This document shows, piece by piece, positions 1 through 64,000 of a stretch of 64,000 nt of DNA. Source of the stretch: Lachnospiraceae bacterium AF51-6-b8A (GTDB lineage: Bacteria > Bacillota > Clostridia > Lachnospirales > Lachnospiraceae); the NCBI GenBank assembly GCA_027682585.1, contig JAQCZH010000002.1, positions 248,001 through 312,000 of the forward strand, written 5' to 3'. The position numbers were made by a program, and so were the translations under genes. How positions within the stretch are numbered: the stretch's first letter is position 1; each line of letters begins with the position of its first letter. The notes beneath the pieces were generated by a model. It saw nothing but the letters and a program-made list of their open reading frames with translations, searched no databases and was not told the DNA's origin.

Positions 1-357
1 GTCTTTGCTGTTCCCCAAAACGATACTCTTATAGCCGGGGACCGGCTCCTCTTCCACAGTGTATCTGATATACCCCGTATCATCCGTTTCAGGGATATCT
101 TTAAAGCTGCTTTTCCATGAGTTCGCCTCATTCAGGACAAGTCTTCTGCCGGTATCCTTTCCATCGCCAAGAAGCTTAACTGTAACAGAATCTTTCTTGG
201 GTCCCACCCAGATCTTTTGAACATCTACAGCAGTCTTGTTCACAACTTTTCTCGGAGTATTCTCCTTGGCATACACCCTTGCACCTGAAGACGGGAAGAT
301 ACTCCCAATTGCCAAAAGCAGACACAATAAGCCCCCTATAAGCTTGCCTATTTTCAT
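1..357 (-). CDS. Cna-B domain surface protein, N-terminal part (cut by window edge)
   Basis: The reading frame is open from an ATG at 357 to the window edge, 119 codons, with no stop. The start has a purine-rich ribosome binding site (AGGGGGAAAA). The first ~30 residues form a signal peptide: a basic start (MKIGK), a hydrophobic stretch, then a small-residue region ending near VYA. From about residue 45 the protein reads VQKIWVG...VTVKLLGDG...WKSSF and then YTVEEEPVPGY, the pattern of a Cna protein B-type beta-sandwich repeat. Such proteins are secreted, usually anchored to the wall by an LPXTG motif, and serve as adhesins or pilins. The anchor and further repeats would lie outside the window. 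The family call is firm; the specific ligand is unknown. Confidence 0.85.
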   Translation of the reverse strand, partial: MKIGKLIGGLLCLLLAIGSIFPSSGARVYAKENTPRKVVNKTAVDVQKIWVGPKKDSVTVKLLGDGKDTGRRLVLNEANSWKSSFKDIPETDDTGYIRYTVEEEPVPGYKSIVLGNSKD

Positions 358-376
358 TTTTCCCCCTTCCCTTTCC

Positions 377-438
377 TATGAGATATTTCTCATATCTGCA
401 GGGTCACTGTCCTGACCCAGCCAAAAGGATTAACCTTT
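377..438. repeat. Three adjacent small hairpins between the Cna-B gene and E1
   Basis: Three perfect small inverted repeats stand side by side. They are TATGAGA/TCTCATA (377-394), GGGTCA/TGACCC (401-418) and AAAAGG/CCTTTT (422-438). They lie in the leader of the Cna-B gene (minus strand) and at the approximate left end of element E1 (plus strand). They could be recombinase or regulator sites, or leader structure; the sequence does not decide. Confidence 0.5.
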
Positions 439-483
439 TAGGGACAGAGAAAATAACAAAAACTTGGAAAGGAGGTAATTCTC

Positions 484-2154
484 ATGTCAAATACGAAAAG
501 AACAGGACAAACAGCCCTTTATGAGCGTTTAAGTAGAGATGATGAAATGCAGGGAGAAAGCAATTCCATCACCAATCAAAAACAGCTACTTGAAAGTTAT
601 GCGAAAAGAAACGGCTTTGTAAATATCTATCACTATACCGATGATGGAGTAAGCGGAACAACCTTTGATAGAGAGGGATTTCAGAAAATGATAAAAGCAG
701 TAGAAGAAAACAAAGTATCTACTGTGATAGTAAAAGATATGAGTAGGTTTGGCAGAGATTACCTTAAAGTAGGCTTTTACACCGAAATACTTTTCAAAGA
801 AAAGGGAGTAAGGTTTATCGCCATCAATAACGGAATAGATAGCGAAAAACAAGCAGAAAGCGACTTTACCCCATTTCTAAATATTATGAATGAATGGTAT
901 GCAAGAGATACCTCAAGAAAAATACAATCCATCTTTAGAGCAAGAATGGAAGAGGGTAAAAGAGTATCACCAAGCGTTCCATACGGCTATTATAGAAATC
1001 CTAAGAACAAACAGGAGTTACTTGTCGATAAAGAGAGTGCAAAGGTCGTAAAACGCATTTACAGGCTTGTAATAGAGGGATATGGAGTAACACATATAGC
1101 AGACATATTAACCAAAGATAAAGTCCTTATTCCGTCAGCCTATGCCCAAATACATTACCCCGAAAATAACCATAGCTCAAAGAAAAGAGGAATAGAAGAC
1201 CCGTATTTTTGGACACCGACCACAGTAGGTTATATCTTAGAAAAAAGAGAATATATGGGTCATACTGTACTTGGTAAAACAATATGCCTTGATTACAAAA
1301 CTAAGAAACGCAGAAAGGCAAAAGAAGATGAACTCATTATCTTCAAAAACACCCATAAAGCCATCATTGACGAAGAAACATGGAATAACGCTCAAAGGTT
1401 AAGAAAAACAGTGAGAAGAAGTCCAAAGTACGGAACAACCTCACACCCCTTTACAGGACTTTTAATCTGTGCAGATTGTGGAGGTAAATTAAGTTACAGA
1501 GAGCCGGCAGAATATAAAGAAAAGAAATATGATTGTGATTATTGCTTTGTATGTCAACATTACAGACACAGAAAAGGCTCTTGCAGTATGCACTACATCA
1601 AGGTAAAAACAGTGAATGAAATTCTCCTAAAATCAATCAAAGAAATCACAGATTTTGCAAAAGAAGAAAAGCAAGAATTTCTAAAAGTGATGAACAAATT
1701 ATCCGATGAAAAAAGGGAAGAAAAGTATCAAGATGATAAAACGAAATTAGAAAAATTATCTTCAAGAAATGAAGAACTAACAACCCTTATTACAAAGCTA
1801 TATGAAGACCATGCACTTGGAAAAATTCCCGCAAAACACTTTGATAGATTATTTAATATCTATGACACGGAGCAACAAGAATTAGAAAAGCAAATACAGT
1901 ATTTTGAAGATGAAATAGAAAGCTATCATCAGAGAAAAGTTGACACCGATAAATTCCTAAAGATGATAGAAAAATATACCGATATTGAAGAACTGACAGT
2001 CCCAATGATAAATGAGTATATAGAAAAAGTTGTAGTCCATGAAGCCACAGGGGGAAGAAAAGGAAAAGATAGAAAACAACAAGTTGATGTGTATTTTAAC
2101 TTTATAGGCAACTGTCAAGTACCACAAAAAGCCGATATAGAAAAAATGGCTTAA
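484..2154 (+). CDS. Large serine recombinase of E1 (TndX/TnpX-like)
   Basis: 556 residues, starting at an ATG with GGAGG 9 bases upstream. The N-terminal resolvase domain has the catalytic serine in YERLSRDDE (S17), then VKDMSRFGRD and an INNGID segment typical of large serine recombinases. A recombinase domain follows. A zinc-ribbon region at about 325-370 carries CADCGG and further CxxC and CxxxxH pairs. A coiled coil precedes the C-terminal DUF4368-like part (about 505-550, ending in VDVYFNFIGN). The enzyme should excise and integrate E1 by site-specific recombination. It shares domain layout with the E2 recombinase at 28729-30525 but is clearly divergent, in contrast to the near-identical relaxase cassettes. 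Confidence 0.93.
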   Translation: MSNTKRTGQTALYERLSRDDEMQGESNSITNQKQLLESYAKRNGFVNIYHYTDDGVSGTTFDREGFQKMIKAVEENKVSTVIVKDMSRFGRDYLKVGFYTEILFKEKGVRFIAINNGIDSEKQAESDFTPFLNIMNEWYARDTSRKIQSIFRARMEEGKRVSPSVPYGYYRNPKNKQELLVDKESAKVVKRIYRLVIEGYGVTHIADILTKDKVLIPSAYAQIHYPENNHSSKKRGIEDPYFWTPTTVGYILEKREYMGHTVLGKTICLDYKTKKRRKAKEDELIIFKNTHKAIIDEETWNNAQRLRKTVRRSPKYGTTSHPFTGLLICADCGGKLSYREPAEYKEKKYDCDYCFVCQHYRHRKGSCSMHYIKVKTVNEILLKSIKEITDFAKEEKQEFLKVMNKLSDEKREEKYQDDKTKLEKLSSRNEELTTLITKLYEDHALGKIPAKHFDRLFNIYDTEQQELEKQIQYFEDEIESYHQRKVDTDKFLKMIEKYTDIEELTVPMINEYIEKVVVHEATGGRKGKDRKQQVDVYFNFIGNCQVPQKADIEKMA

Positions 2155-2157
2155 AAA

Positions 2158-2166
2158 TGGTATAAT
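2158..2166 (+). promoter_or_regulatory. Extended -10 promoter before the hydrolase
   Basis: TGGTATAAT begins 4 bases after the recombinase stop codon and lies about 56 bases before the hydrolase ATG. The same AAAATGGTATAATATT context recurs at 5136-5151 before the NTF2-like gene, so it looks like a reused element promoter. No convincing -35 is seen, as is common for TG-extended promoters. Confidence 0.6.
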
Positions 2167-2222
2167 ATTGTTAATTATTTAGAGAGAAAAATTAGAATTT
2201 GTACACAGGATGGATTAGACTA

Positions 2223-2975
2223 ATGAATATACATGAATTTGGAAAAGGTAATGAACAAGCAATTCTGCTGATACATCCTTCTGTTGTAAGATGGGATTAT
2301 TTTGAACATTTAATTCCGCTTCTCAAAAACAAATATCATCTGATTATTCCGGCTCTTCCCGGATATGATTCTGAGGATGAAAGTGACTTTACAAGCATTG
2401 AGAAGATCGCTGCCGAATTGAATGAGTGGCTTCAGGCTGAAGAGATTGCCGAATTGTATGCAGTATATGGGTGCTCGATGGGCGGCTCCGTTGCTTTAAT
2501 GGTAACGCTTGGACAACTTATTCCAATCAGACACTGCATTATGGACGGAGGCATTACACCATATCAGCTACCATGGCTTGTCACACGCTTTATTGCCTTG
2601 AGAGACTATCTCATGGTGATGCTGGGCAGGACAGGTGGAGTGCGCTTGCTTGAGAAGGCTTTTGCTACCGATGAATATTCGAAGGAAGATCTTCAATATG
2701 TTGCAGATGTTTTGAAGTGCTCCAGTAGAAAAACGTTATGGAGAACTTTTGACTCATGCAACAACTATAAGATTCCACAGCCCATTCCGAAGGTCGATAC
2801 GCAAATGCATTACTGGTATGCCGATGGCGAAGAAAAGGAGCGAAAACTTGATATCGCCTACATGAATCAGCATTTTCCGCAAACAGAATTCAAGGTTTTG
2901 CCTAAACTGGGGCATGCAGGTCTTGTTTTACTGAAACCGGATTTATTTGTGACAATGATAAACGAATTGTTTTGA
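2223..2975 (+). CDS. Alpha/beta hydrolase, E1 cargo
   Basis: 250 residues with ATG 2223; a TTG at 2199 would add eight residues but has no ribosome binding site. LIHPSVVRWDYF resembles the HG-x oxyanion strand, and YGCSMGG is a GxSxG nucleophile elbow. PKLGHAGL near the C-terminus supplies the likely catalytic histidine. No signal peptide, so cytoplasmic. It sits where E2 carries TnpW and an EXLDI gene, so it is variable cargo. Its codon use is less AT-biased than its neighbours, suggesting a separate origin. The substrate cannot be predicted; esterase, lactonase or antibiotic-modifying roles are all possible. Confidence 0.8.
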   Translation: MNIHEFGKGNEQAILLIHPSVVRWDYFEHLIPLLKNKYHLIIPALPGYDSEDESDFTSIEKIAAELNEWLQAEEIAELYAVYGCSMGGSVALMVTLGQLIPIRHCIMDGGITPYQLPWLVTRFIALRDYLMVMLGRTGGVRLLEKAFATDEYSKEDLQYVADVLKCSSRKTLWRTFDSCNNYKIPQPIPKVDTQMHYWYADGEEKERKLDIAYMNQHFPQTEFKVLPKLGHAGLVLLKPDLFVTMINELF

Positions 2976-3040
2976 GACAGACAAATTGCAGTTTGTCGAA
3001 GTAAAACAATTAAATACAAGCTATAACATAGCAGTTCACG

Positions 3041-3072
3041 AAACAGTAAATCAAATCGGTTTACTGTTTTTT
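3041..3072 (+). terminator. Intrinsic terminator, left copy flanking the E1 cassette
   Basis: Stem AACAGTAAA / TTTACTGTT followed by TTTTTTC. Near-copies stand at 6282-6316, 24556-24595 and 27811-27852, so this hairpin marks both sides of the DUF3847-relaxase-NTF2-SAP cassette in both elements. Confidence 0.8.
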
Positions 3073-3103
3073 CTTTACTAAAAATCAGAAAGGAGAACAG
3101 AAA

Positions 3104-3424
3104 ATGAAAAATATAGATGAAAAAATCTTAATGGCAGAAGAGGAAATTAAGCAGTTACAAAACAAAAGAAAAAAACTCATCAGTCAGCAGAAACAGGAAG
3201 AACGAAAGAAAAGAGATAAAAGGCTTTATGAAAAAGGAGCAGTTTTTGAAAGTATCTTTAACGAAAGCAAGGATTTTACCAAAGATGAATTTTATCAGCT
3301 AATTACATTCCCAAATATCAAAGAAGCAATAAATGAAAAAATCCTAAAAATCATGGAGAAAAGAGAAAAAACGGAAGAAGAAAACATAGAAAAACAAGAG
3401 AAAGTAACGGAAACAGAGCAGTAG
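3104..3424 (+). CDS. DUF3847 family protein
   Basis: 106 residues with an AAAGGAG site before the ATG. The protein is highly charged and mostly helical. An N-terminal coiled coil (EEEIKQLQNKRKKLISQQKQ) leads into KRLYEKGAVFESIF and a short C-terminal charged tail. This is the DUF3847 pattern, found beside MobA/MobL relaxases in Firmicutes mobilizable elements. The function is not established; the position next to the relaxase and the coiled-coil character suggest a mobilization accessory, relaxosome or DNA-binding factor. A close copy is at 27459-27779. Confidence 0.8.
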   Translation: MKNIDEKILMAEEEIKQLQNKRKKLISQQKQEERKKRDKRLYEKGAVFESIFNESKDFTKDEFYQLITFPNIKEAINEKILKIMEKREKTEEENIEKQEKVTETEQ

Positions 3425-3625
3425 TCCCTTGTTTACAAGGGCGCATTTATACACCCTAAAGGGTGTGTGCGTTCTCCGAAGGCTCTTGCAGAGAGCATAT
3501 CAGCTAAAGCTGATACAGGGGAGCTACACTCCCCTACGGAAATAAATTTCCTACCCCTTGTGTACTTACCAAAAGAAACCGGATAAAAAACAATCCGATT
3601 TTTTTAGTAAGTCTTATCCATCGCC
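3424..3625 (+). ncRNA. Row of conserved hairpins before mobL: structured RNA leader or oriT
   Basis: A 200-base non-coding stretch with consecutive hairpins. They include CCCTTG/CAAGGG, ACACCC/GGGTGT, CTCT/AGAG, TATCAGC/GCTGATA, GGGGAG/CTCCCC and GGAAAT/ATTTCC. A nested structure follows: outer ACTTAC/GTAAGT enclosing CGGAT/ATCCG with a T-run. The E2 counterpart (27246-27468) keeps the helices while changing bases. ACACCC/GGGTGT becomes ACACCT/AGGTG, GGGGAG/CTCCCC becomes GGGGAA/TTCCCC, and ACTTAC/GTAAGT becomes ACTTCC/GGAAGT. The paired changes argue for selection on folding. It could be a cis-acting leader controlling relaxase expression or the oriT; the terminator-like last helix favours an attenuator. 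Confidence 0.65.
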
Positions 3626-3663
3626 ACTGTATCCACATCAGAAAAAGAGAGGAGGTTTTAGCT

Positions 3664-5124
3664 ATGGCGATATATCATCTTAGTATAAAGATTATCTCAA
3701 GAGGCAAAGGCAAAAGTGCGGTTGCAGCAGCTTCTTATCGAAGTGGCGAAAAGATAAAAAACGAATATGACGGCATAGTCCATGACTTTACAAGAAAAGG
3801 CGGAATAGCACATACAGAAATCCTATTACCACAAAACGCACCACAGGAATTTTCAGACAGAGGAACGCTATGGAACAGTGTAGAGAAAATAGAAAAAAGT
3901 AAAAACTCACAGCTTGCAAGAGAAATAGAAATCGCCTTACCCAAAGAATTAAACAGGGAAAAACAGATAGAACTTGTAAGAGAATATGTAAAAGAAAATT
4001 TTGTAAAAGTCGGTATGTGTGCCGATATTGCTTTGCACGATAAAAATGACGGGAATCCACACGCTCATATCCTATTAACTATAAGACCGTTAAATGAAGA
4101 TAAAACATGGGGAGCAAAATCAAAAAAGGAATATATCCTTGATGAAAACGGAGAAAAAGTAAAACTCAAAAATGGCAATTACAAAACAAGGAAAATAAAT
4201 ACAGTCGATTGGAACGAGCAAGACAAAGCGGAAGAGTGGCGAAAGACATGGGCAGATATTACAAACAAATATCTTGAAGAAAATAGCATACAGGAAAAAG
4301 TAGACCATCGTTCCTATCAAAGACAGGGCATAGAAGAAATACCGACCATTCATTTAGGAGTATCAGCAAGTCAAATGGAGAAGAAAGGTATAGCCACCGA
4401 CAGAGGAAATATCAATCGGGAAATCAGAAAACAGAATAGGCTATTACAAGAAATCAAGTTAAGAATAAAAGCCTTAATGAGATGGATAAGGGGAATTGGA
4501 AAAGAAGAAAAAGCAGAAACTGATAAACTCAAATCCACCCTCCCACCCAAAGAAAATTTGCTATCCGTTTTTGAAAATCTTATCCGTAAAAATGCAGATA
4601 ACCATAATACAGATTTAGAAAAATACATCGAAAGCTATCAATTCTTAAAAGAGAAAAACATTATTTCCTTATCTGAACTGAAAGAAAGTATAGTTACTTT
4701 AAGAGATAAGAATTACAAGACCACAAGAGCCATTAAAGATACTGAAAAGAAAATAGATGGTAAAGTACAGCTTATTGACCAAGCCGAGAAATATTTGAAG
4801 TATAAGGACATCTACAAAGCCTATACGAAATTAAAGAAAATAAAACAGGAAGATTTTTATAATGAGCATACGGCGGAGCTTATTCTATTTGAAAGTGCAA
4901 GGAAACATCTCAAAGAGCATTTAGGGGAAAGTAAGACCTTAAATATATCCAAATGGAAATCGGAACTTACCACTTTGAAGAAAGATAAAAAGAGCCTATA
5001 TAGTCAAATATTAGAAATACGAGAAGAAGTAGAGCATGCTGAAAAAGTTAAGACTTGTATTGAACAGTTACAGGAACATTCAAAGCAACTAACACAGGTA
5101 AAACGGAACGAGTTAGACCTATAA
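3664..5124 (+). CDS. mobL: MobA/MobL family relaxase (MobQ type)
   Basis: 486 residues; AGGAGG site before the ATG. The start MAIYHLSIKIISRGKGKSAV is the classic MobA/MobL opening, with a tyrosine in AASYRSGEK. The metal-binding histidine motif is NPHAHIL at residues 131-137, preceded by ALHDKNDG. After about residue 260 the protein is charged coiled coil, a probable partner-binding region. It should nick the element's oriT and pilot the strand during mobilization. Length matches small MobQ relaxases without a primase domain. The copy at 25751-27211 has the same length and is very similar. Confidence 0.93.
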   Translation: MAIYHLSIKIISRGKGKSAVAAASYRSGEKIKNEYDGIVHDFTRKGGIAHTEILLPQNAPQEFSDRGTLWNSVEKIEKSKNSQLAREIEIALPKELNREKQIELVREYVKENFVKVGMCADIALHDKNDGNPHAHILLTIRPLNEDKTWGAKSKKEYILDENGEKVKLKNGNYKTRKINTVDWNEQDKAEEWRKTWADITNKYLEENSIQEKVDHRSYQRQGIEEIPTIHLGVSASQMEKKGIATDRGNINREIRKQNRLLQEIKLRIKALMRWIRGIGKEEKAETDKLKSTLPPKENLLSVFENLIRKNADNHNTDLEKYIESYQFLKEKNIISLSELKESIVTLRDKNYKTTRAIKDTEKKIDGKVQLIDQAEKYLKYKDIYKAYTKLKKIKQEDFYNEHTAELILFESARKHLKEHLGESKTLNISKWKSELTTLKKDKKSLYSQILEIREEVEHAEKVKTCIEQLQEHSKQLTQVKRNELDL

Positions 5125-5139
5125 AATCAAGCGAAAAAA

Positions 5140-5148
5140 TGGTATAAT
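5140..5148 (+). promoter_or_regulatory. Extended -10 promoter before the NTF2-SAP pair
   Basis: TGGTATAAT lies 15 bases after the mobL stop and 37 bases before the NTF2 start. The E2 copy keeps it (25727-25735, minus strand). The two downstream genes can therefore be expressed independently of mobL. Confidence 0.65.
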
Positions 5149-5185
5149 ATTAGACAAGTATTTGATTTTGGAGGTGCTTAAATTC

Positions 5186-5605
5186 ATGGATGAAAGAGAG
5201 AAAATCATTCGTTTATGGTTTGATATGTGGCTTACACAACAAGACTTAGGAATAGATGATATTTTTTTGGATGATGTGATTTATATTGAGAGTTGGTGTC
5301 CTAAGTATGAAAATCGGCAAACAGTAAAGCACTGGTTTAATGAGTGGAATACAAGAGGAAAAGTTCTTGCGTGGGATATAAAGCAATTTTTTCATAAGGA
5401 TAATCAAACTATTGTAGAATGGCACTTCAAAAATAAAATGAATGAGGGGAAAGTTGAAGAATTTGACGGTATCTCTTTGATTGTTTGGACAGCCGATAAT
5501 AAGATAAAAGCGTTGAAAGAGTTTGGTTGTAATTGTAACAACTACAATCCTTACAAAGAGAGTGAAACACCATTATTTAGAGATGAAAAAGTAAATTGGT
5601 TTTGA
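5186..5605 (+). CDS. NTF2/SnoaL-like fold protein, first gene of a conserved pair
   Basis: 139 residues from the ATG at 5186, which has GGAGGT ten bases upstream; the in-frame TTG at 5162 has no site. The pattern fits a SnoaL-like NTF2 fold: an N-terminal helix (EREKIIRLWFDMWLTQ), a DVIYIESWCP strand, a helix QTVKHWFNEWNTRG, and beta strands with a TIVEWHF core. The C-terminus carries GCNCNNYNPY, an unusual cysteine-asparagine segment. NTF2 folds act as small-ligand enzymes or protein adaptors. No catalytic set is obvious. It is followed by the SAP/DUF6434 gene 15 bases later, and the pair recurs in E2 with about five amino-acid differences. The fold is inferred; the function is unknown. Confidence 0.65.
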   Translation: MDEREKIIRLWFDMWLTQQDLGIDDIFLDDVIYIESWCPKYENRQTVKHWFNEWNTRGKVLAWDIKQFFHKDNQTIVEWHFKNKMNEGKVEEFDGISLIVWTADNKIKALKEFGCNCNNYNPYKESETPLFRDEKVNWF

Positions 5606-5620
5606 GGAGATAAAATATTG

Positions 5621-6235
5621 ATGGAAAGTAGACCTGAGTTTGACAAAATTACATCGTTTGATGAATTTACTAAATACTATTGGTATCGTGAAGAACTTTC
5701 ACAGATATGCAAGTCATTAGGATTAGAATATAGAGGCACAAAACAGGAACTCAATTATATTATTGAGCAATACTTTAAGGGCAATTTGATTAAAAAATCA
5801 TCAATAAAAAATGAAAAGAAGCAAGTGGAAAATATTACTTTAGATACACCATTACTTGAATGTGGTTTTTCTTTTAATGCAAAGTTCAGAGAATATTTCG
5901 CTGTTTTAACAGGTATCTCACCATTTAAATTTACTGCTGATATGGCAACAGTTTGGAGAAAAGTAAAAAGAGAAAATGATTTGAGTTTTACAATTCAAGA
6001 TATGCTAAAAGTTTATTATGGGAAATCAGATTATGCAAAGTATGATAATTCGGTTTGTCAATGGAATCAATTTTTAAAGGATTTCTGTGCAGACGAAAAT
6101 AGTTGCAACTACTCAAACAAATTAAAAGTAGCTTCTATTCTTTGGAAAGAAGTCAGAAATTCAAGAAATGAAAAAATTTATTCAAAGAATCTTTTGACTG
6201 AATATGCCGATAAAATAAAAGAGTATTGCAAGTAG
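5621..6235 (+). CDS. SAP-like / DUF6434 protein, second gene of the pair
   Basis: 204 residues from ATG 5621 (GAGGAG upstream). The TTG at 5618 is equally spaced and is the only start left in the E2 copy, where ATG has become ATA. Residues ~10-50 (FTKYYWYREELSQICKSL, then LEYRGTKQELNYII) look like a SAP helix-turn-helix of the type that binds AT-rich DNA. The rest (about 75-180), with CGFSFNAKFREYF and FKFTADMATVWRKV, matches my recollection of DUF6434. It is probably a DNA-binding protein working with the NTF2-like neighbour. It has no membrane segments. The role is unknown: mobilization accessory or cargo defence/anti-defence are both possible. Confidence 0.6.
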   Translation: MESRPEFDKITSFDEFTKYYWYREELSQICKSLGLEYRGTKQELNYIIEQYFKGNLIKKSSIKNEKKQVENITLDTPLLECGFSFNAKFREYFAVLTGISPFKFTADMATVWRKVKRENDLSFTIQDMLKVYYGKSDYAKYDNSVCQWNQFLKDFCADENSCNYSNKLKVASILWKEVRNSRNEKIYSKNLLTEYADKIKEYCK

Positions 6236-6281
6236 GATATTTTTAGCTTGCTAAACTAACAATTCAATAAAAGCTAACACG

Positions 6282-6316
6282 AAAGCAGTAAATCAAAAAG
6301 GTTTGCTGTTTTTTCT
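6282..6316 (+). terminator. Intrinsic terminator, right copy flanking the E1 cassette
   Basis: Stem GCAGTAAA / TTTGCTGT with wobble pairs, then a run of six T. It shares about 55 bases of context with the copy at 3036-3094 (CACGAAA before, AAAGG after), making a direct repeat around the cassette. Confidence 0.75.
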
Positions 6317-6342
6317 TTGCTTAAAAACGGAAAGGCGGACAC

Positions 6343-6507
6343 ATGGAAGAAGAAAAAAGAGTAATAAAAGAACCACAACATAAACAGTTAATAATGGATA
6401 TTGGAAAAATAAAATACACCGTAAACCTACATTTCAAGCAAGGTACAGGGGAAACATACAAGGATAAAATACTAAAGCTAATCAAGAGAGAAACAGAGAA
6501 GATATAA
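6343..6507 (+). CDS. TnpW family small transposon protein
   Basis: 54 residues starting at an ATG preceded by AAAGGCGG. The sequence includes KIKYTVNLHFKQGTGETY followed by a basic C-terminus with IKRET. This resembles the small TnpW proteins encoded in serine-recombinase elements of the Tn4451/CTn type; no activity is established. E2 carries a relative at 28403-28600 that is longer and placed next to the recombinase instead of at the far end. Confidence 0.65.
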   Translation: MEEEKRVIKEPQHKQLIMDIGKIKYTVNLHFKQGTGETYKDKILKLIKRETEKI

Positions 6508-6600
6508 ATTTATCAAAAAAAATTTTGTTTATGTCCTTGACAAATCTTCCCAAATGGTTCAATTGTTCTTTAAAAAAACATATTTAAGACATAATATATT
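6508..6600. other. Junction region E1 / host DNA
   Basis: Very AT-rich non-coding stretch that must contain the right end of E1. It holds a TTGACA hexamer at 6536-6541, but no clear -10 at the right distance and no gene. Confidence 0.4.
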
Positions 6601-6636
6601 AAAAAAGCGCCAAAATCAAATGTTATGATTTCGGCG
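6601..6636 (-). terminator. Intrinsic terminator of the glycoside operon region
   Basis: On the minus strand CGCCGAAATCA pairs with TGATTTTGGCG (one G-T pair) around a 7-base loop, followed by CTTTTTT. It lies downstream of the esterase remnant and the GH1 gene. Confidence 0.8.
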
Positions 6637-6653
6637 TTGACTACACATTTTCT

Positions 6654-6890
6654 CTAAAATACCTTCTGAGCCTTCAGGATACCATCCGCAAAATCTGGTT
6701 CCGCACCACAATCCCTCTCCAAAAAGAAACGGCTCTCACTGTAACAATATCGGCCGCCCTCGATCGGGCAGATCTCACTCCCTGCTCACGCAGGCGCTTG
6801 AGCATCAGGCGGCTGTCATCATAGAGAACTTCGGACTTGGAGGCAAAGAGATAAATCGGGGTACAGCCTGTGAAGAATCCCGTCCTTTAC
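6654..6890 (-). pseudogene. Remnant of an alpha/beta-hydrolase (esterase/lipase) C-terminus
   Basis: There is no start codon. One frame (about 6890-6770) reads TGCTPIYLFASKSEVLYDDS and continues LMLKRLREQGV. That resembles the region around the catalytic aspartate of fold-3 esterases. The frame then shifts, and the rest, ending LKAQKVF, runs to a TAG at 6654. A stop closes the first frame upstream. It is best explained as the decayed tail of an esterase once downstream of the GH1 gene. The family assignment rests on one short motif. Confidence 0.5.
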
Positions 6891-6919
6891 ACATGAAACT
6901 GATATATTCCGAATGATCT

Positions 6920-8230
6920 CTAACTGCGGAGAGATCCGAGATAGGCAAGGCTTTCCTTGGGATATCTGGCAAAACCATTCTCCCGGTCCACAGCAATCAG
7001 TCCGAAGGTCATGGCGAAGCCTCTCTGCCACTCAAAATTGTCCAGAAGGCTCCAGTAGAAATATCCCTTCACCGGCAGGCCCCTGGCGATACATGCGGCG
7101 ACACTCTCTGTCGCGCGGTCAATATAGACGCGGCGGACAGCATCATCCTCCGTGGCGATTCCGTTCTCTGTGACAATCAGATCTCCATGAAATTTCTCTG
7201 CCACCCTGGCAAGAACATTACCGATTGCCTTCGGATAGTTCTCATAACCCATCTGTGTAAAGGAAACCGCGTCCTTCGCATCCACACTTCCGCTCTCGTC
7301 GAAGCACTTTCTGGTGTAACACTGACATCCCAGGAAATCATCCTCCTCAATAAAGGGAAGATAGTGTAGGAATTCATCTGCCCACTCGGTCTCGGCATAG
7401 GCTTCGCCTCCCGGATAGGCCTGCAGATCGTGCAGGGAAAGGGTCAGTCCAACCTTGATCTCAGGCGCAAGCTCTCGAATAACCTTCTTTGCCGCCAAAT
7501 GTGCCTTCATGACAATCAGATCTCCTGCAGCGCTTCCCGGTGAGACGAAAGTCGCCACCTTTCTTGGATCCTGAAAACCGAATGCGGCTGCGCTGTCCAT
7601 TGCGGCGGCCATCATGTCCGACTGCATGTTGATGCCGACCTGTACATCCCCCGCCTTCTTCTGCATGCTCTCCGCCTTCTCCTTATTGGTCATGGCCGCA
7701 TGCCGCATCCGCTGCATCATGTCCTTCATCAGCGCCTCCAGCTGGATACGCATATTGGCTTCATTAATGGTGCAGATATACCTGACTTTACCGGCAAGAG
7801 CGGGCAGTACATAGCGCACATAGCGTTCAAAGCGGCCAACCGTCTTCTCATCCTCCCAGCCGCCCTGTCGGATCAGCCAGGCAGGAGAGCTGAAATGATG
7901 CAGGGTCACAACCGGTTCTACTCCCTGGGCCAGACAGAAGTCAATCATCTCAATATAGTGGTCAAGCTCTTCCTGATCAAAACTTCCCTCCTCCGGCTCA
8001 ATGCGAGCCCACTCAATGCTGAAACGATAGGCGTTCAATCCCGCTTCCTTTAAGAGCAGAATATCCTCCTGATAGCGATTATAGTGATCTACCGCCGCCC
8101 CTGAAGGCTCCGAGAACTGGGAGTGCTTTAAATGCTCCTGTATCCAGTAATCACTGTGAATGTTGTTCCCCTCCACCTGATGGGCCGCTGTTGCAGCACC
8201 CAGGAGAAATTTCTCAGAAAATCGCGCCAT
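6920..8230 (-). CDS. Glycoside hydrolase family 1 beta-glucosidase
   Basis: 436 residues from the ATG at 8230 (AAGGAGGAGCAA upstream); the longer frame to 8335 would overlap the GH78 gene and lacks a site. FLLGAATAAHQVEG is the GH1 N-terminal signature. The acid/base is E157 in TINEAN and the nucleophile is E355 in IVTENG; YFYWSLLDNFEW gives the aglycone-side WSLLDNFEW motif. It has no signal peptide, so hydrolysis is intracellular. Length is slightly under the usual 450-480. As last gene of a transporter-GH2-isomerase-GH78-GH1 operon it probably removes the inner beta-glucosyl unit after the rhamnosidase has acted. A phospho-beta-glucosidase role is less likely because there is no PTS gene nearby. 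Confidence 0.9.
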   Translation of the reverse strand: MARFSEKFLLGAATAAHQVEGNNIHSDYWIQEHLKHSQFSEPSGAAVDHYNRYQEDILLLKEAGLNAYRFSIEWARIEPEEGSFDQEELDHYIEMIDFCLAQGVEPVVTLHHFSSPAWLIRQGGWEDEKTVGRFERYVRYVLPALAGKVRYICTINEANMRIQLEALMKDMMQRMRHAAMTNKEKAESMQKKAGDVQVGINMQSDMMAAAMDSAAAFGFQDPRKVATFVSPGSAAGDLIVMKAHLAAKKVIRELAPEIKVGLTLSLHDLQAYPGGEAYAETEWADEFLHYLPFIEEDDFLGCQCYTRKCFDESGSVDAKDAVSFTQMGYENYPKAIGNVLARVAEKFHGDLIVTENGIATEDDAVRRVYIDRATESVAACIARGLPVKGYFYWSLLDNFEWQRGFAMTFGLIAVDRENGFARYPKESLAYLGSLRS

Positions 8231-8300
8231 TTGCTCCTCCTTCTCACCTGATTCAAAACAATCGAATTCATGCGCCACAATCCTCTCCCGACAGACCGGA

Positions 8301-10679
8301 TCACCCCTGTCCTGCCAGGGTTTCCCTTCGCTCATAACTTCCGGCTGCCAGTGTCTCTGTGGCTCCAGACGGGAAAATCACCTCTGTCTCTGCGGGAACT
8401 GTCACCGCAAGGAATAGTGCTTTCCGCCGTCCAGATCCAGTTCCCTCTATATCTTTGGACGGGACAGTCCTTTCCTGATCTCCTGTATCCCTGATCTCCC
8501 AGGTTACCCGGATCTCTCCCCGCGGACTCCGATAACTCCCGCTCACCTTACCTAGACGCTCATCGACAATCGGACGGATCTGAATTTGCTCAAAGCCCGG
8601 CGCCTTGGGCTGAATTCCCAGAATATACTCGTAATAGAAGCGTCCCACACTGCCGAAGGCATAGTGATTGAAGGAGACCATATTATCACCGGACATCTTG
8701 GTCTCATTAACGCTTCCGTCCGGCATCAGCCCATCCCAGCGCTCCCAGATGGAGGTCGCCCCTGCTTTGACCTCATACATCCATCCCGGACACTTCTCAG
8801 ACAAAAGCAGATCATAGGCCAGCTTTTCCTCTCCTCCTTCTGCCAGCAGGGGCAGAAGATACTGGGTTGCGTAGAAGCCGGTTCCAATCCCCTCTTCTCT
8901 CAGCTTCCTAACCAGAGTCTGAAAGACTTTCCCATAGAGTTCCGCATCCCTGTCTGTCTTCTCTTCTGGCAGGAGACTTCCCAGATCACCCAGAACCAGA
9001 GCGAGCGCCATGACATAAGCCCCCTGGTAGTCATCCTTCATCTGTCCGTTCTTTTTGATGAAGGCCTGAATATAGGCCTCCCTGCTATCCCTGTATTGTT
9101 TTCCGTAACGGTCGGCGTCCTCTTTTTTCCCCAGCCTTTTGGCCAGTGCAGATAAAATCCGAAGATCATTGATCAAAAAGGCATTGGAGACCGGCCCATT
9201 ATGCATAGCCATATAAGCCGTATCCTTACCCGGGGCCAGCCAGTCCCCCAGGTTTGGGGCAATCCACAGATTCTTCTTGCCCAGCAAGCCGCCCATATGA
9301 GATATCTCACAGTCCACATGAGCCCTGATGCTGTCATACTGTTCCCTTAAAGCTGCCTCGTCCCCGTACAGATCAGCGATCAGCCGGGGGAGAATGGTCA
9401 CTGCATTGCCCCACCCCAGCATATTCATAAATCCGATCTTGCCGGGCCCGTCCGCCGGAACCACCGGGGAGACATACTTCTCTGCATGATCCATTTGCGT
9501 GTAACGGATATCCCGCAGGAATTTTTCCAAAAAGATCTTCGTATTAAAATTATACATGCCGGTGCGGGCAAATGCCTGACCATCCCCCGTATATCCCTCT
9601 CTCTCGTCCCGCTGGGGGCAGTCCGTGGGGACCTCAATGTAATTGCTCTTCTGACTCCACAGCTGATTTTGGTAGAGGCGGTCGACCAGAGGATTCCGAC
9701 AGGTGAATCTTCCCGTCCGTTCCATATCCGTATACACTGCAAAGGCGGTCAGAAGCCCCTCCCGGTAAGGACATCCCGTCAACTCCACATAGCGAAAACC
9801 CATGTAAGTAAATCTTGGAAGATATGGCCTCGTCTCCCCTCCCTTATAATAGACCGTTTCCTGCTTTGCCTTGCGCAGATTGGCCGTGTAGAGAGTCCCC
9901 TCCGCTGTCAGCAGTTCCCCGTGACGCAGAGTGATCTTGGCCCCATCCGGCTGACCGCTCAAATAGCGCGGATCAATCCGGATCTGCCCGGCGAAATTCT
10001 GTCCGAAATCCAGAATGGTCACCTCCTGCCCGGCCTCATTTTCCCCATGTGAAATAACTGTGGGCAGCGGCATCTCCTCCTGACGTCTGGTCCGGGCAAG
10101 GGGAGCATCCAGATTCCCGGGAAGCGTCTGCTTTGAGGCAATTACCTTCCAGGAGGCCGGCCTGTGACAACCATGCGCATGGTAGATTTCTCCATCGTAT
10201 AAGCCCGCATATTCATAGGGGCTCTCTTCTCCCACAACCGTATCCGGCGTACTGGAAAACACATCCTTGCTTCCGTCCTCATAAACCAGCTCCAGGATCC
10301 AGGCTGCCGCGGCGTGACTGCCGTAGATCTGCGTCTTATTCTCAAAGGTAAATCTCCCGCAGTACCAGCCCTGGCCCAGATAGACGCGCAGGCTGACAGT
10401 CTCTGAATCCGCCTTCTGAAAGAGGTCTGTCAGATCATATTCATTGACCTGCAGTTCTCTCGGATAATAAGTAAAACCGGGGGCAAAGAGAATATCTCCG
10501 ATCTTCTCTCCGTTGAGTTCGGCTTCATAGACGCCCAGCGCTGTGATCGCAAGTTTTGCCTGCATAAGCTGCCTGTCTGCAGCAAGCCTGATCTCCTGGA
10601 CAAAGACGTCCACCTGCCCCTCCACATAAGGAGTATCCGACTGGATCAGGCACTCGCAAAGTTCCTTCCAATCACTCAT
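8301..10679 (-). CDS. GH78 alpha-L-rhamnosidase
   Basis: 792 residues from ATG 10679, whose ATGA overlaps the stop of the upstream isomerase gene; AAGGAA precedes it. N-terminal beta-sandwich parts include LGVYEAELNGEKIGD and FAPGFTYYPRELQVNEYD, the non-catalytic domain of bacterial alpha-L-rhamnosidases. The catalytic (alpha/alpha)6 barrel has PTDCPQRDEREGYTGDGQ, holding the conserved acidic residues, and later GATSIWERWDG. The C-terminal sheet begins near NHYAFGSVGRFYYEYILGI. No signal peptide, so the substrate enters intact. It would release terminal L-rhamnose from rhamnosyl glycosides. No L-rhamnose isomerase, kinase or aldolase gene is seen in this window. Confidence 0.93.
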   Translation of the reverse strand: MSDWKELCECLIQSDTPYVEGQVDVFVQEIRLAADRQLMQAKLAITALGVYEAELNGEKIGDILFAPGFTYYPRELQVNEYDLTDLFQKADSETVSLRVYLGQGWYCGRFTFENKTQIYGSHAAAAWILELVYEDGSKDVFSSTPDTVVGEESPYEYAGLYDGEIYHAHGCHRPASWKVIASKQTLPGNLDAPLARTRRQEEMPLPTVISHGENEAGQEVTILDFGQNFAGQIRIDPRYLSGQPDGAKITLRHGELLTAEGTLYTANLRKAKQETVYYKGGETRPYLPRFTYMGFRYVELTGCPYREGLLTAFAVYTDMERTGRFTCRNPLVDRLYQNQLWSQKSNYIEVPTDCPQRDEREGYTGDGQAFARTGMYNFNTKIFLEKFLRDIRYTQMDHAEKYVSPVVPADGPGKIGFMNMLGWGNAVTILPRLIADLYGDEAALREQYDSIRAHVDCEISHMGGLLGKKNLWIAPNLGDWLAPGKDTAYMAMHNGPVSNAFLINDLRILSALAKRLGKKEDADRYGKQYRDSREAYIQAFIKKNGQMKDDYQGAYVMALALVLGDLGSLLPEEKTDRDAELYGKVFQTLVRKLREEGIGTGFYATQYLLPLLAEGGEEKLAYDLLLSEKCPGWMYEVKAGATSIWERWDGLMPDGSVNETKMSGDNMVSFNHYAFGSVGRFYYEYILGIQPKAPGFEQIQIRPIVDERLGKVSGSYRSPRGEIRVTWEIRDTGDQERTVPSKDIEGTGSGRRKALFLAVTVPAETEVIFPSGATETLAAGSYERRETLAGQG

Positions 10680-11602
10680 AAAATTCCTTTCTCTTCTGAT
10701 TTTCTCTTTGCCTCGGCAGCCGTCTCCCCCAGATGGGTCTCTAGCCAGGCTCCACTGACCTGCAGGGATGAGATGGCATTCTTGTTCATCCATCCGTCAT
10801 GCTGCTCCAGAATTACCGCCTGACAGGCATTCTCTTTTGCCTGTGCCAGAATTTTCCCCAGAGGCATATTCCCCTGTCCCAACTCCATCTCTCCGGATCT
10901 GCGGATAGATGCGGTGGCGCCTGCCGGTCTCGTTCCCCGGTCACACAGGTGCAGCAGACGCTGTCTTCTTCCCAGCTTCTCCATCCAGGCCAGGGGATCG
11001 GCTCCTGTCTCCGCGGGCCAGTAAGCGTCGAATTCGAATGAAACCAGCGCTGGGTCTGTCTCTGCAATGATCCGATCATAGGCAACCATCCCGGCGTGAT
11101 CTTTCTCCTCTGCTTTGCAGGAATTCTCCCTGATTCGGACAAATTCACAGTTATGATTGTGATAAAGGAAGTCATAGCCCCGATCCGCAGCTGCCTGTCC
11201 GACCCGGTTGAGACGGGCGATCAGGTCTGTTAAGGCCACATCGTCCGAATAGTCGAAATGATACATTCCAGTCAGCACAATCCGCCTCGTCCCATAAGAG
11301 GCGGCCTCCTTCAAGACATCCTCCAGATTCTTCTCTAGCGTTCCCAGATCACTGTGCAGGGCGATGACAGCGAGTCCACTCTCAGCCAGCATCTCTTTCC
11401 AGGGAAGGTTCCCGCCAGCTCCCATGGCCATACCGGACAGTCTTGTAAAGAGCCGTATGGTCGCAGGCAGCTTATGGGTCATAAAGCGGTTCAACTCGAT
11501 TCCTGCAAAACCGGCCTCCTTCACCGCTCTCAAGGCAGACATAGCCTCCTCTTCTGTCTTCACATTACTTCGCAGCTGTACCTGCTGTATTCCTCTTTGC
11601 AT
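10676..11602 (-). CDS. Sugar phosphate isomerase/epimerase family TIM-barrel protein
   Basis: 308 residues from ATG 11602 (AAGGAAGTGGCGG upstream). It is an AP-endonuclease-2 type barrel: VKEAGFAGIELN, then VIALHSDL, ASYGTRRIVLTGM, YDFLYHNHNCEF (metal-binding histidine and glutamate), VSFEFDAYW and LLHLCDRG. These strands place the metal ligands of the xylose-isomerase-like fold. Members include keto-sugar isomerases, epimerases and 3-keto-glycoside lyases. Its place between GH2 and GH78 suggests it processes a released or oxidized sugar. The exact substrate is not readable. It overlaps GH78 by 4 bases, so the two are translationally coupled. Confidence 0.8.
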   Translation of the reverse strand: MQRGIQQVQLRSNVKTEEEAMSALRAVKEAGFAGIELNRFMTHKLPATIRLFTRLSGMAMGAGGNLPWKEMLAESGLAVIALHSDLGTLEKNLEDVLKEAASYGTRRIVLTGMYHFDYSDDVALTDLIARLNRVGQAAADRGYDFLYHNHNCEFVRIRENSCKAEEKDHAGMVAYDRIIAETDPALVSFEFDAYWPAETGADPLAWMEKLGRRQRLLHLCDRGTRPAGATASIRRSGEMELGQGNMPLGKILAQAKENACQAVILEQHDGWMNKNAISSLQVSGAWLETHLGETAAEAKRKSEEKGIL

Positions 11603-11618
11603 CCGCCACTTCCTTAAC

Positions 11619-13919
11619 TCAAGATTTCTTCTTTGGAATTCCCTGCAGGACACGATTTAACTGCTTCACCGCTTCCTCACCAACTCCGCCCTGCTTCAGG
11701 AGAGAAACCATAGTCATCCGCCCCAGCATCTTCTGTAAAGCGGGGTTATCCTTGACACTGTCCGCCACATCTCCCCGGCTGGCAGAAGCCTGCTCCATCA
11801 TAGCATTGATGACAGCCCCTGCCTGCGGATCCTCGCGGATCTCGCCCAGCTTATCCTGAACTGACCAGAAATCCGGATCGATTTCTTCCGCATCGAACCA
11901 GTTATCAACCGATCCGAGAGAAGAATTGAAGATATAGTCTGCATCCTTCCCATCCACCTTATGAATCCGCATCCCGTCTACCGTCGGCTGGCCACAAGCT
12001 GCTCCGCCTTCAATGTCTCCGAATCCTCTGGCTGCAATCCACTGACTCCCGACATTGGGGATAACAAAGTGAAAAACAGTATTTCCCCTTTGCTCAGCGA
12101 CCTTGTTCCCATTCACATAGAGCGCAACCCGGGGTTGGTTGGAATAAACCGTAATCTTCGTCTCATCGCTCTCGCGATTCTCGTATTTTTTGCCACAGAG
12201 ATGCACAAAAGATTCCCTCTTGTTCCAGGCTGCCTTGTAGAGGTAGAAGGCATCCTTTCGATAGCTCCGGTCAAAGGTCACCAGCCCCTTCTGGTTCTCT
12301 CCGTGCCTGCCGCCCTCATCACGTCCATCGGCGGCAAAGTCAAAGAGGTTCCAGACATGGGTCGCCCAGAGCCAGGGACGTGCCTGTATCATCGCCAGGT
12401 TGTGTTCGTGGTAGAGAGCCTGATATCCCTCCGTATAATCGCTTCTGACGGGATCTTCCGCCTGGTAGGCCGGGTTGGCATCCGCGCCGTACTCGGAATA
12501 TCCGATTGCCATCTGCGGATGATCTCTGTGGAATGCATCGAAGAAATGATCCGCCTCTTCCAGCTCTCCCACGTACCAGCCGAAGTAAAGATTGTAGCTG
12601 TTGACATCCGGCACCTCAAGCATGGGAGAATCGGTCTCTAACATAAAGACATTAGCCATCGTCGTCTTTCTGGTCGGGTCCATGCTGTGGGCTAAGTCAT
12701 TTAAGGCCCTGTGATTGTCCAGCAGTTCTTCATTCACGACACTTGCCGCCGTTATCTCATTGGACAGACCCCAGACAGCAATGGAGGCGTGGTTGTAATT
12801 CTGAGCGATCAGTTCCCGCATCATCTGCAGGGTGCACTCCCGGCCCTCTGGCATAAACATGGTAATAAAAGGGATCTCAGCCCAGACCACAATTCCCTCA
12901 CGGTCGCACAGGTCATAGAAGTACTGGGCATGCTGATAGTGAGCCAGCCGCAGGGTATTGGCTCCGATCTCCCTGACGAAGGCCATATTCTGATCCAGGA
13001 CCGCTTTTGTAATGGCATTGCCCATTCCCTTGATATCCTGATGCATAGAGACACCTCGCAGTGGATAGGGATGGCCATTTAAGAGAAAGCCCTTCTGCGA
13101 ATCAATATCGAAAGTTCGGCAGCCGAACTTTTCAGAAAGGGTCTCATCCGCAAGAGCCGCCACAACCGTATATAAATAGGGATCTTTGATTCCCTCCCAG
13201 CGGCGGGCATTTTCAATCCTCACCGTGCAGATCGCGTGTCCGCTCTCATCCGTTCTGACTTCCTCTTTCAGAATCGCCTGTCCCTCTCCATCCATAATCT
13301 GAAAGCGGACTTTCTGACCAAAAGCCGCAGATGTTCCCTGTTTAACCCAGGTCTCCAGAATCACATCCGCGTGTCCCAGGTCCAGATCCAGCAGGGGAGT
13401 GACCTTCAATCCGCAGGAGCCGAAATAGTCCCGGTCGAAGTGAACCTGAGGCAGGCTAAGAACCCTCACCGCCCGATAGAGACCGCCGTAGAAAGTAAAA
13501 TCAGCCTTCTGCGGATAGACGCGGTCACTGTCCCCATTCTCGCAGGAAACAACGATTTCCAGTGTCTCTGTCTTCAGAAGCTCCTCCGTGATATCAATTC
13601 GAAAAGTCGAAAAGCCATTCTCATGATGGCATTTGCACGCCCCATTGACATAGACCTCCGCCGTATAGGCCGCCCCCTCAAATTCCAGGTAGACGCGGCC
13701 ATTCTCGTATAACGGTATTTCTTCAGCCTGCAGGGCGCGCATGTACCAGCACTTGCCGCGATAATAATCATTGCCGCCATCCTGTCCGTCAACCGCATTC
13801 CAGGTATGCGGAAGGCTGACCGTCTCAGCCTCTGGCGTGACTGCTCTGATCGCCGCATCCTGTGCTGAGGAAGCGAACTTAATGAATTTCCAATTCTCAC
13901 AAATCTCTACAGATGACAT
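11619..13919 (-). CDS. Glycoside hydrolase family 2 (beta-galactosidase/glucuronidase type)
   Basis: 766 residues from ATG 13919 (GGGAGGAATTGAT upstream). The order is a GH2 sugar-binding domain (WKFIKF...LPHTWNAVDGQ), an immunoglobulin-like domain, then the TIM barrel. Catalytic residues are acid/base E388 in AVWGLSNEIT and nucleophile E476 in GYSEYGAD. A C-terminal helical tail (about 680-766) is an extra beyond the core fold. No signal peptide. The specificity could be beta-galactosidase, beta-glucuronidase or another beta-glycosidase. The stop lies 16 bases before the isomerase gene, within the operon. Confidence 0.88.
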   Translation of the reverse strand: MSSVEICENWKFIKFASSAQDAAIRAVTPEAETVSLPHTWNAVDGQDGGNDYYRGKCWYMRALQAEEIPLYENGRVYLEFEGAAYTAEVYVNGACKCHHENGFSTFRIDITEELLKTETLEIVVSCENGDSDRVYPQKADFTFYGGLYRAVRVLSLPQVHFDRDYFGSCGLKVTPLLDLDLGHADVILETWVKQGTSAAFGQKVRFQIMDGEGQAILKEEVRTDESGHAICTVRIENARRWEGIKDPYLYTVVAALADETLSEKFGCRTFDIDSQKGFLLNGHPYPLRGVSMHQDIKGMGNAITKAVLDQNMAFVREIGANTLRLAHYQHAQYFYDLCDREGIVVWAEIPFITMFMPEGRECTLQMMRELIAQNYNHASIAVWGLSNEITAASVVNEELLDNHRALNDLAHSMDPTRKTTMANVFMLETDSPMLEVPDVNSYNLYFGWYVGELEEADHFFDAFHRDHPQMAIGYSEYGADANPAYQAEDPVRSDYTEGYQALYHEHNLAMIQARPWLWATHVWNLFDFAADGRDEGGRHGENQKGLVTFDRSYRKDAFYLYKAAWNKRESFVHLCGKKYENRESDETKITVYSNQPRVALYVNGNKVAEQRGNTVFHFVIPNVGSQWIAARGFGDIEGGAACGQPTVDGMRIHKVDGKDADYIFNSSLGSVDNWFDAEEIDPDFWSVQDKLGEIREDPQAGAVINAMMEQASASRGDVADSVKDNPALQKMLGRMTMVSLLKQGGVGEEAVKQLNRVLQGIPKKKS

Positions 13920-13920
13920 A

Positions 13921-15414
13921 TCAATTCCTCCCTGCTGCTCCCACTGCGTTTCTTTTAGCCAGCGCCGCTCTCTTATCTGCAATATCCTTCTGAATCTGAA
14001 CCATAGAAGCCTTGTCCAGCTTGCAGAAATGCATGGCGATCAAAGTGCAGACCCAACCAAGCATCGACAGACCATAGCGAAGGATAATACACATCCACAA
14101 AACAGAAGAGGTCAGTTTATCTCCCGGCTGAGGCATTGCAGTCGTATACCCGATCAGGGCTACTCCGCCTGCCGCAATCGCAGCGCTGAAAGAAGATACG
14201 ATCTTGTCTATCAGACTGTATGTTCCTGTCACAACCGCTGGAATATACTTTCCGCTGCGATTCAGTTCATAGTCAATGATATCTGCCATAAATGCCGTAT
14301 TGGCCATCGTAACACACATCTTAGATCCATTTCCCAGCAGATCCAGAGCAAGATACAGAATCATCGGAATGCTCATCATGATAGCAATCCGGCGCGTATC
14401 GCTCAGCGCAAGAAAAACAATCATCAGAGCCGTCACCGCCAGGCAGATCTTGGTCCAGGTGACGGTCGCCTCCTTATTGCCATACTTGCCCGCATATTTG
14501 GCCCCGAAGAATCCAAAGATAATAGAGGGGAGCATACTGACAACTCCCAGCATGGTGGACATGCTCATATTGCCAATCACAATACCGAACATCAGCGTGC
14601 TGACAATCGCCTGCGAGGAAGTCTGCTGGGCGATCTTATCGGACGCTGCCGCCGCAATATAGCATTTGAGCGGATTGTTATGAGCTAAAACCTCAGCCAT
14701 GTCGCGAAGCTTCAGCTTCTCTCTCTGCTCTGTCAGCCCGGCGAAATTCTCCGGGATATCAATCTTGCGAACCGAGAGACAAACCGCCACCATCCCAAGA
14801 AAGGTAACCGCCAGGCACACATAGCAGGCTGCCGCCAGGAAAGCCTGATTGTATTTCCCTCCAAATTTTGGCAGGAGAACAACATTTAAGACCACCATCA
14901 GAGCCATGGGCACCACATACTGGAAGGCCGCCTGCCAGACGCCGATCATGGGCCGCTGTTTGGGGTCATTGGAGAGCAGAGCCGGTATGGTCTGCACTGT
15001 CATGTTGACGCAGGTATAGCCGACTACATAGAGCATATATAAAAGAATAAAAATTGGGATTCCATGACCTTTGCCGGATGCAAAGTTGAACAGAAAAAGC
15101 AGGGCAAAAGCCTCAATACACCAACCGCAGATAACAAGCACACGGATCTTCCCGTACCTGGTATTGACCCGGTCATAGACAAATGCCATAAGCGGATCTG
15201 TAATCGCGTCAAAAATACGGGTGAAGGTCAGAATATAGCCAACCGTCAGCGTTGCAATTCCATAGCCGATGTTGGCGGAATAACTGGCCAGTCCGACCAG
15301 GGAATAGATCCCCATACTCATCAGGGCATTCATGGCAAACAAAATCACCTGTGCTGTCCTGGCCCTTCGATAGACCGGCCTCTTTTCTCCTTCTGCCTGT
15401 AATACTTCACTCAT
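13921..15414 (-). CDS. GPH-family sugar:cation symporter (MFS)
   Basis: 497 residues from ATG 15414 (GAGGGAGGAAAAGCA upstream). About 12 membrane segments. The signature TRIFDAITDPLMAFVYDRVN followed by RYGKIR is typical of the glycoside-pentoside-hexuronide family (MelB/XylP/LacS). It probably imports the intact glycoside, since all three hydrolases of the operon lack signal peptides. It is the first gene, starting opposite the AraC gene; its stop is one base from the GH2 start codon. There is no PTS-type IIA domain at the C-terminus. Confidence 0.9.
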   Translation of the reverse strand: MSEVLQAEGEKRPVYRRARTAQVILFAMNALMSMGIYSLVGLASYSANIGYGIATLTVGYILTFTRIFDAITDPLMAFVYDRVNTRYGKIRVLVICGWCIEAFALLFLFNFASGKGHGIPIFILLYMLYVVGYTCVNMTVQTIPALLSNDPKQRPMIGVWQAAFQYVVPMALMVVLNVVLLPKFGGKYNQAFLAAACYVCLAVTFLGMVAVCLSVRKIDIPENFAGLTEQREKLKLRDMAEVLAHNNPLKCYIAAAASDKIAQQTSSQAIVSTLMFGIVIGNMSMSTMLGVVSMLPSIIFGFFGAKYAGKYGNKEATVTWTKICLAVTALMIVFLALSDTRRIAIMMSIPMILYLALDLLGNGSKMCVTMANTAFMADIIDYELNRSGKYIPAVVTGTYSLIDKIVSSFSAAIAAGGVALIGYTTAMPQPGDKLTSSVLWMCIILRYGLSMLGWVCTLIAMHFCKLDKASMVQIQKDIADKRAALAKRNAVGAAGRN

Positions 15415-15631
15415 TGCTTTTCCTCCCTCATTTCTTGAAAGTATCTTTGCTCTCATCAGGAGCATCCCTGCGGACGGCTCGATGTCATCTTCAAATAGAT
15501 TATAGAAAGGCAATTCATAGACTACGTTCTAAAATTCGCTATAATGTTATTATATTCGTCAAAATTAATTTGGCGGTTTATCCAAAACTTAGCTCTGTTT
15601 TTTGTATATTCTGTCTGGTTTGGAGGCAATC
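15415..15631. promoter_or_regulatory. Divergent promoter region, GPH operon / AraC regulator
   Basis: AT-rich 217-base gap between divergent genes. TATAAT is seen on the plus strand at 15540-15545. The surrounding stretch 15538-15560 is nearly palindromic (CTATAATGTTATTATATTCG), a plausible AraC-family operator or overlapping promoters. -35 boxes are weak on both strands, as expected for activator-dependent promoters. Confidence 0.5.
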
Positions 15632-16948
15632 ATGAATGATCCCCTTCTGGCAAAAATTTCCTTCTTCAACGATATGGTTCAGGCAAGTTATCCCGCTTCT
15701 CTCTGGTCTTATGACGATCAGCTGGAAGAGGAAAATGCCCTCACACCGGGCGCTGTTCTCCGTCCCCGCTATTTCTCAGACGAGTACATTCTCAGTCAGC
15801 TCCTTCTTCGCAAAAGCCAGGGACAGCTGTCCCCCCTGATCCTGGAGTACCGCGTCGGCATTCGATGGATCACCGTCTTTGAGCCACTTTCACCTGCACC
15901 GGAGAATCCAACGAGGACGCAGACGGGCTCCTCCCCCTCTTCACAGACCGCCGTCAACCGCATCTGGTTTCTAGGTCCTTATCTCAGCGGGAATCTCTCG
16001 ACGCACCTCCTGCGTAAAGGACTCCAGTCCTATGACCTGTCTCCCCATATCCAGCGGCAGATGCTGACTGCCTTCGATGAAATTCCCTCCGTCTCCCAGG
16101 ATGCCCTCTTTACCTTAGCCATCCAGCTTCACCGTCTCCTGACGCATCAGACTCTTCCCCCCACTTCTATCCGCATCCTGTCTGCCGGCAAGCAATATTC
16201 TCCTGAAGCTTCCCGGAAGGCTTCTGAGAAGGAACTCTTGACACAAATGGTTCTGGGAGAGGCCAGATCCTCCTATCAGACCAGTCACAGCGGAATCCGC
16301 CAGAGTGAGCTTCTTCTGCTGGACAGCATTCGAAACGGGAATCTTGATTACAAGCAGCTTCTGTCCCACAGTATGCGCCTCAGCAGCGGGATCAAATCCA
16401 TGAATGTTCCTCCCTTACGGCTTGCGCAAGACAGCGGGATCACCCTGTTGGCTCTGGTCAGCCGGGCCGCAATTGAGGGTGGACTCCCGGCAGATATTGC
16501 CTACGATATGAATGACCGTTATCTGGACAGTCTGGAACAAAGCCAGGATATTGAAGAAGTTCAGGCGGCGATCTCCGATTTCCTGGATGACTTTGTGCAG
16601 CGGATCTATCTGATCCGAAACTCTTCCGGGATCTCCCATGAAATCCTGGAAGTATGTCATTATATTGAAGCCCATCTCTCATCTGTCCTGACTGCTGCGA
16701 ATCTTGCCCCCATATCCGGCTACAGCCCTTACTATTTCTCCGATAAATTCCAGCGCGAAATGAAGATCCCTCTGAGTGCCTATATCCGTGAGAAAAGACT
16801 GGCAAGAGCCGCCCGTATGCTCAAAGAAACAACCGCCGCCGTCACAGAAGTGGCGGCAGCGGTCGGAATGGAAAGCCGAAGCTATTTTTCTGTTTCTTTT
16901 AAGCGAAAGTATGGGATATCACCGGCTCACTATCGGAAAACAAGATAA
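15632..16948 (+). CDS. AraC-family transcriptional regulator
   Basis: 438 residues; ATG 15632 has TGGAGG seven bases upstream. The last ~100 residues hold the double helix-turn-helix of AraC/XylS. The first helix-turn-helix is near TAANLAPISGYSPYYFSDKF and the second reads VTEVAAAVGMESRSYFSVSF, ending KRKYGISPAHYRKTR. The long N-terminal part (about 1-330) matches no ligand domain I recognise; it contains an internal helical region like those of other Clostridia AraC proteins. It is transcribed away from the GPH-glycosidase operon and is the likely activator of it. Confidence 0.88.
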   Translation: MNDPLLAKISFFNDMVQASYPASLWSYDDQLEEENALTPGAVLRPRYFSDEYILSQLLLRKSQGQLSPLILEYRVGIRWITVFEPLSPAPENPTRTQTGSSPSSQTAVNRIWFLGPYLSGNLSTHLLRKGLQSYDLSPHIQRQMLTAFDEIPSVSQDALFTLAIQLHRLLTHQTLPPTSIRILSAGKQYSPEASRKASEKELLTQMVLGEARSSYQTSHSGIRQSELLLLDSIRNGNLDYKQLLSHSMRLSSGIKSMNVPPLRLAQDSGITLLALVSRAAIEGGLPADIAYDMNDRYLDSLEQSQDIEEVQAAISDFLDDFVQRIYLIRNSSGISHEILEVCHYIEAHLSSVLTAANLAPISGYSPYYFSDKFQREMKIPLSAYIREKRLARAARMLKETTAAVTEVAAAVGMESRSYFSVSFKRKYGISPAHYRKTR

Positions 16949-16954
16949 GAGATC

Positions 16955-18331
16955 CTACAGGTCAAATGCCGGAATCGACGCGAAACCTCTCTGCAGATCC
17001 TCATCAGTTGGAATATAGTCTGCCATCTTCCCGTCATTATAGGATTCGTATGCCTTCATATCAAAATAGCCGGTGCCTGTCAGGCCAAATACGATATTTT
17101 TCTCCTCTCCTGTCTCTTTGCAGCGAAGCGCCTCATTGATCGCCGCGCGGATGGCATGGCTGGACTCCGGCGCCGGAAGAATTCCCTCCGTACGGGCAAA
17201 GAGCTCTGCGGCCTCAAATACAGAAGTCTGCTCAACAGAGACCGCCCTCATATATCCGTCATGATAGAGCTGAGACAGAACGGGACTCATTCCATGATAG
17301 CGCAGGCCCCCCGCATGATTGGGGGATGGAATGAAATCATGCCCCAAAGTATACATCTTGGCAATCGGTGTCACCATACCGGTGTCACAGAAATCATAGA
17401 CATATCTGCCCCGGGTCAGCGACGGACAGGAAGCCGGCTCGACTGCGACAATATCATAATCCGCCTCTCCCCGCAGCTTCTCTCCCGCAAAGGGAGCAAT
17501 CAATCCGCCCAGGTTCGATCCGCCGCCCGCGCAGCCAATGATCACATCCGGCTTGACACCCAACTTGTCCAGTGCCGCCTTGGTCTCCAGACCAATGATG
17601 CTCTGATGAAGCACGACCTGATTTAAGACAGATCCAAGCACATATCGATAGCCCTCAGACTGAACCGCGACCTCAACCGCTTCAGAAATCGCACAGCCAA
17701 GAGAGCCGCTTGTCCCCGGATGATCTGCAAGGATCTTCCTCCCTACTTCCGTCAGATCAGAGGGGGATGGAATAACGCTTGCGCCATAGGTCCGCATGAC
17801 CTCTCTTCGGAAGGGTTTCTGCTCATAGGAGACTTTGACCATATATACCTTGCAGTCAAGGCCAAAGAAAGCGCATGCCATCGAGAGAGCTGTCCCCCAC
17901 TGGCCCGCTCCGGTTTCTGTTGTAACCCCTTTCAGTCCCTGCTTCTTGGCATAATAGGCCTGGGCGATTGCGGAATTCAGCTTATGACTGCCGGATGTGT
18001 TGTTTCCCTCGAATTTATAGAAAATATGTGCCGGCGTATCCAGAGCCTTCTCCAGAAATTCAGCGTGAACCAGCGGCGACGGGCGATACATCTTATAGAA
18101 ATGATAGATTTCATCCGGAATGGCAATCTCTCGATCCGTATTATTTAACTCCTGCTCAGCTAATTCCCGGCAGAAAATCCCCGAGAGTTCATCAATTGTC
18201 ACAGGCTTTAACGTGCCTGGATTCAAAAGGGGCGCCGGCTTATTCTTCATGTCGGCGCGCAGGTTATACCATGTCTTAGGGATCTCATTCTCTTCCAGAT
18301 AGGTCTTGTAGGGTGTCTTGATCTTTGCCAT
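16955..18331 (-). CDS. trpB2: TrpB2-type tryptophan synthase beta chain
   Basis: 458 residues from ATG 18331 (AAGGAGACGCA upstream). PLP enzyme: the Schiff-base lysine is in EGNNTSGSHKLNSA and the glycine-rich phosphate loop in IGCAGGGSNLGG. The N-terminal extension and IYHFYKMYRPSPL fit TrpB2, the version that works without a TrpA partner and makes tryptophan from free indole and serine. No other trp gene is nearby. A tryptophan T-box lies directly upstream, so expression should rise when tRNA-Trp is uncharged. Together this points to indole salvage. Confidence 0.93.
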   Translation of the reverse strand: MAKIKTPYKTYLEENEIPKTWYNLRADMKNKPAPLLNPGTLKPVTIDELSGIFCRELAEQELNNTDREIAIPDEIYHFYKMYRPSPLVHAEFLEKALDTPAHIFYKFEGNNTSGSHKLNSAIAQAYYAKKQGLKGVTTETGAGQWGTALSMACAFFGLDCKVYMVKVSYEQKPFRREVMRTYGASVIPSPSDLTEVGRKILADHPGTSGSLGCAISEAVEVAVQSEGYRYVLGSVLNQVVLHQSIIGLETKAALDKLGVKPDVIIGCAGGGSNLGGLIAPFAGEKLRGEADYDIVAVEPASCPSLTRGRYVYDFCDTGMVTPIAKMYTLGHDFIPSPNHAGGLRYHGMSPVLSQLYHDGYMRAVSVEQTSVFEAAELFARTEGILPAPESSHAIRAAINEALRCKETGEEKNIVFGLTGTGYFDMKAYESYNDGKMADYIPTDEDLQRGFASIPAFDL

Positions 18332-18423
18332 TGCGTCTCCTTTCTTCGATCTGCCAACAGATCGAAAACCCGGACATCTATGTCCATAAACCTGTGTCAT
18401 ACCGTGCGGACAGGTGCGGCAAT

Positions 18424-18695
18424 GAAACAAAAAGACCCTCGTCCACTACGATACGTAGGGACAAGAGCCTGTACTCCTGCGGTGCCACCCTATTTGACGC
18501 GAACCCTTCGCGCCCACTCATGCATACGAACATATGCGGGATTTTGATCACGGAGATCCTGCTCCGTCTCACCTACTGAGTTTCCTGTTCGGCTCGCCCT
18601 CAGAAGCCCATTCAGAATACAATTCCTGTCGCCATCACACCATCGGCGGCTCTCTTGAAAGAATCGAGGCATTCCTACTATTTCTTCCTCACTGG
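18424..18695 (-). ncRNA. T-box riboswitch, tRNA-Trp specific
   Basis: Leader of trpB2. The T-box core GGGTGGCACCGCAGG is at 18476-18490. After it an inverted repeat (GGCTCTTGTCC...GGACGAGGGTC) followed by TTTTTG forms the terminator, alternative to the antiterminator. Stem I lies in about 18580-18695. Within GAATGGGC the specifier codon is UGG (complement of 18608-18610), which reads tRNA-Trp and agrees with the downstream gene. Confidence 0.92.
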
Positions 18696-18719
18696 TTTGT
18701 CGCTTACTATATCCTTTGG

Positions 18720-18963
18720 TCTCGAGATTGTCAACCTGTATTGCCCCGGACACGGATTGTATTGTTTCATGGCAGGATGGCATTTCCGTCACCACACGGA
18801 ATGGAAGGCGTACAGCAAAATAAGGCTCATGGTAAACAGAGCCTCTATTCGCCAGCATTTTCTGCACGGAACCTTTGAACAGTTCCTTGGTCATCAGGAA
18901 TGTGGTTTCAATATAATCCTCGATGCCTTTCTGTAATTGTTCAGTAAGTATGGATGGTAGCAT
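18720..18963 (-). pseudogene. N-terminal fragment of a DEAD/DEAH helicase (DUF1998 type)
   Basis: From ATG 18963 (AGGGGGATTACAGT upstream) the frame reads MLPSILTEQLQKGIEDYIET, then later YHEPYFAVRLPFRV. I recognise this as the opening of large DEAD/DEAH helicases with a C-terminal DUF1998. After ~80 codons the homology ends and the frame runs into the T-box leader of trpB2. About 90% of the gene is missing, including all helicase motifs. It lies 19 bases after the PrrC/RloC-like ATPase and was probably its operon partner before a deletion joined it to host DNA. Confidence 0.65.
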
Positions 18964-18982
18964 ACTGTAATCCCCCTAACGA

Positions 18983-21082
18983 TCAATGAATTAATGACTG
19001 AATATCTGTGTTACATTCTTCAATAATATATTGCGGAATGGTTTCGTATTCACTTGGATTTAGTTGGAACAAGAAATCATTCTCAACATGGAATGTTTCA
19101 TTAACAAATTTCTTTACCACAGCATTTTCATGATTCTTGTTGTACAAAATCCTATAAATCTGTAGCTTTTCATAATTGCTTCTACTGTTGTGATACGCAT
19201 CGATTAGCGCTTGAATGTTCTGTGTCCTTAAATATTGCTGATGATAGTCAAAACCTTTAATGCATTTTCTGATTTCTTCTGTTGCATCAGCTATTTCAGA
19301 AGCGGTCATATCCCGGGTACCATTATCGTCTGGTATTGTTGGCACTTCTCTCCTATGAAACAAATTAGAAAGCAAATTCCAACCAAGACCCTTGTTGCCC
19401 TCTGCTTCATACAACCTTCTTAAAAAAACAGCCTTATTCAATACATCTATATCTGCCTCTATGTTCAAAAGAGCTATCTGTTTGAAAGACAGTATATCTG
19501 TTTTGGAAATTTCTTTCTCCTCAAGCACGCCATTTATTGTTGATAAAAATGCACCATGCGGAGCAGGATTGAAATTGTAGGGCATAGTTGCAATAACATC
19601 GATAACCGTGTTGAAGTCATGTGTCAGCAGCAAAACTGTTCTATTCCTAAGGCATCTTTCAGACAGAAACAGCATATTTAATAATGCAAATTTCTTATTT
19701 CCATCAAATGAGGTTATCGGATCATCCAAGATAACCATATCAGGATCCTCTTTAAGCGTACTGAACATAAACAATGCAAGTGCAAGAGCATTACGTTCGC
19801 CATAGCTAAGATGACTTTTTACGGAAGAAACTTCAGTATCAACTGAAGTCGGCCGTAGCAAAAGTTTATATTTGTGTTCTGCTGTTTCTTCTATAGAAAC
19901 AGCATACTTGTAACCTGCACATTTCAAAAAATCATTGATAGCGGTACTGTTCTCTTTAATTGCTCTTTGTATTAGCCGATTCTGCTGATTTACTTCGCCT
20001 TGCAATCTTCCTGCTTTTTCGATAATGCGGTGAAGTGATGCATTTATTACATCAATTTTGCTTCGCATCTGATCAGACTGGAGATGTCCAAACAGTTCCA
20101 AATTAATTTCATAGCTTCGCAACTCATCAACTATTCTATCAACATCCTTCAAAGAATTGAAGCCCAATTTCCTAATGCCCTGCAACAGTACAAGCACCGA
20201 ATTCACTTGATCTTTAATTTCAAATAAGTATCTTTTCTGTTGCCCGGTCATATCTCCAGCATTGTTGGTAATCAATGCAAGTTGTTCTCTTGTTGCTTCG
20301 CTAAAGTAAGGAGATAACTGTTCAAACAGTACAAGCATTTTATTGAGATGCTCTATAGCTTTTGAATCATATTCTTCTGTAATTCGCAGAATCTTCTCCT
20401 TTGAATGCACAATGGAGCCAGAACAATAAGGGCACTGGTCGGCAATTTCGAGAAATTTTTTCCCATCTACCTGCCACTTAAGCCACTTCACATTAGATGC
20501 TTCTTGAGCGTTCTTCAAGTATGGCGAAAACACCTCTAAACCAGCCGGAATATTGGTGATTCTATTTCCTTTCCCAAAAGCTTTATATATTGATCCAGAC
20601 GCAGCAATACTGGTTTGGTTTTTCCCACAGCCATCAAGAAAACTCGAGAACGCTTGGATTAGCGAATCAAGTTCTGGGTTACTCTGAAAGGATTCGTTTA
20701 TCTCTGAAAGCAATTGTCCTATTTCAGCCATGTGACGATCATAATCCGAAGTTCTTACAAGAATCTCAAAGCTATCTTTTAGAAGATCATCCGCTTGATA
20801 CATATATTGGTCAATATATGCTTCATCAAAGGTCATCACCTTGTGGATATCATCTACCCCCATAACTTTCGGGCGATGATCAGGATCATTAACAAACCGA
20901 TAGGGCACTAACAGATCTAATGCTCTATTATCTTGATTGACCACTGCCGTAATTGCTTTTGATATGGTAGATTTTCCTGTGCCATTTATTGCGTATTTTA
21001 TATTCAGGGCATCTTTAACAAAGCTTACTCGCCCCTGCATAATATTGTTACAATTTTCAAAAATAATGTCCAATCTGTTCAC
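18983..21082 (-). CDS. AAA_13-type ATPase, PrrC/RloC-like; candidate anticodon nuclease
   Basis: 699 residues, GTG start with a weak ribosome binding site. Walker A is YAINGTGKST (30-39). ABC signature HLSYGERNAL (424-433), Walker B MVILDDPITSFD (449-460) and the switch histidine LLTHD (485-489) complete an ABC/SMC-like ATPase. Between the halves are helical segments and a single CPYC pair (C217, C220), like the zinc hook of RloC. The ~200-residue C-terminal domain contains R555-x3-E559 and H576 (FLRRLYE...NLFH), the order of the Arg-Glu-His triad of PrrC/RloC anticodon nucleases. Those proteins cleave tRNA when phage disturb the cell. The ATPase class is firm. The nuclease role is inference, since the E-to-H distance is shorter than in PrrC. 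Downstream is the helicase remnant; upstream sits an ISLre2 fragment. Confidence 0.75.
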   Translation of the reverse strand: MNRLDIIFENCNNIMQGRVSFVKDALNIKYAINGTGKSTISKAITAVVNQDNRALDLLVPYRFVNDPDHRPKVMGVDDIHKVMTFDEAYIDQYMYQADDLLKDSFEILVRTSDYDRHMAEIGQLLSEINESFQSNPELDSLIQAFSSFLDGCGKNQTSIAASGSIYKAFGKGNRITNIPAGLEVFSPYLKNAQEASNVKWLKWQVDGKKFLEIADQCPYCSGSIVHSKEKILRITEEYDSKAIEHLNKMLVLFEQLSPYFSEATREQLALITNNAGDMTGQQKRYLFEIKDQVNSVLVLLQGIRKLGFNSLKDVDRIVDELRSYEINLELFGHLQSDQMRSKIDVINASLHRIIEKAGRLQGEVNQQNRLIQRAIKENSTAINDFLKCAGYKYAVSIEETAEHKYKLLLRPTSVDTEVSSVKSHLSYGERNALALALFMFSTLKEDPDMVILDDPITSFDGNKKFALLNMLFLSERCLRNRTVLLLTHDFNTVIDVIATMPYNFNPAPHGAFLSTINGVLEEKEISKTDILSFKQIALLNIEADIDVLNKAVFLRRLYEAEGNKGLGWNLLSNLFHRREVPTIPDDNGTRDMTASEIADATEEIRKCIKGFDYHQQYLRTQNIQALIDAYHNSRSNYEKLQIYRILYNKNHENAVVKKFVNETFHVENDFLFQLNPSEYETIPQYIIEECNTDIQSLIH

Positions 21083-21139
21083 CTCGTTAGCGTAAAGTTT
21101 TTGTAGAAATTTAAAAATAATAGAAAAGAGATCCCCCGG

Positions 21140-21877
21140 CGTGTTAAGGTTAAACTTCCCAACACAACCAACGACACGAAGGAAACCTCTATGTCAGTCA
21201 GTATACCTCAGTTTAACCCTAGGAAACATCGAAAGATGAATAAAAGCCCTGGAGCAGTTCCTCCGGGATCCGTCCACTATGTCAGAGTTTATCCTCACAA
21301 GGCGAGACGAATTCCTTCGCATGGGACTGGATTTCATCACCCAAGCCCTGAACAGTTGCGATGAGATGCTGCGAGGGAGTGCCGTGCGTAGGATGAAAGG
21401 GTGGCAGATCGTCCGCAGAGACAGCAAGACACTGACCATATCTCTCGGCAATGTACAGTTTCTGAAAACGTTGTTTAAGAATCGCAAGACCAGAGAAATA
21501 TGTTACCTTGTGGACCGGATCCTTGGTATCGGTGAGCATCAGAGGATCACAGGCAACGCGCTCGCTAACCTGCTTGCAGAAGCGGTGCAGACCTCTTACC
21601 ACAGGGGCGGTGAAGAAGTAAGTACTTTGAGTCATGTAAGCAAACAGACTGTTAAAGAGAGAATCCATGCGTTGGAGTTCCCCATGGAAAAGGATAAACC
21701 GGAGCAGGACGAAAAACGTGCTCTGAAGTATCTGTTTATCGACGCGGATGAAGATCACGCGTCACTCCAGTTCAACAGCATCAGGGGTGACCTGAAGGTT
21801 TCTCCTGAGGGATACAAGAACAATACTGTCATGACAAAGCTTGTATATGTCTACGAAGGCATCGAGCCGACGGCTCC
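21140..21877 (+). mobile_element. ISLre2-family insertion sequence, 5' fragment (defective)
   Basis: The frame beginning MSVSIPQFN at 21192 shifts and meets a TGA, then continues in the frame from 21279 (SEFILTRRDEFLRMGLDFIT). It goes on to KYLFIDADEDHASLQ and MTKLVYVYEGIE, the ISLre2 transposase (UPF0236). Homology stops at about 21877, where IS3-type sequence on the other strand begins. So the element lacks its 3' half and has a frameshift and a stop in the 5' part. It is a non-functional remnant. Confidence 0.8.
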
Positions 21878-22547
21878 AACGAGCATTATCATGGCAACGG
21901 CCACCATCACTGTTCATGCTCTGTGTTATATGGCAGTCCTGGACGGCTCTACGGTAGCAATCACTGGTGTACTGTACTCCGCGATCGCTATGGCAGATCG
22001 CACCTTCGATCTCCGGGTAAGCCTTATGAGCATTCCTCAGGGTTCGGGCACACAACGGGGCCTTCATGTTGGTAGCCATTGCCAGTCCTAAGACAGCCAG
22101 ATCGAAGCAGTCAAACATAGCAGAAACATAGAGTTTTCCATCACTCGCCTTGATTTCGGTTATGTCCGTAACACATTTTGTCAGTGGCTCTGTTGACCTG
22201 AAATCCCGCTTGAGCAGATCATCCGATTTACGAGCAGCCTTGTCGGCTTTCGTTATTCCATTTGGCTTATGCTTTGGACGATGACTGATACCGATTTCTT
22301 CCATTACTCGATAGACGGTCCGCTCACTCGGGATATCGACATCCTTCGGCTTCTTCTGCAGAAGAGCATCACGCATCCTGGAACGACCATAGGTATCATT
22401 ACATTCATCTTCCTTTAGGATATCCCGCATAGCATCGGCCAACTTCTGATATTTCCAAGGCCGATCCTTACGTTGCAGGTATTTATAGAATGCCTGGCGG
22501 CTCACATGGAGCATTCGACAGTAGAATGTAAGTTTCCCTTTCATCAT
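21762..22547 (-). pseudogene. IS3-family transposase OrfB, C-terminally truncated
   Basis: The frame has the HTH_21 region (YGRSRMRDALLQKK...RTVYRVMEEIGI) and two of the three DDE residues: the D in TDITEIKASDGKLY and the D in CHSDRGVQYTS. The expected NARxExFF motif with the catalytic glutamate breaks off at DNARW. The last ~37 codons are read from antisense ISLre2 DNA. It would normally be made by a -1 frameshift from orfA. Confidence 0.82.
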
Positions 22548-22980
22548 GCCGCCTTCTGTCTTAACAGCGATATATTTCAGCCTTTCATTTTTGCTGACTT
22601 CAGACGGCTCGCGGCGAAAAAAGCGCTGGCTTCCTCCAGGAACTCGTTTTCTTCTTTAAGACGACGAATTTCCTTATCCTGATCTTTGACCTGCTTACGC
22701 AAGGTGATTAGCTCCTCATTCAGGGTCATAGCACTTTTGGGGGTCTGGGATCCCGCTCCAAGATCCAGATTTCCGAGCCTATTAGCGCGTATACATGTAT
22801 AGAGCGTGTTTTTGGGGATGCCTAATTCACGTACAGCTTTTGCCTGGCCAATCTCTTTTGCCAGCTTAACTGCCTGGATTTTGTACTCCTGATCGTACTG
22901 TCTGTTCGTTGCCACCGTAAACGCCTCCTTATTCTCTTGATTATAATGAAATCCTTGAGAATAAGATGTCAACTTTATTT
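21877..22980 (-). mobile_element. IS3-family insertion sequence, truncated
   Basis: Contains orfA (22577-22915) and most of orfB. The end distal to orfA is lost at the junction with the ISLre2 fragment near 21877. A TTGACA (complement of 22973-22978 region) and CATTAT precede orfA, the usual internal promoter. Without the orfB C-terminus and one terminal repeat it cannot transpose on its own. Confidence 0.8.
22577..22915 (-). CDS. IS3-family transposase OrfA
   Basis: 112 residues from the GTG at 22915 with AAGGAGG seven bases upstream. It has a helix-turn-helix (QYDQEYKIQAVKLAKEIG...AVRELGIPKNTLY) and a leucine-zipper coiled coil (LNEELITLRKQVKDQDKEI). It binds the IS ends and supplies the N-terminus of the OrfAB fusion. 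Intact, but its OrfB partner is truncated. Confidence 0.82.
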   Translation of the reverse strand: MATNRQYDQEYKIQAVKLAKEIGQAKAVRELGIPKNTLYTCIRANRLGNLDLGAGSQTPKSAMTLNEELITLRKQVKDQDKEIRRLKEENEFLEEASAFFAASRLKSAKMKG

Positions 22981-23148
22981 ATACAGCATCACGTTTTCAT
23001 CGGGTCGGCATGTTCTTGTTCTTCCCTTATCATAGAACCAGTCGGCATTTTCCAGTGCAGCTATCTTAGCTGATATGGTCTCCTTGAATTCTTGGATCAT
23101 CTGAGATAAATAACTGCAAGTCTCTTCAAAAATCTCAAAATCTTTCAC
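22975..23148 (-). CDS. Small hypothetical protein next to the IS3 fragment
   Basis: 57 residues from a GTG at 23148 with GGAGGACTTGC directly upstream. It begins with an acidic helix (KDFEIFEETCSYLSQMIQEF) and ends with a basic segment (DKGRTRTCRPDENVMLYK). I do not recognise the family. It might be intact, or the start of a gene cut by the IS3 insertion, as its stop lies at the IS end. The good start site is the main support. Confidence 0.35.
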   Translation of the reverse strand: MKDFEIFEETCSYLSQMIQEFKETISAKIAALENADWFYDKGRTRTCRPDENVMLYK

Positions 23149-23188
23149 CGCAAGTCCTCCGTTTTCTCTACCACGGCTCTTGTCAATT

Positions 23189-24502
23189 TCACCGAAGTGT
23201 ATGCATCCATTTTCTGCTTCTGAACATAAAAACAGATACTATAAGCCGGACCAGCTCTTCCTGTGATAAGATGAAGTAGACCCAGACGATCGGAAGTCTG
23301 AAATATAATCCTGTAAGCAGTGCCAGCGGTACGCCGATCAACCAGGTCCCCATCATATCAATCATCATGATATACTTTGTCTTTCCTCCGCTCCTGATAA
23401 CGCCTCCCCCAAGTATCATGTTTTGAACCTTTACAGGCATTAAAATTGCAAAGACCACCAGGATATTCGCGCCAATCATGCGAACATCATCTGATACCTT
23501 AAACAGCTGAACATATGGATTTTTTGTCAGAATCAACAGCAGCGAAAAGGTCAGCGATCCTGCCAGTCCCAGACCACATAACTTTTTGGATTCCTCATAA
23601 GCCTCATCATACTCATTACATCCTAGTCTTTTGCCGATCAGAATCCCGGCAGCCTGCGACAGACCGCTCAGCGCTCCCATGAATAATCCCTGAACAGCGC
23701 CCGTTAATGACATCCCCGCAAGTTCCTCCGTCCCCATGTGCCCATAAACATATGTGTTAACGCTTTGTCCCACTGTCCATAAGAATTCATTTAAAACAAT
23801 GGGCAGCAGCATCGTAAAGTACTGCGAATATCCCTCCTTCCCAAGTTTTATTGAAATATGGATTCGTCCATATAATCTGTAAAAACACAGGATGGAAATC
23901 AGCGCGCCGGCCACCTGGGAAATGACACTTGCGTAAGCGGCGCCAGCTATTCCAAGACGCGGCGCACCAAAATTTCCGAATATAAAGCAGAAATTTAAAG
24001 CAGTATTGAGCAGAGCAGTGAAAGCGCTGATATAAAGTGGCCAGGTTGACTTATCCCGACATCGAAGAGCCGTCCCTAAAATAATACAGATGCCCAGCGG
24101 AATGTATGTCCAGCAGATAATCCCCAGATATTTACTCCCTTCTGTGATTACCTGCGCTTCTGTCGTAAACATTCCCGTAAACGGATTCTTAAAGAGGCTA
24201 AAAACAGACAAAAAAGTCAGACCAAGTATCAGGACAACCAAAAAGTTAACGCAGATACTTTTTTCCTCTGCTTCTCTATTATGACTACCAATATACTGCG
24301 AAATCATGATTCCCATGATCGTACTGATTGCCCCTATGACAAACCCATAAATAAAGCCGGGCTTCTCGGCAATTTCAACCGCGGCAACACTTTGATCCCC
24401 CAGCTGACCGACCATGATCTGATCGACCATGGAAAAGGAAGATTGCAGCATGAATTGTAGGGCTACAGGTATGGAAATGCGCAGTAGGAAGCGTTTTGTC
24501 AA
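23189..24502 (-). pseudogene. MATE-family efflux transporter, 5' end removed by E2
   Basis: 437 codons open from a TTG at 24502. The body is a complete MATE fold of about 12 membrane segments, with IPVALQFMLQSSFSMVDQIM and QLGDQSVAAVEIAEKPGF at the start. No good ribosome binding site precedes the TTG. Immediately upstream lies E2. The missing start is probably at 30590-30616, where ATG plus MSDKNFLQK follows a good GAGAGGGAG site. Joining the halves at the shared AAAAGGT gives QKVL followed by TKRFLLRISIP, but with one extra base, so the gene was also frameshifted. MATE proteins export drugs or metabolites by cation exchange. Residual expression from the TTG cannot be excluded. Confidence 0.7.
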
Positions 24503-24504
24503 GT

Positions 24505-24511
24505 ACCTTTT
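24505..24511 (+). repeat. Left copy of the 7-bp core flanking E2
   Basis: ACCTTTT here equals ACCTTTT at 30588-30594. The two copies bracket E2 and lie at the break in the MATE gene. It is the probable crossover core of the serine recombinase. Confidence 0.55.
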
Positions 24512-24555
24512 TATATTTATGGACGCTTGTCCTATACGGAATTTTAACTTTTAGG

Positions 24556-24595
24556 GAAAGAAAAACAGTAAACCTTTTTTGATTTACTGTTTTCG
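24556..24595 (-). terminator. Intrinsic terminator downstream of the E2 SAP gene
   Basis: On the minus strand AAACAGTAAA pairs with TTTACTGTTT, then a T-rich run. It is the E2 equivalent of the E1 copy at 6282-6316 and lies 45 bases from the E2 end. Confidence 0.78.
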
Positions 24596-24639
24596 TGTTA
24601 GCTTTTATTAAATTGTTAGTTTAGCAAGCTGAAAATATC

Positions 24640-25257
24640 CTACTTGCAATACTCTTTTATTTTATAAGCATATTCAGTCAAAAGATTCTTTGAATAAATT
24701 TTTTCATTTCTTGAATTTCTAACTTCTTTCCAAAGAATGGAAGCTACTTTTAATTTATTTGAATAGTTGCAACTATTTTCATCTGCACAGAAATCCTTTA
24801 AAAATTGATTCCATTGACAAACCGAATTATCATACTTGGCATAATCTGATTTTCCATAATAAACTTTCAGCATATCTTGAATTGTAAAACTCAAATCATT
24901 TTCGCTTTTTACTTTTCTCCAAGCAGTAGCCATATCAGCAGTAAATTTAAATGGTGAAACATCTGTTAAAATTGAGAAATATTCTCTAAATTGTGTGTTA
25001 AAGGAGAACCCACATTCAAGTAATGGCATATCTAAGGTAATAGTTTCCACTTTTTTCTTTTCATTTTTTATTGATGACTTTTTAATCAAATTACCCTTAA
25101 AATACTGCTCAATAATATAATTGAGTTCTTGTTTTATACCTCTATATTCTAATCCTAATGACTTGCATATCTGTGAAAGTTCTTCACGATACCAATAGTA
25201 TTTACTAAATTCATCAAACGATGTAATTTTATCAAACTCAGGTCTACTTTCTATCAA
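24640..25257 (-). CDS. SAP-like / DUF6434 protein (E2 copy)
   Basis: 205 residues, counterpart of 5621-6235 with roughly 14 differences. The codon that is ATG in E1 is ATA here, so translation must begin at the TTG (25257), eight bases after GAGGAG. The frame is otherwise intact, which suggests selection for function. The SAP-like helices and the DUF6434 core are unchanged; most replacements lie in the linker and at FREYFSILTDVSPF. Confidence 0.6.
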   Translation of the reverse strand: MIESRPEFDKITSFDEFSKYYWYREELSQICKSLGLEYRGIKQELNYIIEQYFKGNLIKKSSIKNEKKKVETITLDMPLLECGFSFNTQFREYFSILTDVSPFKFTADMATAWRKVKSENDLSFTIQDMLKVYYGKSDYAKYDNSVCQWNQFLKDFCADENSCNYSNKLKVASILWKEVRNSRNEKIYSKNLLTEYAYKIKEYCK

Positions 25258-25269
25258 TATTTTATCTCC

Positions 25270-25689
25270 TCAAAACCAATTTGCTTTTTCATCTCTAAAT
25301 AAGGGTGTTTCACTCTCTTTATAAGGATTGTAGTTATTGCAATTACAGCCAAACTCTTTTAATGCTTTTATCTTATTATCGGCTGTCCAAACAATCAAAG
25401 AAATACCGTCAAATTCTTCAACTTTCCCCTCATTCATTTTATTTTTGAAGTGCCATTCTACAATAGTTTGATTATCCTTATGAAAAAATTGCTTTATATC
25501 CCACGCAAGCACTATTCCTCTTGTATTCCACTCGTTAAACCAGTGCTTTACTGTTTGACGGTTTTCATACTTAGGACACCAACTCTCAATATAAATTACA
25601 TCATCAGAAAAAATTTCATCTATCCCTAAGTCTTGTTGTGTAAGCCACATATCAAACCATAAACGAATGATTTTCTCTCTTTCATTCAT
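25270..25689 (-). CDS. NTF2/SnoaL-like protein (E2 copy)
   Basis: 139 residues from ATG 25689 (GGAGGAGCTTAAATTT upstream). I count about five differences from the E1 copy (5186-5605), and the terminal GCNCNNYNPY segment is identical. This is the best conserved gene of the shared cassette at the protein level, better than the relaxase, which suggests functional constraint or recent exchange. Its stop is 12 bases from the SAP-like start. Confidence 0.65.
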   Translation of the reverse strand: MNEREKIIRLWFDMWLTQQDLGIDEIFSDDVIYIESWCPKYENRQTVKHWFNEWNTRGIVLAWDIKQFFHKDNQTIVEWHFKNKMNEGKVEEFDGISLIVWTADNKIKALKEFGCNCNNYNPYKESETPLFRDEKANWF

Positions 25690-25726
25690 AAATTTAAGCT
25701 CCTCCAAAATCAAATAATTATTTATA

Positions 25727-25735
25727 ATTATACCA
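25727..25735 (-). promoter_or_regulatory. Extended -10 promoter before the E2 NTF2-SAP pair
   Basis: TGGTATAAT on the minus strand in the short gap after mobL, same place as in E1 (5140-5148). Confidence 0.6.
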
Positions 25736-25750
25736 TTTTTTCGCTTAGTT

Positions 25751-27211
25751 TTATAGGTCTAACTCGTTCTGCTTTACCTGTAATAGTTGCTTTTTTTGTT
25801 CCTGTAACTGCTCTATACAGGTCTTAACTTTTTCTGCCTGTTCTACTTTTTCTCTTATCTCTAATATTTGATTGTAAAGGCTCTTTTTCTCTTTCTTCAT
25901 AGTGGCAAGTTCTGATTTCCATTTACTGATGGCTAAGGTCTTACTTTCTCCTAAATGTTCTTTGAGATATTTCTTGGCACTTTCAAATAAAATGAGTTCT
26001 GCGTTATGCTCGTTATAAAAATCTTCCTGTCTGCTTCTCTTTGTCTTGGTATAGGCTTTATAGGTGTCCTTGTACTTCAAATATTTTTCTGATTGGTCGA
26101 TGAGTTGTGTTTTTTTATCAATCTTCTTTTCGGTATCTTTTAAGACTCTTGTGGTCTTGTAATTCTTATCTCGTAAATTAGTAATGCTTTCTTTTAATTG
26201 ATTGATACTTGTAATGTTTTTCTCTTTAAGTAACTGATAACTTTCAATATATTTTTCTAAGTCTGCATTATTCTTATCTGCATTTTTACGGATAAGATTT
26301 TCAAAGATTTCAAGCAGATTTTCTTTTGATGGGAGGGTGGACTTTATATTTTCATTTTCTACTTTTTCTTCTTTTCCTATTCCTCTTATCCAATTTAATA
26401 AAGCTTTTATTCTTCTTGAGATTTCTCTTAAAATCGCATTTTGATGTTTGATTTCTCGGTTGATATTTCCTCTGTCCGTCGCTATGCCTTTCTTCTCCAT
26501 TTGGGTTGCTGATACTCCTAAATGAATAGTTGGTATTTGTTCTATACCTTGTCTTTGATAAGAGCGGTGATCCACTTTCTCCTGTATGCTGTTTTCTTCA
26601 AGATATTTGTTTGTAATGTCTGCCCATGATTTTCGCCATTCTTCTGCTTTGTCTTGCTCGTTCCAATCCGTTGTATTTATTTTTCTTGTTTTGTAATTGC
26701 CATTTTTTAGTTTTACTTTTTCTCCGTTTTCATCAAGGATATATTTCTTTTTTGATTTTGCTCCCCATGTTTTATCTTCGTTTAGTGGTCGCATGGTAAG
26801 TAAGATATGACAATGTGGGTTTCCGTCATTTTTATCATGTAGAGCAATATCGGCACACATACCGACTTTTACAAAATTTTCTTTTACATAATCTCTTACA
26901 AGATTTATTTGTTTTTCTCGGTCTAATTCTTTAGGTAGGGCAACTTCAATTTCTCTTGCAAGCTGTGAGTTTTTACTTTTTTCTATTTCCTCAACACTAT
27001 TCCATAAAACAGAACGGTTTACAAATTTCTGTGGTGCATTTTGTGGTAAAAGAATTTCTGTATGGGCTATTCCTCCTTTTCTTGTAAAATCATGGACTAT
27101 ACCGTCATATTCGTTTTTTATCTTTTCGCCACTTCGATAGGCAGAAGCTGCTACTGCACTTTTGCCCTTGCCTCTTGAAATAATCTTTATGCAAAGATGA
27201 TATATCGCCAT
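25751..27211 (-). CDS. mobL: MobA/MobL family relaxase (E2 copy)
   Basis: 486 residues, same length as the E1 relaxase and very similar. It begins MAIYHLCIKIISRGKGKSAV, with NPHCHIL as the metal-binding motif: the middle alanine of HAH in E1 is cysteine here, while both histidines remain. Ribosome binding site AAAGGAGG. The coiled-coil C-terminus carries most of the substitutions. Two close relaxases in one chromosome could act on each other's oriT. Confidence 0.92.
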   Translation of the reverse strand: MAIYHLCIKIISRGKGKSAVAASAYRSGEKIKNEYDGIVHDFTRKGGIAHTEILLPQNAPQKFVNRSVLWNSVEEIEKSKNSQLAREIEVALPKELDREKQINLVRDYVKENFVKVGMCADIALHDKNDGNPHCHILLTMRPLNEDKTWGAKSKKKYILDENGEKVKLKNGNYKTRKINTTDWNEQDKAEEWRKSWADITNKYLEENSIQEKVDHRSYQRQGIEQIPTIHLGVSATQMEKKGIATDRGNINREIKHQNAILREISRRIKALLNWIRGIGKEEKVENENIKSTLPSKENLLEIFENLIRKNADKNNADLEKYIESYQLLKEKNITSINQLKESITNLRDKNYKTTRVLKDTEKKIDKKTQLIDQSEKYLKYKDTYKAYTKTKRSRQEDFYNEHNAELILFESAKKYLKEHLGESKTLAISKWKSELATMKKEKKSLYNQILEIREKVEQAEKVKTCIEQLQEQKKQLLQVKQNELDL

Positions 27212-27245
27212 AAGAGAAAACCTCCTTTCGTTTTTCTGATACTTT

Positions 27246-27468
27246 GATGTGGCGATAGATAAGACTTCCTAAAAAAATCGGATTGCTTTTTATCCGATTT
27301 CTTTTGGGAAGTACACAAGGGGTAGGAAATCTATTTCCGTAGGGGAATGTAGTTCCCCTGTATCAGCGTTAGCTGATATGCCCTCTGCTAAGAGCCTTCG
27401 GAGAACGCACGCACCTGTTAAGGTGTATATGTGCGCCCTTGCCCTTGTAAACAAGGGACTATTCCTCT
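27246..27468 (-). ncRNA. E2 copy of the hairpin row before mobL
   Basis: Same order of hairpins as 3424-3625. It adds a 6-base repeat (CAAGGG duplicated) at the 5' side. Helices are kept by paired changes: GGGGAA/TTCCCC, ACTTCC/GGAAGT and ACACCT/AGGTG. The last hairpin TCGGAT/ATCCGA is followed by seven T, like a terminator 60-70 bases before the mobL start. Confidence 0.65.
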
Positions 27469-27779
27469 ATCTCTGTTTCCTCATCTTCTTTTTCTGTATT
27501 TTCTACTTCTGTTTCTTCTCTACTTTCTATGATTTTTAGTATTTTGATATTGGCTTCTTCTTTACGAATTAGAGATGTGACGAGCTGATAAAATTCATCT
27601 TTGGTTAGATTTTTGCTTTCAGTAAAGATACTTTCAAAGACTGCTCCTTTTTCATATATCCTTTTGTCTCTCTTTTTTCTTTTTTCCTGTTTCTGCTGAC
27701 TGATGAGTTTTTTTCTTTTGTTTTGTAACTGCTTAATTTCTTCATCTGCCATTAAGATTTTTTCTTCTATATTTTTCAT
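27459..27779 (-). CDS. DUF3847 family protein (E2 copy)
   Basis: 106 residues from ATG 27779; the longer frame to 27812 has no site. N-terminal part is nearly identical to 3104-3424 (EEKILMADEEIKQLQNKRKK); the C-terminal 40 residues diverge and are rich in glutamate. Predicted coiled coil. It is the first gene of the shared cassette, directly after the flanking terminator. Confidence 0.78.
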   Translation of the reverse strand: MKNIEEKILMADEEIKQLQNKRKKLISQQKQEKRKKRDKRIYEKGAVFESIFTESKNLTKDEFYQLVTSLIRKEEANIKILKIIESREETEVENTEKEDEETEIEE

Positions 27780-27810
27780 TTTCTCGTTTCCTCTCTTTCT
27801 ATTTTTTAGC

Positions 27811-27852
27811 AAAGAAAAAACAGTAAACCTTTTTTTGATTTACTGTTTTTAT
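27811..27852 (-). terminator. Intrinsic terminator upstream of the E2 cassette
   Basis: On the minus strand AAAACAGTAAA / TTTACTGTTTT followed by TTC. Fourth copy of the element hairpin; in E2 it separates the EXLDI gene from the cassette. Confidence 0.78.
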
Positions 27853-27949
27853 ACTATTTTTTATTTAATTGATATTACTAAAAATAGGAATTTTACGTGC
27901 TTGAGTAGATATTATATTTTTAGTCAATGCTTCATTCTTCATAACACAA

Positions 27950-28321
27950 TCAAATATCTAATATCTCAACAATTTCTCCATTGTGCTGTTTTAATTCAAT
28001 CTTCCGAATTATTTCTTCTCCCAAATATTTAATAAAATCGCTTAATTCTGATGAAACTTCAAATATAATGTTGTGTTTACTATCATTCTCCGGATTAAAT
28101 GTTGAATTATAATTTCTTTCGCTTGACCAATAATTCCAATTTACATCTGTTCTTTCGTAATAAACATAATTCTGTTTTTTTGTAACATATATTCTTTTGT
28201 TAATCAATACCTTTTCATCTTCAGATTTAAAAATATCAGAATATAATTTTAAGCCCTCAAATTGCTTATATTCTTTAATTTTATTATTTGAAACATTAAG
28301 CTTTATTTCTTTATAATCCAT
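27950..28321 (-). CDS. EXLDI family protein, E2 cargo
   Basis: 123 residues. It has a KLNVSNNKIKEYKQFEG start, a KRIYVTKKQNYVYYERT strand pair and NWNYWSSERNY, and ends in EIVEILDI. That terminal EILDI is the defining motif of the EXLDI family, small uncharacterised proteins of Gram-positive bacteria. No signal peptide or membrane segment. It occupies the variable slot that holds the hydrolase in E1. Function unknown. Confidence 0.7.
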   Translation of the reverse strand: MDYKEIKLNVSNNKIKEYKQFEGLKLYSDIFKSEDEKVLINKRIYVTKKQNYVYYERTDVNWNYWSSERNYNSTFNPENDSKHNIIFEVSSELSDFIKYLGEEIIRKIELKQHNGEIVEILDI

Positions 28322-28402
28322 AATCTTTCCTCATTAAACTTGTTGCCTATACTGGAGAATATTATAACATTTTTAATGCGTCTTTTCTACTATCGGATTT
28401 CC

Positions 28403-28600
28403 TCACTCACTACTATTTCTCTTAGAGTTTATTACCTTAAACAGCTTATCTTGAAAAGTATTCTTGCTTTTTTTATCAAAATATATCTCGGTTACAAAGG
28501 TCTTTCCATTTATCTTTTTTGTTAGTATGCCGTCAGGCTTTTCTTGTGGTTGTTCCTTTGGCTTTATCTCTTTGGTATCTGTTTTTTCCTTTTCAGTCAT
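28403..28600 (-). CDS. TnpW family small transposon protein (E2)
   Basis: 65 residues with a charged, lysine- and glutamate-rich N-terminus, then GKTFVTEIYFDKKSKNTFQD and a basic end. It resembles the E1 protein (6343-6507) in the beta-strand core only. In E2 it directly follows the recombinase. AAAGGAGGAATTGA precedes the ATG. Confidence 0.65.
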   Translation of the reverse strand: MTEKEKTDTKEIKPKEQPQEKPDGILTKKINGKTFVTEIYFDKKSKNTFQDKLFKVINSKRNSSE

Positions 28601-28728
28601 TCAATTCCTCCTTTTTACTTGCACAAAAAAAGATTTCCTGTGATTTAGGAAGCCTCTTTTCGTCTTGGTTGATATTTAGTTTTAAGTCATTGCTTGTAGT
28701 TTCTTTTTTGCTCTGTATTCTCTTGCTT

Positions 28729-30525
28729 TTAATTTTTCATACTCTCTGCACTTTTCAAGACAAGATTTTTAGCTCGGTATTTTTTAGAATACTCTCTATG
28801 ATAGGCTCTTGATTTTTCTCTCTTTTCTTCTTCGATTTCTTCCCTCATCTGTAGCATTTCCTGTTCTGTCGGCTCTATCTGTTTTGTGAGTTCATTTTCA
28901 AATTTTCCGATATAGTTAAAATAAACCTCTATTCGCTGAACAACATATTTTGCTCTTTTTACATCTCTTTCATGCACAACGATTTTACTGATAAACTCAT
29001 TGATAATGGTAGGAGTAAGTTCTTCAAAGTTGGAATAACTTTCTGCAAGTCTGATAAATTTCTTTGCCCTTTGGCTTGCATTTTCACATTCGGATAAGCG
29101 TTCTTTGATTTCTTCTTTTTCTGCTTTTAAGGTATAGTATTCTTCTGCATACTTTCTTGATAACTGCTCATAGCGTTTCGGTTCGATATTGCCCAGTGCA
29201 TTGTCCTCATACAGCTTATTCATAACTCTTTCTATCTGTTCCATTCTGTCTGTGATTTGGGGGATACGCTTTTTCTGTTTTTTGATTTCTTCTGTCTGTT
29301 CTTTGGCAAGACTGCTTTTTACCAATACCTCAAATTCTTCTTTATTTGCTAATGAATACTGTGCTATCTTTCGCAAGACCTCTGTGAGATTTTCCATCAC
29401 ATCATCGACATCAATACGGTGGGGAGAATTACATTTCGGGTTTTTGGCTTTGCCTTTAGCGTATTCACTACAATAGGTTACATGCTGTACTTTTCCGCTT
29501 TTGTGTATGGTGCGTATGTGCATTTTTGTACCGCAAGCTTTGCAGTACATCAATCCCGATAATGGGTGAATTTCTCCATCTCCGTTCGGTCTTTTGACAG
29601 GTGCGTTTTTTAATATCCGATGTACATTTTCATAGGTGGATCGGTCGATAATTGGCTCATGCACATCGGGAGTGATTTGCCACTTATCTTTATCGACATA
29701 GTGGTTTCTTTTATCTCTATAATGCTTTTCGGTTTTGAAGTTGACTACATCGCCACAATACTCCTGTCTTTTCAGTATGCGTGTTAAGGTTGCTTTGTTC
29801 CAGTTATAGCGATTTTCTTCATTCAGCTTTCTGTTTTTCGCCGTTCCTCTGTCTTGCTGTTTCATATAAAAGGTCGGGGTTAGTATTTCTTTTTCTTTCA
29901 GATAAACGGCTATCTGATTTCTGTTTTTCCCATCCATAAACAGTCTAAAAATGAGTTTTACGACTTCGGCAGCTTCTTTATCGACTATCCAAAAATCTTT
30001 GTTGTTAGGGTCTTTTATATAGCCGTATGGGGCTTCTGTTGCTACGGGCTTTCCGCTTGCTCCTTTGGTCTTAATTCCTGTTTTTACTTTCTTGCTGATG
30101 TCTCTTGCATACCACTCTGACATAATATTGATAAAGGGAGCAAATTCCAATGTATTTTGGTCAATACTGTCTATACCGTTATTGATGGCAATAAAGCGTA
30201 CATTGTTTCTTCTAAATATCTCCATAGCGTTTCCGACTTGAAGATAATCTCTTCCCCATCTTGTCATATCTTTCATGATGACAATTCCGATTTTGCCTTG
30301 TTCTACATCGCTTATCATCTGTGTGTAGGCTGAGCGGTCAAAGAACCTACCGCTTTCGTCATCATCGATATAGTGGCGAATGTTTATCAGCTTTTTATCT
30401 CTTGCATACCTTTCTAAAAAGGCTTTTTGATTGACAATACTATTACTCTCGCCACCGTCTCTATCTTCATCACCAACTGAAAGGCGGGAGTATAGTGCTG
30501 TGATTTTGTTATGATATTCTATCAT
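28729..30525 (-). CDS. Large serine recombinase of E2
   Basis: 598 residues; AAAAGGAGGATATTGCC precedes the ATG. Catalytic serine S16 in YSRLSVGDE, then MKDMTRWGRDYLQ and the recombinase domain. A zinc ribbon carries CKACG and a later cysteine pair, followed by a coiled coil and the C-terminal ELTPTIINEFI segment. It is the integrase of E2 and sits 63 bases from the E2 end. The C-terminus shows a probable frameshift: after KKYRAKN the frame reads LVLKSAESMKN and stops, while another frame continues CREYEKLKAREYRAKKKLQ in the same basic repeat style. The core domains are unaffected. Confidence 0.92.
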   Translation of the reverse strand: MIEYHNKITALYSRLSVGDEDRDGGESNSIVNQKAFLERYARDKKLINIRHYIDDDESGRFFDRSAYTQMISDVEQGKIGIVIMKDMTRWGRDYLQVGNAMEIFRRNNVRFIAINNGIDSIDQNTLEFAPFINIMSEWYARDISKKVKTGIKTKGASGKPVATEAPYGYIKDPNNKDFWIVDKEAAEVVKLIFRLFMDGKNRNQIAVYLKEKEILTPTFYMKQQDRGTAKNRKLNEENRYNWNKATLTRILKRQEYCGDVVNFKTEKHYRDKRNHYVDKDKWQITPDVHEPIIDRSTYENVHRILKNAPVKRPNGDGEIHPLSGLMYCKACGTKMHIRTIHKSGKVQHVTYCSEYAKGKAKNPKCNSPHRIDVDDVMENLTEVLRKIAQYSLANKEEFEVLVKSSLAKEQTEEIKKQKKRIPQITDRMEQIERVMNKLYEDNALGNIEPKRYEQLSRKYAEEYYTLKAEKEEIKERLSECENASQRAKKFIRLAESYSNFEELTPTIINEFISKIVVHERDVKRAKYVVQRIEVYFNYIGKFENELTKQIEPTEQEMLQMREEIEEEKREKSRAYHREYSKKYRAKNLVLKSAESMKN

Positions 30526-30587
30526 GGCAATATCCTCCTTTTCTCGTGTCTATATATCACTCCTGTTCAGTTAATATTATGCAACCC

Positions 30588-30594
30588 ACCTTTT
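30588..30594 (+). repeat. Right copy of the 7-bp core flanking E2
   Basis: ACCTTTT, identical to 24505-24511, and inside the separated MATE start (minus strand AAAAGGT). Confidence 0.55.
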
Positions 30595-30616
30595 GTAAAA
30601 AGTTCTTATCTGACAT
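30590..30616 (-). pseudogene. Separated 5' end of the MATE gene
   Basis: ATG at 30616 with GAGAGGGAG eight bases upstream encodes MSDKNFLQK before the E2 junction. Placed in front of the MATE body (23189-24502) it yields a normal MATE N-terminus after a one-base correction. Alternatively this is a chance ATG. Confidence 0.5.
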
Positions 30617-30760
30617 AGTATTGCTCCCTCTCATTTCTGTTCCATACTATTTCAAAGCCGCCCATTCCACAACAGGTTAATCGCATTACTTTTTCGAGAG
30701 GTGTTGTCAGGGTGCATTTTCTACGAGGGGTGTGCATATGATATCGATGCACGGTGCAAG
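30617..30760. other. Gap between the MATE start and IS256
   Basis: No gene is supported. It should hold the original MATE promoter on the minus strand. A frame reading MRLTCCGMGGFEIVW overlaps it but lacks codon support. Confidence 0.4.
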
Positions 30761-32305
30761 GGAGTATCCCAAAGATTGTGTAAACCTTCGTACTTACGTA
30801 AGATGGACTTACGAGCATGGAGGTTTTTATAGCTAGACGAAGATCTGATTCACCGCAAAAGGCTGCTCTCCGGGAAATGATGAGCAACTATCTGAAAGAA
30901 AACGGCGTCCATATCAAAGATGGCACCGATGTCAATTCGATCATGAGGGATATGATGTCTGTTATTCTGGAAGACACACTGGACGCTGAGATGAATAAAG
31001 AACTCGGTTATTCTAAGTATGATTACAAAAACAAGGAAACGGATAACAGTCGAAATGGATATTCTCGTAAGACCATGCATACCAGCTATGGTGACATGGA
31101 TCTGGATGTTCCCAGAGATCGGAAGGGAGAATTCGAGCCACAGGTTATCAAAAAATATCAGAACACCGTTACGCAGGACATGGAAGAGAAAATCATTTCT
31201 ATGTACGCCAAAGGAATGACAACAGCGGATATTGAGAGCCATATGCGGGATCTTTACGATATTGAGATCTCTGACAGTACGATCAGCCGGATCACGGACA
31301 AGATCCTTCCAATCATCAAAGAATGGCAGGAACGCCCGCTGGAAGAAGTCATGCTGTTGTTTTTATGGATGCGATCCATTACCACGTACGCAGCGAAGGC
31401 CGTATTGTGAAAAGGGCCGTTTATATCGCTATCGGTATTGATATGTCCGGCAGAAAAGATGTCCTTGGCATGTATGTCGGGGAGAACGAGAGCGCTAAGT
31501 TCTGGCTTTCTATTATGAATGGTCTGAAGAACCGGGGCGTGGAAGAAATTCTGATCACCTGCGTGGATGGTCTGACAGGCTTCCCCCAGGCAATCGAAGC
31601 AGTATATCCGCATACAGAGATCCAGCAATGTATCATCCATCAGATCCGCAATTCCACGAAATATGTATCATATAAAAATCTTAAAACGCTTATGGCAGAC
31701 CTGAAAAAAAGTGTATGCCGCTCCAGACGAACAGACCGCCCTGTCAAATCTGGATGAGTTCAGCGAAAAATGGGATGGAAAATATCCGAAAATCTCAAAG
31801 TCATGGTCAGAGCACTGGCCAAATCTGGCAACGTATTTTAAGTACCCAGAGGCGGTACGACGTCTGATCTATACGACCAATACGATCGAAGGATTCAATC
31901 GCCAGCTCCGGAAAGTAACAAAATCAAAAACCATATTTCCTTCCGATGACAGCCTGCTGAAAATGCTGTATTCGGCAATGATCGATATCACAAGGAAACG
32001 GACGGGACACCGCCAGGATTGGGGGCAGATTCATTCCCAGCTAGAGATTTATTTTGAGGAACAGCTGGAAGGGCACAGCTATTAAAGATGCCCTGTTTGG
32101 ACCTATTTACAAGTAGTCCAGACGGTATTGGCGCGGAAATTCTGGGAACATGAAGCTCAGAGAAGATTCCCATATTGACACATGTAAATCCTACGTTACA
32201 ATGCTGTTAAGGTCAGGTTGGGCTGAAACACCCGGCTGACTACAGATACATCAACTCATCTTACGTCTGTATTTTTGAGTTTACACAGACTTTGAAACAG
32301 CCTCG
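30761..32305 (+). mobile_element. IS256-family insertion sequence, decayed
   Basis: Bounded by imperfect inverted repeats with the shared part CAAAG-TTGTGTAAAC (30770-30785 and complement of 32279-32297). The transposase inside is broken by two frameshifts. It separates the E2/MATE side from the integrase remnant and probably truncated that integrase. Confidence 0.78.
30817..32085 (+). pseudogene. IS256-family (mutator) transposase with two frameshifts
   Basis: Three frames together cover one IS256 transposase. The first (from 30817) holds the HTH and DVPRDRKGEFEPQ to IIKEWQERPLEE. The second holds VVFMDAIHYHVRSEG with the first D, and LITCVDGLTGFPQAI with the second. The third holds LDEFSEKWDGKYP and TTNTIEGFNRQLRKVTK with the catalytic E. 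The shifts lie near 31350 and 31710. No programmed shift is known for this family, so it is inactive. Confidence 0.88.
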
Positions 32306-32307
32306 AT

Positions 32308-32560
32308 CTGTACGCCAGAGAACGGTCCGTTTACATACCGGAACTACTATGATTCCTACTGGAAACCCCTAGTGAACCAATTAAATATGTCCTACACACC
32401 CCATTGCACAAGGCACACCTGTATCTCACTGTTGACAGAAAGGGCCGTAGATGAACGCATTATCCAGCAGATCGTTGGCCATAAAGGGCAAAACGTGACA
32501 CAGATCGTATATACACACGTTGACCTGCCCACAAAGCTGGAAGCCATTAACCGAATTTGA
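32308..32560 (+). pseudogene. C-terminal fragment of a tyrosine integrase
   Basis: The frame reads ...TPENGPFTYRNYYDSYWK and continues SYTPHCTRHTCISLL (HxxR), VGHKG and VYTHVDL, the last with the catalytic tyrosine. These are the last ~83 residues of an ICE/phage-type integrase. The start is missing at the IS256 edge. It probably once integrated an element next to rpsI. Confidence 0.8.
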
Positions 32561-32573
32561 GAGGGACTCACAC

Positions 32574-32921
32574 ATGGATCGGACAAAATATAAGAATGCA
32601 CATCGAGCCGTCCACTATGACCGGATTGAGCTCTCCCTTCCCCGGGGGATGAAGGAAATCGTCAAGGGCTTAGCCGCAGATAAAAATCTCTCTGTCAACG
32701 CCTACCTGATCGACTTGATCCGTAAAGATCAGGAGGGCTTGTTTGACACAATGCAGATCGCGGAAAAGAACAGGCAAAAGATTTCCGGGATCTCAGGCAA
32801 TATGCACGACGGCTATGATGTCATTTTCAACGACGGTAGAACCATCCTCTGCAGAACCAAAAGAGAGGTGCGATTTGGCATCATATCCTATCTTACGGAA
32901 GACAGGCAAAGTCTTCCGTAA
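32574..32921 (+). CDS. Small ribbon-helix-helix-like protein after the integrase
   Basis: 115 residues from ATG 32574 (GAGAGGGACT upstream), 11 bases after the integrase stop. Residues ~17-50 (YDRIELSLPRGMKEIVKGLA, then NLSVNAYLIDLIRKDQ) fit an Arc/MetJ ribbon-helix-helix DNA-binding fold. The C-terminal part NMHDGYDVIFNDGRTILCRT is unrecognised. Such genes accompany integrases as regulators or excision factors; here that is inference. The stop codon lies inside a perfect hairpin (32891-32923). Confidence 0.6.
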   Translation: MDRTKYKNAHRAVHYDRIELSLPRGMKEIVKGLAADKNLSVNAYLIDLIRKDQEGLFDTMQIAEKNRQKISGISGNMHDGYDVIFNDGRTILCRTKREVRFGIISYLTEDRQSLP

Positions 32922-32923
32922 GA
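32891..32923. repeat. Perfect 13-bp hairpin at the end of the RHH gene
   Basis: TCTTACGGAAGAC, a 7-base spacer, then its exact complement GTCTTCCGTAAGA. It encodes the last residues and stop of the gene. No T-run follows, so it is not a standard terminator; it may stabilise mRNA or be a protein site. Confidence 0.75.
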
Positions 32924-32936
32924 CACCTGATTCCGT

Positions 32937-32965
32937 GTTACTAATAAGTTACTAACGTGTTACTA
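32937..32965. repeat. Three GTTACTA repeats at 11-bp steps
   Basis: GTTACTA starts at 32937, 32948 and 32959, exactly one helical turn apart. Located between the integrase-linked gene and the rpsI terminator, it resembles integrase arm sites or the end of an integrated element. Confidence 0.6.
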
Positions 32966-32989
32966 TGTGCCCAAATCAGAGGCAAACGG

Positions 32990-33038
32990 GCAAAAGAAAA
33001 AAGCCCGTAAATCCAAGCTTTTCCTTGAATCCACGGGC
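32990..33038 (-). terminator. Intrinsic terminator of rplM-rpsI
   Basis: On the minus strand GCCCGTGGATTCAAGG pairs with CTTGGATTTACGGGC (one bulge), followed by TTTTTTCTTTT. It starts about 19 bases after the rpsI stop. Confidence 0.9.
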
Positions 33039-33056
33039 TTTGAAAAGGCCGTTTTC

Positions 33057-33449
33057 TTATCTCTTTGAGAACTGGGGCGCACGGCGTGCGGACTTAAGAC
33101 CGTACTTCTTACGCTCCTTCATGCGGGGATCTCTGGTCAGATAACCTGCTGCCTTGAGTACGGGTCTGTACTCGGCATCAGCCTCGAGCAGGGCACGGGC
33201 GATGCCGTGACGGATGGCTCCAGCCTGGCCGGTGTAACCGCCGCCCTTGACATTAACCTGGACGTCGAACTTATCCAGAGTCTCGGTTGCGCTGAGGGGC
33301 TGGCGAACGACAACCTTAAGGGTCTCAAGGCCAAAGTACTCGTCAATATCTGTCTTGTTGATGGTGATCTTGCCGGTGCCGGGAGTCAGGTAAACCCTCG
33401 CTACAGATGACTTCCTTCTGCCGGTTCCATAATACTTTGTATTAGCCAA
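33057..33449 (-). CDS. rpsI: 30S ribosomal protein S9
   Basis: 130 residues, complete: [19 protein letters not shown] at the N-terminus, [14 protein letters not shown], and the conserved C-terminal [11 protein letters not shown] whose final KR reaches the P-site tRNA. The start codon is TTG (33449) with GGGAGGATAAGACA upstream; there is no ATG near. Second gene of the rplM-rpsI operon. Confidence 0.98.
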
Positions 33450-33469
33450 TGTCTTATCCTCCCTATCGA

Positions 33470-33898
33470 TTAAAATGCGAGCGTCTCAGGCTTCTGAGCT
33501 GCATGCTTGTGGTCGGGGCCTGCGTATACGAAAAGCTTCTTGTACATCTCAGAACCAAGCGGTCCCTTGGGGAGCATACCCTTAACAGCGTGTTCAATCA
33601 CTCTCTCGGGATGCTTCTCGAGCATCTCGCGGAGACTGATCTCCTTGAATCCGCCAACATACTCGGAATGTCTGTAGTAGATCTTCTGATCCAGCTTATG
33701 GCCGGTAACCTTGACCTTCTCGGCATTAACGACGATCACATAGTCCCCGCAATCTGCATGGGGAGTATAGATGGCCTTGTTCTTACCTCTTAATACTCTT
33801 GCAATCTCAGAAGTCAGACGGCCAAGGGTCTGTCCCTCTGCGTCAACTACATACCACTTTCTCTCGATCTGGGTCGGGTTCGGCATATACGTCTTCAT
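33470..33898 (-). CDS. rplM: 50S ribosomal protein L13
   Basis: 142 residues from ATG 33898 (AGGAGGATTATCCGG upstream); the open frame up to 34009 is leader. It has the typical [35 protein letters not shown] and [20 protein letters not shown]. It is an early 50S assembly protein. rpsI follows after 20 bases. Confidence 0.98.
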
Positions 33899-34028
33899 CC
33901 GGATAATCCTCCTAAATAATGTCCTGGCGCATGTCACCGGGCAAATGTCCGAAAAACCGATAACACGCTGTTTATAGTCAAAACGCAACTTCGGGGCTGT
34001 TGAAATCACGTTTCTACACTACGTCAGC
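33899..34028 (-). promoter_or_regulatory. rplM leader, possible L13 autoregulatory leader
   Basis: About 130 untranslated bases between the predicted transcription start and rplM. Firmicutes often have an L13-binding leader here; I did not resolve a match to its consensus fold, so this is a positional suggestion. Confidence 0.35.
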
Positions 34029-34035
34029 GCGTACA

Positions 34036-34064
34036 ATCATACTATAGTGGCCTCTCACTGTCAA
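34036..34064 (-). promoter_or_regulatory. Promoter of rplM-rpsI
   Basis: Near-consensus sigma-A promoter on the minus strand: TTGACA, 17-base spacer, TATGAT. It overlaps the 3' end of truA, so the ribosomal genes can be transcribed apart from the ecf-truA operon. Confidence 0.85.
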
Positions 34065-34851
34065 TGAGAAAAGGCCATTTGCCCCCTGCCTTACGGCAGG
34101 CAATCTCCTCCGGTGTCAGATAGTGCAGACCGATCTGCGTCAGGCCATGCGCCGGAGCCGTCGGTCCTGCCAGCTCCCGGTTCATCCCCTCGAGAATCTG
34201 CTGAAATGCCCTGGGACTGGTTATCCCGGCTCCCACCTCAATCAGGGTTCCCGCAATAATGCGCACCATATTGTATAGAAAGCCGTCACCGCAGAGACGA
34301 ATGCGAATCAGATTGTCAGCACTCCTCGTCACATTAGCCTGATAAATAGTCCGGATCCGGGTCTTGGACTGCGCGTGAATGGAAGCGAAAGAGCTGAAAT
34401 CATGCTTCCCCAGCAGACAGTCAGCGGCTTTCTGCATCCGCTTCTCATCCAGATCATAGTGATAGAAGAGGCTGTCCCTGCGCATGGTCGGCATGGGAAA
34501 ACGCCGGTTTAGAATCCGATACTCATAGGTCTTATAGGACTCCGAGAAGCGGGGATGAAAATCATCCGCCGCCAGAGAAGATCCCTGGCAGACGATATCT
34601 TCGGGCAGGTACTGATTGAGAGCGTAGGCGATCTTTTCTGCCGGAATCCGAGTCTTCGTCTCAAAGAGAATCTCATTGCCCATCGAGTGAACTCCGGCGT
34701 CCGTCCGGCTGGCTCCGACACAGGCAATCTCCTCTCCCAGCAGTTTCGAGAGCCCAGTATTCACCACTTCCTGCACGGAAATGCCGTTTGGCTGAACCTG
34801 CCAGCCGCAGTATTCTGTCCCGTCGTAGGCAATGGTCGCTCTCACCCGCAC
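34042..34851 (-). CDS. truA: tRNA pseudouridine(38-40) synthase
   Basis: 269 residues; GTG start at 34851 after GAGAGGAGACAATT. It begins IAYDGTEYCGWQVQPN; the catalytic aspartate is D51 in GASRTDAGVHS. It modifies U38-U40 of the tRNA anticodon arm. It sits between ecfT and rplM, the common Firmicutes order. Confidence 0.96.
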   Translation of the reverse strand: MRVRATIAYDGTEYCGWQVQPNGISVQEVVNTGLSKLLGEEIACVGASRTDAGVHSMGNEILFETKTRIPAEKIAYALNQYLPEDIVCQGSSLAADDFHPRFSESYKTYEYRILNRRFPMPTMRRDSLFYHYDLDEKRMQKAADCLLGKHDFSSFASIHAQSKTRIRTIYQANVTRSADNLIRIRLCGDGFLYNMVRIIAGTLIEVGAGITSPRAFQQILEGMNRELAGPTAPAHGLTQIGLHYLTPEEIACRKAGGKWPFLIDSERPL

Positions 34852-34955
34852 AATTGTCTCCTCTCACAGTCCACACTGTAATCTATCCAAAAAGAAGTCT
34901 TTTATCTCACAGAGATTCATCCATATCTGCGTCTCCCTGAAACAAATCCGGCTGT

Positions 34956-35076
34956 GCTGGCCTCATTTCTCCGGCGATTCAGCCCTGTCTGCGCCCCGTC
35001 CTCCCGGGTCAAAGACATCCGCGCTTGCCTCATTCCTCCGCGATTCGGCCATGTTCCCTCCGCCCGGGATCACTCT
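34956..35076. repeat. Imperfect 67-bp tandem duplication between ecfT and truA
   Basis: GCTGGCCTCATTTCTCCGGC at 34956 recurs as GCTTGCCTCATTCCTCCGCG at 35023, and CTCCCGGGTCAA recurs as CGCCCGGGATCA. The 249-base gap holds no gene on either strand. Confidence 0.5.
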
Positions 35077-35100
35077 TTTCTCCTTACCGCTTCCGCTGTT

Positions 35101-35913
35101 TTAGAAAGTGATTCCCGGCATATAATGCACCGCTGTCAGCACTGCCAGGAAAATGCAGATGATGACATAGGAGATGTGATCTCTTCTGGCATAGATCAGA
35201 GGCTTCATCTTGGTTCTCCCCTCGCCTCCGTTATAGCAGCGCGCCTCCATAGCCAGGGCCAGATCATTGGCCCTGCGAAAGGCAGAGACAAAGAGAGGCA
35301 CCAGAAGAGGAATCATATTTTTCGCCCGTCGGATGATATTGCCCTGCTCAAAATCGGCGCCGCGGGCCATCTGCGCTTTCATGATCTTATCCGTCTCCTC
35401 AATCAGGATGGGAATAAAGCGCAGAGCGATCGACATCATCATTGCGATCTCATGAACTGGCACTTTCAGTCTGCTCAATGGATGAAGGGCGCTCTCCAGT
35501 CCGTCCGTCAGCTGATTGGGCGTCGTGGTCAGGGTCATGACAGAAGAACCCACAATCAGAAAGATCATCCGAACCGTCATGAGGATAGCATTTTGCAGAC
35601 CCGCATCGGAGATGACAAGAGGTCCTAAGACAAGGAGGGCATTGCCCGGTGTCAGAAAGAGGTTAAAAAGACCGGCGATGACTAAAAGCATCACGATCCC
35701 CCGCAGACCTCTTAACATGAAAGAAACCGGCACCTTGGAGAGGGCGATGATCAGGAGGGTCCATGCCGTCACCAAAACATAGCCAATCGGATGATTGACC
35801 AGAAAAAGAACAATGATAAAAATCAGGGTTTCAAAGAGTTTTACCCTGGGATCCAATTTATGAATCACAGAATCCGCCGGATAGTACTGGCCCAGAGTCA
35901 TTTGTCTGAACAT
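35101..35913 (-). CDS. ecfT: ECF transporter transmembrane protein
   Basis: 270 residues; AGGAGGCATT before the ATG, which overlaps the end of ecfA2 by 16 bases. Several membrane helices. The coupling helices carry the short Ala-Arg-Gly type motif seen in MKAQMARGADFEQG. EcfT joins the two ATPases to interchangeable vitamin-binding S components encoded elsewhere. Confidence 0.95.
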   Translation of the reverse strand: MFRQMTLGQYYPADSVIHKLDPRVKLFETLIFIIVLFLVNHPIGYVLVTAWTLLIIALSKVPVSFMLRGLRGIVMLLVIAGLFNLFLTPGNALLVLGPLVISDAGLQNAILMTVRMIFLIVGSSVMTLTTTPNQLTDGLESALHPLSRLKVPVHEIAMMMSIALRFIPILIEETDKIMKAQMARGADFEQGNIIRRAKNMIPLLVPLFVSAFRRANDLALAMEARCYNGGEGRTKMKPLIYARRDHISYVIICIFLAVLTAVHYMPGITF

Positions 35914-36776
35914 AATGCCTCCTGATCTCCCGCTGCAAAGTTCTTGAGGATTTCCTCCCTGGCCTCTTCGACCGTCGTCACATCTGTCGACAAGTCAAAA
36001 CCGGCCTCCGCCAGATCATGAACCAGATACGTCACCTGGGGGGCTGCCAGCCCCATCGTTTCCAGTGACCTGTAGTGGGCAAAAACTTCCTTGGGGCTTC
36101 CGTCAAATTTCGCCCTGCCCTCATCCATGACAATAATCCGATCCACATAGTTGGCCACATCCTCCATGGAATGCGAGACCAAAATCACCGTAATCTTTGA
36201 CTGTTCATGAAGTTCCTTGACCAGGTCAAGAATCTCATCCCGGCCCCTGGGATCCAGGCCGGCTGTCGGTTCATCCAAGATCAGAATCCTGGGCCTCATG
36301 GCCAGAACCCCGGCAATAGCAGCCCGGCGCTTCTGCCCCCCGGACAGATCAAAGGGAGAGTTCCCATAGAGACGCTTGGGAAAATGCACCAGCTCCAAAG
36401 CCTCTCCGGCCGCTTCTCTTACCTCCTCTGCAGACAATCCCTGATTCTTCGGCCCAAAGCAGACATCCTCGAAGACCGTCGTCTCAAAGAGCTGATGTTC
36501 GGGATATTGAAAGACCATGCCTATCTCCAGGCGGAGCTGGCGCAGATGATAGTCCGGTGCGTAGATATCCTGCTCTCCCCAGTAGATCTTTCCTTCTGTA
36601 GCTCTCAGCAGGCCGTTTAAGTGCTGAACCAGCGTTGACTTGCCAGATCCCGTATGACCAATGATCCCGATGAAAGACCCGTCTTCAATGGTCAGGCTTA
36701 CATCATCAAGGGCCTTGATCTCATAGGCGGTTCCGGGACTGTATGAATATGTCACATGCTCTAAGCGTAAAGGCAT
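35898..36776 (-). CDS. ecfA2: ECF transporter ATPase EcfA2
   Basis: 292 residues. Walker A GHTGSGKST, signature LSGGQKRRAAIAG, Walker B ILILDEPTAGLDP. FQYPEHQLFETTVFEDVCFG is the Q-loop pattern of EcfA2. Partner of EcfA1 in the shared vitamin/metal ECF module. Ribosome binding site TAGGAG; start 17 bases after ecfA1. Confidence 0.95.
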   Translation of the reverse strand: MPLRLEHVTYSYSPGTAYEIKALDDVSLTIEDGSFIGIIGHTGSGKSTLVQHLNGLLRATEGKIYWGEQDIYAPDYHLRQLRLEIGMVFQYPEHQLFETTVFEDVCFGPKNQGLSAEEVREAAGEALELVHFPKRLYGNSPFDLSGGQKRRAAIAGVLAMRPRILILDEPTAGLDPRGRDEILDLVKELHEQSKITVILVSHSMEDVANYVDRIIVMDEGRAKFDGSPKEVFAHYRSLETMGLAAPQVTYLVHDLAEAGFDLSTDVTTVEEAREEILKNFAAGDQEALCSDK

Positions 36777-36793
36777 TCTATGCTCCTATCTGA

Positions 36794-37747
36794 TCACAAG
36801 GTGCCGTTCCAATCCTGTCCGCCCGGATCACTATCTTCTGGGATCAGCTCCACAACGTCGTTATTGGCATGACCATAGCCGCCCGAGCCACAGCATTTTA
36901 ACGAAAGAAGAGCAGAGACCAGTTCCTGTCTGGTCAGAATCCCCTCGGGAATGGCCAGACCTGCCTCCCTTAATTCGTGAGCCAGAAGGGTGATCTGAGG
37001 CACGGTCAGCCGATAGGCCCGCAGCTGCTTTACATGAGAGAAAACCTCCCTGGGAGTCCCCTGCAGAACAATCTTGCCCCGGTCCATGGCGAACACATAA
37101 TCTGAGTCCACCACCTCTTCCATATAGTGAGTAATCAGAATGATTGTGACCCTCTTCTTGCGGTTGAGTTCATGAACCGCCCGCAGGACTTCCTCACGCC
37201 CCTTGGGATCAAGCATAGCCGTCGGTTCGTCTAAGATAATGCACCTGGGTTCCATGGCCATGACTCCGGCAATCGCCACCCGCTGCTTCTGACCGCCGGA
37301 CAGGCGGTTTGGAGAGTGACTGTGATACTTCCACATGCCGACAGACCGAAGGGCATTCTCCACCCTCTGCCAGATCTCCTCCGTGGGAACACCGATATTC
37401 TCCGGGCCAAACCCCACGTCCTCCTCCACGACGGAGGCGATAATCTGATTGTCCGGATTCTGAAAGACCATGCCGGCTGTCTGACGAACGGCATAGGTGT
37501 TCTGCGGATCAGCCGCATCGTAGCCTCCCACATAGAGTGTTCCCCCGCTCGGGACCAAAAGAGCGTTGAGATGCTTGGCCAGAGTCGACTTGCCAGACCC
37601 GTTATGACCCAGAATAGAGATAAATGCCCCTTCCTCCACTGTCAGATCCACACCGTCCAAAGCCATAAATGAAGCGACCTTCTCTCCTTCTTCATTGTGG
37701 CGGACGTATTCATGTTGCAGGGCATTTGCCTCAATCATTTTAGGCAT
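36794..37747 (-). CDS. ecfA1: ECF transporter ATPase EcfA1
   Basis: 317 residues, slightly long because of a C-terminal tail of ~35 residues rich in Gly, Asp and Asn (CCGSGGYGHANND). Walker A GHNGSGKST, Q-loop VFQNPDNQIIAS typical of EcfA1, signature LSGGQKQRVAIAG, Walker B CIILDEPTAMLDP. The extra tail is not common to the family. First gene of ecfA1-A2-T. Confidence 0.95.
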   Translation of the reverse strand: MPKMIEANALQHEYVRHNEEGEKVASFMALDGVDLTVEEGAFISILGHNGSGKSTLAKHLNALLVPSGGTLYVGGYDAADPQNTYAVRQTAGMVFQNPDNQIIASVVEEDVGFGPENIGVPTEEIWQRVENALRSVGMWKYHSHSPNRLSGGQKQRVAIAGVMAMEPRCIILDEPTAMLDPKGREEVLRAVHELNRKKRVTIILITHYMEEVVDSDYVFAMDRGKIVLQGTPREVFSHVKQLRAYRLTVPQITLLAHELREAGLAIPEGILTRQELVSALLSLKCCGSGGYGHANNDVVELIPEDSDPGGQDWNGTL

Positions 37748-38257
37748 TTACATATCCTCCGGGGCCCAGTGCAGGCGGTGCAGCTGCCCCTTGGTAGTCA
37801 TCTGGTCAAAGTGGTTCTGACGCAGAGCCTCATAAGCCACAATGGCGACGGAATTAGACAGGTTCAGAGAGCGGATCTCCCCCTGCATGGGAATGCGGAT
37901 ACAGCGCTCCGGCTCTCTGATGAGAATCTCTTCCGGAATACCCGCCGACTCCTTTCCAAACATAATGTAGTCATCCGGGTCATAGGAGACATCTGAGTAG
38001 ACATGGCGGCCCTTGGTCGTAGCCATCCAGATCCTGGCGTCCGGATTCTTTGCGCAAAAATCTTCCCAGTCCAGATAGGTTCTCACATCCAGCTGCTTCC
38101 AATAATCCATACCGGCGCGGGCCAGATTCTTGTCATTGATAACAAAGCCCAGGGGCTCGATCAGATGCAGGGTCGCTCCAATGGCCACACAGGTACGGCC
38201 GATATTCCCGGTATTGGCCGGAATCTCCGGCTCGTGCAGGATAATGTTTAAGGACAT
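37748..38257 (-). CDS. trmL: tRNA (cytidine/uridine-34-2'-O)-methyltransferase TrmL
   Basis: 169 residues; GGAGGACGGGTAA before the ATG. SPOUT fold: NIILHEPEIPANTGNIGRTC at the start, DYIMFGKESAGIP and IPMQGEIRSLNLSNSVAIVA forming the knotted SAM site. It methylates the wobble ribose of tRNA-Leu in known members. It abuts both neighbours, so it is in the same operon. Confidence 0.93.
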   Translation of the reverse strand: MSLNIILHEPEIPANTGNIGRTCVAIGATLHLIEPLGFVINDKNLARAGMDYWKQLDVRTYLDWEDFCAKNPDARIWMATTKGRHVYSDVSYDPDDYIMFGKESAGIPEEILIREPERCIRIPMQGEIRSLNLSNSVAIVAYEALRQNHFDQMTTKGQLHRLHWAPEDM

Positions 38258-39427
38258 TTACCCGTCCTCCCGCAACTGTGTGACAAATGCCGCCAGGCGG
38301 TCCAGCGCCTCCCGCAAATCGTCAATGGAATAGGCGTAGGAAATGCGGATGAATCCCTCTCCAGAGGCCCCGAAAGCGGATCCAGGAACTACAGCCACCT
38401 TCTTCTCATTCAAAAAACGGGTGGCAAATTCCTCAGAGGTCATGCCAAATTCAGAGATATTAGGGAAAGTATAGAAAGCGCCCTCGGGAGTAAAGCAAGT
38501 AAGTCCCATCTCCTGAAACCTGGTCAGAACATACTTGCGGCGGGCATCATACTGCTCCCGCATGCCAGCGACCTCCTCATCGCAGTTGTTAATGGCCTGG
38601 ACCGCGGCATATTGAGAGGTTGTGGGAGCGCACATAATGGCAAACTGATGAATCTTTAACATCTGGGACAGGATATGTCCGGGGGCACAGGCATATCCCA
38701 GCCTCCAACCAGTCATGGCAAAGGCCTTGGAGAAGCCGTTGATCAGGACGCAGCGCTCCTTCATACCCGGCAGGGAGGCGATGGAAACATGTTCCAGGCC
38801 ATAAGTCAGTTCCGAGTAGATCTCATCGGTCAGAACAAAGAGATCATGCTTGATGACAACTTTGCGAATATCCTCCAGATCCGCTCTCTCCATAATGCCG
38901 CCGGTTGGATTGTTGGGAAAGGGCATGATCAGAATCTTGGTCTTATCCGTAATTGCCGCTTCCAGTTCCTGTGCCGTCAACCGGAATCGATTCTCCTCCT
39001 TGAGGGGGATCTCGACAGGACGGCCATTGGCCAGAATCGTACAGGGTAGATAGGAGACATAGCTGGGGGTCGGAATCAGTACCTCATCGCCGGGATCCAA
39101 CATGGCGCGCAGAGCCAGATCAATGGCCTCAGATCCTCCGACCGTCACCATGATCTCACTTCTGGCATCATAATCCATACCATAGCGGCGCTTAAGATAG
39201 CCGCAAATCCCCTCTCTTAACTCCAGAAGCCCAGAGTTGGAGGTATAAAAAGTACGGCCCTGCTCCAGAGAGTAAATGGCCTCATCCCGGATCCTCCAGG
39301 GAGTATCGAAATCAGGTTCCCCCACACCCAGAGAGATGGCGTCCTGCATCTCAGAGACAATATCGAAGAATTTACGGATGCCTGACGGCTGAATCGTCGT
39401 AATCGTCTTTGAAAGAGCTTCTCTCAT
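38258..39427 (-). CDS. Class I/II PLP-dependent aminotransferase
   Basis: 389 residues. PLP lysine K234 in NGFSKAFAMTGWRLGY; NNPTGG and DEIYSELTYG complete the aspartate-aminotransferase type I-gamma pattern. Its ATGA overlaps the stop of the Lrp-type gene. Members near an Lrp regulator in Firmicutes are often annotated as PatA or AspC-like; the amino acid substrate is not readable. Confidence 0.9.
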   Translation of the reverse strand: MREALSKTITTIQPSGIRKFFDIVSEMQDAISLGVGEPDFDTPWRIRDEAIYSLEQGRTFYTSNSGLLELREGICGYLKRRYGMDYDARSEIMVTVGGSEAIDLALRAMLDPGDEVLIPTPSYVSYLPCTILANGRPVEIPLKEENRFRLTAQELEAAITDKTKILIMPFPNNPTGGIMERADLEDIRKVVIKHDLFVLTDEIYSELTYGLEHVSIASLPGMKERCVLINGFSKAFAMTGWRLGYACAPGHILSQMLKIHQFAIMCAPTTSQYAAVQAINNCDEEVAGMREQYDARRKYVLTRFQEMGLTCFTPEGAFYTFPNISEFGMTSEEFATRFLNEKKVAVVPGSAFGASGEGFIRISYAYSIDDLREALDRLAAFVTQLREDG

Positions 39428-39915
39428 AGGGACACCTTCATTCTGCTATCACGGGTCTCCACAGACAGAATCGCCCCGTGATCCTTGTACTTCTTCAGGA
39501 TAAAATTGGTTTTGGTCGAAAGAACGGAATCCAGGGTAGACAGCTTGTCGGACACGAAAGAAGATACCTCCCGCAGAGTCTTTCCCTCAATCGTAACCAT
39601 CAGATCAAAACCGCCGGACATGAGATAGACGGAATTGACCTCAGGATAGCGATAGATCCGCTCTGCCACGGAATCAAAGCCCATGCCCCGCTGGGGTGTC
39701 ACAGAGACTTCGATCATGGCGGAGACGCTCTCATTACCGGCCTTCTCCCAGTCGATCAAAGTCAGATAACCCGCGATGACATGATCCGCCTGAAGCTGTT
39801 CTAAAGCATTCATAACGCTGGTCTCATCCGCGCCAATCATAGCTGCCAGATCATGGATGCTGATTCTGGCATTGTGCTCCATATAACTTAAGATCTTCTC
39901 TTCTAACTTACCCAT
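39424..39915 (-). CDS. Lrp/AsnC-family transcriptional regulator
   Basis: 163 residues; CAGGAGGCGGAAG before the ATG. An N-terminal winged helix (ISIHDLAAMIGADETSVMNA) is followed by the RAM ligand domain (VNSVYLMSGGFDLMVTIEGK). It overlaps the aminotransferase start by four bases and so probably controls its own operon in response to an amino acid. Confidence 0.9.
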   Translation of the reverse strand: MGKLEEKILSYMEHNARISIHDLAAMIGADETSVMNALEQLQADHVIAGYLTLIDWEKAGNESVSAMIEVSVTPQRGMGFDSVAERIYRYPEVNSVYLMSGGFDLMVTIEGKTLREVSSFVSDKLSTLDSVLSTKTNFILKKYKDHGAILSVETRDSRMKVSL

Positions 39916-40915
39916 CTTCCGCCTCCTGTTTCATATTCAGACGATAGAGTTCATCGGTCTGCGGCATCTCTAAAAAACGCTCTTCCTCTTCGCTGAAGAG
40001 AATTCTGGCATTGGAATCCGTAGCCTTGCCAATCACGCAGGCCTCAATTCCCGCCTTTGCAAGAGCCATAACCAGGCCATTTCCGTCTGCTGCCGCCATA
40101 AGCATACAGCCGGAGGAGATTAATTTATAGGGATTCAGCCCCAGGTACTCACAGATCTCCACGGTCTCCTGACGGATGGCAATCCGCTTCAGATCAATCC
40201 GGCATCCCACACCGGAAGCCTGACACATCTCCCAGATCGCCCCGTAGATACCACCCTCCGTGACATCGTGCATAGCCGCCACGCCGAACGAGACCGCAAT
40301 GCGCGATTCCGGAAGCACGGACAGTTCCTGATCGAAGGCGGCAGCCCTCTTCACCAGTTGATCCGGGAAATGCCTCCTGAGTTCTTCCTCCCGGTCTTTG
40401 GCCAGAATAGAAGTCCCCTCCAGAGCAATCGCCTTGGTCATCACAAAATCCATGCCCGGCTCAGCCCCACCCGTTGTGATCAGATGCCCTTTTCTGACTT
40501 TACCCAAACCGGTCACAGAGATAATGGGCTGGTTGACCTGCGCTGTCACTTCTGTGTGACCGCCCATAATCTGCATTCCATCTTCCAGGCATGCGGCCTC
40601 CGCCTGTCGAATCATCTCCCTTAGCTCCGGTTCCGTCGTATGGTCGGGCAGCAGAATTGTCAGAAGGACGCCCACCGGTTCCGCTCCTGCGGACGCCAGA
40701 TCATTGCTCGTAACACGAATCGCCAAATGGCCAATATCCCTGGCCGTTCCTGTGATCGGATCTGTGGACAGAACAAAGACCTCATCCTCCGCCAGCTGTA
40801 CTGCCGCGCAGTCCTCTCCCACCCCGCTGCCCAAAAGGACTTCCGGTCTCTTATTATGAATCTGTCTGATGACTGAACGTTTTAAGACACTTTCGGATAC
40901 TTTCCCGACTCTCAT
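39908..40915 (-). CDS. AIR-synthase/HypE-like protein
   Basis: 335 residues from ATG 40915; a TTG 33 bases earlier is possible and the ribosome binding site is weak. PurM-like fold: GSGVGEDCAAVQL, VSTDPITGTARDIGHLA (ATP/metal loop), SNDLASAGAEPVGV and MHDVTEGGIYGA. It resembles HypE but the terminal PRIC cysteine motif is absent (it ends KQEAEDG). No hydrogenase genes are present. So it is a HypE-like ATP-binding protein of unknown role, as often found before Lrp-aminotransferase genes in Clostridia. Confidence 0.8.
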   Translation of the reverse strand: MRVGKVSESVLKRSVIRQIHNKRPEVLLGSGVGEDCAAVQLAEDEVFVLSTDPITGTARDIGHLAIRVTSNDLASAGAEPVGVLLTILLPDHTTEPELREMIRQAEAACLEDGMQIMGGHTEVTAQVNQPIISVTGLGKVRKGHLITTGGAEPGMDFVMTKAIALEGTSILAKDREEELRRHFPDQLVKRAAAFDQELSVLPESRIAVSFGVAAMHDVTEGGIYGAIWEMCQASGVGCRIDLKRIAIRQETVEICEYLGLNPYKLISSGCMLMAAADGNGLVMALAKAGIEACVIGKATDSNARILFSEEEERFLEMPQTDELYRLNMKQEAEDG

Positions 40916-41013
40916 GGCAACTGCTTTCTGTGACAATTCCGTCCGCAACTCTTAAAAGGCTGCAATCCATCTGATTTTAGCAGTTCGGCAGACAGCAGTC
41001 CACAGGCTGGTCC

Positions 41014-41118
41014 TCATCTCATCAGGAAAGGAACAACCATTGTGACCATCATCGTGATAATCAGAACAAGGATGATTACCCCGGAGACAATTCTCTGTTT
41101 CTTGGAACGGCGGTTCAT
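41014..41118 (-). CDS. DUF4044 small membrane protein
   Basis: 34 residues from ATG 41118 (AGGAGTCGTT upstream). A basic start MNRRSKKQRIVSG leads into one hydrophobic helix. This length and layout fit DUF4044, tiny single-span proteins of Firmicutes with unknown function. It follows the MntP-like gene by 13 bases and may be co-transcribed. Confidence 0.7.
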   Translation of the reverse strand: MNRRSKKQRIVSGVIILVLIITMMVTMVVPFLMR

Positions 41119-41131
41119 AACGACTCCTCTC

Positions 41132-41722
41132 TCAAAAATGAATCAGGTGTAAAATACTTCTGAGCAGAATTTCCAGTCCGGCGATCCAGAGCAGAATGCC
41201 TCCGGCAGCATAGACCAGAGTCTTTCCCTCATAGCCAAAGCGGTAACCGACAAAGATTCCCAGGACTGCCGCCAAAACAGATGAGATCAGAATCACCACG
41301 AAGACTGTAAATGTATGTATCCCCAGAAACCCACAGGCAAGACCGGCCAAAATGGTATAAATACTTGCTACTGCGATAATCTTGGCATACTGCTGTACCC
41401 GAATTTCTCTCCGGGACTCATGCACCAGTTCCCTCCGCACTGCCTTAATCAAAAGACGCAGACCCAGGAAAGCAAAAATAATAACCGCTGTCCAGGATCC
41501 CCATCGGTCCGACTTCAGATGCCAAGTCTGCGCATGCACAATCGTGTTGCTGACCAGATAACCGAAGAAGAAGAAAATCTGTTGCATCAGGACCACCAGA
41601 CCGGTGACATAACTTAATGTCCTGCGATTGATCTTGGCCAGCATCGCGCCCTCAATTTCCAGAGCGGCAAAAATATCCAGACTGATCCCGGCAACAATCA
41701 GTACAATTTCCAGTAAACTCAT
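41132..41722 (-). CDS. MntP-like manganese efflux membrane protein
   Basis: 196 residues from ATG 41722 (GAGGAAAGCAGAA upstream); the longer frame to 41887 lies in palindromic non-coding DNA. Six membrane helices. IVAGISLDIFAALEIEGAML places an acidic residue in helix 1, as in MntP and related cation exporters. The second half has GFLGIHTFTVF and GYRFGYEGKTLVYAAGGILL. The cation is not certain. Confidence 0.7.
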   Translation of the reverse strand: MSLLEIVLIVAGISLDIFAALEIEGAMLAKINRRTLSYVTGLVVLMQQIFFFFGYLVSNTIVHAQTWHLKSDRWGSWTAVIIFAFLGLRLLIKAVRRELVHESRREIRVQQYAKIIAVASIYTILAGLACGFLGIHTFTVFVVILISSVLAAVLGIFVGYRFGYEGKTLVYAAGGILLWIAGLEILLRSILHLIHF

Positions 41723-41793
41723 GTTCTGCTTTCCTCTATAATTCAAAACAACTTCTTCAAAACAACTTTCCCCGCGCTCCGAATCCGCACCTC

Positions 41794-41893
41794 GGGAACT
41801 TCGTTCCCTCGGTCGGTTTGCTCCGCACACCTTCTCAGACGCATGCATATGCTCCCCCACATGCAAGCATGCGGGAAACATATGCATGCATCT
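41794..41893. repeat. Large palindromes between tetR and mntP-like gene
   Basis: A hairpin GGGAAC/GTTCCC (41794-41808) is followed by a 57-bp interrupted palindrome. In it AGACGCATGCATATG (41837-41851) pairs with CATATGCATGCATCT (41879-41893), 14 of 15, and an inner CATGC/GCATG stem. No T-run. It may be an operator, mRNA structure or cruciform; I see no manganese-riboswitch motif. Confidence 0.65.
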
Positions 41894-41906
41894 GGCGGAT
41901 TCTACG

Positions 41907-42479
41907 CTATGTTCGCATATCTCGAAAGACGTCTACGGCGGAATGCTCCCAGACGTGAAGAACTGCCGCCGCAAACTCTTCTGTAGGCAACCGCATTCCA
42001 TTTCTGATCCATCGCAGAACCAGATAACTCATAGACTGACTGTAGTAGTCTGCAATCAGCTCCGGTGTCAGCCAATCATAAGCCAGATGGGCATGAATAT
42101 TCTCCACTTTGGCTCCGGCCAGAATACGCTCCGCAATACAGGAACTCAAAATCTCGCTGAAGGAATTCTGCCCCTCCAGCCGCGAGGCATTCAGGTAAAA
42201 CTCTCTCTCTTCCTGTATCTTTCCGAGAACCTGCATCACCGCCTCCTTGATCCGGCCGTTCGCCAGCATTTCTGTCACCGGCTCCATCAGATCTTTGCGG
42301 ACGATCCATTCCAGCAGTTCATACTTATCCTGAAAATGATTATAAAAAGTGGGTCGAATCACCCCCGCCTTCTCTGTGATCTCGCGAATCGTGATCTTCT
42401 CAATCGGCCGTCGGACTGCCAGTTTCTTCAAACTCTCTGCCAGAAGCAGATCTATCGCATTGCTGCTCTCGACACTCAT
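41907..42479 (-). CDS. TetR-family transcriptional regulator
   Basis: 190 residues from ATG 42479 (TTGAGGAGTAAT upstream). N-terminal HTH: IREITEKAGVIRPTFYNHFQDKYELL. The C-terminal ligand domain is of the DhaS/TetR_C type (MSYLVLRWIRNGM). Last gene of the P-type ATPase operon, so a likely self-regulator. The ligand is unknown. Confidence 0.9.
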   Translation of the reverse strand: MSVESSNAIDLLLAESLKKLAVRRPIEKITIREITEKAGVIRPTFYNHFQDKYELLEWIVRKDLMEPVTEMLANGRIKEAVMQVLGKIQEEREFYLNASRLEGQNSFSEILSSCIAERILAGAKVENIHAHLAYDWLTPELIADYYSQSMSYLVLRWIRNGMRLPTEEFAAAVLHVWEHSAVDVFRDMRT

Positions 42480-42480
42480 A

Positions 42481-42720
42481 TTACTCCTCAAATTCCATTG
42501 TGACGAAGTAGCCCTTGGCCGTCTCCCTGACGTCTTTTACCACTCCCTCTGTCGATTTCAGCCGTTCCAAAGTGCCATAATTCGCCGACATGCCATAGGC
42601 ATGCTCCAGCGTGTAGTAATAAGAGTTCGGCAGAGCGCTCTCCTTCACCGAAAGCCGCTCTCCCTTCTTCACCACATCCAGGAGTTCTGCCCGCTCCATC
42701 TTGAACTCCATCTGTCTCAC
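42481..42720 (-). CDS. Conserved small hypothetical protein in the ATPase operon
   Basis: 79 residues; the GTG start at 42720 overlaps the stop of the DUF308 gene (GTGA) and has GAGGAGGATATAGACGG upstream. It is mixed alpha/beta: ERAELLDVVKKGERLSVKES, NSYYYTLEHAYGMSANYGTL and EGVVKDVRETAKGYFVTMEF. I do not recognise the family. The tight coupling to its neighbours supports it as real. Confidence 0.65.
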   Translation of the reverse strand: MRQMEFKMERAELLDVVKKGERLSVKESALPNSYYYTLEHAYGMSANYGTLERLKSTEGVVKDVRETAKGYFVTMEFEE

Positions 42721-43286
42721 CCGTCTATATCCTCCTCGGAAATAACCTCGCCATCCACGATGTCTCTGGATGCCTGATTGGTCTGCCGCACCAGAATCAT
42801 ATCACCGATGGCATCGACAATAATCATAATTCCAATGACTCTGGTCACCAGATTAAGGACTCCAAACGCGCCGAAGATACAGACCAGACCAAGAATCACA
42901 GAAATGATTCCAACAGCAATCATTCCTCCCCAGGAAGCGGCGCGATAACCCTTGGACTCCAAAGCAAGTCCAATATCCTGCACGCCGTGGTATAGCATAA
43001 CTATTCCAAAGATAGCTGGCAGGAAGGCTGCAACTGTATTTGGCTTAGAGAATGCCCAGAGGCCAATCAGGACCAGAAGCCCTCCTCCCAAACTGCTGAT
43101 GGTTGATCCCGTCGTCAACCCCCCCAGCAGAACGAAGGCCCCCATCAACAGAATCACGACCGCAACAAGGCGGACCAGAAAAGCGGTCACGCTATAGGGG
43201 GAGAAGGCCATAACCAGTCCCAGGATCAAAAAGAGAAGAGCCTGAGCCGTTACGTGAAAGTGCAGTTTTTTCAGTGTGTCAATCAT
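42717..43286 (-). CDS. DUF308 (HdeD-like) membrane protein
   Basis: 189 residues from ATG 43286, best spaced from AAGGAG. Six hydrophobic helices with the repeated LILGLVMAF / LLMGAFVLLGG / IIVDAIGDMIL pattern of HdeD/DUF308 proteins, which in enterics relate to acid stress. It follows the P-type ATPase by ten bases. Confidence 0.85.
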   Translation of the reverse strand: MIDTLKKLHFHVTAQALLFLILGLVMAFSPYSVTAFLVRLVAVVILLMGAFVLLGGLTTGSTISSLGGGLLVLIGLWAFSKPNTVAAFLPAIFGIVMLYHGVQDIGLALESKGYRAASWGGMIAVGIISVILGLVCIFGAFGVLNLVTRVIGIMIIVDAIGDMILVRQTNQASRDIVDGEVISEEDIDG

Positions 43287-43296
43287 CATTTTCTCC

Positions 43297-45642
43297 TTAT
43301 ACATGCTTATGTGCGTGCTTGTCCTTATGTTTCTTTATCGCCCCCTTCACCCAGTCAAAAAGGCGGTATAGATTGCGGACAACCGACTCCTGAGCGATCG
43401 CAAAAATACCGGCCAGAAGCAGGCCTGGGAAAGAGAGCTTCTGCAGGTTGAAAAGACCGCTGAAGAAGTATCCGCCCAGAATAAATCCCGCAATGGAAAC
43501 TGCCAGCACAATAGCGCGATAAGTATTCAGAGGACGGATGATCCGATAGAGAACCATGAAGCCCGCAATGGACAGAAGGTAAGTGGATGCCGTTGCCACA
43601 TCCTGCGACCGAATTCCAAAGACATCGGCAAAGCCAACCAGGCCCGCGATGGCGATAAAGGAGGTCAGAGAGGCCGGAAAAGCATGAAACATGGTCGATC
43701 GGAAAAAATGAGCATGCTGCTTTTTCGTATTAGGCTCAAAAGCCAGAAGGAAGGCCGGAAGGCCGATATTAAAAGCAGAGACCAAAGAGATCTGCGCCGG
43801 TTCCAGAGGATATGCAAATACCAGAATAATGGAGCAAAGCGCCAGCATAGCCGAGAACATATTCTTGTATAAGAACAAGGTCGCGGATCGGGTGATATTG
43901 TTAATGTCCCGCCTTCCTTCTGAAATAATCTCCCGCATGTGTGAAAAGTCATCATCCAGCAGAACCACCTGGGCAGCCTGACGGGCAGCATCGGAACCGG
44001 ACCCCATAGAGATAGAACAATCCGCCTCCTTCATAGCCAGGATATCATTGACTCCGTCTCCGGTCATGGCGACCTTCTTACCGGTCTCCTTGATGGCCAT
44101 GACGATTGCCTTCTTCTGCTCAGGCTTAACCCGGCCGAACACCCGGTATTTTGCGACAGCCTCCCGGATGTCCTCCTCATTGTTCAGCCGACTGGCATCT
44201 ACATAGCGATCCGCGTCAGGGATTCCCACGCCCTGCGCAATCGAAGAGACGGTCTGCGGATTGTCTCCGGAGATCACCCGCACTTCCACCTCCTGTTCCC
44301 TGAAATAGGTGAAGGTATCTTCCACATTGGGGCGAAGGCCGTTTTCCAGTGCCACAAATGCAAGCGGTTCGAAGGAATCACTCCCAATCTCTGCACGCAC
44401 AAGGGCAAGCACTCGCTGCCCCCGTTTTGTTCTCTCTTCCAGGGCCTGCCGATTCTCTTCCATCGCCTCAGATGACAGAAGGAACTCCGGGGCTCCAAAG
44501 CGAAAGGAGGCCTGCGGTGTATCAATGCAGGAGAATTTCTTCTTGGAGGAAAAGGGAGTAACTCTGGCTTCAGGCATGGTCATCGCCTGCTCGTAATAGC
44601 TCCGCAAAGCCTGCATGGTGATATTGTTATCTGTGCTGGTCGCAATATAGGCAGCCAGACTCTGCTCCGCCTGCGCCGTAACCTGTTCTCCCCGAGGGCC
44701 GAAGGCGTCAATGACATGCATCTCATTATCTGTGATCGTGCCCGTCTTGTCCACGCAGAGGACATCCACTCTGGCCAACGTCTCTGTGGAATGCATATCG
44801 TGAAGAAGAACCTTCTTCGTTGCCAGGCGGGCCGCCGACATTGCCAGAGCAATCGTCACCAGCAGGTAGAGCCCCTCCGGAATCATTCCGATCACCGCGG
44901 CGACCATGGAAATGATCGATTCTGAGAACCCCTTCTCATTCAAAATAAAAGACTCCAGGAAAAGTGTAATCCCGATCGGAATAATAGCAATTCCGGCAAT
45001 CTTAACAACCCACTCGATGCTGTTGACCATCTCAGATTGTTTCTCTTTGATCTCTTTCGCCTCAGCCGTAAGCCGGGAAACATAAGATTCGTCTCCGACC
45101 TGAGTCAGACGGGCCAGGCATTCACCAGAGACAATGAAGGAACCCGATTTGAGCTGGCTGCCGGGTACCTTCTCGATCTCATCCGATTCTCCTGTCAAAA
45201 GAGACTCATTGGCCATGAGTCTGCCATCCAGTAAAAGGGCGTCCGCCGGGATCTGCATACCGGCTTCTAAGACGATCAGATCATCGGATACCAGTTCAGA
45301 CATGGGAATCTTTCTTCTCTGCCCATCGCGGATGACTTCGTAATTCGATTCCGCCAGGACGGCCAGCCCATCCAGAATCTTTTTCGCATGCAGCTGCTGG
45401 GCAATACCAATCACTGTGTTGGCAACGATAACCGGCAAAAAGGTCAGACTGCGCAGGGAACCGCCGATCACAACCAGCACAGCCAGGATCAGGAAGATCA
45501 GGTTGAAATAGGTGAAAATATTGTCCCGAATGATCTCCCTGGCGGACTTGGATGCTTCTGTTGTAAGGACATTGACTTTGCCCTGGCGAACCTTCTCCGC
45601 AACCTGGGCACTGGTCAGTCCCTCCTGCCTGTTTTCCTGCAT
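43297..45642 (-). CDS. Cation-translocating P-type ATPase (CtpE-like)
   Basis: 781 residues. A-domain TGES (150-153); phosphorylation site D298 in DKTGTITDNEM; hinge TGDGVND; membrane motif IPEGLYLLVT in helix 4. There is no heavy-metal CPC motif and no N-terminal metal domain. IPEG is typical of Ca/Mn-type and CtpE-like pumps; the latter is a Ca2+ importer in mycobacteria. A histidine/lysine-rich C-terminus (KKHKDKHAHKHV) may bind metal. Downstream are DUF308, a small protein and TetR, then an MntP-like gene, so divalent-cation homeostasis is likely. Confidence 0.9.
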   Translation of the reverse strand: MQENRQEGLTSAQVAEKVRQGKVNVLTTEASKSAREIIRDNIFTYFNLIFLILAVLVVIGGSLRSLTFLPVIVANTVIGIAQQLHAKKILDGLAVLAESNYEVIRDGQRRKIPMSELVSDDLIVLEAGMQIPADALLLDGRLMANESLLTGESDEIEKVPGSQLKSGSFIVSGECLARLTQVGDESYVSRLTAEAKEIKEKQSEMVNSIEWVVKIAGIAIIPIGITLFLESFILNEKGFSESIISMVAAVIGMIPEGLYLLVTIALAMSAARLATKKVLLHDMHSTETLARVDVLCVDKTGTITDNEMHVIDAFGPRGEQVTAQAEQSLAAYIATSTDNNITMQALRSYYEQAMTMPEARVTPFSSKKKFSCIDTPQASFRFGAPEFLLSSEAMEENRQALEERTKRGQRVLALVRAEIGSDSFEPLAFVALENGLRPNVEDTFTYFREQEVEVRVISGDNPQTVSSIAQGVGIPDADRYVDASRLNNEEDIREAVAKYRVFGRVKPEQKKAIVMAIKETGKKVAMTGDGVNDILAMKEADCSISMGSGSDAARQAAQVVLLDDDFSHMREIISEGRRDINNITRSATLFLYKNMFSAMLALCSIILVFAYPLEPAQISLVSAFNIGLPAFLLAFEPNTKKQHAHFFRSTMFHAFPASLTSFIAIAGLVGFADVFGIRSQDVATASTYLLSIAGFMVLYRIIRPLNTYRAIVLAVSIAGFILGGYFFSGLFNLQKLSFPGLLLAGIFAIAQESVVRNLYRLFDWVKGAIKKHKDKHAHKHV

Positions 45643-45767
45643 GACGACTCCTACTCTCAGCGACTTGCCTTCCTATTATCCTAGCACGAAGCAAGCCTGT
45701 CACCCCTAAAGAGAACATTAATTTTTCTGAATTTTTTCTTAAAGCGCAGGCTTCAAACATACGTTTC

Positions 45768-47018
45768 TTAAAGATGCGCCCTCTCCAGCAGAACTACATT
45801 TTCAATTCCATCTGTGAAAGGAAACATATCTACCGGGGCAATCCGCCTGATCACGTAATCGCTGTCCAGATACCTGAGATCCCTGGCCTGTGTCTTGGGA
45901 TCACAGGAGATATAGACGATCTTCTCAGGCGCCAGACGCCTTAAAGCCAGAAGAAACTCCTCCGTAGAACCAGCTCTTGGCGGATCCATGAAAACCAGAT
46001 CAAAGTTTCTCCCCGCCTCAGCTTCTGCCAGCATAAAAGCACCTGCATCTGCGACAACAAAGCGCGCCCGCTTAAGGCCATTTACTCTGGCGTTGATTCT
46101 GGCATCCCGGACGGCTGCAGGATTGCACTCCACGCCGATCAGTTCCATCTGATCTTCTTCCTGTTCTCGATACCATCTTCCCTGCCGTCCTGCTCCTCCC
46201 TCTGCCTTCTTTCTCTGCTCCTGTGACCTTCTGGCCAGATCAACTGCCGCTGCAATGCCAATGGTTCCAGTGCCGCAATAGGCATCCAGAACTCTTTCTT
46301 TTCCCTTCAGGTCCGCCATCTCAATTGCCAGACGGTAGAGCTTCCTGGTCTGCTGGCTATTGACCTGATAGAAAGCGCCCGGGGAAATACGAAATCTGGC
46401 CCCCATCAAGCGGTCCTCAAGATAACCGGGACCGCAGAGGACTTCATAGCGCTCTCCCAAAAGAACAGAGGTACTCTGTCCGTTGATATTCTGCAGAATG
46501 GTTGTGATATTGGGGTGCGCTTTTTTCAGAGCTGACACGAAATTCCTGCGGGAGGGGAACGTGGGCTGGGCAGTCACCAGGATCACCATGATCTGTCCCT
46601 GATCCACAGTCCGGCGCACTATAATGTGCCGCAGGCATCCTCTTCCCGTATCTTCGTTGTAGGGCTCCACCCTGAAAGAAGGAAGAAGTTCCCTGACGCT
46701 TGCGATCACCTGATCGCAAGCCCTGTCCTCAATCTGACATTGATCAATATTGACAATTCGATGACTTCCCCTCTCATAGCTGCCACAGACAATCTTTCCC
46801 CCGAGACTTCCTCCGAAGACCGCATGGGCTTTATTGCGATAGTAATAGGGGAAATTCATGCCCAGAATCGGCTCTGGTCTTCCATAATTCTTCAGGAGAT
46901 CAGCCACCTGTTTCTCCTTCATTTTCAGCTGCTCGCTGTAGGGCAAGCGCTGCATGCTGCAGCCTCCGCACCACTTCTCATAAGGGCAGCGGGGCAAGGC
47001 ATTGACCTGTTGACTCAT
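45768..47018 (-). CDS. rlmD: 23S rRNA (uracil-C5)-methyltransferase, RlmD/RumA family
   Basis: 416 residues. N-terminal iron-sulfur cysteines CPYEKWCGGC; SAM site VLDAYCGTGTIG; FMDPPRAG; catalytic cysteine in VYISCDPKTQARDL. There is no N-terminal TRAM domain, as in the short clostridial forms. A glycine/arginine/glutamate-rich insertion (RRSQEQRKKAEGGAGRQGRW) interrupts the methyltransferase fold. It may methylate U747 and/or U1939. Confidence 0.88.
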   Translation of the reverse strand: MSQQVNALPRCPYEKWCGGCSMQRLPYSEQLKMKEKQVADLLKNYGRPEPILGMNFPYYYRNKAHAVFGGSLGGKIVCGSYERGSHRIVNIDQCQIEDRACDQVIASVRELLPSFRVEPYNEDTGRGCLRHIIVRRTVDQGQIMVILVTAQPTFPSRRNFVSALKKAHPNITTILQNINGQSTSVLLGERYEVLCGPGYLEDRLMGARFRISPGAFYQVNSQQTRKLYRLAIEMADLKGKERVLDAYCGTGTIGIAAAVDLARRSQEQRKKAEGGAGRQGRWYREQEEDQMELIGVECNPAAVRDARINARVNGLKRARFVVADAGAFMLAEAEAGRNFDLVFMDPPRAGSTEEFLLALRRLAPEKIVYISCDPKTQARDLRYLDSDYVIRRIAPVDMFPFTDGIENVVLLERAHL

Positions 47019-47316
47019 CTTAGCTCCTCTGTATCTGCATCGGGTCTGCAGCCCAATCGCACTCCAACCATTCTCCTCAAACTTTTTCTATTTTACTACG
47101 CCGAACCTGTTTCCCCAAATTTATTTTTCCGCCGCCCGCCGTCTTCACACCCTGTCCCTTTCTGTCCCCCCTGCACTCATCTGTGTCAGTCGATTTTCGT
47201 TTTGAAACGGCGTCTTCCGTTCTGAGACATTTCAACACACAGGTATCCCCGAAATATGTTACAATGCAGTTTGTAGTTCAAACAAAATTCACAAATATAG
47301 GAGTTTGGAGGATGTT
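47019..47316. promoter_or_regulatory. Upstream region of the aquaporin gene
   Basis: Pyrimidine-rich start, then an extended -10 (TGTTACAAT, 47257-47265) about 50 bases before the start codon. No gene seen on either strand. Confidence 0.45.
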
Positions 47317-48015
47317 ATGAAAAAGTATTTCGCTGAATTTATCGGAACAGCCGTCCTGGTCACCTTCGGCTGCGGTACCGCTATGCTGGTAGGATGTGAT
47401 CCCAAGGCCGGAACCGGCTACCTTCTAACCGCACTCGCTTTCGGTCTGTCTATTGTCGCCGAGGCCTACTGCATCGGCAATATCTCCGGCTGCCATGTCA
47501 ACCCCGCCGTATCTCTTGGCGTTCTGCTCAGTGGCAGAATGTCCGGCAGAGATTTCATCGGCTACCTTGTCGCTCAGGTGCTCGGCGCCATCTGCGGGAG
47601 TGTCCTGCTGAGCGCAATCTTCAGTCTTGGCAGTGTCACAGACCAGACAGGCGCTTATGGTTCCAATGGTCTTGCCGGAGTCAACGGATCCATCGGAGCC
47701 GGATTCTTAGTTGAGACGGTGCTCACCTTCGTTTTCGTTCTCACTATTTTAGGTGTCACTTCTAAAAAGGCCAATCACGGTTCCTTTGGGGGCCTGATCA
47801 TCGGGCTGACTCTGACCTTTGTTCACATCCTGGGCATCGGGCTCACTGGCACCTCTGTCAATCCCGCCCGCTCCATCGGACCTGCTCTGATCGCTGCTGT
47901 CAACGGAAACCCCAAGCCCATCGGTCTCATCTGGCTCTTTATTGCCGCCCCTCTTTTGGGAGGCGCCATCGCCGCTCTCTGCTACCGCGGACTCGCCGGG
48001 CAGGATGCCGCGTAA
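47317..48015 (+). CDS. MIP-family aquaporin / glycerol facilitator
   Basis: 232 residues from ATG 47317 (TTGGAGGATGTT upstream). Six membrane helices and the two pore loops GCHVNPAVSLG and TSVNPARSIGPAL, both with NPA. The residues around the second NPA (PARS) are aquaporin-like rather than GlpF-like (PARD). The glycerol regulator GlpP follows downstream, so glycerol uptake is still possible. Confidence 0.9.
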   Translation: MKKYFAEFIGTAVLVTFGCGTAMLVGCDPKAGTGYLLTALAFGLSIVAEAYCIGNISGCHVNPAVSLGVLLSGRMSGRDFIGYLVAQVLGAICGSVLLSAIFSLGSVTDQTGAYGSNGLAGVNGSIGAGFLVETVLTFVFVLTILGVTSKKANHGSFGGLIIGLTLTFVHILGIGLTGTSVNPARSIGPALIAAVNGNPKPIGLIWLFIAAPLLGGAIAALCYRGLAGQDAA

Positions 48016-48106
48016 ACAGAAGCATTTTCCCATGCAGACCATTATTCCTCGACCACGGGTAGGAACGATGGTCCGCCATTGGTCTCTCACAGGACTGGTA
48101 TTCCCT

Positions 48107-48141
48107 GAGCAATGAAATACAGGCTCCGCGAATATTCCATT
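48107..48141. repeat. Short hairpin repeat, copy A
   Basis: AATGAAATA ... TATTCCATT around CAGGCTCCGCGAA. Related copies lie at 58706-58745, 58753-58785 and 59187-59217. Confidence 0.55.
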
Positions 48142-48154
48142 ATCATAAATTGTC

Positions 48155-48195
48155 AAAAAGCAAGTATGCTCTTCTTCTGAGCGTACTTGCTTTTT
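48155..48195. terminator. Bidirectional intrinsic terminator
   Basis: AAAAAGCAAGTATGCTC pairs with GAGCGTACTTGCTTTTT (one G-T), with T-runs on both strands. Ends the aquaporin transcript and insulates glpP. Confidence 0.88.
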
Positions 48196-48358
48196 GGCTT
48201 GCCCCCATCATATATCTCAAAATCCGCATTTGATTCCTCTCACTTTTCTTTCCTATAATCATTACAACATCATGAATGGGAAACGAGGCAAAACACCGTG
48301 AGATTGATGACAGAAAAGCCGTTCCCCGCAGAACCTGCTTTAAGAAAGGAAAATTCAT

Positions 48359-48925
48359 ATGAATCGAGAATTTGTCAATGCAATTGAAGCCTCACCAGTC
48401 ATTGCCGCCGTCAAAGATGATGCCGGTCTCTCCCGCTGTCTTTCCGCAGACAGCAGAATTGTCTTCATTCTCTATGGAGATCTGATCAGCATTCCCCGTA
48501 TTGTCTCCCAAATCAAAGAGGCCGGTAAGATGGCCATGGTTCACATTGACCTGATCCATGGTCTTCAGGCCAAAGAAATCGCTGTAGATTTCATCAGAAC
48601 CTACACGGATGCAGACGGGATTATCTCCACCAAAGCAAATCTCATATCCCATGCCAGAGAACTGGGACTGGCAACTGTCATGCGTTTCTTCCTGATCGAC
48701 TCCATGGCCTATGACGCGATTCTTCGCCAGCTTCCCACAGCCAGACCAGACGTCGTTGAAATCCTTCCTGGACCCATGCCTAAACTGATCAGCAGGATCA
48801 AGAATCAGATCAGACTTCCTCTCATCTGCGGAGGACTGGTCTCAGATAAAGAGGATGTTCTCTCCATCCTGTCTGCCGGAGCGGACGCCATCTCTTCAAC
48901 CAGAGAGGCGGTCTGGTTCTTATAA
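48359..48925 (+). CDS. glpP: Glycerol-3-phosphate responsive antiterminator
   Basis: 188 residues; AAGGA upstream of ATG 48359. TIM-barrel GlpP pattern: PVIAAVKDD, VFILYGDL, VHIDLIHGL, DGIISTKANLI, VEILPGPMPKLI and LICGGLVSDKEDV. With glycerol-3-phosphate bound, GlpP binds glp leader mRNAs and prevents termination. Only the aquaporin gene nearby could belong to its regulon. Confidence 0.95.
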   Translation: MNREFVNAIEASPVIAAVKDDAGLSRCLSADSRIVFILYGDLISIPRIVSQIKEAGKMAMVHIDLIHGLQAKEIAVDFIRTYTDADGIISTKANLISHARELGLATVMRFFLIDSMAYDAILRQLPTARPDVVEILPGPMPKLISRIKNQIRLPLICGGLVSDKEDVLSILSAGADAISSTREAVWFL

Positions 48926-48975
48926 GCTCTGGGATCATTGCCCGGACAGGGAGGGCCTCCTTTACGGCATGTGCC

Positions 48976-49752
48976 TTAGGTATCTCTATGAAAGAGCTCC
49001 CTCATCCGATCCATCCGCTCCTTTGTCGGATCACTGTTCTCAAAAATCACGGATCCCAATGCCCTGCTCTCGGTCTCCAAGTCCTCAACCCGGATCCGTC
49101 GCAGCAATTCTCTCGCCGTCCCGGCCGCCCCGTCATAGATCTTAACGGAAGCTCCCATCAGCTCCTGAACCTGCCTTCGCACAAAAGGATAGTGGGTACA
49201 GCCCAGGACAACCGCATCTGCATCCCGATAGGGCGCGAGAAGTTTCTCCAGGAAACACATAAGCTCCGGCGTCTGATCTCTCCCTTCCTCAACGAATTCC
49301 ATGAGTCCCGGACAGGACAGAGTCTCTATCTCAGCCACATGGCGAAAGCGATCACAGAGCAGATGAAGTTTTCCCAGGCGAACCGTCATCGGTGTCGCCA
49401 TAACCAGGATCCTGCCCCCTGGATTCTCCAGGCAGGCAGGCTTAACCGCAGGTTCGATCCCCACAATAGGGAAGTTGGGATACATCTCTCTAAGCTTGCG
49501 AACCGCTGCGGAAGTCGCTGTGTTGCAGGCTACTGCTACAGCCTTACATCCTCGGTTCATCAGGTGCTGGATATTTTTGATGGTCAGCTCCTGTATCTCT
49601 GGAAGTTCCCGCGTGCCATAAGGCGCATTCTTAGAATCTCCGAAGTAGAGGAAGTCCTCATGGGGCATGACCTTGACCAACTCTCTTAGAACACTGATTC
49701 CCCCCATGCCGGAGTCAAAGACTGCAATTGGCGCATTTTTCTCTCGAGCCAT
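48976..49752 (-). CDS. murI: Glutamate racemase
   Basis: 258 residues. Catalytic cysteines C76 in VACNTATS and C185 in LGCTHYPF; substrate motif FDSGMGGISVLREL. It makes D-glutamate for peptidoglycan. Convergent with glpP; stop codons are about 50 bases apart. Confidence 0.96.
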   Translation of the reverse strand: MAREKNAPIAVFDSGMGGISVLRELVKVMPHEDFLYFGDSKNAPYGTRELPEIQELTIKNIQHLMNRGCKAVAVACNTATSAAVRKLREMYPNFPIVGIEPAVKPACLENPGGRILVMATPMTVRLGKLHLLCDRFRHVAEIETLSCPGLMEFVEEGRDQTPELMCFLEKLLAPYRDADAVVLGCTHYPFVRRQVQELMGASVKIYDGAAGTARELLRRIRVEDLETESRALGSVIFENSDPTKERMDRMRELFHRDT

Positions 49753-49872
49753 AAAATCTCCATCCGCGCATCATCATCTCCATCAGCCCAAACAGCCGTT
49801 AAAAAGACGCTTTGCGCACTACCGCCTGCAAGAAAAAAGCGCATCTCCCGGTGTCAGAAGATACGCCACGAG

Positions 49873-49943
49873 AGCGGGTGATGGGAATCGAACCCACGTA
49901 TCCAGCTTGGAAGGCTGGTGTTCTACCATTGAACTACACCCGC
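49873..49943 (-). tRNA. tRNA-Gly (TCC)
   Basis: 71-base cloverleaf on the minus strand: acceptor GCGGGTG/CACCCGC, T-arm GTGGGTTCGATTCCC, anticodon loop CTTCCAA reading GGA. No encoded CCA. Confidence 0.96.
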
Positions 49944-49946
49944 ATG

Positions 49947-50019
<73 letters not shown>

Positions 50020-50096
50020 TCTGTGCTCGGCACATGTTCCACATTGTATGAGATGACTGACCGGGTGTCAATCCCGAAAATCCTGCCTGGATATAC

Positions 50097-52784
50097 TCAG
50101 CTGTTTTCAGCAGGCATACGACTGGGGTGGCAGGTCAGATAGATCAGCTGACGACGAACAGCGATCTGTCTAAGGAAGGTCATCGCTCTTTTCACCTTGT
50201 CCTGATCAAGATTATTGAATGGATCATCTAAAATTACCATGGGCTGATCTCTGGAGAAAATCGTATCGACCAGAGCAAAACGTGCCGCAAGGGCAATCAG
50301 ATCGTGATACCCTGCGGAGAGGAATTCTCCCCGCTTCTGCTGTTCCTTGTAGACCAGCTTTGGATTCAGATCAATATCCAGGGTAAAGCGCTCCGGCCGC
50401 TCGGCCATGCCGCTTCCTCCCAGAATCTCAAGATAGTGCTGCATGTTGTTCTGCAAAGGCCCCATATAGCGGGCCAGATAAGACTCTCTGGCTCTGTTCA
50501 GGTAGTCCTGCGTCAGTTCCAGGATGCGAACATTATCCTGCATCCCTGTCTCCCGCTCTTTTAACTCCCGTACCTCATCTCTGGCCTCCTCATAATCCTG
50601 CAGTTCTTCCAGCAGATTGGTCCAGTCATCCTTCAGATCATTGATGACCTGCGTCAGACTGACCAGAGACTCATCCAGAAGCACTTGCTCTCTCTGCAGC
50701 TCTTCTACGGACTCACCCTCATAAACGGAGGTAACTGCCTCCTCTTCTTCCGTCACCTCCCTGCGCAGTTCCTCCACACGGCTGGTTAGATCTGTCAGGC
50801 GGTCCATATTGCGGCGGATCTGAGCAATACATTCGTGCCGGCTCTTCTCTGTCACCGGGTAATCGGCTAAGAAGTCGCCAATGGATCGGCGCCAGCCTGC
50901 CACCTGTTCCTCCAGATTCTCCACCTGTCCCCTTAAAGTCACATACTCCCGGTAAGCCTGGGCATCTTCCTGAAGCCTCTGCAGCAGAGCCTCTTCATTG
51001 AATTCATGGTAGAGGTCCATTTCATAAGAATCCGCATAGGGCTGCAGCTGCGTATAGAGCTGCATGGATGCATTGGCCAATTCCTCCACGGCGCCAGCGG
51101 AATTGTCAATAGCCCTGGCCTCTGCAGCTGTCAATCGGTCAAAATTCTCCTTCTTGATCCGGATCTCGGTCAGATGCTGCTGCATACTTCCCTCTTCCTC
51201 CGGGAAAAAAGACAGAAAATCAATGCAGATCTTGCGGGAAGCATCCCTTTTTCTGGCCGCCTCCTGCCTCTCCTGCCGGGCCTGTTCGATTTCCCGATCC
51301 AAATCGGACAGAGCCTGCTGATAAATGCTCTGCTGTCTCCTGTGGCCGCTGAAACCGCTAACCGCAACAACAGCCGCAGCTGCGACAAATACAAGACCCA
51401 GCATCAGGCGGGAGAAGCCCCCATCAGACGCGTATAGCGTCAAAAAGGTTCCTCCTCCCAGGACGAAAACCAGAGCGATCAGGCCTGTCACCAAACCGAG
51501 GCCAAAGCCTGATTCAGACCGGCGGTCCGCAATTTTCTCCTCTTTCCCCCGTTCCAGTTCCTCCGACTGCTTCGCCAGCTCACTGACACGCCCGGTGTAG
51601 GTGGCAAGGTTGTTGATTTCGCTTGAAATCAGATCCAGTTCCTCGCGGCTTGGATCCTTAATGGAAAAATAATCACGCAGTTCTGCCAACTGATCGCGAT
51701 CCTCTTCCGACATAACAGCATAGGACTGCTGTATGCGCAGGTCTTTCAGATGCGCCGCCTCCTTTTCCCAGGCCGCGAATTGACCGGGCGTCGGAATTTC
51801 CTCCGGGAAAAGTTCCATGAGGTCTTTGACATAGGCCTCCTTGGGCACCTTCGCCCGCAGTTCCTCCAGTTCCTTCTCCCGCACGGCCAACTGATGATCC
51901 GCATCCGTAACTTCATCCATGACCTCTGGACTCGGAATTCCTCTGACAAAAAAGGTCTGGCACTTCTCCAGTTCTCTCTCATTCTCTGACAGCTGCTGCT
52001 TCTTCTGCCGGAAAGCTCCCAGAGCCTGCTCTCTTTTTACCTGTTCCGTAATTCGGTCATTTAGGGCCCGCTTCTGCTCCTCCAGCCGATGCAGCTGATT
52101 CCTCTTCTCAAGCAGCCTCTCCTCTGCCATGCGGGCAGCTTCCTGGGTTGCTGGGATTCGGTCCGCCAGTTCCTGCTTGACAGAGATTTTCTGCTGCAGA
52201 AGGCGCAGTCTGCCGGTATTGGTCTTGGAATTGCGCTTGTAATCCCGAATCTGATTTTCGATACTGGCAATCGCCTCCTCAAAATGGGTGACATCATCCC
52301 GGTTCACGCGGTTTCCCTTGCCCATATGGGCATTCATCGAATCCGTAATTCCGGTATCCAGCGCATTTTGCGGAACGAAGATTGACTTTTCAAATGATTC
52401 CCGGTCAACGGAAAAAAGTTCCTCCCCGATCTGATCTGAAAAATCACATGACTGCTGATTGGTGGAAAGGTCGATCAGGGTGAAGCGGTCTGACTTATCC
52501 GTGCGGCCGAAGCTACGCTCAATTCGATACGCTTTCTCTCCCGTCTCAAAGACCAGAGAGCCTCCATAACTTCCCCCATCCCAGGGCTCGTACTTCTGCC
52601 TTTCATGCAGCGTCTTGGTTCCTCTGGAATATTCCATGCCATAGAACATGGCCTTCAGGAAAACAGAAAATGTCGTCTTTCCCCAGCCATTTTCTTCCAA
52701 AATCGCGTTGAGCCCCGGCTTAAACATGAAGTTTCGATCCCGGATGGTTCCAAATCCGGCAATATAACAGGAAATCAACTTCAT
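50097..52784 (-). CDS. SbcC/YhaN-like ATPase with central membrane segments
   Basis: 895 residues. Walker A ILEENGWGKTTF (about 28-39), long coiled coils, a hydrophobic pair of helices in the middle (GLGLVTGLIALVFVLGGG and LMLGLVFVAAAAVVAV), a second coiled coil, and Walker B PMVILDDPFNNLD near the C-terminus. The membrane pair at the coiled-coil apex replaces the Rad50 zinc hook, as in YhaN-type proteins. It overlaps the phosphoesterase gene by four bases, the standard SbcD-SbcC-like arrangement. It likely forms a DNA-end processing or DNA-repair complex tethered to the membrane. Confidence 0.88.
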   Translation of the reverse strand: MKLISCYIAGFGTIRDRNFMFKPGLNAILEENGWGKTTFSVFLKAMFYGMEYSRGTKTLHERQKYEPWDGGSYGGSLVFETGEKAYRIERSFGRTDKSDRFTLIDLSTNQQSCDFSDQIGEELFSVDRESFEKSIFVPQNALDTGITDSMNAHMGKGNRVNRDDVTHFEEAIASIENQIRDYKRNSKTNTGRLRLLQQKISVKQELADRIPATQEAARMAEERLLEKRNQLHRLEEQKRALNDRITEQVKREQALGAFRQKKQQLSENERELEKCQTFFVRGIPSPEVMDEVTDADHQLAVREKELEELRAKVPKEAYVKDLMELFPEEIPTPGQFAAWEKEAAHLKDLRIQQSYAVMSEEDRDQLAELRDYFSIKDPSREELDLISSEINNLATYTGRVSELAKQSEELERGKEEKIADRRSESGFGLGLVTGLIALVFVLGGGTFLTLYASDGGFSRLMLGLVFVAAAAVVAVSGFSGHRRQQSIYQQALSDLDREIEQARQERQEAARKRDASRKICIDFLSFFPEEEGSMQQHLTEIRIKKENFDRLTAAEARAIDNSAGAVEELANASMQLYTQLQPYADSYEMDLYHEFNEEALLQRLQEDAQAYREYVTLRGQVENLEEQVAGWRRSIGDFLADYPVTEKSRHECIAQIRRNMDRLTDLTSRVEELRREVTEEEEAVTSVYEGESVEELQREQVLLDESLVSLTQVINDLKDDWTNLLEELQDYEEARDEVRELKERETGMQDNVRILELTQDYLNRARESYLARYMGPLQNNMQHYLEILGGSGMAERPERFTLDIDLNPKLVYKEQQKRGEFLSAGYHDLIALAARFALVDTIFSRDQPMVILDDPFNNLDQDKVKRAMTFLRQIAVRRQLIYLTCHPSRMPAENS

Positions 52785-53872
52785 TCCTCAAGCTCCTCTC
52801 CGATCAGCGCTTTCATCCCGAGGCGAGTCACCCTCTCCTTGTCCTCATCTGACAGCCCACTATCCTGCATGAGGCGGACAAACTCCCCCTTGATGGTGCG
52901 GTCATTGAGATAGGCATCAAAATCGATCTGGGTTCTGGTCTGATCCACGGCCTTGATGAAAAAAAAGCAACTGACAAAACGCCTCAGCACCCGGTCTGTA
53001 TCCAGTTCCAGATCCATGCTGATATGGCCTGTGAAGACCAGCTTGACCAAATCCTTCTCCGAGATATTTCTCAGAGCCTTATCGCTTTTGGACATCACCT
53101 GCAGCATACTGTCCTCAGGCGCAAGTTCTACAAAGACCTCATGCAGCTGTCTTTTGGCAAAGGGAATAAATTCACTCGTCAGTTTTCCATTCGAGAGATT
53201 GATCAGCACAAATCCCTTGGGCCCGCACTCGTCAAAACCTCTGCCCTCCAGGCAGCCGCTGTAACAATAAACGCCACGCTCATCCAGCCGTTCCTGACGA
53301 TAACTGTGGATGTGTCCCAGGGCCAGATAATCAATTCCCTTGCCTCGATAGGCCGGAAGAAACACTTCCTCGGCAGGACTGTGCCCCAGATAATCCTGCG
53401 TCTGTCCATGGAGCATGAGGACATTGGTCTTCCCCGGGTCTAAAGCCAGACGAGCGGGCATGGATCTGACATTTTCCGCAGACAACTCGGCTCCGGTGAT
53501 CACCAGATCTCCATATTCGTAGCTTCTCCAACCCTTATCCGTAAAAGTCTTCAGATTGGACGGAATCTCCTCTTCCTCCAGCCCTGCCAGAAAATCAGAG
53601 TTGTCATGATTGCCCCGCAGATAGAAGAAGTCTATATCAGGATGCGCCTCCATCGGCTCTAACACCCGATTGCGCACGACCCGCCGCAGATGCGCCCGGT
53701 CAAACATATCTCCCGCAATCAGAATCGCCCTCACCCCCTCTTCTTCAGCATAATTCACCATGCCTTCATAGGAGGCAAAGAGTTCCTCTCGTCTCTGCCT
53801 GGCCTTCTCGCCGTCTAAATTGGTCTCCATCCTGGAATCCAGGTGAAGGTCTGAACAATGGATGATCTTCAT
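52781..53872 (-). CDS. SbcD/YhaO-like metallophosphoesterase
   Basis: 363 residues. Metal-binding motifs in order: CSDLHLDSRM, AGDMFDRA, LRGNHDN, LHGQ and LALGHIHSY. These are the calcineurin-type nuclease residues of Mre11/SbcD. First gene of the pair with the YhaN-like ATPase. No upstream gene is close, so its promoter lies within 53873-54100. Confidence 0.92.
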   Translation of the reverse strand: MKIIHCSDLHLDSRMETNLDGEKARQRREELFASYEGMVNYAEEEGVRAILIAGDMFDRAHLRRVVRNRVLEPMEAHPDIDFFYLRGNHDNSDFLAGLEEEEIPSNLKTFTDKGWRSYEYGDLVITGAELSAENVRSMPARLALDPGKTNVLMLHGQTQDYLGHSPAEEVFLPAYRGKGIDYLALGHIHSYRQERLDERGVYCYSGCLEGRGFDECGPKGFVLINLSNGKLTSEFIPFAKRQLHEVFVELAPEDSMLQVMSKSDKALRNISEKDLVKLVFTGHISMDLELDTDRVLRRFVSCFFFIKAVDQTRTQIDFDAYLNDRTIKGEFVRLMQDSGLSDEDKERVTRLGMKALIGEELEE

Positions 53873-54142
53873 AAAGCTTCCCCAGCACCACCTGTCACAT
53901 CTTCCTGCGACATAAACATCATATTTTTATTTTAGCATGGGACGTATCATGTGCCAAATTTCCGTCCTGTCTCCTGAAGAAAGAGAAAAGCTGACCGCCC
54001 AATATCACATCCGCCCCCCTGGCGAAGTGTGAAATACAGCGATCAGCCTCCCATGTTTTTATTTGGATAAGTTCAGCTGAATATTCTGCTTCTCTCTGGC
54101 AGAAGGTATCCTCAGGAAGATCCCGCGCCCAGCAAAATGACC

Positions 54143-54796
54143 TTACACCCCAAATACCTCTGTGTATTCCCTGGCAAATTTGGCGATCCCGGCATCCGTC
54201 AGAGGATGCCGGATCATCTGTATCAGCACTTTATAGGGCACCGTGGCGATATCCGCCCCCGCAAGAGCACAGTCGTGAACGTGCATGGGCGTGCGAATGG
54301 ATGCGGCGATCACCTGGGTCGTATAGCCATAATTCTCGAAGATGGTTTGTATGTCTTCAATCAGGCGGATGCCCGGCTCCGAAATATCATCCAGTCTTCC
54401 CACGAAAGGAGAGACATAAGCAGCCCCCGCCTCTGCGGCCAGAAGGGCCTGATTCGCTGTGAAGATCAGGGTGCAGTTCGTCGCAAGTCCCTCGGAGGAG
54501 AGCACGCGAATCGCCTTGAGTCCTTCCGCAGTCATAGGAATTTTAATGATCATGTTCTTGTGAATCGCGGCGATTCTCCTGCCCTCGCGAATCATCCCTT
54601 CCGCATCCGTAGTCGTAGCCTTGACCTCACCGGAGATCGGTCCGTCCATAATCTCACAGATCTCCCGCAGGGTCTCCATATAATCTCTGCCCTCTTTGGC
54701 GATCAGAGAGGGGTTGGTGGTAACTCCATGGATGATCCCCATCTCCTCAGCCTTCCTGATCTCATCTACGTTGGCTGTATCAATAAAAAATTTCAT
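54143..54796 (-). CDS. fsa: Fructose-6-phosphate aldolase / small transaldolase
   Basis: 217 residues; AAGGAGGGCGC before the ATG. The Schiff-base lysine is K85 in [20 protein letters not shown] and [11 protein letters not shown] complete the FSA/TalC pattern. Last gene of the kinase-DUF4867-isomerase operon, where it could cleave or transfer a ketose-phosphate. Confidence 0.92.
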
Positions 54797-54893
54797 GCGC
54801 CCTCCTTATTTGCATATTTTTATCGTCTGCGTTTTCTCCATGCTCCCTCCTAACGATCTTTCTTTCGCTGCCGCCCTGCCGCAGAACCCGGCC

Positions 54894-56384
54894 TTACGCG
54901 AAGGGATTCTCTCCCGGATAGGGCAGGCTCTTGGGATGATTATAATCCAATTCCTCCGCCTCTACACCCAGATAGCGAAGCGCCGCAAAAAGTTCCCTGC
55001 CATAGTGGCCGAAGGCCACCGCTCCGTGATGAGGATAGTTCTTTCCAATCAGAACATTGCGGTAGAAACGACCCATTTCCTCAATAGCGAATACCCCGAT
55101 GCCGCCGAAAGACCTGGTCGCTACGGGGAGGACTTCCCCTTGAGCCACATAGGCTCTGAGTTTGTTGTCAGCCGTGGACTGCAGCCGGTAGAAGGTGATA
55201 TCTCCAGGCACGATATCCCCCTCAATGGTACCGTCACACCACTCTTTGGGATGTGTGGACGCCATAATCCTCTGATAGGATAGGTGCGGATTCACAACAC
55301 GGGTCGAACAGGTGTTGCCGCAGTGAAATCCCATAAAGGTATCCGTATACCGGTAGTCGAACTTTCCCTCAATGGACTCCATGTACATATCCTTGGGAAC
55401 GGAGTTATTGATATCGAGCAGAGTCACCTCCTGCTGGCTGATGCAAAGACCGATGTACTCAGACAGAGTTCCATAAATGTCCACCTCGCAGGAGACGGGA
55501 ATTCCCCGCCGCATGAGCCGGCTGTTGACATAGCAGGGGACAAAGCGAAACATATCCTGAAAAGCCGGCCAGCACTTGGTCGTCAGGGCCACGAACTCCC
55601 GATAGCCCCTGTGATCATCGATCCAATCCAGAAGGGTCAGCTCGTACTGGGCCAGCTTAGTCAGCATCCGGGGCTTCTGATCCAGGCTGTAGCCCATCTC
55701 CTGCGCCATGTCGTCAGAGACAGCTCCAATGCGCTGATCTCCCTCATGCTTTAAGAAGGCCTCATAGAGATCCAGCTCCGACTCCTCCTCGATCTCTGCG
55801 CCCAGATTGTAAAGCTGCTTGATGGGGGCATTGCAGGCCAGAAAGTTAGCCGGGCGAGGGCCGAAGGAAATGATCTTCAGATGTTTCAGTCCATACTTGA
55901 CGCGGGCAATCGGCAGAAAATCATGAATCATATCGGCGCAGTCCCCGGCGTCCCCCACAGGATAATCGGGAATATAAGCTCTGATATTGCGCAGGGCAAG
56001 ATTGTAAGAGGCGTTAAGCATGCCGCAGTATGCATCGCCGCGGCCGGATTCCATCAGGCGATCCTGAGATTCCTCGGCAGCCGCGCAGAACATCACAGGT
56101 CCATCAAAATGCTTCGCCAAAAGGGTCTCTGAGATCTCCGGCCCGAAGTTCCCCAGATAGACGCAGAGGGCATTGCAGCCATGTTCCCTGATATCTGCCA
56201 GAGCCTTGACCATATCCGTCTCTGATTCCACAATAGTGATCGGGCACTCATAAATATCCGCCGCATCATACTTAGCCGCATATGCCTTTGCCAGAGCCTT
56301 TCGCCGATTGACTGCCAGAGCTGCCGGAAAACAGTCGCGGCTGACTGCTACCAGACCCAACTTGATTTGTGGAATGTTGTTCAT
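54894..56384 (-). CDS. L-fucose/L-arabinose isomerase family protein
   Basis: 496 residues from ATG 56384 (AAAGGAGAAGACA upstream). It has the FucI/AraA three-domain fold with the metal-binding region in GMCH-like positions. Visible are ALCVYLGNFGPE, SEVDIYG-like CEVDIYGTLSEYIG, FMGFHCGNTCSTRV and a C-terminal HHGAVAFGHYGRELF with histidines. It interconverts an aldose and a ketose in the cytoplasm. It is shorter than FucI (~590), so the substrate is not certain; the neighbouring kinase is of XylB type. Confidence 0.85.
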   Translation of the reverse strand: MNNIPQIKLGLVAVSRDCFPAALAVNRRKALAKAYAAKYDAADIYECPITIVESETDMVKALADIREHGCNALCVYLGNFGPEISETLLAKHFDGPVMFCAAAEESQDRLMESGRGDAYCGMLNASYNLALRNIRAYIPDYPVGDAGDCADMIHDFLPIARVKYGLKHLKIISFGPRPANFLACNAPIKQLYNLGAEIEEESELDLYEAFLKHEGDQRIGAVSDDMAQEMGYSLDQKPRMLTKLAQYELTLLDWIDDHRGYREFVALTTKCWPAFQDMFRFVPCYVNSRLMRRGIPVSCEVDIYGTLSEYIGLCISQQEVTLLDINNSVPKDMYMESIEGKFDYRYTDTFMGFHCGNTCSTRVVNPHLSYQRIMASTHPKEWCDGTIEGDIVPGDITFYRLQSTADNKLRAYVAQGEVLPVATRSFGGIGVFAIEEMGRFYRNVLIGKNYPHHGAVAFGHYGRELFAALRYLGVEAEELDYNHPKSLPYPGENPFA

Positions 56385-56492
56385 TGTCTTCTCCTTTGCT
56401 TGATTTCCCGGGCGCCGCCCATATTTGTCGGCTCCCATTTCCCATAGATGTCTTCATCCCGTCAGACAGTCAGTTCACAGTTCTGTCATACG

Positions 56493-57149
56493 TCAGACTT
56501 CCGGATTCTCTCCGTAAATTCCCAGATAAGCCTCTTTCGGCTCACCGCCCTCAGGGTGGGCCAGCAGCCATTTGTTCACCGCCATCAGAAGCCGATCCTC
56601 CGGAATTTTCTCTTTCCCCGGCTGAATCGGATTGGCTGACGCCATATGCCCGGATGTCAGCGGCTCATTGGTTCCCCTCGACAAGATCACAACCGAGCGA
56701 AAACCCGAATTCCCCACAGAGCAGGGAGCGTAATGCAGAGTCGTCGCGTAGACTTCCACTGCCACGCCCGCCGGAAGACGAAAGGCTTCTGCCCTGGAAG
56801 AGTTATAGCGATACCCCCTTTCCAGATCCGTCTGTTTGCCCAGAATCAGAACCTGATCCGCCCCGCACGCGACATTGATCTCCGAGCAGCGGTGATACTC
56901 CAGAGCATTCATCCTGTGATTGTGCCCGTTGCAGTATCCGATCTGTATCGGAGCCTCACCATAGAGAACCCGCTGTATCTCCTTCGCCACAGGAAGCTGC
57001 TCCAATTCGCTGTCTGAGGCCACATAAATGGTTCCCTCCTCAGGACAGGGCGTCTTCACCATAGCCGCAACCAACTCGGTCAGATCCACCTGATCCATCA
57101 CCTTACCGTATTGGCGAAAAGCCGGATCTGTCACTTCCATAATTTTCAT
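56493..57149 (-). CDS. DUF4867 family protein
   Basis: 218 residues; CAGGAGGGGAAA before the ATG. Cupin-like: QIGYCNGHNHRMNALEYHRC offers a histidine cluster and a glutamate for metal, and VAVEVYATTLHYAPC a second barrel part. DUF4867 proteins occur with sugar kinases and isomerases. A sugar mutarotase or isomerase activity is plausible but unproven. Confidence 0.8.
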   Translation of the reverse strand: MKIMEVTDPAFRQYGKVMDQVDLTELVAAMVKTPCPEEGTIYVASDSELEQLPVAKEIQRVLYGEAPIQIGYCNGHNHRMNALEYHRCSEINVACGADQVLILGKQTDLERGYRYNSSRAEAFRLPAGVAVEVYATTLHYAPCSVGNSGFRSVVILSRGTNEPLTSGHMASANPIQPGKEKIPEDRLLMAVNKWLLAHPEGGEPKEAYLGIYGENPEV

Positions 57150-57195
57150 TTTCCCCTCCTGTCTTTCTATCTCCTGCTCTCCTTCCGATGACCAT

Positions 57196-58674
57196 TCATC
57201 CCGCCAGTCTCCGGAATGACTCTTTCAAGGCGGGATAAAGCCGGGAGAATTTCTCATATTGCCTCTGGTATTTCGCTGCCAGATCGGCTTCCGGCTCAAT
57301 GGTCTTCTTGACTTTGACAATCGCGCGGGCTGCTTCTCCGGGACTGGGATATTCTCCGCAGGCGACGGCCGCCAGCATGGCAGCGCCGAGCGAAGGCCCC
57401 TCTTCCGTCTCCAAAAGGTCCAGCCTGATGCCCAGAACATTGGCCAGAATCTTCTGCCAGAGGAAAGATCTGGTTCCTCCGCCCACCAACCTGGAACGAT
57501 CAATGATCATCCCCTGTCTTCTCGCCACTTCTAACATATCCCTGCAGGCGAAAGCCACCCCCTCCAGAACAGCCTGGGTCAGATCCGCCTGCCTGGTATC
57601 CATGGTCATACCCACAAAACAGGCCCTGGCATAGGGATCATTGAGCGGGGAACGCTCGCCCATCAAATAGGGAAGATAGAAAACCGTATTCTCGCCCAGG
57701 CGTGTCTTCTCAATCCGCTTTTGTCCTGCGGCATAATCGCTCTCTTCCAGGATCTCCTCCATCCACCACTTGTTACAGGAAGCAGCCGAGAGCATACAGC
57801 CCATCAAATGATAGCGGCCGCTGGCATCACAGAAGGAATGGAGAGCATTGCTGGCATCCCGGCAGAAGTGATCGGAAGAAATAAAGAGGGTTCCGGATGT
57901 TCCAAGGGAGAGATTGCATCTTCCCTCTCCCACCGTCCCTGTAGCAATAGCGGACGCTGCGTTATCGCCCGCTCCGGCAGCCACTTTTACCTCGAATGGA
58001 AGCTCCAGTTCCTCTGCGATATCCGGTCTGAGCCTTCCAATGCAGTCATAAGACTTATGAAGACGGGGAAGCATCCATTCCCTGATCCCGCAGATCGCAA
58101 GCATCTCCTCAGACCAGGTTTGATGCTCTACGTCCAAAAGAAGCGTGCCGGAAGCATCCGACAAGTCAGTCGCATGAACACCGGTCATTCGATAGGCCAG
58201 GTAGTCTTTAGGCAGCATGATCTTTTGAATTCGAGCGAAATTCTCCGGTTCGCACTTCTTCATCCAGAGAATCTTCGGAGCGGTAAATCCGGCAAAGGCA
58301 ATATTGCCCGTGTGTTCCGACAAGAAATCCCTGCCAATCTCCTCATTGAGATAATCCGTCTCCTCCGCGGTCCTGGAATCATTCCAGAGAATGGCCGGGC
58401 GAATCGGGCGATCTTCCTGATCCAGGACCACCAGCCCATGCATCTGCCCGCCAAAGCTGATCCCGCCGACAAGCTTCCTGTCAAAATCCCGCAACAGATC
58501 GCGGATTCCCTCTCTGGTCTGCTCCCACCAGTCTTCCGGATTCTGCTCCGCCCAGGAGGGATGGGGAAAAGAAATGGGATATTCCCTGGATACGATATTT
58601 CGGATTTTGCCATCTGCTTCCATAAGAAGAAGCTTGACTGCGGATGTTCCCAGATCAATTCCTATATAGTACAT
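57196..58674 (-). CDS. xylB: FGGY-family carbohydrate kinase (xylulokinase-like)
   Basis: 492 residues from ATG 58674 (AGGAGAGGGACTT upstream). YIGIDLGTSAVKLLL is the phosphate-1 loop, SFGGQMHGLVVLD is characteristic of xylulokinase, and NLSLGTSGTLF with RLVGGGTRSFLWQKI complete the ATP site. First gene of the operon; it phosphorylates the ketose made by the isomerase. Confidence 0.9.
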   Translation of the reverse strand: MYYIGIDLGTSAVKLLLMEADGKIRNIVSREYPISFPHPSWAEQNPEDWWEQTREGIRDLLRDFDRKLVGGISFGGQMHGLVVLDQEDRPIRPAILWNDSRTAEETDYLNEEIGRDFLSEHTGNIAFAGFTAPKILWMKKCEPENFARIQKIMLPKDYLAYRMTGVHATDLSDASGTLLLDVEHQTWSEEMLAICGIREWMLPRLHKSYDCIGRLRPDIAEELELPFEVKVAAGAGDNAASAIATGTVGEGRCNLSLGTSGTLFISSDHFCRDASNALHSFCDASGRYHLMGCMLSAASCNKWWMEEILEESDYAAGQKRIEKTRLGENTVFYLPYLMGERSPLNDPYARACFVGMTMDTRQADLTQAVLEGVAFACRDMLEVARRQGMIIDRSRLVGGGTRSFLWQKILANVLGIRLDLLETEEGPSLGAAMLAAVACGEYPSPGEAARAIVKVKKTIEPEADLAAKYQRQYEKFSRLYPALKESFRRLAG

Positions 58675-58705
58675 AAGTCCCTCTCCTATCGATTTGTATC
58701 TTTCA

Positions 58706-58785
58706 AACAATGGCATACACGCTCCGCAAATATTCCATTGCCATGAAAAACAAGATACACGCTTCGCAAGCATTCCATTACCGCA
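58706..58785. repeat. Short hairpin repeat, copies B and C in tandem
   Basis: Two copies of ATACACGCT(C/T)CGCAA followed by (A/G)(T/C)ATTCCATT(G/A)CC start at 58713 and 58756. Copy B has an upstream CAATGGCATA that pairs with the TATTCCATTG half. Confidence 0.65.
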
Positions 58786-58794
58786 AGCGGGAAG

Positions 58795-58808
58795 CGTGCA
58801 CGTGCACG
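58795..58808. promoter_or_regulatory. Palindromic operator candidate 1 for the LacI regulator
   Basis: CGTGCACGTGCACG, a perfect 14-bp palindrome 121 bases before the kinase start. Matches site 2 (59138-59149) in 11 of 12 core positions. Confidence 0.65.
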
Positions 58809-59137
58809 ATCTATCTTTATCTTATGCATCTTCGCCCTGGTTCACAACCATCGTTTTTGCCAATATTTCCCCTCTCTTTTTTTGCATATTGCCCAATTCT
58901 CTTCTCCGCAGAACTCCAGAGCACTGATATCTTCACAGCAATATACCTTTTGTACCAAGTCCAGGTCCGGGCTCCAAAAATCCTGATCTCCTCCGATCAA
59001 ACAGTAAGGCCGGCTTCGTTCCATACCATACCCAGACAGGGGAAAAACGGAGAAATCTCATGGACCAGCAGTCAGGCTTCCCCCACAACGATATTCCCCC
59101 ATAAAATCTCCTTCTCCTGTAAATTTTCGGCAAAAAT
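58809..59137. other. Gene-free part of the xylB-lacI intergenic region
   Basis: Pyrimidine-rich on the plus strand; contains the minus-strand leader of the kinase operon. Frames crossing it lack start sites and known motifs. Confidence 0.4.
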
Positions 59138-59149
59138 GTGCACATGCAC
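59138..59149. promoter_or_regulatory. Operator candidate 2 for the LacI regulator
   Basis: GTGCACATGCAC ends three bases before the -35 box of the regulator gene. With site 1 about 340 bases away it could allow looping and joint control of both operons. Confidence 0.6.
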
Positions 59150-59152
59150 GCA

Positions 59153-59181
59153 TTGACTTCTATCACACATCGTGTAACAAT
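59153..59181 (+). promoter_or_regulatory. Promoter of the LacI-family gene
   Basis: TTGACT, 17-base spacer, AACAAT; about 60 bases before the ATG and directly beside operator 2. Confidence 0.6.
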
Positions 59182-59186
59182 GCACA

Positions 59187-59217
59187 CAAGAGCATGCTTC
59201 GTGAACGTTCCCTTGTC
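59187..59217. repeat. Short hairpin repeat, copy D
   Basis: GCATGCTTCGTGAACGTTCC then CTTGTCATGAA, a diverged relative of copies A-C, in the leader of the LacI gene. Confidence 0.45.
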
Positions 59218-59240
59218 ATGAACAGAAATGAGGATGATAT

Positions 59241-60308
59241 ATGGCCACTATGAAGGAAATCGCAGAGCTTGCAGGGGTCTCCCGCGGCACCGTTGACCGG
59301 GTTTTAAACCAACGAGGATCTGTCAGTCCCCTGACCCAAAAAAAGATTTTAGAAATTGTGGAGATGCTGGACTACAAACCCAACAAGGCCGGGATCGCCC
59401 TGTCCGTCCAGAAGAAGAGTCTGACCATCGGCATCATCCTCTTCGGCGCAGGGAACGCCTTCTTTGACGATGTCATTGAGGGTGTTGAAAGCAAGATGGG
59501 TGACCTGAGCATTTATGGCATTCAACTGATCGCCAGGCGCATCCCCTTCGGCCTGCAGGAAGAATTGGATGCCATTGATCAGATGCTGGCAGACGGAATC
59601 AACGGCCTGGTCCTCTCCCCCTACAACGACGACAGCATCCGATCTAAGATCGATCAGCTCTGGGAACAGGGGATTCCTGTGGTAACTACCAATACCGATA
59701 TCCCGGAGTCCAGGCGGATCGCCTATGTAGGATCGGACTTCTATGCCTGTGGGCAGACGGCAGCCGCCCTCTTCCACCGCTTTGCCTCCCGTCCGCTTGA
59801 ACTGGCCATCATCACCGGCTCTGACCAGATCCTCTGCCATAGAAACCGCATTCGCGGTTTCCTCGACTACTGCAGGAATCTCAAGCCCCCGATTGAGATT
59901 GCCGAAGTGGTCGAAGCCCATGACGACGATTACGAGAGCTACGAGGCTGTGACGCAGCTCCTTGCCAGATATCCCGATTTAGACGGTCTCTACTACACTG
60001 CCAGCGGCATGTACGGGGGCTGCCGCGGACTCATGCATGCGCGCAAGATGCAGCCCTCTCTCGACGACTCCGATCTCTGCATCCGAAACAAGAAGGGAAA
60101 CCCCTTCCTTGTGATTGGCTTTGACTCCGTCCCTTCCACCAGAGAAATGCTTCAAAAGGGACTGATCACCGCAACCATCACACAGCAGCCCAAGCTGCAG
60201 GGTTCCCTCTCTGTCAGCATTCTTCAAGACTATCTGATCAGCGGTAAGATCCCCGACCAGGAGATTTATCACACGGAATTATCTGTAAAATTGAAAGAGA
60301 ATATCTGA
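59241..60308 (+). CDS. LacI-family transcriptional regulator
   Basis: 355 residues; GAGGATGATAT before the ATG. HTH: MKEIAELAGVSRGTVDRVLN, hinge KPNKAGIALS, then a periplasmic-binding-type sensor (VVTTNTDIPESRRIAYVGSD and VIGFDSVPSTREML). It has the longer sugar-sensing form related to RbsB/AraR-type domains. Divergent from the kinase-isomerase operon, its likely target. Confidence 0.92.
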   Translation: MATMKEIAELAGVSRGTVDRVLNQRGSVSPLTQKKILEIVEMLDYKPNKAGIALSVQKKSLTIGIILFGAGNAFFDDVIEGVESKMGDLSIYGIQLIARRIPFGLQEELDAIDQMLADGINGLVLSPYNDDSIRSKIDQLWEQGIPVVTTNTDIPESRRIAYVGSDFYACGQTAAALFHRFASRPLELAIITGSDQILCHRNRIRGFLDYCRNLKPPIEIAEVVEAHDDDYESYEAVTQLLARYPDLDGLYYTASGMYGGCRGLMHARKMQPSLDDSDLCIRNKKGNPFLVIGFDSVPSTREMLQKGLITATITQQPKLQGSLSVSILQDYLISGKIPDQEIYHTELSVKLKENI

Positions 60309-60540
60309 GGGCAGAAATATAGCCCGCCCCGCTGAAGATCAATTCTTCTGCAAGTCGAGCCAGATTCATGTCGATAAATTTTTTCAGAGCGCACCCTTCA
60401 TTGTTTTCAGTATGATTCTAACATCTGTACTTATATCTCATATACCGCCATTCCCACCCGAATTGATTGTAACTTTCCAGCTTGCTTGCTAAACTGATAG
60501 ATGGATGAAGACTCTTTATCTGCCCGGAAAGGATGCCTCT

Positions 60541-60786
60541 ATGTTCGACTATTCTGTCCTATGCTCTAATGTTAATGCCGCCAGGAGAAATCAGGTCGTA
60601 AGCCTTCTCTCCGAGAACGATATCGGCTATAAGCTCACATCGCAGATGCCCTTTCACCTGCATTCTGGAGACGCTGCAGCAATCAGAAATTCCGGTCAGT
60701 CCTCCGCCAGCCAGCAAGTTCGCTATACCATCTCAGTTAAGGAGAGGGATTTAAAAGATGCCCTTGAGCTGATCAAAAACATCTGA
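60541..60786 (+). CDS. Small conserved-looking hypothetical protein
   Basis: 81 residues from ATG 60541 (AAAGGATGCCTCT upstream); an ATG at 60505 has no site. It begins YSVLCSNVNAARRNQVVSLL and ends RYTISVKERDLKDALELIKN, a ferredoxin-like beta-alpha-beta layout similar to small DUF2007-type signalling proteins. Stands alone between lacI and proA (convergent). Confidence 0.55.
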   Translation: MFDYSVLCSNVNAARRNQVVSLLSENDIGYKLTSQMPFHLHSGDAAAIRNSGQSSASQQVRYTISVKERDLKDALELIKNI

Positions 60787-60798
60787 ATTTCCGTCCGT

Positions 60799-62130
60799 TC
60801 ACAGATCCCTGAAGTGAAACTGGCTCTTCCCTGACGCATAGTCCCCCACAATCTGTCCATGGCCGATCAGCTGGTACTTGTAGGTGATCAGACCCTCAAG
60901 TCCGACCGGCCCCCTGGCGTGAAGCTTGGACGTGGAGATTCCGACCTCCGCCCCAAAGCCATAGCGGAAACCGTCCGCAAAGCGGGTGGAGCAGTTGCGA
61001 TAGACACCGGCAGAATCCACCATCTGCAGGAAGTAGTCTGCTGTCAGGTCATTTTCTGTCAGAATACAGTCGGTGTGGTGGCTTCCGAAGCGGTTGATAT
61101 GGGCGCAGGCCTCCTTGACGCCGTCCACCAGCTTAACAGAAGCGCACAGGGTCAGGTACTCGGTGGCATAGCCGGTCTCAGTCAGATCCCTGATCTCTAT
61201 GGCGGACTGCTTCTCCTTCGCGCGGGAAGTCTCTCCCTGCTCACGCAGAGCATTTTGCAGGCAGTCCTGCACTTCTTCATCCCCTCGCAGGACCACCCCC
61301 GCCTCTTTCATAGCAAGAGCAAGCCCGGGAAGAAAGTCAGTCGCAATCGCCCGATCCAGCAGGATGGTCTCCACTGCATTGCAGGCGGCCGTGTACTGGG
61401 TCTTGGCATCAAGCAGAATGGGAATGGCCCGGGACTGATTGGCATCCCTGTCCACATAGATATGGCAGATACCGTCCGCGTGCCCCATAACGGGAATTTT
61501 CGTGTGATTTATGATATAGCGGACAAATGCATTGGACCCTCTCGGAATCAAAAGATCCACATCCCTGTCGCAGGTCAGGAGCTCGTCAATCTCGGTATGA
61601 GCCTCCGCCTGACGCAGCATGCCTTCTGGAAGCCCCGCCTCTGTCACCGCCCTGCTGATGATCTCAAAGAGAGTTCGATTGGTTCTTAGGGTTTCCCTGC
61701 CCCCCTTTAAGATGGCGCAATTGCCGGACTTGATGCAAAGAGAAGAGATCTGGACCAGGGCATCCGGCCGGGCCTCAAAAATAACCCCGATCACTCCGAT
61801 GGGCACCGTGATTCGATGCAGCTGTAGGCCCTGATCTAACTGACGATCCAGAAGATGGACGCCGGTTGGATCAGGAAGGACTATCAACTGCCCGATTCCA
61901 GCCAGAACATCCGTCAGCTTATTCTCATTGAATATAAGCCTCTTGACCACCGCAGGCTCCACATCTTTCGCCGCTTCCAGATCCCTGGCATTCGCATCAA
62001 AGATCTCTGCAGCATGCGCGCGAAGAGCAGCTGCCACCGCCTTCAGAGCCCGATTTCGCAGTTCAATGGAACTGGCTGCCACTGTCGGAGAGAGCAATTT
62101 CATCTTGTGTGCATCTTCGCGAATTCCCAT
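60799..62130 (-). CDS. proA: Glutamate-5-semialdehyde dehydrogenase
   Basis: 443 residues; GAGAGGAGTATCC before the ATG. Substrate and NADP motifs: VIFEARPDALVQI, LIPRGSN and the catalytic cysteine in TQYTAACNAVETIL. It reduces gamma-glutamyl phosphate in proline synthesis. No proB lies alongside in this window. An insertion with GETSRAKEKQSA lies in the C-terminal third. Confidence 0.96.
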   Translation of the reverse strand: MGIREDAHKMKLLSPTVAASSIELRNRALKAVAAALRAHAAEIFDANARDLEAAKDVEPAVVKRLIFNENKLTDVLAGIGQLIVLPDPTGVHLLDRQLDQGLQLHRITVPIGVIGVIFEARPDALVQISSLCIKSGNCAILKGGRETLRTNRTLFEIISRAVTEAGLPEGMLRQAEAHTEIDELLTCDRDVDLLIPRGSNAFVRYIINHTKIPVMGHADGICHIYVDRDANQSRAIPILLDAKTQYTAACNAVETILLDRAIATDFLPGLALAMKEAGVVLRGDEEVQDCLQNALREQGETSRAKEKQSAIEIRDLTETGYATEYLTLCASVKLVDGVKEACAHINRFGSHHTDCILTENDLTADYFLQMVDSAGVYRNCSTRFADGFRYGFGAEVGISTSKLHARGPVGLEGLITYKYQLIGHGQIVGDYASGKSQFHFRDL

Positions 62131-62262
62131 GGATACTCCTCTCTTAACTATCTTCAGAACTTTGGCCTATTCTACCACACATCTTCCAGATCGTTGCAGT
62201 CTGTCCGAACAGGAAACTCGCGAAAATACCGCATGTAAACACTGCGCTTTCTCATATGCCGC

Positions 62263-62290
62263 AAAAATACCCCCGCAGTTGCGAGGGTAC
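62263..62290 (-). terminator. Intrinsic terminator of the met operon
   Basis: On the minus strand TACCCTCGC pairs with GCGGGGGTA, followed by TTTTTGC; 64 bases after the metQ stop. Confidence 0.85.
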
Positions 62291-62353
62291 TCCTTTCCTG
62301 ATGATACTTGCCTCTTCCAGGCAATCCACTTCTTTCGCTTTTCTCAGAAGATC

Positions 62354-63202
62354 TTACTGGCCTGCATAGGGAATGACAGACTGCCCGTACTTCTCTGTAA
62401 TCCACTTCTTCGTCTCGTCCGACTTAAGAACCTTGACCAGCTTCTGAACAGCCGCGTCATTCTGCCTGCCGTCCTTGACAGCGATCACATTGACATAGTT
62501 CTTAGCCGCCTCGCCGTCATTCTTCTCGACAGCGATGGAATCCTTGGAGGGATCTAATCCGGCCTGCTTGGCGTAGTTGCCGTTCAGGACAACGAAAGCG
62601 ACTTCTCCCTTGACACGGCTGACCTGGGCTGCCTCCAGCTCCTGAATCTTCAGATTCTTGGGATTGGCCGTGATATCCTGCACAGTAGCCTTAATTCCGG
62701 CCCCCTCCTTTAAAGTGATTAATCCCTGCTCCTGAAGCAGAAGAAGAGCCCTTGCCTCATTGGTTGTATCATTGGGAACGGCAATGGTATCTCCCTCAGT
62801 CAGCTCAGACAGCTGTTTCTTGGTTCCGGCGTAAATGCCAAAGGGCTCATAGTGAATTTTCCCCGCGTCAACCAGATGGGTTCCCTTCTCCTGGTTGAAG
62901 TTATCCAGATACACCACATGCTGGAAGTAGTTGGCGTCGAAGTCACCGGACTCCACGACATTGTTGGGCTGTACGTAATCGCTGAATTCCTTGACCTGCA
63001 GGTCGACGCCTTCCTTGGCCAATTCGGACTTCACATGCTCTAAAATCTCGGCATGGGGAGTTGCGGAGGCAGCTACCTTAAGGGTCGTCCTGGCATTTGT
63101 GCCATCAGACTTGGAATCGTTCCCCTTGGCTGCACCGCAGCCTGCGAATGCAGCTACGGCAAGTGTTGCTGCCAAAACAGCGGATAAAATTTTCTTTTTC
63201 AT
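62354..63202 (-). CDS. metQ: Methionine ABC transporter substrate-binding lipoprotein
   Basis: 282 residues; AAGAGGTAAGAT before the ATG. Signal peptide with lipobox FAGC (C22). NlpA family: PHAEILEHVKSELAKEGVDL, NYFQHVVYLDNF, GDTIAVPNDTTNEARALLLL. It captures methionine outside the membrane for MetNI. Confidence 0.95.
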   Translation of the reverse strand: MKKKILSAVLAATLAVAAFAGCGAAKGNDSKSDGTNARTTLKVAASATPHAEILEHVKSELAKEGVDLQVKEFSDYVQPNNVVESGDFDANYFQHVVYLDNFNQEKGTHLVDAGKIHYEPFGIYAGTKKQLSELTEGDTIAVPNDTTNEARALLLLQEQGLITLKEGAGIKATVQDITANPKNLKIQELEAAQVSRVKGEVAFVVLNGNYAKQAGLDPSKDSIAVEKNDGEAAKNYVNVIAVKDGRQNDAAVQKLVKVLKSDETKKWITEKYGQSVIPYAGQ

Positions 63203-63262
63203 ATCTTACCTCTTTTCTTATCTCTTTCATTTTCTAACTTCCGATCTCGCATGAGATCCGGC

Positions 63263-63922
63263 TCACAGTTTCCTCTTGTCCATCCTGTTGGCGATGAAGG
63301 TTCCCAGCAGCTGAAAGAGCTGCATAAGGATGATAAGAAGGACAACCGTGACAATCATGATATCCGCCTGATAGCGGTAGTATCCGTATCGAATGGCGAT
63401 ATCCCCCAGTCCGCCGCCGCCGATGACGCCGGCCATGGCAGAGTAACCCAGAATCGTTCCAACAGAGATGGTCGCCCCCGCGATCAGGGAGACCCGGGAT
63501 TCCACAAGAAGGACTCTGCTGATAATCTTTCCGTTGGAGCAGCCCATGGATTGTGCCGCCTCGATGACGCCGGGATCCACCTCATTGAGAGAGGATTCGA
63601 CCATGCGGGCAATCATGGGAGCCGCGGAAATAGTCAGCGGAACAACCGTCGCCGTTGACCCATAGCTCTTCCCTAAAAGAAGAGTGGTCAGGGGCATGAG
63701 CAGAATCAGCATGATGAGGAAGGGAACGCTTCGCATAATACTGCTGGCAACATCCAGAATCCGATAGATCACCCTGTTGGGACGAATCCCCTCTTTCCCC
63801 GTCACCGTCAGCGCGATCCCCCAGGGCAGGCCCAAGAGATAGCCGAAGACAGATGAGAGAACTGTCATATAGAGCGTCTCGCCGATCCCCTTGATGATCA
63901 TTAAAATTACATCACTGGTCAT
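63263..63922 (-). CDS. metI: Methionine ABC transporter permease
   Basis: 219 residues; GAGGAGGTGAGCGATC before the ATG. Five membrane helices; the EAA coupling loop is VDPGVIEAAQSMGCSNGKII. It overlaps the end of metN by 11 bases. Confidence 0.95.
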   Translation of the reverse strand: MTSDVILMIIKGIGETLYMTVLSSVFGYLLGLPWGIALTVTGKEGIRPNRVIYRILDVASSIMRSVPFLIMLILLMPLTTLLLGKSYGSTATVVPLTISAAPMIARMVESSLNEVDPGVIEAAQSMGCSNGKIISRVLLVESRVSLIAGATISVGTILGYSAMAGVIGGGGLGDIAIRYGYYRYQADIMIVTVVLLIILMQLFQLLGTFIANRMDKRKL

Positions 63923-64000
63923 GATCGCTCACCTCCTCTACCGCCAGGCCATGCTCCCTCAGATAAGAAATAATGGCCGCCTGGGCCGTCTCTTCCTCCG
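63912..64000 (-). CDS. metN: Methionine ABC transporter ATPase, C-terminal end (cut by window edge)
   Basis: The last ~29 codons, ending ISYLREHGLAVEEVSDHDQ, are open to the window edge. Position before metI and the small C-terminal helix-strand agree with the NIL regulatory domain of MetN. The ATPase core is outside the window. Confidence 0.82.
   Translation of the reverse strand, partial: EEETAQAAIISYLREHGLAVEEVSDHDQ

Follow-up and report, generated by a model that had tools for sequence, protein, structure and literature searches.

The locus analysed here can be compared with several described transfer systems. Transfer origins (oriT) of the MOBQ type (RSF1010/pIP501) combine the core TAAGTGCGCCCT, an inverted repeat 5' of nic, and a MobA/MobL relaxase. 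A nic consensus is given as NWACCNNTAAGTGCGCCCTYNN in a description of MOBQ (PMC3832669) and as NcgtNtaAgtGCGCcCTta in one of Gram-positive systems (PMC10333310), and TraA of pIP501, an IncQ-type relaxase, is described as cleaving at GpC and as binding half repeats beside its nic (PMC4981023). The element canT of Tn916 is described as a multi-hairpin element that is linked to terminators and to the expression of transfer genes, and that is active as a 452-bp fragment (PMC11658703). In the description of pLS20, conAn1/conAn2 consist of a small protein gene and an RNA element located before transfer genes with internal terminators (PMC8955417). The single-strand origin sso1 of ICEBs1 has been described as orientation-specific and probably structure-dependent (PMC4595007).

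Two element copies, E1 and E2, within a window of 64,000 nt (the whole stretch of DNA that was analysed) each carry a row of hairpins between a DUF3847 gene and mobL. Both resemble the MOBQ type in the core (with one mismatch), the inverted repeat 5' of nic, and the MobA/MobL relaxase. Unlike that type as described, E1 has a stem that reaches the predicted nick and a second stem that starts right after it, and a mini-hairpin and a module of about 100 nt, termed M, follow; this comparison with RSF1010 and pIP501 is one of description and consensus only. M resembles canT in being a multi-hairpin element of a Gram-positive mobile element that is often found near terminators and transfer genes, but differs from it in its size, in adjoining an oriT or lying inside a tra operon, and in having a role that is only predicted. 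The order of a small protein gene (DUF3847) and then an RNA element (M) in E1 is like that of conAn in pLS20, as judged by description, whereas the DUF3847 gene follows M in another record, L138. Of the features taken as marks of a canT/conAn2-like element, a conserved structure with compensatory changes (a criterion of our own) and a constant orientation to the transfer genes were both found. M also shares with sso1, again by description, the conserved hairpins of a transferable element, but its relation to the predicted T-strand varies between IMEs and ICEs. The row is here read as a predicted MOBQ oriT (3426-3480) and a separate module M (3515-3614) with two lineage-specific hairpins between them.

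The hairpin row in E1 and E2

The first-pass annotation had placed a row of hairpins in E1 and, inverted, in E2, and had reported three helices in which both partners differ between the copies. Both arrays (Table 1) were aligned and both strands were folded. The row was found in each copy, and all three double changes were confirmed (GGGGAG/CTCCCC to GGGGAA/TTCCCC, ACACCC/GGGTG to ACACCT/AGGTG, and ACTTAC/GTAAGT to ACTTCC/GGAAGT). Arrays that resemble these two are referred to below as E-type. The product of mobL is a MobA/MobL relaxase of 486 aa, plasmid relatives of the gene carry the annotation mobQ, and a serine recombinase gene is located close to each array.

The same annotation knew of no named RNA family for the row, which agrees with Rfam 15 for the window and one ICE copy. 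At the gathering score, the array was without a match in the window, where only a T-box and two tRNAs were recognized elsewhere, and at a relaxed E-value only chance-level matches were obtained in E1 and in the ICE locus L139. M is without a family in Rfam, and a name elsewhere may exist. The T-box leader lies at 18454-18701 on the minus strand and scored 93.1 bits against a family cut-off of 93. Phage records that were searched with the E1 row gave no match. In a search of mostly open-access papers, the strings of the M core and of a conserved box described below returned no relevant literature, only 13-base matches on unrelated subjects, and "DUF3847" as a literature search term returned nothing.

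Table 1. Features of the E1 and E2 copies, with positions in the window.
Feature	Position	Strand	Basis and remarks
Array of E1	3424-3625		alignment, folds of both strands
DUF3847 gene, E1	3104..3424	+	Pfam PF12958, E 1.7e-13; directly 5' of the hairpin row
Hairpin CCCTTG-TAAA-CAAGGG, predicted T-strand 5' end	3426..3441	-	fold, alignment
Predicted MOBQ nic region, TATAAATGCG followed by CCCTTG	3436..3451	-	MOBQ consensus; nick predicted between 3442 and 3441
Nic-proximal hairpin CGCAC-ACACCC-TTTA-GGGTGT-ATAA-ATGCG	3442..3471	-	fold, alignment, pair counts; 3' arm reaches the predicted nick
Mini-hairpin TTC-TCC-GAA	3472..3480	.	inside the conserved box TGCGTTCTCCGAAGGCTC (3468-3485)
Hairpin H3, GCTCTT-GCA-GAGAGC	3482..3496	.	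fold, alignment; lineage-dependent
Hairpin H4, TATCAGC-TAAA-GCTGATA	3498..3515	.	fold, alignment; lineage-dependent
Module M, E1 (H5, H6, linker TACCCCTTGTGT, H7)	3515..3614	+	covariance model R1, E 1.4e-6
H5, AGGGGAG-CTACA-CTCCCCT	3517..3535	.	pair counts, covariation
H6, GGAAA-TAAA-TTTCC	3538..3551	.	covariation; most stem bases replaced in other lineages
H7, closed by ACTTAC/GTAAGT	3564..3612	.	pair counts, covariation; E-type inner part and T-run terminator-like
mobL, E1, MobA/MobL (MOBQ) relaxase	3664..5124	+	PF03389, E 1.5e-101
mobL, E2	25751..27211	-	PF03389, E 1.1e-100
Array of E2	27246-27468		inverted; alignment, folds of both strands
Module M, E2	27262..27361	-	covariance model R1, E 2e-6
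Predicted oriT, E2	27406..27457	+	window + strand as predicted T-strand; predicted nick at 27435/27436
DUF3847 gene, E2	27459..27812	-	PF12958, E 1.2e-12

The predicted MOBQ origin of transfer

The left third of the row is very probably a MOBQ oriT, as predicted from the consensus, the architecture, and the relaxase family, and would be a further member of that known kind. A relaxase of the MOBQ family, the nic consensus, and an inverted repeat 5' of nic on the nicked strand were all found. E1 (TAAATGCGCCCT) and E2 (TATGTGCGCCCT) each have one mismatch to the MOBQ core. On the minus strand of E1, TATAAATGCG and CCCTTG stand between two hairpins, and the sequence across the predicted nick reads CGCACACACCCTTTAGGGTGTATAAATGCG before and CCCTTGTAAACAAGGG after it. 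The nick was placed between the two stems on account of the GpC cleavage that is described for TraA of pIP501. MobL would thus nick the minus strand between ATGCG and CCCTT (GTGCG and CCCTT in most relatives), and from this position the minus strand is the predicted T-strand, with mobL entering last. The MOBQ nic consensus, the hairpin, and the relaxase family support, as a prediction, the earlier remark that an oriT would be expected in this place, as far as the left third is concerned.

A scan of genomes for MobL gave at least 80 loci and at least 54 sequences with both nic and the conserved box TGCGTTCTCCGAAGGCTC, at least 49 of them distinct. Among the MobL loci listed, 73 nic-like sites were found, 38 of which were exact to the core, 33 had one mismatch, and 2 had two. 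Places with the box yielded 66 distinct arrays after two masked ones (L015 and L037) were dropped, and 56 of these were E-type, including E1 and E2. Each pair of the hairpin at the predicted T-strand 5' end was retained in 55-56 of the 56 E-type arrays, in which the inner pair of the nic-proximal hairpin was CG in 30, TA in 25, and CA in one. The 3' arm of the latter hairpin is GTGCG in most relatives and pairs with CGCAC; the outer stem of E1, with the arm ATGCG, has four Watson-Crick pairs and one A-C on the minus strand (T-G on the plus strand). The closed nic-proximal hairpin is retained in other loci despite quite different inner stems. In E2, the CAAGGG arm that adjoins nic is doubled (window 27436-27447, CAAGGGCAAGGGCGC), and a similar repeat is present in L043 (CAAGGGTACAAGGGCGC). 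In the MobL loci L065, L066, and L069-L075, a nic-like site lies on the other strand.

The mini-hairpin had been overlooked in the earlier annotation, and its three pairs covary between lineages. A perfect three-pair mini-hairpin was present at the exact offset in 65 of 106 distinct nic-like segments (the 65 being mostly E-type, and the 106 including matches that are not oriT) and in none of the other 41, compared with 0-4 of the 106 at six neighbouring offsets. Seven triplets were observed in its stems, one of which (GGC) is probably due to chance. The pattern of the surrounding box was matched in one class by 10 of 391 genomes and in one family by 28 of 120, counts that include the centre genomes as known carriers, and the reversed pattern, used as a control, matched no genome of the same sets. 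Of 107 redundant places with the box, 102 have a MOBQ nic upstream. In three cases (L095 = L106, L096 = L107, and L125), the box stands without a MOBQ nic beside a different inverted repeat, and the neighbour in L106 is a Mob_Pre relaxase gene that is directed away from the box. The assumption that the box belongs to MOBQ was rejected on these grounds, and the Mob_Pre gene suggests that the box is common to more than one relaxase family. In L106 (8340-8640, and also in L107 and L125), the box and an AGGGG...ACACTCCCCT stretch adjoin this other repeat; no match was obtained when the L106 oriT region was used as a BLAST query against plasmids. The left third provides a predicted transfer origin for a group of mobilizable elements that are found in many Firmicutes and in a few other genomes.

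Module M, a conserved folded element

M is a conserved folded element. The covariance model R1 has 107 positions and rests on nine sequences, seven of the GC-type and two from ICEs, with none of the E-type; over 73 chosen sources it gave 95 matches, among them M of E1 and of E2. Genomes of two orders were also searched, with matches in 5 of 146 (including the centre, a known carrier) and in 11 of 245. Fourteen further sources were searched, 12 of which had no match, including L141, L142, L083, and pMG2200 (1-32000), and the two matches obtained were the copy of L214 and its antisense. Removal of 20 antisense rows left 71 distinct sense rows, of which 67 were used, as the alignment of the other four (L190, L191, L176, and L175) to the model looked broken. 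Array or M copies that look degraded or truncated were noted in L113, L115, L118, L123, L176, and L191.

Parsimony on a FastTree tree of the 67 sequences gave 59 double changes from one Watson-Crick pair to another, and paired cells amounted to 91.6%. The corresponding number of double changes was 0-5 when partners were slid by 1-3 columns, 5.4 on average (maximum 16) when partner columns were permuted 100 times, and 2.9 on average (maximum 8) in 50 unconstrained GTR+G simulations on the same tree; because the alignment was fitted to the structure, these counts favour the structure, which the simulations leave uncorrected. With the 20 antisense rows still included, a separate count found 35 of 36 pairs changed on both sides, the covariation score was 0.463 vs. 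0.157 for shuffled and 0.06-0.12 for slid columns, and paired cells reached 96.8% in H5, 97.0% in H6, and 88.3% in H7. The linkers are conserved as well. In the 56 E-type arrays, the H5 pair was GC in 47 and AT in 9, whereas the H7 pair was less strict (CG in 42, AT in 7, C-T in 5, and A-G in 2) and was broken in 7 of the 56. Conserved folding, which had been proposed from two copies, therefore extends well beyond them. That proposal had been made to depend on covariation in further homologs, which was found, and on related sequence in other elements with DUF3847 and mobL, of which at least one, the DUF3847-mobQ element L141, had no R1 match, which counts against the proposal to a small degree. 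R1 supplies a covariance model for a structured element outside Rfam that links mobilizable elements with Tn1549-like ICEs. A looser pattern of the M core was discarded, since it matched 10 of 245 genomes and its reversed control matched 4; its hits in L143, L144, and L150 look like chance and were kept out of the counts, and L156, first obtained with this pattern, was recovered by R1 (as L182).

The data on M lean towards folding of the strand complementary to mobL sense. In the 67 sequences, single changes led from Watson-Crick pairs to A-C in 26.9 events and to G-T in 14.9, the corresponding numbers among cluster representatives being 14 and 3, and the complement folded more stably in 66 of the 67 sequences with both RNA and DNA parameters. 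An excess of wobble pairs in favour of the transcribed strand, which we had chosen as a further mark of an antiterminator RNA, was not found in M; a mild excess was observed for the other strand. This is taken as a lean and not as proof, because the sequences share ancestry and part of the effect comes from conserved loops. The left part of the E-type arrays gave a mixed picture, with A-C in the nic hairpin of 20 of 56 arrays (which favours the minus strand) and T-G at two pairs of H3 in 32 and 55 of the 56 (which favours the plus strand).

Position of M and its possible role

In 65 of the 71 distinct M sequences, nic was located 63-110 nt upstream of M. The six without nic were three ICE rows, the L181 copy with a degenerate nic, and the degraded L191 and L176. 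For the 49 of 71 sequences with a recognized downstream mobL, M and this gene are about 32-57 nt or about 443-1160 nt apart. A search of both strands recognized a mobL no more than 2.5 kb from M in 41 of 71; each of these genes lay downstream of M and shared its direction, and no other arrangement was seen. In the remaining 30, mobL was unrecognized or the flanking sequence was absent. M remains close to nic also in loci in which M and mobL are set apart by cargo. M of the IMEs thus keeps to nic, and M of the ICEs sits in a tra operon.

The ICE copies of M without nic, including a diverged one (L208), have the sense orientation in the tra operon and are flanked by a VirD4-like gene (CD1115 family) and by Maff2/VirB6. 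In the annotated copies, M reads along the tra genes; the Monoglobus copy has an extra small ORF between the VirD4-like gene and M. We take this operon to be Tn1549-like from its gene order (CD1115, CD1112, and CD1110 families annotated). Some Tn1549-like ICEs thus have M in this place, whereas the vanB element of pMG2200 was without M in 1-32000, as searched with R1. Both kinds of M co-occur in genome G006 and in record L138, where a MOBQ element (553-6107) with its own M is located about 5 kb from the ICE M and has the order nic, M, DUF3847, and mobQ, unlike E1. An ICE M was also observed at 100% identity in MT839717.1 (3354-3519), an unannotated 5.7-kb record named "Bacteriophage sp." Among plasmids, the GC-rich relative L002 retrieved two records in which only its right-hand part matched, and both are ICE copies in the tra-operon position given above.

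Alignment of the ICE region upstream of mobC with that of pMG2200 revealed that a conserved CGTAGCAAGCATAGG adjoins the inverted repeat. On this basis, nic of the ICE is expected on the L214 minus strand, pointing away from mobC. The ICE would then transfer the strand that is sense for the tra genes, in contrast to the IMEs. This assignment of nic relies on conservation and on similarity to the MOBP type. Given this assignment, the polarity of M relative to the predicted T-strand is opposite in the IMEs and the ICE, which argues against a role of M on the T-strand only. The Monoglobus ICE contains mobC, another relaxase, and another oriT.

A terminator-like site was present in 50 of 71 distinct regions upstream of mobL (with nic within 1.7 kb), compared with 71 of 623 control ORFs. 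The other 21 had no terminator at the cut-off, and at least 10 of them carry M (L008, L011, L033, L041, L051, L126, L131, L136, L156, and L179, of which L126 and L179 are just below the cut-off); none was found in the second copy of L181 or in L187. In 9 loci with cargo between M and mobL, mobL is preceded at 44-81 nt by an unrelated terminator, and in the ICE copies a terminator follows M at about 170-200 nt. A tra-gene terminator at the same place was seen by eye in the vanB element of pMG2200, which has no M there. Around the end of M, terminator-like sites were found in 40 of 70 on the sense strand vs. 34 of 70 on the opposite strand, and in 2 of 66 in an upstream control. Clustering of mobL at 65% gave three mostly-M clusters with a terminator and five M-free clusters without (p 0.018), in a table that is fragile because some clusters are mixed, the largest with M in 36 of 41 and a terminator in 28 of 41; the M-free L083/L141 have, by eye, a terminator whose long loop exceeds the limit of the script. 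The motif AACTGAATACC recurs just 5' of terminator-like hairpins upstream of mob/tra genes (L002:4426, L138:656, and L139:6241).

We tentatively prefer the reading that M works on transcription elongation in a manner like antitermination, although we rate it somewhat short of even. As part of the mob or tra RNA under synthesis, M would alter elongation in cis: a polymerase that has copied M would read through the terminator ahead of mobL (in the ICE, the one ahead of the VirB6 block), and the relaxase would not be made from stray transcription. If so, relaxase expression that is silent and then coupled to transfer would be accounted for. The polarity of M and the frequent terminators before mobL favour this reading, for which canT of Tn916 and conAn of pLS20 serve as precedents. 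On the other hand, the A-C excess and the more stable fold of the complement, the small strand bias of terminators near M together with the M loci that lack a terminator, the closeness of M to nic despite cargo, and the terminator of pMG2200 without M all argue against it. Furthermore, a TATAAT-like sequence seen by eye after M in GC-type loci implies that M need not be in the mobL transcript of these elements.

M could alternatively be a single-strand origin or promoter on the T-strand, with hairpins that recruit RNA polymerase or primase in the recipient and perhaps start the complementary strand and mobL transcription there. The spacing from M to nic is tighter than that from M to mobL, and better folding and more wobbles are seen on the minus strand, the predicted T-strand of the IMEs; that sso1 is described as orientation-specific and probably structure-dependent also speaks for this reading. 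The minus strand of the GC-type H5 loop also contains TAGCGT, which we take to be the CS-6 motif of ssoA; the full motif is absent from the E-type and ICE loops. A constant orientation to the transferred strand, as in an sso, was not found if the ICE nic is assigned correctly, since the predicted ICE T-strand is the tra sense strand and the better-folding strand of M is then not transferred; the better-folding strand would be the transferred one in the IMEs but not in the ICE. This opposite polarity lowered our estimate, and we consider a single-strand origin somewhat unlikely.

The first-pass annotation also noted that the final helix with its T-run looks like an attenuator. This is supported only in part: most E-type arrays have, in H7, a T-run and a terminator-like score; other lineages keep the H7 helix without a T-run, and several have a separate terminator further downstream of M. 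A plain leader attenuator or insulator, in which the last hairpin alone has a function, as a terminator before mobL, and the others are oriT or idle, would agree with the terminators being commoner before mobL than before control ORFs. However, the T-run is not conserved while the ACTT/AAGT helix is retained in nearly all lineages, which makes an attenuator alone too simple; H5 and H6 are paired at least as well as H7, the linkers are conserved, and M itself lies upstream of the separate terminators, so that this explanation appears unlikely. The least probable explanation is that all hairpins are double-stranded sites for relaxosome proteins (inverted repeats for MobL or DUF3847), as the position of the array next to nic and the half repeats bound by TraA of pIP501 might suggest, because M also occurs in an operon without nic and much of the stem sequence in H6 and H7 changes with pairing kept, which a sequence-reading protein should not allow.

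An extension of the preferred elongation reading is that M is a regulatory RNA common to the helper conjugative element (in its tra operon) and to the mobilizable elements that depend on it, by which these would eavesdrop at the RNA level and make relaxase only during antitermination of the helper's tra genes. We consider this unlikely, although the two kinds of M are present together in G006 and in L138; if true, the passengers bear the helper's own read-through element just after their oriT, and no transcription activator is involved. In the GC-type loci L108-L110, the gene for MobL precedes genes for a CHC2 zinc-finger primase-like protein and for a VapE-like protein, which suggests that these elements may replicate.
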